From NCBI GenBank assembly GCA_003693705.1, contig RBZT01000800.1, positions 1 to 33,434 on the forward strand: a stretch of DNA of 33,434 nucleotides, read 5' to 3'. Below are positions 1 to 33,434 of this stretch, piece after piece (position 1 is the first letter of the stretch; every line of letters starts with the position of its first letter). Source of the stretch: Polymyxa betae. Its lineage: Eukaryota; Endomyxa; Phytomyxea; Plasmodiophorida; Plasmodiophoridae. The notes under the pieces are model-generated. The model searched no databases. It saw only the letters and a list, made by a program, of their open reading frames with translations, and was not told where the DNA came from. The position numbers and the translations under genes are program-made.

Positions 1-1050
1 GACTTCCATTGAAGTCCCGTCCCCTATGATCACAGACTTAGTATCGGGTGCCCGCATGTTGACAAGATTCGTGCTGTCTCGTATCATGTGGGCCGTGCAT
101 CCGGAGTCAATCCACCATTTTGTCTTGTCTTTAGACTCCGTTGTAGTTGCCATGAAGGTTGCGTGGAGTTCTGCTTCGGGCGGCCCGTCATCCGATATGA
201 TTTCTCGGCAGTTGCGCGCGATGTGACCTGTTTTCCGACAGCGGTGGCAGGTGATGCCTATGCTCCTTCCGCCTTGTCGCTTTTTGTTGGGATAACGTTT
301 CCCATCTCTCTGGCCGCGAGCGGAGAACGCCGCGTCATTTCCGTCTTTCTCCTTATCGCCCCGGCGGGCGCTTCCTCCCGCACGTTTCTTGTGGTGCGCT
401 TCTTCAATCTCTGCCTCGTCGATCAGGAACTTGATGACTTCGTCCAAGTTTCTCTTGTTGTCGCCTCGTTCACACCGAATTGCCGCTGCTGCGTGCTTGA
501 GATAGTGCGGCAATTTGCTCAACACAAGGACGATAATGTCTTCTTCGTCCATGTCGGCGTTCATGGTCTCGAGCTGCTTCGTCATGCTCTTGACCTTATC
601 CAGAAATGCAGACATTGACGGGAAGTCTTTGAACTGCATGTTATCGAGCTCCCTCCTGCGACGTTGGATGTCGCTTCTCGACTTTCCTTCGTGATAGCTT
701 TTCAACTGGCTCCATGCTTCGCTCGGAGAACGCTTTCCGACGATCTTGATCTTCATGCTATCATCGATACACTTGACGAGCTGAGACATGGCCAGTTTGG
801 ATCTCTTCTTGAAGTCAGCCTGTTCGTTTGGGTTGTCTTCTTCCTTCTCAGTTCCTTCGAGGATGTCCATGACTCCATAGTTGTCGGCCGCTAGCAGGAA
901 CTCCCATGACCACATCAGCCAGTTGTCGTCGGACAGCTTGCTGCTCGTGAACTTCCCAGACGCCGATTGCATTGTCGTCAAGGATATCAGTTCCTTGGTT
1001 TCCCGCGCTCGGGTGACGTTGAGTTGAACGTCTTCTGTTGCTGGGCCCAT
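1..1050 (-). CDS. Ty1/copia retrotransposon Gag-protease, 5' part, runs off the left edge
   Basis: The minus-strand frame is open for 350 codons from the ATG at 1050 to the window edge, without a stop. The N-terminal third has the copia Gag look (LSDDNWLMWSWEF, about residues 39-51). A CX2CX4HX4C zinc knuckle (CHRCRKTGHIARNC; C268, C271, H276, C281) follows a basic stretch; in the family it binds genomic RNA. The retroviral-type aspartic protease starts with WWIDSGCTAHM, putting the catalytic D-S-G at residues 315-317. Integrase, reverse transcriptase and RNase H would lie left of the window. The ATG at 1050 lies inside the primer-binding site, so translation may instead start at Met27. The intact frame suggests a fairly young copy. 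Family assignment is firm; activity cannot be judged. Confidence 0.93.
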   Translation of the reverse strand, partial: MGPATEDVQLNVTRARETKELISLTTMQSASGKFTSSKLSDDNWLMWSWEFLLAADNYGVMDILEGTEKEEDNPNEQADFKKRSKLAMSQLVKCIDDSMKIKIVGKRSPSEAWSQLKSYHEGKSRSDIQRRRRELDNMQFKDFPSMSAFLDKVKSMTKQLETMNADMDEEDIIVLVLSKLPHYLKHAAAAIRCERGDNKRNLDEVIKFLIDEAEIEEAHHKKRAGGSARRGDKEKDGNDAAFSARGQRDGKRYPNKKRQGGRSIGITCHRCRKTGHIARNCREIISDDGPPEAELHATFMATTTESKDKTKWWIDSGCTAHMIRDSTNLVNMRAPDTKSVIIGDGTSMEV

Positions 1051-1054
1051 AACC
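1041..1054 (-). promoter_or_regulatory. Primer-binding site matching an initiator tRNA-Met internal fragment
   Basis: On the minus strand these 14 bases read GGTTATGGGCCCAG. This is the exact complement of the anticodon stem-loop of eukaryotic initiator tRNA-Met (CUGGGCCCAUAACC). Drosophila copia is known to use a 5' half of this tRNA, rather than its 3' end, as minus-strand primer, with this same site. The site lies directly downstream of the predicted LTR end and contains the first gag ATG. Confidence 0.85.
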
Positions 1055-1058
1055 TATA

Positions 1059-1266
1059 TGAAGAGTCAATTTATATTCGTGTAGAAAACGCCGCATGGGC
1101 GGATTGGGCGGTTTGGGCTCACTGGCAAATGGGAGATGGTCAGTGAGCCCCTTGCCCAAATTAGACTGCCTGACTGTTGCTTCTCTTGGCGATGCAGTCA
1201 GGGCGGCGGGTTTCTGAGTCGGGTGAGTCTGCGGAATTGCCGGAGGCTGCGCCGGCGTCTCCTACA
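1059..1266 (-). repeat. Probable 5' LTR of the copia element
   Basis: The interval reads TGTAGGAGACG at its minus-strand 5' end and CTCTTCA at its 3' end, i.e. TG...CA as expected for an LTR. The 3' end lies 4 bases before the primer-binding site. A TATAAAT motif sits near the 3' end. The outer boundary is inferred: at about 1266 the sequence switches to a repeat shared with position 2141. The second LTR is outside the window, so the boundaries could not be confirmed by comparing the pair. 208 bp is short but within the range for copia LTRs. Confidence 0.55.
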
Positions 1267-1355
1267 ATAGCTACTGGACTGGATCGGATGGGATCTTTCT
1301 GGTTCGTGTTGCTACAGGCGGTGCTGCACATAGCCTGATCATAATTATCAAGGTC
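1267..1355 (+). repeat. Direct repeat A, copy 1
   Basis: About 90% identical by eye to 2141-2219, apart from a 7-base gap. Shared blocks include ACTGGATCGG, GCTACAGGCGG and CTGATCATAATTATCAAG. Just downstream (1377-1416) is a shorter block (TGAGCAAAG.CATT) similar to 2049-2088. Repeat similarity begins where the copia LTR is predicted to end. Confidence 0.75.
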
Positions 1356-1590
1356 AGGAGCTCACTCTAAAATAGTTTGCTGCCTGAGCAAAGGCATTCT
1401 AACCACGTCATACTCCTGCAATTGAGACGAGTGTGTCAGTGTCGCAGCTCATCTTCAAAAATATTATTAGAGCGAGATACATGGGGAGTTGGGGTTTCTG
1501 ACTGTACGCACTCCGCAAAGTCCGAAATTCCTTTCCTCCTCGATCCATTTGGGTTCGTCACGCCATTCTAGTTTCGGTCTTGATCCTACC

Positions 1591-1869
1591 ATGTCCCCAA
1601 CAATCTCTCTCACGATTCTGCTCGTTCTGGTGATGGTCTTCTCTCAGATCATGATCCCTACTCTGTAAGTATTTCTCCTCATCCATAGTCGCCACTCTCA
1701 CCATTTCTATGATAGAGGGTATTTTGGTGGTGCAGCAGCTGCTGCCGCTACTCAACAGGCTCAAAATGGTGGATCTTATTACTACTCAGATGCATCTGAA
1801 ATCAAGACGAACGCTGTCGCTGGTCTCGTTGCTGCTCTCGCCGCCTTTTACTTCAACAACGTCCAGTAA
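1591..1869 (+). CDS. Small secreted or membrane protein, two exons
   Basis: Exon 1 is 1591-1664 and exon 2 is 1716-1869. They are separated by a 51-bp intron (GTAAGT...GATAG, phase 2). The spliced product is 75 aa. Residues 1-25 form a strong signal peptide or membrane segment (MSPTISLTILLVLVMVFSQ start). Next come a Gly/Ala stretch (GYFGGAAAAATQQ), a Tyr/Ser patch (GGSYYYSDASE), and a hydrophobic C-terminal helix (AVAGLVAALAAFYF) ending at TAA. The small-gly/ala hydrophobic tail could be a membrane anchor. A poly(A)-like AATAAA lies about 15 bases after the stop. The gene sits between copies of duplicated blocks. No family is recognised. The consensus donor, matching phase and coding-like composition of both exons support it. 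Confidence 0.7.
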
Positions 1870-3260
1870 ACAACTTGATCAGCAATAAACTGAACAACCC
1901 TACTACAATGTGTGCAATGATTAAGAGTACAGTCTTGTACGCCTGAAGGATTCGTTGATTGCAATCGTTCGCAAAAGCTGTTTATATTTTGTTGCTGAAT
2001 ATCATTCCTCTCGAAGCTACATAAAGGTTTTCCTGCCTTTTGTAAAGGTTGCAGTTTGAGCAAAGACATTGTAACCTCATTCCTCTCTTGTTGCAAACAT
2101 GTTTATGTGACTAAAGTGAGGGGATTCCTCTGTACTATAGCTATTGGACTGGATCGGTTCTTTCTGGTTCTTATCGCTACAGGCGGCGCTGCACATAGTC
2201 TGATCATAATTATCAAGATTCGGACACCTCTCGACTCTATCAATTCCGGAACCTTTCCGTCTTCTCATGAGAACATTCATTATCCACAATATTGTTCATA
2301 ATCTTTCCCTAAACGATAATTTGTGCCTGGATTCAACATAGCCAAAGGTCGTGTCTGACTTTATACTGTTCCTCAATCGTGGGAATTTAGAAATTGCATT
2401 AACAGAGGGATGAGTGAGAGAGTGGCTTCTGTGTCCAGTCATTTACCTCCATGTCGCATTTGCGCTAATTTTCGTACTCATCTTCTCGTCGTGGTGGCGT
2501 ACTGGCACGAGTGTACGTGATACAATACATCTGTGTTCTTTCGATCTGCGTTTACATCAATTCGTGGTCTCGACTCCCTCGTCAAATATATGTTTCGCAT
2601 ATATTGATGATATGCATTTTCAAGGAATGGAATATATCTACGCTATTGAGGTCTTCTGATATTCAAGCTGTAGAGTAAACATGTTTCGAAAAAAATCAAG
2701 GCATTCTTGTGGGAGAATCGTTTCAGGAATATTGTGGACTCGGAGTCGATTAACTTCATCTCATTTATATTTGGGAGCTTTTGCAAAGTTCTTTCAGCTG
2801 GAAAGTAGGTCTGTTCAGAGATGGTGGTAAAAGATCGTGTCCGATCGTTGAGAGTTTCCCGATGCCGTCATTATGGATTCCGGCTCGATCTAGCACGAAA
2901 TGTGTAATAGCAATAGAAGAGCTGTTTACCATTTCAAGCGTATGATGCGTGAATACTACAGAATACTGGAAGTGTGCATTGCCGTAACTGGCTCTACATT
3001 GAGTGCTGATGAGATAATTTTCATGTCGTAAGGACAGTGGGTAGAGCTGAATTGTCCAGAACCACATTCATTTTCCCCCAAAACGGGTTTTGGTCATAAT
3101 CGCTAATACACGAGACAGAGTTGATGACTGTGTCGTTATACCAGATTTTATTATGTGGGCTGCTTTCGTTAGAGAGATAGAATGCTTTTCTCTTTGGTAA
3201 TTTTGATTTTGCAGTGTTCGCACTGTTTGACTTGTAGCTGCGTTATTGATGATTTCGATA
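1870..3260. other. Intergenic stretch with no convincing gene
   Basis: Apart from repeat copies B' (2049-2088) and A' (2141-2219), nothing is supported. The sequence is AT-rich. A 100-codon minus-strand frame at 2765-3067 has no recognisable domain, and no exon partners were found. Confidence 0.5.
2141..2219 (+). repeat. Direct repeat A, copy 2
   Basis: Second copy of the block at 1267-1355, in the same orientation. It is preceded at 2049-2088 by a block resembling 1377-1416. The two blocks occur in swapped order relative to copy 1, so this is not a simple tandem duplication. Confidence 0.75.
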
Positions 3261-3485
3261 GGGTCGGGAAAATACTATTTTTTATTTATTTTTCGCTAAA
3301 CCCGAGAGGGAATTACTCTCTGGAAATTGTTGAATTCTACAAAAATCCATCAAATCAAATTACATTACAGATCATTCCTGAATTTTTTCCAAGCGACGGA
3401 ATTAATTCTTCTTCTCTTGTAACCGATGAGAATAAAGTATTCCTAAATATAAAAATTAATTCCCTATCCGAAACCTAACCCTAAC
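3261..3485 (+). repeat. Dispersed repeat family, copy i, ending in a telomere-like CCTAACCCTAAC tail
   Basis: Begins GGGTCGGGAAAATA, continues through AAACCCGAGAGGGAATT and ends AAACCTAACCCTAAC. The reverse complement of 31648-31787 has the same head, the same internal ACCGAGAGGGAAT block and the same (CCCTAA)-type tail. The element looks non-coding. Confidence 0.7.
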
Positions 3486-3821
3486 GCAATCCGACCACTC
3501 TATCTGCCTTCGAGCCGTGCCCCCACGAAATTCCTTCAAAGTATGGATAGAAACGTCCATGAAGTTCGTGATGTATTCGACAAGGCCATCGAGGTTTTGA
3601 CTGTTTAGGCGAACAGTGCTCGGCGAAATCGTCCATAGTTTCCGATCCTCTGTTCGAAAGTGCTGTTTGCATGATCCTGCGACATCGAATCCTTGCTGAG
3701 TCGTTGCATTTGACTGCTCCTGAAGCAAGACGCGTGGTCATTGCGAGAAATAGCAATCGATAATGAATCAGTCCATCAAACAGGAAGCGAAAACGACGTT
3801 GATTAACCTTTGGGATCTGGC
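3486..3821. other. Unassigned stretch with overlapping minus-strand open frames
   Basis: Two overlapping minus-strand frames, each about 90 codons, cover 3456-3756. One contains a regular-looking segment (LDGLVEYITNFMDVS). Neither has a recognised family, and both overlap the telomere-like repeat tail at the 3' end. A decayed exon is possible but not supported. Confidence 0.25.
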
Positions 3822-4010
3822 TCCACTCAGACCTACCAGAGCCCGAATAAGAATAGTTTTGAAATGTATTCCTTCCGTATCCATGAATAATTCCTTCTAT
3901 AATACAGCCTTCCCTGAATTATTCCCCCACTGGAAACCTCAAGAATAAATTATTCTCAGGAAGGAATAAGAATTATTGCTGACCAGGAATTATTGTTTCC
4001 CGACCCCTGC
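3822..4010 (-). repeat. Dispersed repeat family, copy ii
   Basis: The reverse complement is closely similar over its whole length to 31131-31314. It starts AGGGGTCGGGAAA, runs through AATAATTCCTGGTCAG and GGAATTATTCATGGATACGG, and ends near GGTC.GAGTGG. The inside is made of short inverted GGAATTATTC / GAATAATTCC motifs that can fold into hairpins. Confidence 0.8.
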
Positions 4011-5082
4011 TTTTTGGCGATCGCCCATTTCTGCTGTATCATTACTTAAATATGGCAGAATCAGGTTCGAGTGTCTTTTCCAAATATCATCCATAGTAGT
4101 ATACAGAGACTGAATGGAGCCTTTCGGTATCCCGCTCTTTTGATTCATTCTGGATATCTTAGACCGACTGATACCTGTAAGCGGTCAATCTTTTACAAAA
4201 ATTTCTTGGAACTTTGACAATACGCTTTTATGAGCTCATAAAATTTAGCATGAAAATGTTTGTTCCCAGCGCTAATGCAAGAATGATGGGCGAGCCTCAT
4301 AATCGCCTTTGGTGCAAAATGTGCAGGACGGTATTCGAATTGATGTGAATCAAACTTGACTCTGTGATCTCTCTAATACAAGTTTGAATCATAACAGCTA
4401 CCAATTTGGACCTGGGTTTTTTATTACATTTTCATGTGCATTTTCATCAGCTTGAACATTTTCGCTCTAATTCTTTCTTCACATTCTGATGGGTGAATTA
4501 GTTAACGGCTCTGAAACAGGAAGTAAGAGTCCCCAGGTAGATATTGAGGCGATGCCTCATTATAACCCACCGCGCCGCCCGTTGACAAAATCAACAAACT
4601 AGTAAATCCAATCCATCCTTCTTCACATTCTGCTAGATTTACTTGCTGCGTTATACTTAATGTTCAACTGCTTATAGTTTTAAAAGTATCATCCGGCGCT
4701 GGCCTGATAGAAGACCGAAAATGGCCAAATGCAGCAATCAAAGGGAATCAAATCGCCAAACATTCATCAAACAACTAGAAAATTACATATGTGGGCAGCA
4801 TTTTCTGAAGAATGAATTAAATGACGCGATTGGGGTGCGATCGTCATCATTGTTTAGACCAGATATTGCGATCTACAAATTTCTTGCCCGAAAGTGGGAG
4901 GGGCAATCCGGAGGCGCTTTGAACGTATCATCGCGATCATGATGATTGCCAAAATGGCTTAATCGGCGCTCTCTTATTATTGCATCTGTTAAGAGTGAGC
5001 ACGTCTCGTCCAGTGGAGTCCAGAACGCCACGTTGTTGCCGAATCTTTTTCATTTTGAGTTCTTTGCGCCTGAAGTTAAACA
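4011..5082. other. Intergenic, mostly featureless
   Basis: Contains one SINE-tail-like fragment (4571-4618). A 73-codon plus-strand frame at 4721-4942 has no recognised domain. A direct repeat of CTTCACATTCTG occurs near 4480 and 4620. Confidence 0.4.
4571..4618 (+). repeat. SINE/LINE 3'-tail fragment
   Basis: Matches 12774-12830: CGCCGCCYGTTGAC, then ATCAACAAACTAGT, then AATCCAATCC. It is shorter and more diverged than the 12.8-kb and 32.7-kb copies. Confidence 0.55.
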
Positions 5083-5759
5083 TCATGTCGCTTCTATATG
5101 ACCGCCCTCGGGCGCAGTTGTGTTGTGTTTATTTGTGATAAGCGGACATTTGCGTAAAGAAATGTCCTTTGTTGCAACATGTGACGCACATATTGATTTG
5201 GATTCGATCTTTTGTACAGAAGGCTGTGCGATGGTTTTCACCACAGATTCCGCAGCGGAAGTAATTGCATTGGTTTTGTTGCTCGCAGCCAGTGGTCTTA
5301 GAAATCTTACATATATTGGAGACCCGTTCCTTCGGTTTAGCGACGGAGTAGAGTTTTTGGTATATTTGGATTTTACCTCAGGATAAAACATTCGAAGTTT
5401 CCTCTTTGCAGCTGAAGGTGAATTTGCAAGCATTGTTCGCGTGTACTTTGTTAATTTTCGATGGTTTTCCGGAGTGCGGATAGCACGGATTGTTGTGTCT
5501 GGAAAATCAAGCATGCATGATTCGAAAACCACAACTGTACGGTCATCGTTGGAATGGTGTGGTATGACTTTTGTGTCCGGAAATTCTTCCGCGACGCACT
5601 TGAGTTGAAGGAGTTGTCCTGCGAATGGTGGTTGTCAGATACGTGTTGAATGTTTGTATTGATTTTACCAGGCCTTAGTTCGGTCAGTATGATATCTCCG
5701 TTGGAAGGAACCATATTTTTAAAGTCGCATGTTTTGAGAAATTTTGTCGATTCACTCAT
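5083..5759 (-). CDS. Hypothetical protein, two exons, basic C-terminus
   Basis: Exon 1 is 5759-5669 and exon 2 is 5618-5083. The 50-bp intron (GTAAAA...TTCGCAG, phase 1) holds a CTGAC branch-like motif about 17 bases before the acceptor. The spliced product is 208 aa. The N-terminal half is mixed or acidic (MSESTKFLKTCDFKNMV start). It is followed by ELRPGQLLQLKC across the splice junction and a FPDT motif present twice (about residues 46 and 71). The C-terminal 120 residues are rich in Lys, Arg, Ser and Asn (RTPENHRKLTKYTRTM, SAAKRKLRMFYPEVKSK), suggesting nucleic-acid or chromatin binding, which is only inference. No family is recognised. The model rests on two frames that join in phase across a good short intron. 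The opposite strand also has an 88-codon open frame, which I treat as a shadow. Confidence 0.55.
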
Positions 5760-5908
5760 TCAATTACAAACGACTGCGTCTTCAAATAGCGATTTTCCTT
5801 CTAACGTCCTGGCTTTGATGACGGTATGATAATTTTTTTCCGAGCGTTCGACATACGTGGGAATTAGGTTGTTATTGAGTGCTGAGAGAGTTAAGCGTTG
5901 AGTAGGCC

Positions 5909-6412
5909 TAGGCCTAGGGCTCCGATCGGTAGTCTCGGGTCCGGGTACCTGCCTACTACCGGTATTGTATCCGGAAAACCGGATACGATACCGGTATTAT
6001 CGGCTAAAGAAACACGAAATTGGAATAAAGGAGCGGAAACAACTTTTACTGTTCATTTTTTCAATGCACACTTGCCGAACAGTGATGACCTGAGCGTCTC
6101 TGGCTTCAAGGAGTATCTGCGAAGCTCGATCATATCTCGAACTCAGTTAAATATTCTTACAACCGCCACTGATGATCCATTAATGGAAAGAATGTCCTTG
6201 GGAACTTTGCTGAGGTTCGAAAAACTGCTTCGGATGAGGTTTCCAGAATTCCAAGGGATCGACTGCTGGATGCTATCAGCGCAAGCTCAGGTACTTATCC
6301 ATTTCATCCATTACCTGTTGCTCTGCTACAGTATGGGAGACTATAAATTTCGGTAGTTTTCGGTACCCGGTCGGATAGCTCCATAGTACCGGTATCCGGA
6401 GTCGCAGCCCTA
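5909..6412 (+). mobile_element. hAT-like non-autonomous TIR element carrying ORF-like sequence
   Basis: The left end reads TAGGGCTCCGA (5915) and the right end, reverse complemented, reads TAGGGCTGCGA (from 6412). GGGTACC and CCGGTA blocks follow inside each end. AGTAGGCC (5901-5908) and AGTAGGTC (6413-6420) look like an 8-bp target duplication with one change, the length made by hAT transposases. Just inside the left end is an inner palindrome of CCGGATAC / GTATCCGG blocks. The middle (about 6010-6290) is open on the plus strand and looks exonic (ISRTQLNILTTATDDPLMER). It ends at a possible splice donor at 6291 (GTACTT) with a CTACAG acceptor 40 bases on. No transposase is seen. Confidence 0.5.
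6018..6290 (+). pseudogene. ORF-like segment inside the hAT-like element, perhaps captured exon
   Basis: About 90 codons are open in the frame that continues from the palindromic left end. The residues look like a natural protein (KEYLRSSIISRTQLN, LLRFEKLLRMRFPEFQ) with amphipathic helices. The part before 6018 is translated repeat and unlikely to be protein. The family is not recognised. It could be a captured host exon, or the remains of the element's own ORF. Confidence 0.3.
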
Positions 6413-6791
6413 AGTAGGTCAATTCGCGTGAATTTGATTCGTCGCGACTTTCTTCATTTGAAGTTGTATTCGTCATGGTAGAGAGAGAATCAACAAAATT
6501 GTCAAATGAACCGGGGACGAGTTTGCGCGTTTTGCGGATGCCGTGGCGGTGTTTATTTATATCTATGGTGGGTTTAATCCTATATTCATAATGGTTGGTA
6601 TTAATTTGATTACTAAATTCTATAAGAATCTTTGTTCGTTGTTGTGAAATAGTAAGGTAATTTTGTTTGCCAATGGGACATGTATTGGTATGCTTTGTGT
6701 GTATTAAGTGGCCGGGTGCGACCTGATGCCGCTGTTGCATTCTACAGTGCGACTCATCTTAATTCTACATTGTTTCAATTCGATTTCAAAT
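6413..6791. other. Unassigned stretch
   Basis: A minus-strand frame (6276-6740) contains a hydrophilic part, SFDNFVDSLSTMTNTTSNEE, that could be a protein fragment. The frame also runs through the TIR of the neighbouring element. No splice partner was found. Confidence 0.25.
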
Positions 6792-7284
6792 AAGGTGCGT
6801 ACGCACTTTTAGAAATTTGGCATTTTTACCGGACAATATACGTTGATTTCACAAATATACTTATTTATTATTACAACTATCAAATTTGCGTAGAATAAGA
6901 TCTCATTCAAAATTCGCACTGGAATTCGGCAATGACTCCTATACTTCTTAACGGCTTTCTCCACTTAATCTGGAGTTAACTTATTCCCTCCTGCATCGCA
7001 GACGCGATATGCGTCCATGTAGCGATAACACTTCCGAGCAAATTTTTGGATTTCCTGTACAGGGACACTTTTCAACGCCACGGGAACGACCTTTTGCAGA
7101 TCCTGGAAAGAGTAAGTATGTGCAGTTTTTTCTTGTGAAAGCCTGCAAGCTTCTGGATTTGGATCAAGAAGAAACGATGCGATCCACAGAACTGAGTTAC
7201 AATTGAGTTTCACAAACTGCGCGACTGTAAAATACTTTCGCGCTATTCAAAAGTAAAAGTGCGTTGCGCAGCTTTGTGCACCTT
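6792..7284 (-). mobile_element. Decayed Tc1/mariner-type (DDE) transposon
   Basis: The left end reads AAGGTGCGTACGCACTTTTA. The right end, reverse complemented, reads AAGGTGCACAAAG and then GCAACGCACTTTTA, so the outer AAGGTGC and inner CGCACTTTTA blocks are shared in inverted orientation. Between them lies only the C-terminal end of a transposase. At about 490 bp the element is internally deleted. Confidence 0.55.
6903..7213 (-). pseudogene. Transposase C-terminal fragment (DDE superfamily)
   Basis: Reading the minus strand, YSFQDLQKVVPVALKSVP is followed by IQKFARKCYRYMDAYR and, after an in-frame TAA at 6967-6965, by VEKAVKKYRSHCRIP. The series 'YSF..L...VP.AL..V', 'KFARKCYRYMDAYR' and 'AVKKYRSHRRIP' is the usual C-terminal end of Tc1/mariner-like DDE transposases in fungi and protists, as I recall it. 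The catalytic acidic residues lie upstream in intact members and are missing. One internal stop and loss of the N-terminus make it non-functional. Confidence 0.7.
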
Positions 7285-8560
7285 CCATTTCCTCCCATAC
7301 AAATTTCAAATGCTGCCAGTCTCATACAAACTTAAAGAGGGACTGTGAAGTAGGGATTTCGATTACAAAAACAATCTTTCTGTCTCGATGTTGTGGACGC
7401 TGAGATCTATTGATTTACAGAGGGTTTAGTGAGGTCGAACAATTTTTGGAACAGGAGATGACAATCTCTGTGGCTTCCTATCAACCGTGTAGAATTAAGA
7501 TGAGTCGTGTCGCGCGATCTCAAAGGTGACTAACTCAAGAAATCGGGTGTTTATATAAAACAAACCGATTCTAAAATAATCGGGGGTAGTTGGAGTTCGG
7601 GATCGGGAGCTGGTTCCGGGTCTTGACTTTGTCGGGTTAGTTTCCGTCGGAAGATGACGCTCGTTCCGGCCGCCTGGCGGCAGCTCGGGAGAGGCGGTCG
7701 GGAACGGGGCGAAGGAGTCGTGGGCCGGTACGACCGGCGGGCTGCGCTGAGATAGGCTGCGCTCGACAGTCGCACTGTACTACGTTTTGTTGGATTGTGT
7801 CTTGCAGATTTCATATATTCGGGGTTATTTAAGACGACGTTTCTGTTAGTATATAATGAATTGAATGGTATTTGATTTTGATTGTTTTCAGTTTTGTTAA
7901 ATTTGTTGTGGTAAAATTTGTTGTGTGAAAATTCGTGTGGTAAATTCGTTGAGTCCGGGATGTGTGCCATAAATGACTATGCACATGATCCACAAACTGC
8001 AGAGACAGTACTGGAACGTACTGCTCTGTGAGATGAAGTTGAGTGAGCGCAATGCCCGCTCAACCCCGACCGTCGCCACAGCGTCACTGCGGGGTCCCCA
8101 TGGGCCCGCTCTGCTGATTCATGCGGGTCGGTAGGGAGAGGTCGTTGCTCTACACCATCTGACTCCAAGGTCACTCCTGCCTGCTCGACGACGACGACCC
8201 GAGGTCCTCGCCCTCTTGAGTGACCTTTACTTGGGAAGTTTTGAATAAAACTACGTTACCTTTAGAATGCAGCACTTAGGTCTTTGTGGTTTACAAAATG
8301 TATTCAATAGTAAGGCAATTGCTATAAAACGGTCCGCAGGTTAAAGTAAAATTAAAGTAAAACTTTTTTAAGCTCCCGACGCTGGCCAGCTCACCACGAG
8401 ATAAAGGACACAAATGCCTCCCACTGTAAGGAGGCTGCACCCCTGTTGTGACTCTAAGCCTGGCGAAACCATATGGGAGATTTGCGTACGCTTATATCAG
8501 CCCACTGGTTGCGTGCGTAGCAGGGTCGTTTACCGAATGGCCTCCAGATCGAAACGGTAG
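7285..8560. other. Intergenic with alternating GC-rich and AT-rich blocks, possible LTR remnant
   Basis: GC-rich islands (about 7600-7760 and 8050-8215) flank an AT-rich block. After the second island comes GTTTTGAATAAAACTACG near 8237, resembling the poly(A) region of an LTR. No terminal repeats could be matched, so an LTR origin is only suspected. Minus-strand frames across 7551-8174 reflect GC bias and show no recognisable domain. Confidence 0.3.
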
Positions 8561-8708
8561 CGTGCTGAGAGCGTTGTGGCCTGCAGCACAGCCGCCAGAC
8601 TGAATCAGTCTGAGCTTGATCAGACAATCACGAAGTTGAAAGAATATTCTACTTTGCCGAGTGTTGCGGATCAATGCGTATTCTGTGGAAATGTATACCT
8701 GGACAAAA
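8561..8708 (+). CDS. Orphan exon-like segment with a CxxC motif
   Basis: Following an in-frame TAG, about 48 codons are open and look natural (LDQTITKLKEYSTLPSVAD, then QCVFCGNVYLDK). They end at a good donor (AT|GTAAGA at 8709). A matching acceptor (TGACTGATTGTTATCAG) ends near 8770, giving an intron of about 62 bp; the spliced frame then adds a few residues with further Cys and His. It could be part of a host gene or of the ORF1 of the LINE that follows. No start or full model could be built. Confidence 0.3.
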
Positions 8709-9203
8709 TGTAAGATTTCAGACGGAATTCAAATTTGACAATGAATTGATTTGTGACTGATTGTTATCAGGTGTATGGTCAGGCATGCCGCATGCGTTTG
8801 GTAAGCACATGCCGAACTCAGAGGGTGAAAAATGCAAAACCGAAGCTGACGTCGCCGCCGGTTTGGTTCGGTAGGACTTCCCAAATCCGCACCACACGGG
8901 AAGCGGAAATGAGGCGGCATGTGTGAACGAATGGAAAGGTCTGAGTATCCACCTTTTCTCATGCTCCATCGATACAAAGTCAGACTCGTCTTCAACGGAT
9001 TATGAAAGAGATCCTGTTGATCAAGAGCGACAAATTGATCCAATGGAGGATTCTATGTTAAAATTTGAGCGTGATATTCTGAAAACCATTAACGATCAAG
9101 AGCAATGTTACAAGCCCTACTTTTATACAAGAGAATCAGATGAGAGAGCTTGGAATCGATAGCCTTGCCCACTTGCTGAAGATCAAACAAAAGATTATGC
9201 AAT

Positions 9204-9877
9204 TTGCTGACCAGCGTTTCCGTTCGAGTATCAATAGCAAATGCTTTGATGAACTCCTTGGCATGTATCTTCAAGAGATTTCAACTCGACCAGACCATGA
9301 TTCCGGTGATCCCGTTAAAGTTTATGAGCGACTTCCAGAAAACTGGAAACAAGACAAAGAACCATTCTCAGAGACATTTTCTTATCATTTATGCCCATTG
9401 CCCTGGAGTCATGGTCCTAATGGACATTGCATCTATGTGCTCGAGTTTGAATTCTCTGAACAATTCACAAAGGCTACAGTTTTTAGGAAAAGTCACAGGT
9501 GCTGTCGAGTATCTACCACGGAGCCATACCTTGAATACCTGAAAGCTCAAAAACAATCTCGAAAAATCTTCAAGAAAACGAATCACGAATACAACATTCA
9601 GCAAATCAAACAAGCCTGCGAAGACCCCACCGGTGCAGAATTTTACAAAGTTATCAAACAAATAGAAACTAGGCTCAATAAAAAATTACGACAGAACCAG
9701 ATCCATCACGATCAACCCAACACTGAAACGGAAGAGATTTCGCAAAAGTTTGAATCTATTTTTCGGACAAAACGACGTCAACCCTCGGACACAGAACAAT
9801 ACGACATAAAGAACGACCTAAGGAAAATCGAACAGCAATGGATGGCCGATACAAAAAGAAAGACAAATTCACCATAA
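9204..9877 (+). pseudogene. LINE ORF2 N-terminal and linker part
   Basis: From about 9530 the frame reads YLEYLKAQKQSRKIFKKT, followed by a Lys/Gln-rich helical region up to 9877; this is typical of the linker between endonuclease and reverse transcriptase in LINEs. Upstream, two overlapping frames (starting 9140 and 9204) are both open. One contains HFLIIYAHCPG, which could be a decayed endonuclease strand. The endonuclease catalytic residues were not identified. Confidence 0.5.
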
Positions 9878-10929
9878 GAGAGCTACAACAAGCGATCAAA
9901 AAGACAAACATGAAATCATCTAAAGGACCAGACGGAATCTCAAACATATAAAAATTGTTTGTGAGGATAATGAGTTCAGCGAAATGATGCTAATTAACGC
10001 CATCAATAATCAAACATTCCTCGCAGCAAAATACCCTACAGATCTGAAAAGTGCTCGTATAATTCTACTACCCAAACCAAAACCTGGGGATTACCGACCC
10101 ATCAGCTTACTTCCCAATCTATCTAAATTAGTATAATCCATGATACAGATTCGAATGCGACATACGATAGAATCCAAACTCCCACGTCACCAATTTGGAT
10201 GTAGACCAGGACACTCGACTTCTGCGCTTGCTGCATTATGCTGGAGCAGCAACAAGCAACGACCAATCGGCACATTTTAGTTAAAAAAATGTTGAAATTA
10301 GAAATTCCCGCATATCTGATAAAAATAGTCTACGAGTGGCTAACAGACCGAACATTCACAGTACAGCACAGAGGATATGAGACTACACCACGATCACAGG
10401 AAAACGGCATCCCTCAGGGGTCCAGCTTAAGCGTAATTTTATGGTTAATATTTGTGTACGACATCCCATTAAACCCCAGACTTTCAAATACATATGTAGA
10501 TGATACGATCGGATGGGCGATTGAATCTGAGAAAGAATACGTAGATGGTACATTAAGACACCAACATTGGTAAAATGGTCCGCTGGTGTAATAAGAACAA
10601 AATCAAGATCAATGCAGATCTAACATACGTCATTTTCAATGAATATGATCCCAACGATCAAATACAGTTCCAGGATATGACTATAAAAACGACTGATTCA
10701 ATACGGTATTTAGGTGCTGAAATCACAGCAATAAGGGAGAACAACAACGCGACTTTTCTAATCCAAAAGACTAAAATTGCAAAAAAATCTACAAACGATG
10801 TCAACTGATAAAACGTCTGCGGAAATACAAAATTCCAGAACAAATACTCCACCAATCATGTCATGCTTTTATTAGAGGTATTTTCAATTACTACATACCA
10901 TGGACTGCAGATGAATACGCGATCAAACA
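9868..10929 (+). pseudogene. LINE reverse transcriptase, broken and lacking catalytic motif A
   Basis: Motifs in order: SSKGPDGIS (motif 0/1 region, then TAA), DYRPISLLPNLSK (then TAA), LPRHQFGCRPGHST, NGIPQGSSLSVILWLIF (motif B) and NTYVDDTIGWAIES (motif C, catalytic YVDD present). The motif A strand with the first catalytic Asp should lie between FGCRPGHST and LVKKMLKLEIPAYL but is missing. At about 10240-10270 the text jumps from RPIGTF to ILVKKM, a deletion of roughly a dozen codons plus a frameshift. The region after motif C (WCNKNKIKINAD, IRYLGAEI) matches the usual palm/thumb. At least three frames are needed, so the copy cannot function. Confidence 0.85.
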
Positions 10930-10964
10930 AACCATGCGACCTTTAGAAATGGCATCATGAATAT

Positions 10965-11697
10965 ATGAGAACATATACAGGATGTATCAAGTCAACACCG
11001 ATCCCTTTATTATACGCAATATGGAGATTCCTTTTCTTCCAAGACAAACTTTTTACCGACAGTGTCCTTACAATGATTAAAGCCGAACCACAAGGAAACC
11101 TACTAGGTGATGATTACCGTAGATGGGATCAGGATGGTTGCAAAGTAGACGGCTGGACACCATTTGGACGCGTTAGATATGCTATTGAAGAAACGAGTGC
11201 AAAAAAATTCGATTCTAGAATCCACGCACAGGAAATTATAGATTCTGAGACCCTTGAGGGACTCAGTAAATGTAAATTCCTCATCTATACACGAGAGACT
11301 GCCATGCAATTACATCAAAAAGGAGATCTCATCCCAGAAAATCCTGATATTGCTATCTGGACAGATGGAAGTCTAATCAGAGAATCTTCTAGAACAGAAC
11401 GCATCATTCTCACAGGCGCTGCTGCAATACTACATATCTCCAACCATGAAGAGTACGACCAGATATCCGAGCACCTAATCAAAATTGCACTAAATCTCAA
11501 AAACGCTGTATCGAGCTACGAAACTAAAATTATAGCCATACAAGCTGGCCTAGATATAGTTCTTCCATTAGAACTTGTAGATAGGAAGATCCATCTATTC
11601 ACAGATTCACTCTCATGCATCCAACAACTAGCCACCCTTCCATATAAATTTAAATTATACTACACATATCTGACCCGGATATACACAGTACTTTATT
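10965..11697 (+). pseudogene. LINE connector and RNase H segment, copy 1 (C-terminally truncated)
   Basis: RNase H acidic residues are visible: Asp in AIWTDGSLI (about 11360), Glu in SSYETKIIAIQAGL (about 11520) and Asp in HLFTDSLSCIQQLA (about 11600). The last part of the domain (strand with the fourth acidic residue) is absent: after KLYYTYLTRIYTVL the frame runs into a second copy of the same domain. This frame is open for 246 codons, longer than the neighbouring LINE pieces. Confidence 0.8.
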
Positions 11698-11699
11698 CG

Positions 11700-12078
11700 A
11701 ATTAGAAATTCATACGACAATACAGACAGAAAATGCCACATCCAGCTATGAGGCAGAAATCATAGCTCTGCAATCCGGCGTTACTTCATTACTGGAAATG
11801 TATCCCGGGAACAGACACATTCACATATTTACAGATTCTGTATCGTGCTTACAACAACTGGCAGGTCTCCCGTATAAATATAAATTTGTCAACGCAATCG
11901 TAAAAGATGTTGCTTCAAAATTAGCTGAGCTTAGTGATGATAATGATGTTGAACTACACTTTATTCCTAGTCATACAGACCTGATTGCAGAGAGTGATGC
12001 GATAGACGAACTCGCCAAACAAGCCGCTATAGACGGGGATCTCATAGAGCATGATCCATTGTCTCTTCATACAAACTA
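11700..12078 (+). pseudogene. LINE RNase H segment, copy 2 (N-terminally truncated)
   Basis: Repeats the second half of the domain: ATSSYEAEIIALQSG, HIFTDSVSCLQQLAGLPYKY, then the part missing from copy 1, including HFIPSHTDLIAESDAIDELA, which supplies the final acidic residue. It starts about 230 bases after the equivalent point in copy 1 and is clearly diverged from it (for example FTDSLSCIQQL versus FTDSVSCLQQL). The first catalytic Asp (WTDGS) is not repeated. Confidence 0.8.
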
Positions 12079-12430
12079 GTGTATAAACAATTAGAGAAAC
12101 AGAAGCTACAGAAATACCTGGAAAACAAGGTGAAACCGAGTCGATTTCCAAACTATCCGAAACGACAACTCCTCATAGAAGGCTATACCCGAACAGAAAT
12201 TCAAGACGGAGACACTGAAAATCGGATGTATTGCGATAGCCCTCTATTAAATAGGGTACGAACAGGACATACTCGAGCGCGAGTGCACTTGCAATTTAAA
12301 AATTGAGACCAGTGACCAGTGTCGTCATTGTGAGCGCAAAAGAGAAACCGTTGAGCACCAATTACTGAAATGCCCAAAATTCAAAGATCCACTTAGGAGG
12401 AAAACAGAAAGAAATGCAAACAGCTAAAAC
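12079..12430 (+). pseudogene. LINE ORF2 C-terminus with zinc knuckle
   Basis: A 75-codon frame ends at 12306 with LNRVRTGHTRARVHLQF. This is followed one base out of frame by a Cys-x2-Cys...Glu-His-x4-Cys-Pro cluster (CRHC at 12320, EH at 12353, C at 12371). The 'RTGH' stretch followed by a CCHC knuckle is the usual end of many RNase H-bearing LINEs. A single-base frameshift separates the two parts. Confidence 0.75.
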
Positions 12431-12534
12431 CAACAAGTTTTAATGAAGCACTCTACACACATGATCAATTTATGGCCAAATTTCTGGCGAAGGCATATTC
12501 ACAAGGATGTTATATATAGCGAATACGAAGGCTG

Positions 12535-12830
12535 GGTAACGCCAGTAGGGGAGTATTAGATAAGGATAGGGTACATGGGTTCGAGTCCCTGTTGGATTGG
12601 GCGGGTGCCTATCCTTCCTTATCGAGGCTCTCTTAGGTCCAGCTGATAGGGCCGTTTACGATCAATAATTATTAAAACGGGTGAATTACTGTAACGCCCC
12701 GAAATCGGTAGTAGGGGTTCTGGAATCTATTTGTGCAATTTGCCTAAGTTGTCCAGACATGCGTTTTGGAGCGAGCGCCGCCTGTTGACCATAAATCAGC
12801 AAACTAGTCGAATCCAATCCAATCCAATCC
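12535..12830 (+). repeat. Possible tRNA-derived SINE, or LINE 3' tail, with (AATCC)n end
   Basis: A perfect B box (GGTTCGAGTCC, 12578-12588) lies about 29 bases after an A-box-like ACGCCAGTAGG (12539-12549, two mismatches to consensus). No full cloverleaf forms: the T-stem has a mismatch and no acceptor stem pairs. About 220 bases later is a shared 3' segment (12758-12830) ending in repeated AATCC. That segment recurs at 4571-4618 and, inverted, at 32702-32760, so it belongs to a dispersed family. Pol III head plus repeated tail fits a SINE. Confidence 0.45.
12578..12588 (+). promoter_or_regulatory. Pol III B-box
   Basis: GGTTCGAGTCC matches the GGTTCGANTCC consensus at every position. A weaker A box lies upstream at 12539-12549. 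Confidence 0.5.
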
Positions 12831-13362
12831 TTGCCCAGTCCAAACAGTATGAATAAGTATGATCTTTTGATAAAGCGGTGATAAAGCTCAGAGATTGTGC
12901 AAATTTGCCAATAATTAAGTTCAGCAGGATGCCACAACTAGCTTAATTATGGTAATTATGGCATATGCCATAATTAGTGAGGGCCAGCTCTAACCGAAAG
13001 ATCCCGACAAGACAAATCTTTTTGCGTATTCCAATTTCAGATTTCAATATTGTTGACGGTGTTCATCACGCATCCTTATCTTCCAAAATTGCGCAGATTT
13101 AAAAGCAAAGTGCGCCGTTGCGAATGTCTAGTATATATATATTACACTCAAAGAATGAAAATTGAACCCTGTCGAGTTAGGATGGCGGTTATTAGAGAGG
13201 GGGCTGCGCGCACCTGTTGTACCGGTACTGACCCTCAGGTGTTCAATAAACGTACTGTAGCAGCCTCGAAGAAAAAAGCGTTCAGCTTCAGCCACGTATG
13301 TATGATGCTGTACGCAACCCTCGAGTGTTAAGACTTTACATTCTGATTCAGTGATTCCCACC
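12831..13362. other. Upstream region of the F-box-like gene
   Basis: No gene is supported. A GC-rich patch at 13196-13260 (with TCAATAAACG) resembles an LTR or promoter fragment. A 93-codon plus-strand frame at 13050-13331 has no recognisable content. The promoter of the next gene should lie here. Confidence 0.35.
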
Positions 13363-15106
13363 ATGCATGTTCACGTTGTCTTGATGGCGGCGGCCGTACT
13401 GGTCCTGGGGGAGGCGGCCTTTTCGGCCGACCAGGAATCTGATCTCGTTCGTCTCCCGGATGAGATCTTGGAGCAGTGCTGCGTCTCTGCAACAGACCTG
13501 GGACATCTCAGTCTGACATCCCGCCGACTGCTGCATTTGGGCCGTCGCGAGGTCGTACAGGCTCTGTTCGAATCGCTCAGTACCCGTAGAAACCAGATCC
13601 CCCAGCTGGTCCGTATTCTTGCCGCCCGAGTCCGGTACGATCCCGAGACGCTCGATCATGTGAAGAAAGTTCCTCCTCAGCTGGTCATGGGAGTGTATCA
13701 GTTAATTATGTGGAATGAGATATTGAGAAATGAGGAGAAGGCCCAACTACTAAGCTGCATGATTCGAAGACTGGGCCTGACATTGATGGATGATGAGAAG
13801 GAGTTCTTAATTCATGTCAGTGATGGTGATCCGATACCCGGACTTCGTGTCCGTGGCCTGCCGGAACCCGTTCTTGTTGTGATCAAGCAGAAGTATGCAG
13901 AGATCTTGCGTTGGCATCAATAAGGGTTCCTGGACCAAATCCTCTTTCAACTCCTACCGTGTCAAGCCCGTCAAATCAGGCGTTCCAATTGCATGGATCT
14001 CAAAAACGGACTGCGCCCTCTGTATTCGTTTCCGCCCAGTTATATGTTAGGACCTAGCTCCGGAGCCGCCCTCCATATTCTGAAATCGTTTCCCAAACAA
14101 TCTCATCCTCTTTCTGAGTGGCAGAACTTACTGACTCTGCGTCAGCTCGGGATCGTGTTCACTCTCCGTCTATATCTTCAGTATGTCCAGATTCCGCCCG
14201 AATCCATTCCGGATATCGTCCCTCTCCTACATTTAGGCAGCTTCAAGGAAGTATTGAAGCTTTTATGCAGGCTGGTCAAGGCCAGAAGCACCGATGGCTA
14301 TCAGCTGACCCATGATGGACGTACTGGCCTATACCGGGCTCTGCAATGGCTGCGGATCCCGTTTATTCAGCGACAAATCCTGATAAAGCCGGCAATGTTC
14401 ATTAAACACGCCTCCGAAATGTTGGGATCAAACAACTCGGAATTTTTCCGGGGTCTGGAATCGCTTTCGTTCATGCCCGAGATCATCAATAAATCCTATT
14501 CCGCGATTGAGAATTGGCCGCTTCTGAAGATAGCCGCTTCAAAACCGCTTCAAAACAGTTGTTCGATATTGCCCAGATTTTGATGCGGATTCCAAATGCG
14601 TCTTTGTTTGTGAGGGTCCAGGACCGGATTTCCACCATCGATCTCGTTCTTCGAGATTTAATAGGCATGTCTCAGAAGCAGACTATCGACTTCCTATTGT
14701 CCTCGGAATTCATCAAACTGATGCTCTCGAACATCCCAGAACTAAAAGAATCTCTTAAGTCTCTTATCAATGATCGAGATCTGGCACATATCCGTTCTCT
14801 TATTCAACATCCTCTCTATTGGAAGATCCCAGAAGATGTTAAATCTGAAGTCATTCAATATTCAAATATTCATTGTTATCATACCTATATATATTATGCT
14901 CTGCCAAAGAGCCGCTTTAAACAGTTTGACACTGAACCTGAATCGTTTCAAGATTGTTCCAATAAACATGCTTCGTCTCAGCTTTGTGTATTGCTGTGTT
15001 TGCTCTCTCATTTTAGAAGGTTTCTTCTCACAGGCGCGCTCACCTACAGGTTCGCTATCCTATGTAATATTGTTTTGTCACTTGTCAGATTGATGGGAAC
15101 TATTGG
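13363..15106 (+). pseudogene. F-box-like protein with putative signal peptide, frameshifted
   Basis: Exon 1 is 13363-13892 and exon 2 starts at 13980. The 87-bp intron (GTATGC...AATCAG, phase 2) removes the only stop (TAA at 13921) and keeps the frame. The N-terminus is hydrophobic (MHVHVVLMAAAVLVLGEAA), like a signal peptide. An F-box-like stretch follows (LPDEILEQCC, then DLGHLSLTSRRLLHLG, about residues 28-58). Next come helical, Leu-rich segments with no clear domain. At 14540-14561 an 11-base unit, CCGCTTCAAAA, is repeated in tandem; it shifts the frame so that exon 2 stops at 14583. Beyond the repeat, coding-like sequence continues in the other frame (from about 14563 to at least 14850). 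The 3' end abuts a LINE fragment at about 15106. A signal peptide and an F-box normally do not go together, so one reading may be wrong. Confidence 0.6.
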
Positions 15107-15510
15107 CTCGATGTCCCACGCCTTTGCCCGATCTTTCCAAAATAGCAGAATACATGATTCAGATCCGGATTCGTGAAGAATTAGAACGAGACTTGCCACG
15201 TCTACAATTCGGATGCAGACCAAGATATTCCACAGCTCACGCGCTAATGAGATTGATGCACTAATCCGGGACAGCTTCAGGAAAGCAGAATCAGTTTGGA
15301 GCAATCCTTTATGATCTCACCAAATCATATGACAAAGAATCAAAAGCAACCCCTAAGCTGCAAATACCTTCATCGACAACACAGCAGGCTGGCCAATAGC
15401 TAGTGATAAAACAGAGGTTGAAAAACAGCTAAGAGAACAGCTTCGCCGAATGATTAACTAGTGTGGCAGAAATAAGATCTGAATTGACACTGAAAGACAC
15501 TTCTAATCTA
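15107..15510 (+). pseudogene. LINE reverse transcriptase fragment, internally deleted
   Basis: Reads PLPDLSKIAEYMIQIRI, LPRLQFGCRPRYSTAHAL, FGAILYDLTKSYDK (motif A, catalytic Asp present) and, after a jump near 15350, NTFIDNTAGWPIASDK, the motif C region with the second Asp changed to Asn (FIDN). Motif B and everything between is lost. Stops interrupt each piece. It is related to the 9.1-12.5 kb LINE (compare LPRHQFGCRPGHST and NTYVDDTIGWAIES) but is a different, more divergent copy. Its left end lies at the 3' side of the F-box-like gene. Confidence 0.75.
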
Positions 15511-15980
15511 AGGCAAAAAAACAAAAGCGGAAAATCTCTCACGCTGTACTCGCAAGCTGTCAGAAAAGCGAAAATTAGGACCTAGCCGGGTATGCTCAGA
15601 ACTTGATCGCACCGACGGCGTGGGACATCGAGCCAACAGTGGCAAATTCCCATTGTTTCAAAACCGCAAATTGACATCGTTTAGGCCTTTGAGATTGCCA
15701 GTATAGTGGCTGGCTGCGCAATTAAACTAAATTATGGCAATCTGTTGAAGGGGAAGCAACTTTAACCGCACAAAGTCGGACAATGACACTTCAAAAAGAT
15801 CTGAGTAGGGCTGATATTACCAATAATGATTAATTCTAAGCTCATGATTTAGCACACAAAAACATATAAACAAGAAAAACGCCTCGGAAGCTCATTTCGT
15901 TAGATAACAGAAATTTGTGATGACCCAGGGAACTACCTCTGGAATGCCACGTTTCTGGGATAAAGTATGCTACTGTATAA
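15511..15980. other. Intergenic, no feature seen
   Basis: No open frames of note and no recognisable repeats up to the MITE. It may be further decayed LINE sequence. Confidence 0.4.
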
Positions 15981-16524
15981 TACACTTAAAAACGGGTAAA
16001 CAGGCTAAAGGTAGACATGCAGAGAAATGCGAGGGTGTCTACCTCCTCGAAGAATTAGGAGGACGGGCTTGACACTGCGCCGAAACCCTAGGTAGACAGG
16101 CTAAGCGCAGCCTCTCGACAATTAAATATGATGGGCTGCGCATTCTGGTTGCGCAGGAACAGTTATTCGCATCTAGTTATGCTGCATTCCAATCAAGTTT
16201 GAATTCGATTTATCTTCTGTAGTCTGGAGTTAAGGATATCGAGTTTGTATAAAGTGATGAATTTTTCGGAGCTTCCACGATTCTGTTGCCGTATCCTAAG
16301 CAAGTGTGTCTAGCGCAGTCGCTACAATAGTGTCTAGCTTGAGCAGCCCGTCGAACAATTGTCAAAGAGCTGAGCTCAGCCAGTCTACCAAGGGTTTCGG
16401 CCCAATATCAAGCCTGTCTACCTAAGTCTTTAGCCCACCGTTAAAGGGTAGACAAGGGAACTCAACACCCTCGCACTTCTCGGCCTGTCTACATTTTGCC
16501 TGTCTCTACCCTTTTCTGTAGGCC
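15981..16524. mobile_element. MITE with ~50-bp terminal inverted repeats and possible TATAA target duplication
   Basis: The left terminus (15985-16036; AAAACGGGTAAACAGGC, then GCGAGGGTGT) and the reverse complement of the right terminus (16466-16516; GAAAAGGGTAGAGACAGGC, then GCGAGGGTGT) agree over about 50 bases. TATAA flanks both ends (15976-15980 and 16525-16529). The motif GTAGACAGGC or close variants recurs inside both ends in both orientations, like subterminal transposase-binding repeats. There is no coding capacity. The superfamily is not determined. Confidence 0.65.
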
Positions 16525-16581
16525 TATAAAGTTTTGTACTGTTTTGAAATGTGACGGTCTCCTGGTCAGAATTTGGAAAAC

Positions 16582-16588
16582 AAAAAAA
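16582..16588 (-). terminator. Pol III poly-T terminator of tRNA-Pro
   Basis: Seven T on the minus strand, 3 bases downstream of the tRNA 3' end. Confidence 0.85.
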
Positions 16589-16590
16589 TG

Positions 16591-16662
16591 GGGCTCAGCC
16601 GGTAATCGAAACCGGGACCTCTCCGACCCTAACAGAGAATCATGCCACTAGACCACTAAGCC
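16591..16662 (-). tRNA. tRNA-Pro (anticodon AGG)
   Basis: All four stems pair on the minus strand. The acceptor is GGCTTAG / CTGAGCC with one T-G pair. The D arm is GTC...GAT with the loop containing AGTGG. The anticodon stem CTCTG / CGGAG encloses TTAGGGT with anticodon AGG at 34-36. The T stem is CCGGT / ACCGG around TTCGATT. It is 72 nt without intron, the usual length, and ends with discriminator C. The whole layout follows eukaryotic tRNA-Pro(AGG). One oddity is a T-A pair at 53-61, where G-C is nearly universal, altering the B box (GTTTCGATTAC). A poly-T terminator follows, so the gene is probably functional. Confidence 0.92.
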
Positions 16663-17026
16663 GAATTCTTGTATCATTAACCGCGATCCGCCACGATGTT
16701 TATCACGAATGGGTTAGAGAATTGTTCAAATCTGTCTATTTTTCCGACGTCACTTCACTGAAAGCGTTCACAGGCATAACGACCGGTCTCCCTACTGAAT
16801 CTTCATCCGCTATTGACTGACAGCTATGAAAACAAACCCCCGAGTTTCTGCCAATCTCGCTTGAAACATGCAATAGAGATGAAGGTCGCGATTAGATTAA
16901 TCCAATTCCTCAATCTCAGATCAATCTCGACTCTTGATACTGCTTAGATCCAATGCTACTTCCGCTTCGGAATCTCTATTTCTGTAATTATATTATATAT
17001 CAGGTGGGCGATCGTCGTCACGACCG
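16663..17026. other. Spacer between tRNA-Pro and the Cys-rich ORF
   Basis: No gene is seen. An acceptor-like TATATATCAG ends at about 17003, just before the GC-rich Cys-rich ORF, so an upstream exon is possible. Confidence 0.35.
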
Positions 17027-17404
17027 ATGTGGCCGTTCTCAGATTGTCTGAACATGGTATGCGGGCTCCGGACTCCGGAGCCTGCCGATCGACGTGCTTC
17101 CTGCGGCCACCTATGCGACACTGGAACTCCCGACCCCGGTCAAACCCCTAATCCGTGCTGCTGGTGTCAAGTTCGACGTCTGCGGATCTCGTCGTCGGCC
17201 GAGCTGCAAGAAACCTCTCTGGAAGGGGATGATGCGACTCCGCCATGCTGCTCCGTCTGTATGGCTAGGCATGATACCGTCGTCAAAGTCCTTCAGCATG
17301 TCGAGCAGCAGCGCGCTCTCTCAAATGAGATTGAGCTGATCCATGCCGGAAGTCGGGGTGGCGATTCCGACCCTATAATAGAGTCGTCTAATAAAGACTT
17401 GTAG
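17027..17404 (+). CDS. Cys-rich hypothetical protein
   Basis: 125 codons with coding-like composition and GC-rich third positions, in contrast to the AT-rich flanks. Ten cysteines include a CCxC cluster (residues 44-47) and a CCxxC cluster followed by His (74-78, H82). They are spaced as in a possible zinc-binding pair. A short helical or coiled-coil stretch follows (VVKVLQHVEQQRALSNEIEL, about residues 86-105). The family is not recognised. A GTG-less ATG at 17027 is used; an acceptor-like site upstream means it may instead be a 3' exon. It lies between two tRNA genes on the opposite strand. Other frames across this GC-rich block are also open, so the choice is by composition and the regular C-terminal helix. 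Confidence 0.45.
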   Translation: MWPFSDCLNMVCGLRTPEPADRRASCGHLCDTGTPDPGQTPNPCCWCQVRRLRISSSAELQETSLEGDDATPPCCSVCMARHDTVVKVLQHVEQQRALSNEIELIHAGSRGGDSDPIIESSNKDL

Positions 17405-17557
17405 AGCTTCTAATGTGACCGTTTATGTCGTTTAGACCTTTTGTGCCTGAAACAGCACCGGCTGTTGATGACTTTTGTGCCTTGATCACTGGCCAAGTTC
17501 GATTCGAGATCTCGCAGGGTTCGCGAAAAGAAGCGTCCCGCGATATGAAAATCTCGC

Positions 17558-17563
17558 AAAAAA
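17558..17563 (-). terminator. Pol III poly-T terminator of tRNA-Gln
   Basis: The minus strand carries a run of seven T from 17564 down to 17558; the first T doubles as discriminator base. Confidence 0.85.
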
Positions 17564-17636
17564 AGGCCCTGCGCAGACTCGAACTGCGGTTGCAGGAATC
17601 AGAACCCTGCGTGATAACCACCTACACTACAGAGCC
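17564..17636 (-). tRNA. tRNA-Gln (anticodon CTG)
   Basis: The minus-strand fold is complete. The acceptor is GGCTCTG / CAGGGCC with a T-G pair. The D arm is GTG...CAC around TAGGTGGTTAT. The anticodon stem CAGGG / TCCTG (one G-T pair) encloses TTCTGAT with anticodon CTG. The variable loop is CAAC, and the T stem CGCAG / CTGCG surrounds TTCGAGT. Length is 73 nt including discriminator T, as expected for eukaryotic tRNA-Gln. The B box (AGTTCGAGTCT) is near consensus. It has no intron and a poly-T run follows at once. It is very likely functional. Confidence 0.93.
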
Positions 17637-18206
17637 AATTTTGATCTATAGATGTCCCATCTAAAGATTGTTTCTAAGCGCCTTGTTCTTCCATTGACCT
17701 TATTTCGTGATGATTGTTGGTGTAACGTTATGATTCTGGTGCACGCCATCGTCTGACTCATCCTTTGGTGATAGAAGAATATGCCCACCTTCCCTTACTG
17801 AATCTTGACAAAAGAAACGGTTTTACATTGCGGTAACCGGCTGGCGACTCCGAATCGGTTGTTACCGCCGAAATTGCGGAAACCCCAATCGGTCCCTGAC
17901 AAATGCTTTACATTGGGGGTGATTTCCTTCTCCAAGATAACACTTTTGTCAAATGCTGCAACTATAAAACGAAAACCCATTCAGAAAAACGTTGTTTATT
18001 GATAGTCCGATAATTCCTAGATCGGATTGTTTCGTAGCAGACCTGCAGCCTGATATATCGTGATTGATCGTGTATTGATCATTCTCTTGGATTAATTTCA
18101 CTTGTTGGTTCCGGTTTCGCTTTGGTTCCGATTGACCTTTTGGAAGGCCGTCACATATCAATTCTTGTTACATTCCAAACCTCTCTGATAGTATTCTAAT
18201 CGTAAC
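17637..18206. other. Intergenic, no feature seen
   Basis: Short open frames occur on both strands around 17800-18000 without recognisable content. The promoter of the gene at 18207 should lie here; no clear TATA box was identified. Confidence 0.4.
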
Positions 18207-19250
18207 ATGTTGGCCTTTCGGACCTGTTTGAAATTTTCCGTCGCCTTCATTTTGACATTCGGCTTCTTCTTCTTCATCGCGTACTACTTCAAAGATACAG
18301 GGGTCGATAACCACGCAGCTAACGACCTCGATAACTGGACCGGTAACGACACCGAATGTGTCAATAACCGGCCAGCTAAAGATGCCAACAACTGGGCAGC
18401 TAAAGATGCCAAGAACCCGGCCGCTAAAGGTGTCGAAAGCGGCGCAGTTAATGATGTCGAAACCATCTCGAAATCCTTCGACATCGATGAACTATTCAAC
18501 GATGAACGCGTCAAATCGCTGGAACGAATCTTCGCCGTGATCCAAAAATCCTTTATGGAAGTTATCGGACTTTCGGACCCGCGCGATCGTACTGAAATCG
18601 CATCTGAGGCGGAGCTCGTGAAAAACTACACGGACACGTTCCAGGAGCTTGTCGACGATGACAAAATCAATGATGCCGGACTTGTCGCCTTTTACACGTC
18701 GACCATGACTTCTTACGTTTCCCATTTGATCTGGGCCAAGGTCCTGATGGAGCAGATGTTGAGAGGATTTCGCTTCTATCTCCGAGAGAACCCACTCGGG
18801 GCGTTCTACCGTTTAGATGAGATCGTCCGGTGCCTGCGATCCTGCACATCGATCGCCTATCAAATCCAGAACAAAATTGGAATCCCGTTGGTGATGGAAC
18901 ATGTCATACAGAACGCTATCAAAATCCTCGAACGCAACTCTCTTGTGATCAAGCCGGAAGAAATTGAAATTTCAGATATTCAAATTACGATTGCATTCAG
19001 TGATGAAGATCTACAAAATGATGATCATATCGGATACATCCGTGCGATTTCGTATCTGGAAAACAGAGTCCGACGATCTATTCTTGATGAATCCGTGCGA
19101 AAGGCGATTCTGGACGCGATCATGAAAGAATATGTTCGACGATCTGATTTCGTATGGTTTGATGATAAGAGCGGTATGAAATTTGAAGATTATGTTGTGG
19201 CAGAGGAATATCCTTCTCCAGCCTCTAATCAACCTCTTCTAACGAATTAG
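18207..19250 (+). CDS. Signal-anchored protein with 8-residue repeats
   Basis: Single-exon gene, 347 aa. Residues 9-27 form a strong hydrophobic segment (FSVAFILTFGFFFFIAYYF) after a short basic start, fitting a signal anchor or uncleaved signal peptide. Residues 36-82 are low-complexity repeats of about 8 residues (AKDANNWA, AKDAKNPA, AKGVESGA, VNDVETIS), mirrored in DNA by a 24-base period. The remainder (about 90-335) is a mixed helical domain with no recognised family, with segments such as LWAKVLMEQMLRGFRFYLR-like amphipathic helices and two conserved-looking Cys (LRSCTS and neighbouring CLR). It is probably secreted-pathway or membrane-bound with the helical domain in the lumen or outside, which is inference. 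The start is the first ATG of an uninterrupted frame just before the hydrophobic segment. Confidence 0.78.
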   Translation: MLAFRTCLKFSVAFILTFGFFFFIAYYFKDTGVDNHAANDLDNWTGNDTECVNNRPAKDANNWAAKDAKNPAAKGVESGAVNDVETISKSFDIDELFNDERVKSLERIFAVIQKSFMEVIGLSDPRDRTEIASEAELVKNYTDTFQELVDDDKINDAGLVAFYTSTMTSYVSHLIWAKVLMEQMLRGFRFYLRENPLGAFYRLDEIVRCLRSCTSIAYQIQNKIGIPLVMEHVIQNAIKILERNSLVIKPEEIEISDIQITIAFSDEDLQNDDHIGYIRAISYLENRVRRSILDESVRKAILDAIMKEYVRRSDFVWFDDKSGMKFEDYVVAEEYPSPASNQPLLTN

Positions 19251-19534
19251 CCGCATATTGATATGACCAAAGACAAAGTCTCTTCATAGGCCGCCTCAAT
19301 CTACAAATAAATAAAATCGCTAGGAAGTCGGAAAACACTTCTGGAATTATTTCGATCTGAAACCTTTTACAACAAACTCGCTTTTAACGAATTGTGAGAA
19401 CGATCACCAGACCAATCGTTCCCCGAAGTCCTTTTTTGGCTATTTTCACCTTGGTCTGAGATACCCACGGAAAGTGATCTTATCTCAACCATAGTATTAT
19501 TAATAACCCTCTTCAAAGATAATCCATTTCTATC

Positions 19535-19801
19535 ATGTTGGCGAGCTGTATCTGCTGTCAACTTCTTCTATTCCACAATATTGCTGTCTTGTTCACATTG
19601 TCCTTTGTCGCAACTGTTTCTTACAAGAATCTTTCGGAGAAAACGACGTCGAAACCATTCCGCGATCTTGTAATCTTAAATCCATGTGGATGGCTGACGC
19701 ATCAATTCGCTTTGACAACGAACGACGAGATCGCTCCATCTTATTTTGGAAAGAGCTGTAACGCTTTGATCGTAATGTCAGATGCAGATGTGGGCAGGTG
19801 A
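19535..19801 (+). CDS. Possible small secreted protein
   Basis: 88 codons beginning with a hydrophobic leader (MLASCICCQLLLFHNIAVLF, then TLSFVA), like a signal peptide. It continues with a neutral stretch (KTTSKPFRDLVILNPCGWLT) and ends at TGA. A splice donor-like GGCAG|GTGATC overlaps the stop, so more exons may follow; a 66-codon frame at 19917 is one candidate. An opposite-strand frame of 70 codons overlaps. No family is recognised. Confidence 0.33.
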   Translation: MLASCICCQLLLFHNIAVLFTLSFVATVSYKNLSEKTTSKPFRDLVILNPCGWLTHQFALTTNDEIAPSYFGKSCNALIVMSDADVGR

Positions 19802-21245
19802 TCATGAAAACCGGAGATAGACAACATGGCTGTACTTCACTCTTTATGGTTCATCCATCCCATTCAATCAGAAACTCCAGCAACAAACTGCCCTTTCTTC
19901 AATAGAAGCCCAGAACATGGCTCTTGGTCACGAATCTAGAGAGGCGAAATGGGCTCGTCATCTGACAGCTGATCGTTATCCACTATCATATTCTGACAGG
20001 CGAAAAAAACCAACCAGACTGTCAATTTGGGATTGTCTTAAATTTCACAGCAATGATTTACTGACCTCTGTCTCATTGAAAACTGACCAGTCAATGGGAA
20101 TCTTCAGCACCTACTAAAATGACAAGCTATGATACTATCAGTTAACTAACATTGTGCTGGATAGCATTGTCGGATTGGCAAACCCTAGGTAGAGATGGCG
20201 AAGGTTGTGACGAAGACTCCAGCTCGCAGCTCCGTGGTGTGATAGCTCCTGGCTCCCAACCCTTTTCAACACCTCGGGCCTGGCCAGCAAAAAGTGCAAT
20301 TTGTGTCATGTCAATTGATGTTTTCAAAACAGAGATCTCTGAGACTGAACGTGATTTTCAAGCCATCAATCCCTCTTTCTTTGATTGAACATTAACATTA
20401 TTTTCTCTTAAATTATTCCCAAATTCAGATGCTCTTCGAACGTTTTTGACTTGACAGTTCTTCTCGGCGTTTATAACCAAAAATCTTCAAAACTGGCATT
20501 GCTTTAATCATGTGAATTTTGAATGCAGTGTCCGAAAAACGATTAGTAAACTGTTGTCTTGCGACGAAATCATCCGATTGAGCCGACATGCGTGGAATCG
20601 GCAATCGGCCATCGGAATTTTCCTGCAGCCTTTTCACGCCTTAAATTTGGTTTCTTCATGCTTACGAATGTTGTTGAACAGTACAACTTAGGTCCTGATT
20701 CGTGAGATTGTGATCCGGATCACACTCTTGAAATCACAACGCGTACAGATCCAACATCTTCTGCTAATACCAACGACGTCAAACTGAAAACTTTCCTCGA
20801 TAACAAGCTGCCGATTTGAAGCAGTATTCCAGCAGTCTCATCAACACTTTCATAAATCTGTATACACCATTGCTTTCTAGTCTTGCTGCTTTTTGATAAA
20901 AAGAATCGAAAAAAACTGATGTCTCAAATTTTGGCAGAATGCTCACCGAATAATCGCAGAAGTATCTCCATACAAATTATACAGTACTGTAGTCACATAC
21001 ATAACTGTATCACGGTGTAACACAAAAATTCAGAAGGCCGCAGCTTCGGGGGGAAAAACAATTGAAAAAAGTAGATGAGCTATGAAAAAGTGTTTGGAAA
21101 TTTCGTGACACATCGGTCCCGGACAAAAAAGTGCGTGGGATTACGGCATTGAAGGTCTTCGGATAGCGGGAGGACCGAATCAGTTGTATCCCCATTATTG
21201 TCTCTCTCCCTTCTTGTGTGACGGCTCCGGTTCTCCGACCTGCCC
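19802..21245. other. Intergenic with weak ORFs only
   Basis: No gene is supported. Frames at 19917-20117 (plus), 20152-20388 (plus) and 20425-20637 (minus) are short. The minus one (QSDDFVARQQFTNRF) looks most protein-like, but its only in-frame ATG is internal. The promoter of the SANT gene at 21246 should lie near 21150-21245. Confidence 0.35.
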
Positions 21246-24200
21246 ATGGACGACGCCACCGCGGCGCTGCAGTCCTGGACGCCGCTCGAGGAGGAGTTCC
21301 TGCTGTCGCTGGTCTCGGCCCGCGTCCACCCTTGGGTCAAATGGGACCTGGTCGTCGCCATCTTCTTCAAGGAGTTCGGCCCGCTCCGTTTCTACACCGC
21401 CGATATGGTTCGTCGTAAGTTCTATAGTATGAGAGCTCGCTGGCATGATGGCGATGGCGTCCCGGCGCTGATGCATGATATGGACGGCATGATGATGATG
21501 CCGCCGCCGCCGCTGCCCTTCCCACGGGCTTCGGCTTCGGTCAGTCGTATTGCAATAACGAAACGTAAATTCTCATGTCGTACGTAGAGTTGTGGGAATA
21601 CTGCCTCACGGGTTCGGATTCTGGACAAGATTAGCCCGCAGATGCAGTTTAAATGGATTCCGAAGGACGACTTACTGGCAGAGGCTGCGCGGACTCCTAT
21701 TAACCCTAACCCTAATCGCCCATCGCCCATCACAATCCCGGCCTCTCCGCCCCCTGTTCCCGTCGATTTCAATCGTCACGACATGCAATGGGGCGACGAT
21801 GAGCACGAGTATCTGAAGGAGCTGGCCGCCACGTTCGATCAGAAATGGGACGTGCTGGCCCGGCTGATGCGGGACCGATTCCCCGATCGATGTCCGTATA
21901 CCGTGGAGATGCTTCGTCAGAAAATCCAGGACGTGATGGTGCCGCCTAAATCACCGATGGGTCTCTCGGTCGACCTGTTTTACCGCTTTAACCAAGAAAG
22001 TAAGATGCACAATGTCCCGCTGCCGGTAACGGTTCCGGACACGTCATCTTCAGAGTCCGCAGATGTTCCTGTCCAGGTGGATTCTGTGCCAGCTGATGTC
22101 CCTGCTATTAATAACACTATCGGTAATGAACCCGCTCTTCCTGATAATTCCATGGCGGACTTCGGTCCATCTGCTCTTTCCTGTGATGGCTTCAATGAGG
22201 CCTGCGACAATTCCAACGAGGCTGATGTTGACTTTTCTTATGTCGCTGAAGTTTCTGACAACCTTGCTGTTGGTGATGCTGTCGTTTCTGATGACGTTGT
22301 CGTCTGTGAAGACGGTGAGCCCCTTCACATTTCTTCAGCTGATCAACCGATCGCTCCTGAACCAATTCGTCAAAACGACCCTCAAGTTGATGTTTTCGAA
22401 AAAGTTGCTGCAGACGATTCAAACGGCGATTTTATTGAGAATGTTCATGTTCCCGACGAAGATGATGATATCATAGAATATGATCAGGAGAATGAGGCCG
22501 TCGAGCCTTATGCTACCAGCGATGACATGGTCGTCCAAGGGACTGCAAAATCTGATTTCCATGAAGATACCAAATCTAAAGAGTCGAGCAAAGCAGCTGA
22601 CCTTGATGACATCGTGGTGGTTGTGTCGGAATTCACACCTGAAGACAACGATTCTGCACATATTGAAGTTCCTGATTATGCGCAGTTTCAAGCCGATCAT
22701 GATCAAAGATTCGAAATTCCTCAAACCGTTGCTGTCGCAGACCATGAAGAATCCGGGATCGCTAAGAACTCCTGTAATCCCCTCAAAGCAGAGGCTGTCG
22801 AATTTGTCGAAAACTTCCATCTGGAATTGTCAGAAAAAGAAGAGCAGCTAGTTGTGCCACCAACTGAACCAGAATCTGTTGATGGAATTCCGTCACAATT
22901 TCTGCCACAACCTGCTGTGGAAGTCACCCATGAAGTTGCGGTTCAGGTCGAGATTCAAGATGATAGGCTGCCGGAATCTGTCGTCGTCGAACAAGCACAA
23001 CCAGAAATCGTTGACCTGTGCAGCGATGAAAATGTCAAAGAAGGTGAAATTGATGCAGACTCTCATCCTGTCGAGATCGCTTCGGATCGTGATGACTCAC
23101 TCTTCGCAAAAGAAGTTGTCATGGATGTTGATTCTCATCAGGATGACATTCAGCTGTATCCTGAAACAGCCGTCATCACAACAGAGGCTGTTATGAATGT
23201 TCTGGACGACGCTCAGCAGAATCAGGAGACCGCTGTCCCTACCACAGATGTTGCCCTGGTTGCGGATGCCATAAACTTGCATAATGATGTTGAAGTTGCC
23301 ATTGAAGAGGCTGCAGGCGTTCACCTCGATGGCAATCAGCCGAATAATGATGCCGAGATCGCCACTGAAATCGTCGATATGGATATGGATGCTCAGCCCG
23401 ATGATATTCAGCTGGATAATGATGTTAAAGTCACCAACGAGACAACCATGGATGCGGATCTTCATGTGGATGATACTCAGCTGTATAATGATGCTGAAAT
23501 CGCCGCTGACGAGGCTGTCATGGCTGTTCGGGAAGCCCTAAAGTCGGGTAAAGCTGCCAAAGACGCCATTAAAGTAGAGGGCTCGGATGCGGATTGGTTT
23601 CTGAACGACATTCCGTTAAATCATGACGCTCAAATCATCTCTAACGGTGTCATACATGTTGCCAAACAAGTCATTGCTGCCAATGTTGTAGCTGATGCTC
23701 CAGCTCCGGCTTCTTCGATGGCCTTCGACAGGAAAATCAAGCCTGAGCCCATTTCTATGCCTGGTATTTTACAATTGCTTATCCTTTTATTTTATTTTAT
23801 TCTTTGCTGTCTTTTCTCTTCAGATTTCTGAAACACTTTTATTGTTCGATTTTCTTATTTTGCGCCCGTTTTACCAGGTTTATTCTACAGTGATGTTGTT
23901 ATTTATCTTTCTATGGATTTTTTCCGTCATTGATGTTGAATCTGAACCCTCTTTTGTTCGATTCTGTTGTTTCTGCTTTTGCTATACATAACATTTTTCT
24001 CTTCTTGATAAATAATCGTTTCTGTCATTAGTCAATCAGAGCTGCGGATGTTAAAGTTTTTGGTTTGATACACTTTTTTCTGTTAGATCAGAGCTACTTT
24101 TCTAGTTTTATTCTCTTTGCGTTCATTCCTTTTTTCCTACAGTTTCATTGATTTGCTGTGCTAAAAGTTGATGAATTTCCTTTTTTTTCATGATTAAATG

Positions 24201-26470
24201 ACATTGTCAGTTTCTGCGTTTTCAACTGTTTTTTGTTTTCATCATATTCTGATTAATTTTTTTTCAGCCGAGGTCATCGTTCCGGACCTTCAGTCACCAA
24301 TCTCCGTCTTCAGCCATGTCCAAGAATCTGTAACTATCACCAAGTCTGTTGCAGGAGCGATTCTAACTACTGGCGCCGACGACACCGAATCAGACGAAGA
24401 CGTTGCCATCCCGAAGCTGACCAATTCGCACATCTGTCATTTCAACGCTTTCGACGATATCGACTCGCTACACGGGCCCGGATACGAATCACCACAAGAT
24501 CTCGCCAACCTCCACTACCAGCTTCTGGCGCCGGATATTAGTTCGGTAGAATCGCCGTCCCGACCGCCGCCCACTCCGAAACAACACGACTCAGATTTCC
24601 TCAAGAACAATCTGGTCGGTCGTGCTATCCGGAAACTGGTCGAAGGGCGCGTCGCCGAGACCGAAATCCACATGGGGAGCGACGCCATCTCGCAGCAGCC
24701 TGAGGCCGCGGAGGTCGTTACGGACGCTCTCAACCCTGTGACGGACTCCGAACCCATAAACGTCCCTGCTGAAGCGATGGTGGTCTCGCCTGCGATCGAT
24801 TTCGATCTCGATGAAAACGACTTCGACATGGACGAGGTGTCGGTGCCGGCCGAGCCCGTCCCGCCACCCAAGGTTACAACGAAACCGCTCACCGCTGCCA
24901 TTTCCAAACGCCGCGGCCGCCCGCCGGCTCCGGTGGGCGCCCTCCCTAGGAAGCGCGGTCGACCCCGTAAGAACGCTCCCAAGGCTGTGGAAGCCAGCGC
25001 TATCAGGAACATGACCGTCGACAAGATCGATCCTGTGCTTGGTTACATTACCAACAGTGGTATCGCTTTGGCTGGTAACATTGCCAAGTCTGACACGAGG
25101 GAACCTCTTCCTGGTAACATTACCGAGTCTGAGAATATCCTGGGCAAGTCCGTCGCTGTTAATGGGAATGTTTTATGCGAATCCCTGGCTGCTAATATCC
25201 CATCTGATGATCGACGTCACGAGCCGTTGGCGGATCAATCTCACCAGACCTGCGAGCTGGAAACGCTTCTTCATAGCAGCATTGTGGTGAGAGCGTTGTC
25301 AAAAGCCGAAGACTTAATCGCAAAGGAAAATGTCAAGCCCAGAGATGATGCTTCGAGTGAGGCTTTGGCGGTCTCTATCGACGCTTCGAAGCTATCAAAG
25401 TCTACAGAAACGCCGATTAATCCCGCTCTCGAGATTTCTTTGCCGACACTATCGAAAGGATCCTCAACGCAGCCGATTATCGAAATCCCACCACAATCCA
25501 TGTCGAAAAATCCTTCGGCTCACTCGATTGTCGACATTCTGCCGCCGTCAAAATCGCAGGAAGCTTTGTGTGTTGAAGGTCCTGGTCCGACAGAATCAAA
25601 AGAACCGTCGGTACAGCCGATTGTCGAAGTTCCGGCACCTTCCAAATTGAAAGCGATCTCGACCAAGCTCGCTGTTGAGAGGCGTTCGCTGTCTAGGGAT
25701 GTTGTTGCGAATTCCACCAAGGAGAAGTTAATTGGCAGTCGTATGAAGGGCGTGAAGAGTGGTAAACAGGCAACAAAGCCGCTCGTGACGCGGTCGGTGA
25801 GCAGCCGTACAAGAAGCTCGAAGAGAGCAGTGTCGCCAATCAGATTGCTGCCAGTACGGAAAAGTAATGACCATTCTGTTTGCTTGAGAACTTTCGTGTT
25901 CTGACTTTGTTTAGGTCGAAGAGTATGTCAGAATGATTTCGCACCACGTAAATCAGGTACTGCTGTTTCTGCTTTTCCTGCTATTTTCAAATTTTTTCAT
26001 CATTTTTAAAAATGTTTTTTTTGTCTTAATTATCGTGTCTGCATTTTTTTGTTGATCTTTCGAAATGACTTTTGGCACTGATGTTGGGCTGTACCTCTAT
26101 ATGTTCGTATTTTTTCGAGTTTTTCAGTTTAGATCTGTTCCTGTTCACTATTCTCGACTAAGCGAAGTTTCTCGCAGATTTTCAAAACGAGTCGTCGGTG
26201 AACACACAGCAGAGCGTTTGCGGTGACGATGTCGGTCCAGACTCAAGTGCGAACATCTCGTGTGATACTATCATGTCTGAAGCGCTTGCAGTCGCCGTAC
26301 AGGACCCGGATCCACCGGGGACTGCTCTGGATACCGAAACTTTATCTGCGAGCACTGAACCGTTGCTGCCTCCAAGATCGACATCTAATAATATGATGGA
26401 GAGCAGCAGTATAGAAATACCAGGACAGTCGAGATGGCTGCTTCCCTCTAAGTCATGTCTGTTACAATAA
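21246..26470 (+). CDS. SANT/Myb-like, AT-hook protein with C-terminal CaaX box (paralogue 1)
   Basis: Model: exons 21246-21539, 21642-23763, 24268-25863, 25915-25956 and 26178-26470; 1448 aa. Intron phases are 0, 1, 1, 1; all are GT...AG. Domains: SANT/Myb-like at about 11-60 (WTPLEEEFLLSLV) and about 146-200 (MQWGDDEHEYLKELA, RLMRDRFPDR). A very acidic region then leads into tandem ~20-24-residue repeats at about 590-790 (cores DDIQLYPE, DDIQLDNDV, DDTQLYNDAE). Two AT-hooks lie at about 1019 and 1034 (KRRGRPP, RKRGRPRK). Three ~18-residue repeats follow at about 1200-1270 (QPIIEIP, HSIVDIL, QPIVEVP). The C-terminus is SRWLLPSKSCLLQ, a CaaX box predicted for farnesylation. The AT-hooks and SANT domains imply DNA binding in the nucleus. 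Introns 2-4 are supported by phase and by the paralogue. The first donor (GTCAGT) is weak, so the exon 1 end is least sure. Confidence 0.75.
23764..24267 (+). other. T-rich 504-bp intron of paralogue 1
   Basis: Donor CCTG|GTATTT and acceptor TTTTTTTTCAG|CC join codon GCC in phase 1. It is much longer and more T-rich than the 50-60 bp introns elsewhere. The matching intron of paralogue 2 (28231-28600) is also long and T-rich. A short extra exon inside cannot be excluded. Confidence 0.65.
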
Positions 26471-27449
26471 TATTCTCTTTTAAATCTCTCTTATTTATGG
26501 TTTTTATCCCAATACACTGTCTTTAGCTTAGTACCGTCGATTCTTCGGTCAACTGCACCAAAAGGCGCTTTGTTTTCCCACAATCAAAGCGATGATTTCA
26601 AGTAAATTTTGAATGAAAATATGGGTGTTTCAAACCAGAATTTTCTTTGAGCAGATTCCTTTGTCACACAGCATGCAAATTTATCAGCGAGTCGCTGCTT
26701 TCGTACAGACGAACCTAACCTGTGCCGATTGGACTTGATTTGCAAAAGGTGAGACGGAAGGCGATTTTGATAATCTTTGACTCTCATTTGGATTGTGTTG
26801 GGTTAGGTTTTATTCTAAGATTCGATGCATTCAGGCAGCACTCTCCTCACAACTAACGAAATTCGCAACCAAGGAACATTGTTGGTCTAACAGGCATTTG
26901 CGATAAAAAAGTTTTTACGGGATCAGAAATAAAACAGGGAATTTTTTAGTACCGCTATTTCTTTGCTGAATCAGTCTTTCCAGAAACTATTTTTACATGC
27001 ATTGAGATTGAATTTCAAGGGGCGCAATAAAAAACTGCGCAAATATTTTCGAGTTCCTGCAAACCCAAATAAACGCAAATATCTTTCCCGTGATTTTCCG
27101 CAAAAAGACCGCAACCGCTTTTGCTAAAGAATCCGATCTAATAACAGCTGTCTGTCATAATTATTCATCCAATGGCAATGAATAGAGATCGAACAAAGTG
27201 GTCTTAATGATCAATTGGCATCCCAGAATTAGATGTTGTTGGCCGTTTGGCCCACGTCGACCTGCCAGAATTGAAGTTTTGCGCTGAGCGACGGATGCTG
27301 CGCCACGGCATTGCGACCCCACTGATATGAGCGTGTCAACCCCCCCCCCCCCGACATACAGTCTCACCCAGTAGCAGGGCCAGCTCAGTTGATCCCAACC
27401 ACCCAGTCGATCCAACCCCAACTAACGCCCCCAGCGCCCCTTCACCCCT
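26471..27449. other. Intergenic spacer between the two SANT genes
   Basis: AT-rich with no open frame of note. It holds a run of 13 C at 27340-27352 about 100 bases before the next ATG, and the promoter of paralogue 2 must lie here. Confidence 0.5.
27340..27352 (+). repeat. Poly-C tract (13 C)
   Basis: Uninterrupted C homopolymer in an otherwise mixed upstream region. Length may be unreliable as sequenced. Confidence 0.8.
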
Positions 27450-30332
27450 ATGCCACCACCCGGCTGTCGGCCCTGGGCGGCCGCCGAAGAACAGTACCTG
27501 GCCGAGCTCGTGGGCCAGCATGGCCGCCAATGGGGCCACTGGGAACTGATCGCCCGCCTCATGCTGCAGCGATTCGGGTCGGCGATTCGCCTCTATACCT
27601 CCCATCTCGTCCAGCAGAAATGGGCGGGCATGTCGCGGCGTCGGAAAGCGCCCCCGGTGGCCAGTAAGTCCCAGCAGCAGCCGCAGCAGCAGCAGCAGGC
27701 GACCCCTGGCTGGTACTGCTATTATGACGGCGATACCGGCTGCTATTACTATGATGATGAGACCGGTGTGCGATACTATCTGGACCCGTCGCAGCTGGTC
27801 CAGTACGACCAGCACCCGGTCGAGTATTACCCGACGCAGTTCGGGGAAGACGCGAGTGTCCCGTTTGTCACCGGGGTGGAGGCCGAGCGACGCGGTCTGC
27901 AATGGCGCTGGACGGGCGAAGAGACGGCGTATTTGCGCGGGCTGATCGCGTCGCATAACCCTACCGACTGGAATATCGTGGCCGGAGCGATGCGACAGCG
28001 ATTCGGGCGCCGATTTCGCGATTATACGATGAACTGCGTGGAGACCAAATGGCATCGGATTAAGGGCAAACAGACAGATCAGCAGGTCGGTAGTGGTGAG
28101 GTCGCTGTCATTGATCTCAGTGGCGACCCGCCGGTCGTACTGGAGCGCACGGAACCCGTTCATCGGCCCACTGTATCCCGTGTAGAGAGTTTCGTCACAA
28201 ATATGGCCGATTTTCGTATTACAGATGAAGGTGAGCTACATCATGTTAATTAATTTATTCACCTGATTTTTTGTCTTTTATATTTATTTACCAGAATTTA
28301 TTGCATTATTATCTTGTGTAAGATTCCTCATCATTTTCGCTTCTTATGTTATTACGGCTTGTTGTGATCTAAATTTTTTGTACATTTTGCTTTCGAACAA
28401 TTTCTGGTCTTTCTATCGCTAGCAATACGATTGACAATCTCTGTTATTCTTTCGTCACCGCATTCCATTTTTTTACTTAATTTTTCTCCTTCCGTTTGCT
28501 CTCACTCCAACAGTTTCCCCTAAACCCAAACCCTAATCGTTCTCCTATTTGTTTTGCGACCTGTCACACATTCGCTCAATTCTTACCACTTTTTTATCAG
28601 GAGCCTCTCAGCCCCATCACGAGGCCGTCTTCTCAGAGGTCGTACCGGCCCCGGCCACCGTCAACGACATGGCCGCCAGCCACGACGCCGACTCCGACGA
28701 AACCGCACCGCTGGATAGTTCGGGTCGTACTGGCCCGCCCTCGAACCTGCCTACGGACGTCGATCCAGCTCATAGCGTGATGGCTGCGTCGCCGGACGTT
28801 TCCAGACTGCGTCAGGTGGTGATGGACGTGCCCGCCCCCGACCATGAAGAGAGCGCGTTCGATAAAGTCGCGTTGGGGCCGCGAACGGCGTCGGTTTCGT
28901 CGCAGCGCGCCATGTCTGACGGGGTCTCGGACTCCGCCGCCATCGAGTTCGCCCGTCTGTCTCAACTGGCGGCTCGGCAAATCGTCAAAACGGATCGCGA
29001 ACGTAAATTGCGACGTCAATCTGAATGGTTCCTCTCAGCCGGTACCATTCGACGTCGTCGCAACTTTTCTGCGCCGATTCCCGTTACTGCTGCCGCTGTC
29101 GCGGATATTCCTTCGAATATTGATTATGAAGCACCACCAGATACGGATATCAACATCAGCACGCATTCCGCGGCGGACATATCTATGATCGGGGCGGATC
29201 TGAGCCTGGCGTCGCAGGCCTCCGCCTCCGAATCGAACTGTGTCGTTCCTATCGATCATGCTCTGACGGACCCCGCCACGGACCTCCCGGATGCCGCTCC
29301 GGCTTTCTCGTCGGTTGCTGCTGACCAGCAGGACACTGCTATATGCGATTTGTCACCTTCAAAGGATGCGGAACCATCGGAGCCTGTTACACCATCGTAT
29401 TCACCTTCGAAGCTTCCTGATCAGCTACAGACAACTGCATCGGTTCAAGTGATCGTCTCCGAAGATCCGCCGCCATCTGATCATGAAGATCTGAATTCGG
29501 CGGCGTCCGCCATCGTTACCAGATCTGCAACGCCTCAGATTCGAAGAACGACGAGATCGTCGAGTTCCGCCCTCGGTCGAAAGCAACGATCCTCGGGGCC
29601 TTTGAAGCGCTCTAAGCGACTGCCGCTGGACCGCCCGACACCGCCGCTACGAAGAAGTCGACGATCGGCAAGTTCGGCCACGGAATCCAGTGTTACTGCG
29701 ACCCCAAACGAGATCGAATCGCGACGAAACCGCCCAAGTTTCGATAAAACTTTTCAACGTGATTCTGATATTTCCAAATGTAAGTTTTTTCCGACTTTTT
29801 TTCAAGTTTTTGCAAACTTGATGTCAATTTGCTTCAATGTTTTCTGTGGCAGTTATTCAGTCCATCTTGGATTCAATTGTTGTTAGATCGGCGGACCGAG
29901 ATGGCCTTGACCAGTACGACCGGGTCTGGGCCGAGTCCGGATCCCGGGCCAGTGTTCGATGGAGGTAGACTATCCCATTTCCGTCTATCTCGATCGCCAT
30001 TCTCATTGATTCTATCTAAATAGATTCTCCCGCTGATGACCAAATTCCTGCAAGATCTCTTTCGGAGCTCAATACAACACCAATAGGTAATGTTACGGCC
30101 TCTGCTTTTGAGCTTTTCGCTCTTTCTAGTTTCAAAGAAATTATCCGTTTGATTCTGTTTTTGGTCTGTTGAAATCAGAGGGATGTTGGGTATCATTGAT
30201 CCAGGTCAATATTGATATAATTCTGTTACAGACTGGCGTGTGGATAACGTTCGAAGAAGGAATGAGCCCGAGCCGACCCCCGTCCTGGAATCGAAATCAT
30301 CCTGGAGATCACGAGCATGTTTAATTCAATAG
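27450..30332 (+). CDS. SANT/Myb-like protein with C-terminal CaaX box (paralogue 2)
   Basis: Model: exons 27450-28230, 28601-29779, 29887-29964, 30024-30086 and 30232-30332; 733 aa, all introns phase 1 with GT...AG. SANT/Myb-like domains are at about 6-58 (WAAAEEQYLAELV, then LIARLMLQRFG) and 150-205 (WRWTGEETAYLRGLI, AMRQRFGRRFRDYT). The linker has a Gln tract (QQQPQQQQQ, about residue 75) and a Tyr-rich patch (WYCYYDGDTGCYYYDDE). The rest is Ser/Pro/Asp-rich with a basic region (LKRSKRLPLDRPTPPLRRSR, about 620). No canonical AT-hook is seen. The protein ends SSWRSRACLIQ, matching SRWLLPSKSCLLQ of paralogue 1, so both carry a CaaX box. It lies 980 bp downstream of paralogue 1 on the same strand and probably arose by tandem duplication. 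Exons 3 and 4 are short and are the least certain. Confidence 0.75.
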
Positions 30333-30519
30333 AACTTTCTCTATATAAATTCCACCATCTATTCGGGCCTTCTCTACCGACTTTCTTCCCTTTTGATACC
30401 TGTTTCTCTCTCTTTGCGTTGTCTTCGTTTACTTCAGAATCTGTTCGAACGTTCTTCTTCGTGCTCTATTCGAAGGTTTGATAGACACGATTACCATAGG
30501 GACAGTTGATTTGCAGAAC

Positions 30520-31062
30520 ATGAAGGCGGTGGAGAAGCTCCCAGGTTGTGAACAAATCCGCAAGCTGAAGCATCACGACGATCGGGTCCGCGGCGTGAAT
30601 TTCGCCCGAATTTTTCGTATTGGATCTGTTCGCACCTTCTCGGACATTGTTCCCGCAATGCTGTCTCTGACAAGTCCGAATAGTCCGATACTGAAACTTT
30701 TTTTTGAACATTCCGATCACAGGTGATTGGAATGAATTTTATCCTGAATTCTCTCGACCATTTCAACCCGGACACGAGTTTCCAACGAATTCGGAGGACC
30801 CTTCAGGATGATCGCAAAAATTCAAATCTTGGCCTTCAACACACCAATGTTATTCAGCACACTTCGGTACTGGATGACGGAATTGGAGTACTCTGGCATA
30901 TTGAGATATAACGGGCATCTATGTGCATTGATACAACATTCGCTGTCGTTCCAGATCCGTACAGACAGCTTCTTTCTAATGATGGTGAAGGATCCTGCTG
31001 CCCATCAAGGATATCTTCCAGACACGGCCATACAATCATTTAGTGATAAACGACCATTATAG
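30520..31062 (+). CDS. Possible two-exon gene of unknown function
   Basis: Exon 1 is 30520-30722 (MKAVEKLPGCEQIRKLKHHD start; later VRTFSDIVPAMLSLTSPNSP). Exon 2 is 30807-31062. The 84-bp intron (GTGATT...CTTCAG, phase 2) gives 152 aa. No family is recognised. The area is ambiguous: the bases before 30722 also look like an acceptor (pyrimidine-rich, then CACAG). The stretch after it is open in two other frames (DWNEFYPEFSRPFQPG and HFNPDTSFQRIRRTLQDD). An opposite-strand frame of 94 codons overlaps exon 1. Treat as a candidate only. It begins about 190 bases after the stop of paralogue 2 and could also be its 3' UTR. Confidence 0.33.
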
Positions 31063-31130
31063 CTCAATGATAGTAGAATTGGGTTTAGATATCTCCAATC
31101 TCTGGATTTCTTAGCTGGTAATATGTAGCC

Positions 31131-31314
31131 AGGGGTCGGGAGAAAATAATTCCTGGTCAGGAATTCTTCTTATTCACTCCTGAGATAGATTATTTTTCGA
31201 GTTTCCCAATGGGGGAATTATTCAGGGAAGGTTGTTCTATAAAAGGAATTATTCATGGATACGGAAGAATAATTTTCAAACTATTCCTAATCGGATTGTG
31301 TTAGGTCGGAGTGG
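31131..31314 (+). repeat. Dispersed repeat family, copy iii
   Basis: Same sequence as copy ii (3822-4010) in the opposite orientation, with near-identical blocks such as GGAATTATTCATGGATACGG. AT-rich with many internal GGAATTATTC / GAATAATTCC inverted motifs. An 82-codon frame overlapping it is not a gene. Confidence 0.8.
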
Positions 31315-31647
31315 AAATAAAGAGAGAAATGAGAAGCGGAAGGAGATAGATGTTTGGTTCTCGGCAAAGTGTGGTGCTTTAAAGAGTCAAAGACACAGAA
31401 AGATGAATGGAATGAGACCTTCCAAGTATATTAGAATATTAATAGGAGAAAGAGTCACAAGAGCAACATCAAATTGGTAGAGGCTACAATTTGAGTGTCG
31501 CGTCCGCGGATAGACAGTGCATGACGACCATGTTAGGAGGCCGCGACCAGTCTTGAGCGACTACGGCGTGAGACCGGTCGCATACCGCCACGACCTTGTG
31601 CCAAGTTGTTGGGGCACTACTCGAAGGCAGATAAAGTGGCCGGATTC

Positions 31648-31787
31648 CGTTAGGGTTAGGGTTGGGGATTGAGAATATTATTTTTAGTAATTCAGTCGCA
31701 CGGAAAAAGGTCAGGAAATATTCCCTCTCGGTTTTAGCAAGGAATTTAATCACGAATACGGAGTAATATTTTCCCGAACCCTGCCCC
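31648..31787 (-). repeat. Dispersed repeat family, copy iv, with GTTAGGGTTAGGG end
   Basis: The reverse complement matches copy i (3261-3485): GGTTCGGGAAAATATTA head, ACCGAGAGGGAATA block and a CCCTAACCCTAAC end. It is shorter than copy i because of an internal deletion. Confidence 0.7.
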
Positions 31788-32379
31788 AAACCCTAAGTAC
31801 CCTTGGCCGAAACTGACACAAAAATATTTTTACACTGCAAAATTTTCATTTCAACGATTCTGACACAGATCTTGATGATATAACACAACATCTAACTTGT
31901 AATTTCCTATCACTTTGTTTATTGTCTTTTCTGGATATTGACAGCTCAATTATGTAAGATAGAGCAGGAATTGCAGCATTTGACTCTTCCCGGCTCGATT
32001 ATAGAATTACGTAAATCCAGCTAGACAGACGGGAGAATTTGCAGCGTTCGGCATTATTTCAAGAACAGAATCGAGATTTTGCTGACTGCATTTCAGAATA
32101 CTTATTATCGCTGCTCAAAACGTGCGATATCCGATGCGGATTTGCGACAAAATCAGCAAACACAGCATACAATCATGATTTGATAGGAACATGATTGGGA
32201 TTGTAGCATCGATATTAAAGCGTATTTGGATTGCAGTCTGTCTAACAGTGACGCACACTTGCTCCGGAATCTCATTTCATTTATGAGTCCCGACCACGGA
32301 CTAACATTGAGTGTTCGTTTATATTGTCATTGCAGAGCTCTCGTACTCGTGCTAAAACCCTAACCGCGGTTCACGTACG
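31788..32379. other. Intergenic, no feature seen
   Basis: AT-rich, with no open frame of note and no recognised repeat. AACCCTAA motifs occur near 31790 and 32357, but only as single units. Confidence 0.4.
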
Positions 32380-32691
32380 TTACACATAGTCGTGGGTATT
32401 CCCGGCAGCGACGTCGAATACATCGTCCTCTATTAGGGACTTGGCTTGGATGTGTTTGCCTTGGCGATGATCTACCAGCTTGGAGTTTTTCAAGAAATAT
32501 TCGGCCCATGTGCGGACCTTTATAGCCAAAATTTGCAGACTGCTTAACAAAAAGGTTTCTTGAGCAGACTCCAGCGACGTCTGAATTTTGCGTCGCGGAT
32601 TTTGAAGCCCCCGTAAAGTTCTGTTCCAAAGCACAAAACTCTGCAAATCGCAGTTGCTTATCGACAGTGCGCCCTTCCGGCGCTTTGCCAA
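32380..32691 (-). CDS. Hypothetical minus-strand ORF or exon
   Basis: 103 codons. The first half is basic (AKRRKGALSISNCD, NPRRKIQTSLESAQ). The second is amphipathic and helical (LLSSLQILAIKVRTWAEYFL) and ends acidic (LIEDDVFDVAAGNTHDYV). The residue pattern looks natural, but no family is recognised. A second minus-strand frame (32360-32629) is open across the same bases. The 5' end abuts a SINE-tail repeat, so this may be a truncated exon. Confidence 0.3.
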   Translation of the reverse strand: MAKRRKGALSISNCDLQSFVLWNRTLRGLQNPRRKIQTSLESAQETFLLSSLQILAIKVRTWAEYFLKNSKLVDHRQGKHIQAKSLIEDDVFDVAAGNTHDYV

Positions 32692-32701
32692 CCTGGACGA
32701 C

Positions 32702-32760
32702 TATGGATTGGATTGGATTGGATTCGACTAGTTCGCTGATTTATGGTCTCCAAAACGCAT
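32702..32760 (-). repeat. SINE/LINE 3' tail with (AATCC)n, inverted copy
   Basis: The reverse complement reads ATGCGTTTTGGAG, ACCATAAATCAGCGAACTAG and then repeated AATCC, matching 12758-12830 nearly base for base, except that this copy lacks a short GC-rich insert. Confidence 0.75.
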
Positions 32761-33434
32761 GGCTGGAAAATGGGACGACTATTAGGTAGACGCTAATCGA
32801 GCTCGTCATCGCTACAGAAATTAGAATCTTCTGTATTGCTGGCGGCACCATCGATTGATTTCTAGACAGTTTGCGACCTAACAATTGCTCGTGGGTTTTT
32901 CCGCATTCCATAGAAACAAACCGGAAATCTCATCTACAAAACAGCTTCTATTTTGCGGTCAGTCCCATCAAATAGAAGCGAAAAATGGAGAGTTTCGCTA
33001 GCGGTGTTTTCACGGCAATTGGAATATTTTGCGGATATCTCACCCTTCCCACTATGGGTCCCCGACCTGACGACCCAGTCTATTGGCGACCTTGCTGAAA
33101 TATGCGTAAACACAAGTAAAAAAAGTGCGTTTCCAAAATTTGTTGCGATCTGAGTTAGTTTGCGAGTTTTGCGGAAGGTTTGCGGTTTGCTGTTAGGTTC
33201 CTATCTCTTTGTCTGGCAGTGACAGTGGACCATGTCCAGAACTGTCGCTAACCGACAATTCTCTCGCGAGCCTCATGGCCCAAGTTCGTCAAATGTGAGA
33301 ATCGATTCTCCGAACCCACATTCGTGCAAACGAAATCAGACATCGAAATCGTACAAGTTGAATTCAAGCAATGGTGTATTGATTATTTATTGCATTAATA
33401 AAGCATCATCTCACTAGCAATAAATTATATTCAA
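32761..33434. other. Right-end stretch without a supported gene
   Basis: A 66-codon plus-strand frame at 32953-33153 (LEYFADISPFPLWVPDL) has no recognised domain. AATAAA-like motifs lie near 33398 and 33418, so the 3' end of a transcript could lie here, but no coding part is identified. Confidence 0.35.

Follow-up and report, generated by a model that had tools for sequence, protein, structure and literature searches.

Two neighbouring genes in the 33,434 nucleotide stretch of Polymyxa betae DNA analysed here (the window) are predicted to encode proteins that combine Myb-type repeats with a C-terminal CaaX box, and both belong to a family of 14 related loci in the same genome, six of which carry such a tail. 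Those members of the family that possess the box are probably Myb proteins that carry an NLS, are farnesylated and anchor DNA to the inner nuclear membrane alongside a probable lamin, with the boxless paralogues being soluble. A preliminary description of the window had reported that both genes end in a CaaX box. That observation is confirmed by in-phase models ending CLLQ and CLIQ, with four more paralogues ending likewise, and the interpretation that accompanied it is partly supported.

Two adjacent genes and their repeats

Gene 1 and gene 2 lie on the forward (+) strand of the window, with the following features.

21246–26470, +: gene 1, five exons, 1466 amino acids predicted, GT..AG sites, no internal stop
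21246–21539, +: gene 1 exon 1, start codon and first Myb-like repeat; open frame, GT donor, phase 0
21276–21440, +: gene 1 repeat 1, residues ~11–65; BLAST against gene 2 repeat 1, E 5e-9
21588–23763, +: gene 1 exon 2, second repeat, then a long acidic region
21789–21956, +: gene 1 repeat 2, residues ~166–221; BLAST against gene 2, E 3e-5
24268–25863, +: gene 1 exon 3, bears two AT-hook cores
24906–24971, +: gene 1 AT-hook cores KRRGRPP and RKRGRPRK, from a motif search for RGRP
25915–25956, +: gene 1 exon 4, 42 nt, phase 1-1
26178–26470, +: gene 1 last exon, phase 1, terminates CLLQ-stop
26456–26470, +: gene 1 CaaX box CLLQ and stop, spliced model
27450–30332, +: gene 2, four exons, 707 amino acids predicted, GT..AG sites, no internal stop
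27450–28230, +: gene 2 exon 1, holds both Myb-like repeats
27474–27641, +: gene 2 repeat 1, residues ~9–64; Pfam PF00249, 31.7 bits, over cut-off
27909–28061, +: gene 2 repeat 2, residues ~154–204; BLAST against gene 1 repeat 2, E 1.6e-4
28601–29779, +: gene 2 exon 2, basic clusters
30024–30086, +: gene 2 exon 3, 63 nt, phase 1-1
30232–30332, +: gene 2 last exon, phase 1, terminates CLIQ-stop
30318–30332, +: gene 2 CaaX box CLIQ and stop, spliced model

When spliced in phase, the predicted C-termini are ..SRWLLPSKSCLLQ (gene 1) and ..SSWRSRACLIQ (gene 2). Apart from the first gene 1 intron, which is in phase 0, every intron in the two genes is in phase 1. Four models of gene 2 were compared: the three with an extra exon within 29853–29964 lose the frame and the one without it stays open.

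The repeats of the two genes match each other by BLAST (E 5e-9 to 3e-4), bearing out the earlier view that each protein has two of them towards its N-terminus. Their spacing, previously described as equal, is similar (~155 residues in gene 1, ~145 in gene 2), and the earlier placing of the second gene 1 repeat at residues 146–200 was some 20 residues off. Pfam scanning of gene 1 gives no match to exon 1 and repeat 1, and sub-threshold scores only for repeat 2 (Myb, 12.1 bits; SANT_DAMP1_like, 13.5 bits), so the gene 1 repeats are recognised via paralogy. The Pfam Myb model PF00249 is passed by gene 2 (31.7), C446 (29.7), C287 (26.9) and C140 (39.5); in the window it is above cut-off for the first repeat in gene 2 exon 1 only.

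The preliminary description had termed these repeats SANT/Myb-like and treated them as SANT domains. Judged by sequence, they are closer to Myb DNA-binding repeats, although gene 1 repeat 2 leans the other way, its sub-threshold Pfam score being slightly better for SANT_DAMP1_like than for Myb. A profile built from the window repeats finds c-Myb (1h88) as its best match in the PDB (E 2e-8), and the 19 PDB matches at E ≤ 1 comprise 13 Myb proteins (WER counted), three SNAPC4 entries, CEF1, a cell division control protein and a salivary protein, with no chromatin remodeller among them. A basic recognition helix is also indicated, the final 20 residues having a net positive charge in 17 of 18 hand-cut repeats and a charge of 0 in the other; these 18 were chosen repeats, a set that excludes C378, C204, C317, C154 and one repeat each of C140 and C418. 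The AT-hooks earlier noted in gene 1 are recovered as two RGRP strings, which we take to be the AT-hook core.

Paralogues with and without the CaaX tail

Twelve additional loci with related repeats are found in the genome, giving 14 with genes 1 and 2. Four of the twelve have a last exon with the same intron phase, ending CVVQ, CLIQ, CLIQ and CIVQ, so that S-x-x-C-[LIV]-[LIV]-Q-stop is present at 6/14 loci. The last intron is in phase 1 in all six boxed genes, and the same Glu-G junction precedes it in three paralogues. Farnesyltransferase recognises a Cys at −4 followed by aliphatic a1 and a2 residues and a last residue, X, that is Q, M, S or A. All six tails comply, with Q at X. All of them share the Cys, the Gln and a Ser at −7, and the middle positions are L, I or V in 12 of 12 cases. 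Mean identity over the last eight positions is 0.525 versus 0.09 across the 32 residues from −9 to −40, and invariance of C, Q and Ser beside preceding sequence of ~9% identity points to selection on the box.

How often might such a tail occur by chance? In 13 stretches at the other loci (119 kb, both strands) there are exactly four C[LIV][LIV]Q-stop strings, one at the end of each in-phase last exon. Downstream of 11 loci ~0.13 would be expected (P ~1e-5), a scaled estimate whose underlying pattern had itself been derived from the six tails already identified; this is the less biased test, in that the box was defined from the window genes and sought at other loci. Genome-wide there are 15 S-x-x-C[LIV][LIV]Q-stop strings, six of which end these genes versus 0.012 expected in 13 × 5 kb, a count in which the Ser was added once the six tails were known and one of the other nine strings contains a stop. 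The expectations used 13 loci (0.012) and 11 other loci (~0.13) and the final tally is 14 and 12, a small difference. As a control, six loci with ordinary Myb matches were examined, and none has a box within ~1.5 kb (L006 and L008 were excluded, one overlapping L001 and the other being a family locus). On the other side, a looser CaaX pattern gives 12 matches at the family loci searched, eight of them unlinked to any gene model.

Three further strings were considered and set aside. RRKCVVQ at C275 (matching strings at C278 and C503) sits, in the C275 copy, in what appears by eye to be retrotransposon-like sequence, and for SSWCLIQ (C375) and SINCVIQ (C177), the two inspected among the nine non-family S-x-x-C[LIV][LIV]Q-stop strings, no Myb repeat is seen by eye in 0.9 kb of sequence.

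These counts bear on whether the last exons were mis-predicted and the box is a coincidence. The exons were predicted from DNA alone, with splice sites, including those of the paralogues, picked by hand, but four additional in-phase finds, with no other such string in the 119 kb, make this explanation extremely improbable. That the genes are products or cargo of mobile elements, with the tail serving the element, is also very improbable: retroelement-like fragments are seen by eye on the same contig and several paralogues lie on small contigs, but the genes are multi-exon with conserved intron phases, and the scanned exons and proteins contain neither a transposase nor a reverse transcriptase domain.

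The preliminary description had named homologues with an unconserved CaaX box as a result that would speak against it, and such a result is partly observed. Four further paralogues keep the box, whereas seven of the 14 loci show no CaaX tail of this kind (one more locus is cut off), including C47, the closest relative of gene 1, and C418, the closest relative of C140. The box is thus not required in every member of the family. These seven relatives, and the fact that the proteins are predicted only, are consistent with an inherited C-terminal string that is unprenylated, or that is kept for another reason, such as serving as a C-terminal peptide-binding motif. We regard this as improbable, since the variable positions obey the CaaX rules (L, I or V twice, Q at X) and the genome encodes farnesyltransferase.

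A proposed link between DNA and the nuclear envelope

The earlier reading of the tails as a farnesyltransferase signal is in keeping with the enzymes found in the genome: an exon of the farnesyltransferase (FTase) beta subunit that matches solved FTase beta in the PDB (E 4e-24), alpha-type PPTA repeats at three loci, and ICMT. No Rce1-like protease was detected in the genome search, where introns may conceal it. The genome also encodes a probable lamin (C425) with the C-terminus CLIM. The idea that the genome lacks a lamin was accordingly rejected, and with it the replacement implied by the earlier phrase 'lamin-like solution built from unrelated parts'; given this probable lamin, the family would act alongside the lamina.

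From these features we infer expression, nuclear import, prenylation, rim location and DNA binding of the family proteins. Basic NLS-like clusters, present at motif level in 6/6 boxed proteins, would direct nuclear import. The Cys of the box would be farnesylated by FTase and then carboxymethylated by ICMT, the lipid would retain the protein in the inner nuclear membrane, as the lamin tail does, and the Myb repeats (plus the AT-hooks of gene 1) would grip DNA. Paralogues lacking the box would have the DNA-binding module in common with the boxed proteins but remain soluble.

CaaX proteins are also located at the ER, plasma membrane and kinetochore, so the box alone gives no location, and Gln at X occurs in non-lamin substrates too. 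The conserved box might therefore be a real prenylation signal on a latent transcription factor held at the ER or plasma membrane, or on a CENP-E/F-like mitotic protein, with the lipid keeping the protein out of the nucleus or elsewhere until release. We consider this rather unlikely, as the basic clusters in all six proteins and the probable CaaX lamin favour the nuclear rim. Beyond nuclear-rim tethering itself, a bolder proposal can be put forward tentatively: that this lineage-specific farnesylated Myb family might form a second, sequence-reading layer of the lamina beside the true lamin, each paralogue fixing its own set of DNA sites to the inner nuclear membrane, with members switching between tethered and soluble states as the CaaX box is repeatedly lost or gained.

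A single chain with both a DNA-binding domain and a lipid anchor would connect a DNA site to the nuclear envelope in a very simple manner, by a mode of tethering that, if real, is not known to have been described before. Because paralogues with and without the box occur naturally, what the anchor does can be tested directly.

Comparison with known proteins

The earlier statement that no described family has this architecture agrees with the searches made: none was found in the literature, judged by titles and abstract openings. No external homologues were found for gene 1 or gene 2 (both E ≤ 1) or for a five-protein alignment, A1 (E ≤ 0.1), with ~8000 candidates scored each, in a search that requires shared 5-residue words in a huge database, such that weak relatives would escape. 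The source organism is presumably absent from that database.

With c-Myb and R2R3-type proteins the family shares tandem repeats and the core W..EE..yL..lV..G..W..ia. The family repeats differ from those of c-Myb in carrying ~8 added columns (FG..R.YT) ahead of the last helix, and the proteins differ from the c-Myb/R2R3 type in the wide spacing of their repeats and in the CaaX tail. Drosophila Kugelkern is an inner nuclear membrane protein that is farnesylated but is not a lamin; it is called insect- or Drosophila-specific and has no apparent lamin homology beyond the farnesylation site (PMC10660854). Compared with that description, the family is similar in being predicted to be nuclear and farnesylated and in lacking lamin homology; it differs in possessing Myb repeats, which go unmentioned in the part of the Kugelkern account drawn on here.

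For nuclear lamins, a short C-terminal CaaX signal allows membrane anchoring. Neither the intermediate-filament rod (PF00038) nor the lamin tail domain (PF00932) was matched in scans that covered the main exons of genes 1 and 2 together with C446, C287 (a short model) and C140. Family members thus differ from lamins in having Myb repeats in place of these domains, and Gln rather than the Met of C425 at position X. They resemble lamins in their basic NLS-like cluster and C-terminal CaaX, and the farnesylation route is probably the same. In sharing the lamin's short anchor signal, these Myb-type proteins may link DNA to the nuclear envelope.

Tandem Myb-repeat genes with a CaaX C-terminus

The window (contig C295, 33,434 bases, from a 24.4 Mb assembly of 541 contigs) encodes a tandem pair of genes on the forward strand, designated gene 1 and gene 2, whose splice models are listed here with the other features of the stretch.

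Features of the window
21246-21539, 21588-23763, 24268-25863, 25915-25956, 26178-26470, forward strand: gene 1 exons (splice model; 1466 residues, C-terminus CLLQ)
27450-28230, 28601-29779, 30024-30086, 30232-30332, forward strand: gene 2 exons (splice model; 707 residues, C-terminus CLIQ)
1-1053, reverse strand, and 9083-12079, forward strand: retroelement fragments, Copia-like gag and non-LTR-type reverse transcriptase / RNase H (by eye)
13306-13923, forward strand: faint similarity to an F-box (14 bits, cut-off not reached)

In both models, introns run from GT to AG and internal stops are absent; gene 1 intron 1 is in phase 0 and every other intron is in phase 1. The preliminary description, which reported neighbouring SANT/Myb-repeat genes ending in a CaaX box, was right on this point, the in-phase models ending CLLQ and CLIQ. 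Three alternative models with an extra gene 2 exon within 29779-30024 were all frame-broken and were rejected. Short telomere-like runs (TTAGGG or TTTAGGG type) are seen at 21702 in the gene 1 coding sequence, at 28518-28529 in a gene 2 intron and further downstream at 31650, with several more near a paralogue on contig C287.

When the two proteins are aligned, similarity is confined to two repeats of approximately 55 residues, with just short, low-scoring pieces elsewhere. Pfam assigns gene 2 repeat 1 to Myb_DNA-binding (31.7 bits, cut-off 24.4), whilst gene 1 repeat 2 scores below cut-off with both Myb (12.1 bits) and SANT_DAMP1_like (13.5 bits), and a Pfam scan of gene 1 exon 1 gave no family match. 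A profile built from the four window repeats found c-Myb (1h88, E 2e-8) and MYB21 (3osf, E 4e-8) as its best matches. Its 19 matches comprised 13 Myb proteins (counting WER), three SNAPC4 and others, with no chromatin remodellers among them: the two repeats originally described as SANT/Myb-like are nearer to Myb repeats than to SANT domains. The final 20 residues are of net positive charge in 17 of 18 hand-cut repeats (neutral in the other), and the family's repeats carry an insert of about eight columns ahead of the last helix. Because of these profile matches and the positively charged repeat ends, the repeats are best classed as Myb-type, with DNA binding more likely than histone-tail binding.

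The gene family and its C-terminal box

Searching the whole genome with protein queries (both window N-termini and two paralogues, E <= 1) gave overlapping sets of places for the four queries and a family of 14 loci: gene 1, gene 2, and loci on C446, C287, C319, C140, C47, C418, C510, C204, C378, C154 and C317 (two, the second being weak, with a best E of 0.01 from one query only). A loose CaaX pattern, scanned on the gene strand of 11 fetched loci, matched 12 times. Eight matches had no link to any gene model; the remaining four lie downstream of the repeats on C446 (CVVQ), C287 (CLIQ), C140 (CIVQ) and C319 (CLIQ). Models joining repeats to CaaX exon are open and in phase at all four, with the last intron in phase 1. 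C446, C287 and C319 have a shared gene structure, since in all three the first intron is in phase 0 and a Glu codon with one further G precedes the last. Downstream of repeat 2 and before its CaaX exon, the C287 gene contains a tandem series of small, similar exons (63, 63, 63, 63 and 66 nt; 2698-3421 of the oriented stretch L055).

Numbered back from the C-terminus, all six tails share C at -4, Q at -1 and Ser at -7; both middle box residues are always L, I or V, and K or R occupies -8 in five. Pairwise identity averages 0.525 in the final eight residues and 0.09 in the preceding 32. On both strands of the 13 stretches fetched (119 kb) there are four instances of C[LIV][LIV]Q-stop, exactly at the four paralogue tails. 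A genome-wide scan gave 80 matches versus 48 with a reversed control; scaled from this, about 0.13 chance boxes are expected at 11 loci of 5 kb each (P about 1e-5). Adding Ser leaves 15 strings genome-wide (one with an internal stop), six of them family tails, a count biased by Ser having been seen in the tails before the pattern was set. Conservation of the box across these genes points to selection.

The expectation that homologues would keep the CaaX is borne out in four paralogues and fails at seven loci (C47, C418, C510, C204, C378 and both on C317), where motif search found no box-type end; the box was thus detected in about half of the family. Gene 1's closest relative is C47 (53.9 bits), the first repeats of the two grouping at 0.99 support, and the C47 frame ends TALGVQ. 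C418 is nearest to C140 (66.7 bits, though the tree grouping is not clear) and its frame ends PDFIL. Further exons of these two were sought by motif search alone, as were the tails of C510, C204, C378 and C317 (within 3 kb for the second C317 locus), and the C154 locus runs toward a contig end. Each of these two close pairs holds one boxed member, which suggests repeated loss or gain of the box. The Myb locus on C378 (L050/L051) is large and has multiple repeats, and an open stretch downstream of them weakly resembles the MSL3 chromodomain (23.1 bits, cut-off 28).

Prenylation machinery, a probable lamin and known systems

A PF00432 search of the genome identified two prenyltransferase beta-subunit loci: C345, an exon of which matches farnesyltransferase beta (E 4e-24), and C309, which by eye resembles the Rab geranylgeranyltransferase beta subunit. 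No third, GGTase-I-like locus was found. PPTA repeats are present at three loci and ICMT at one; a genome search for an Rce1-like protease gave no match, which may be an intron effect.

C425:279300-282600, reverse strand (L067): probable lamin; rod, basic cluster, lamin-tail match below cut-off, CLIM

The C425 coiled coil matches PF00038 at 43.8 bits (cut-off 40) and, among solved structures, lamin A/C (E 3e-7) and vimentin (E 1e-6). Five of 14 control genomes also match PF00038 (none above cut-off), which makes a coiled coil weak evidence by itself. Beyond the rod, the same exon carries the basic cluster RKRKRSKR and resembles the lamin tail at 21.9 bits, short of the 34.3 cut-off; the open stretch that comes next along the gene, its putative continuation, ends GGSCLIM. 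The genome thus probably encodes a lamin. Besides animals, lamins are known from Ichthyosporea, choanoflagellates, oomycetes, Amoebozoa and Rhizaria (PMC4448529). If the organism does already bring a protein to the nuclear envelope by way of a CaaX box, it is plausible that the Myb family does likewise, and a replacement of lamin, which the first-proposed lamin-like solution from unrelated parts would suggest, is unlikely. Most likely, the box-bearing Myb proteins would act beside a lamin, tethering DNA to the inner nuclear membrane through a lipid anchor.

Protein searches with gene 1, gene 2 and one alignment found no homologues among the roughly 8000 candidates scored each time, and no family combining CaaX or farnesylation with SANT/Myb repeats appeared in the titles and abstract openings of the mostly non-subscription full-text literature. 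Lamins lacking a CaaX are described in Lophotrochozoa (PMC10125929), and Drosophila Kugelkern, a protein of the inner nuclear membrane that is farnesylated, has, its farnesylation site aside, no apparent homology to lamins (PMC10660854). The anchoring principle is already known; its combination with Myb repeats appears to be new.
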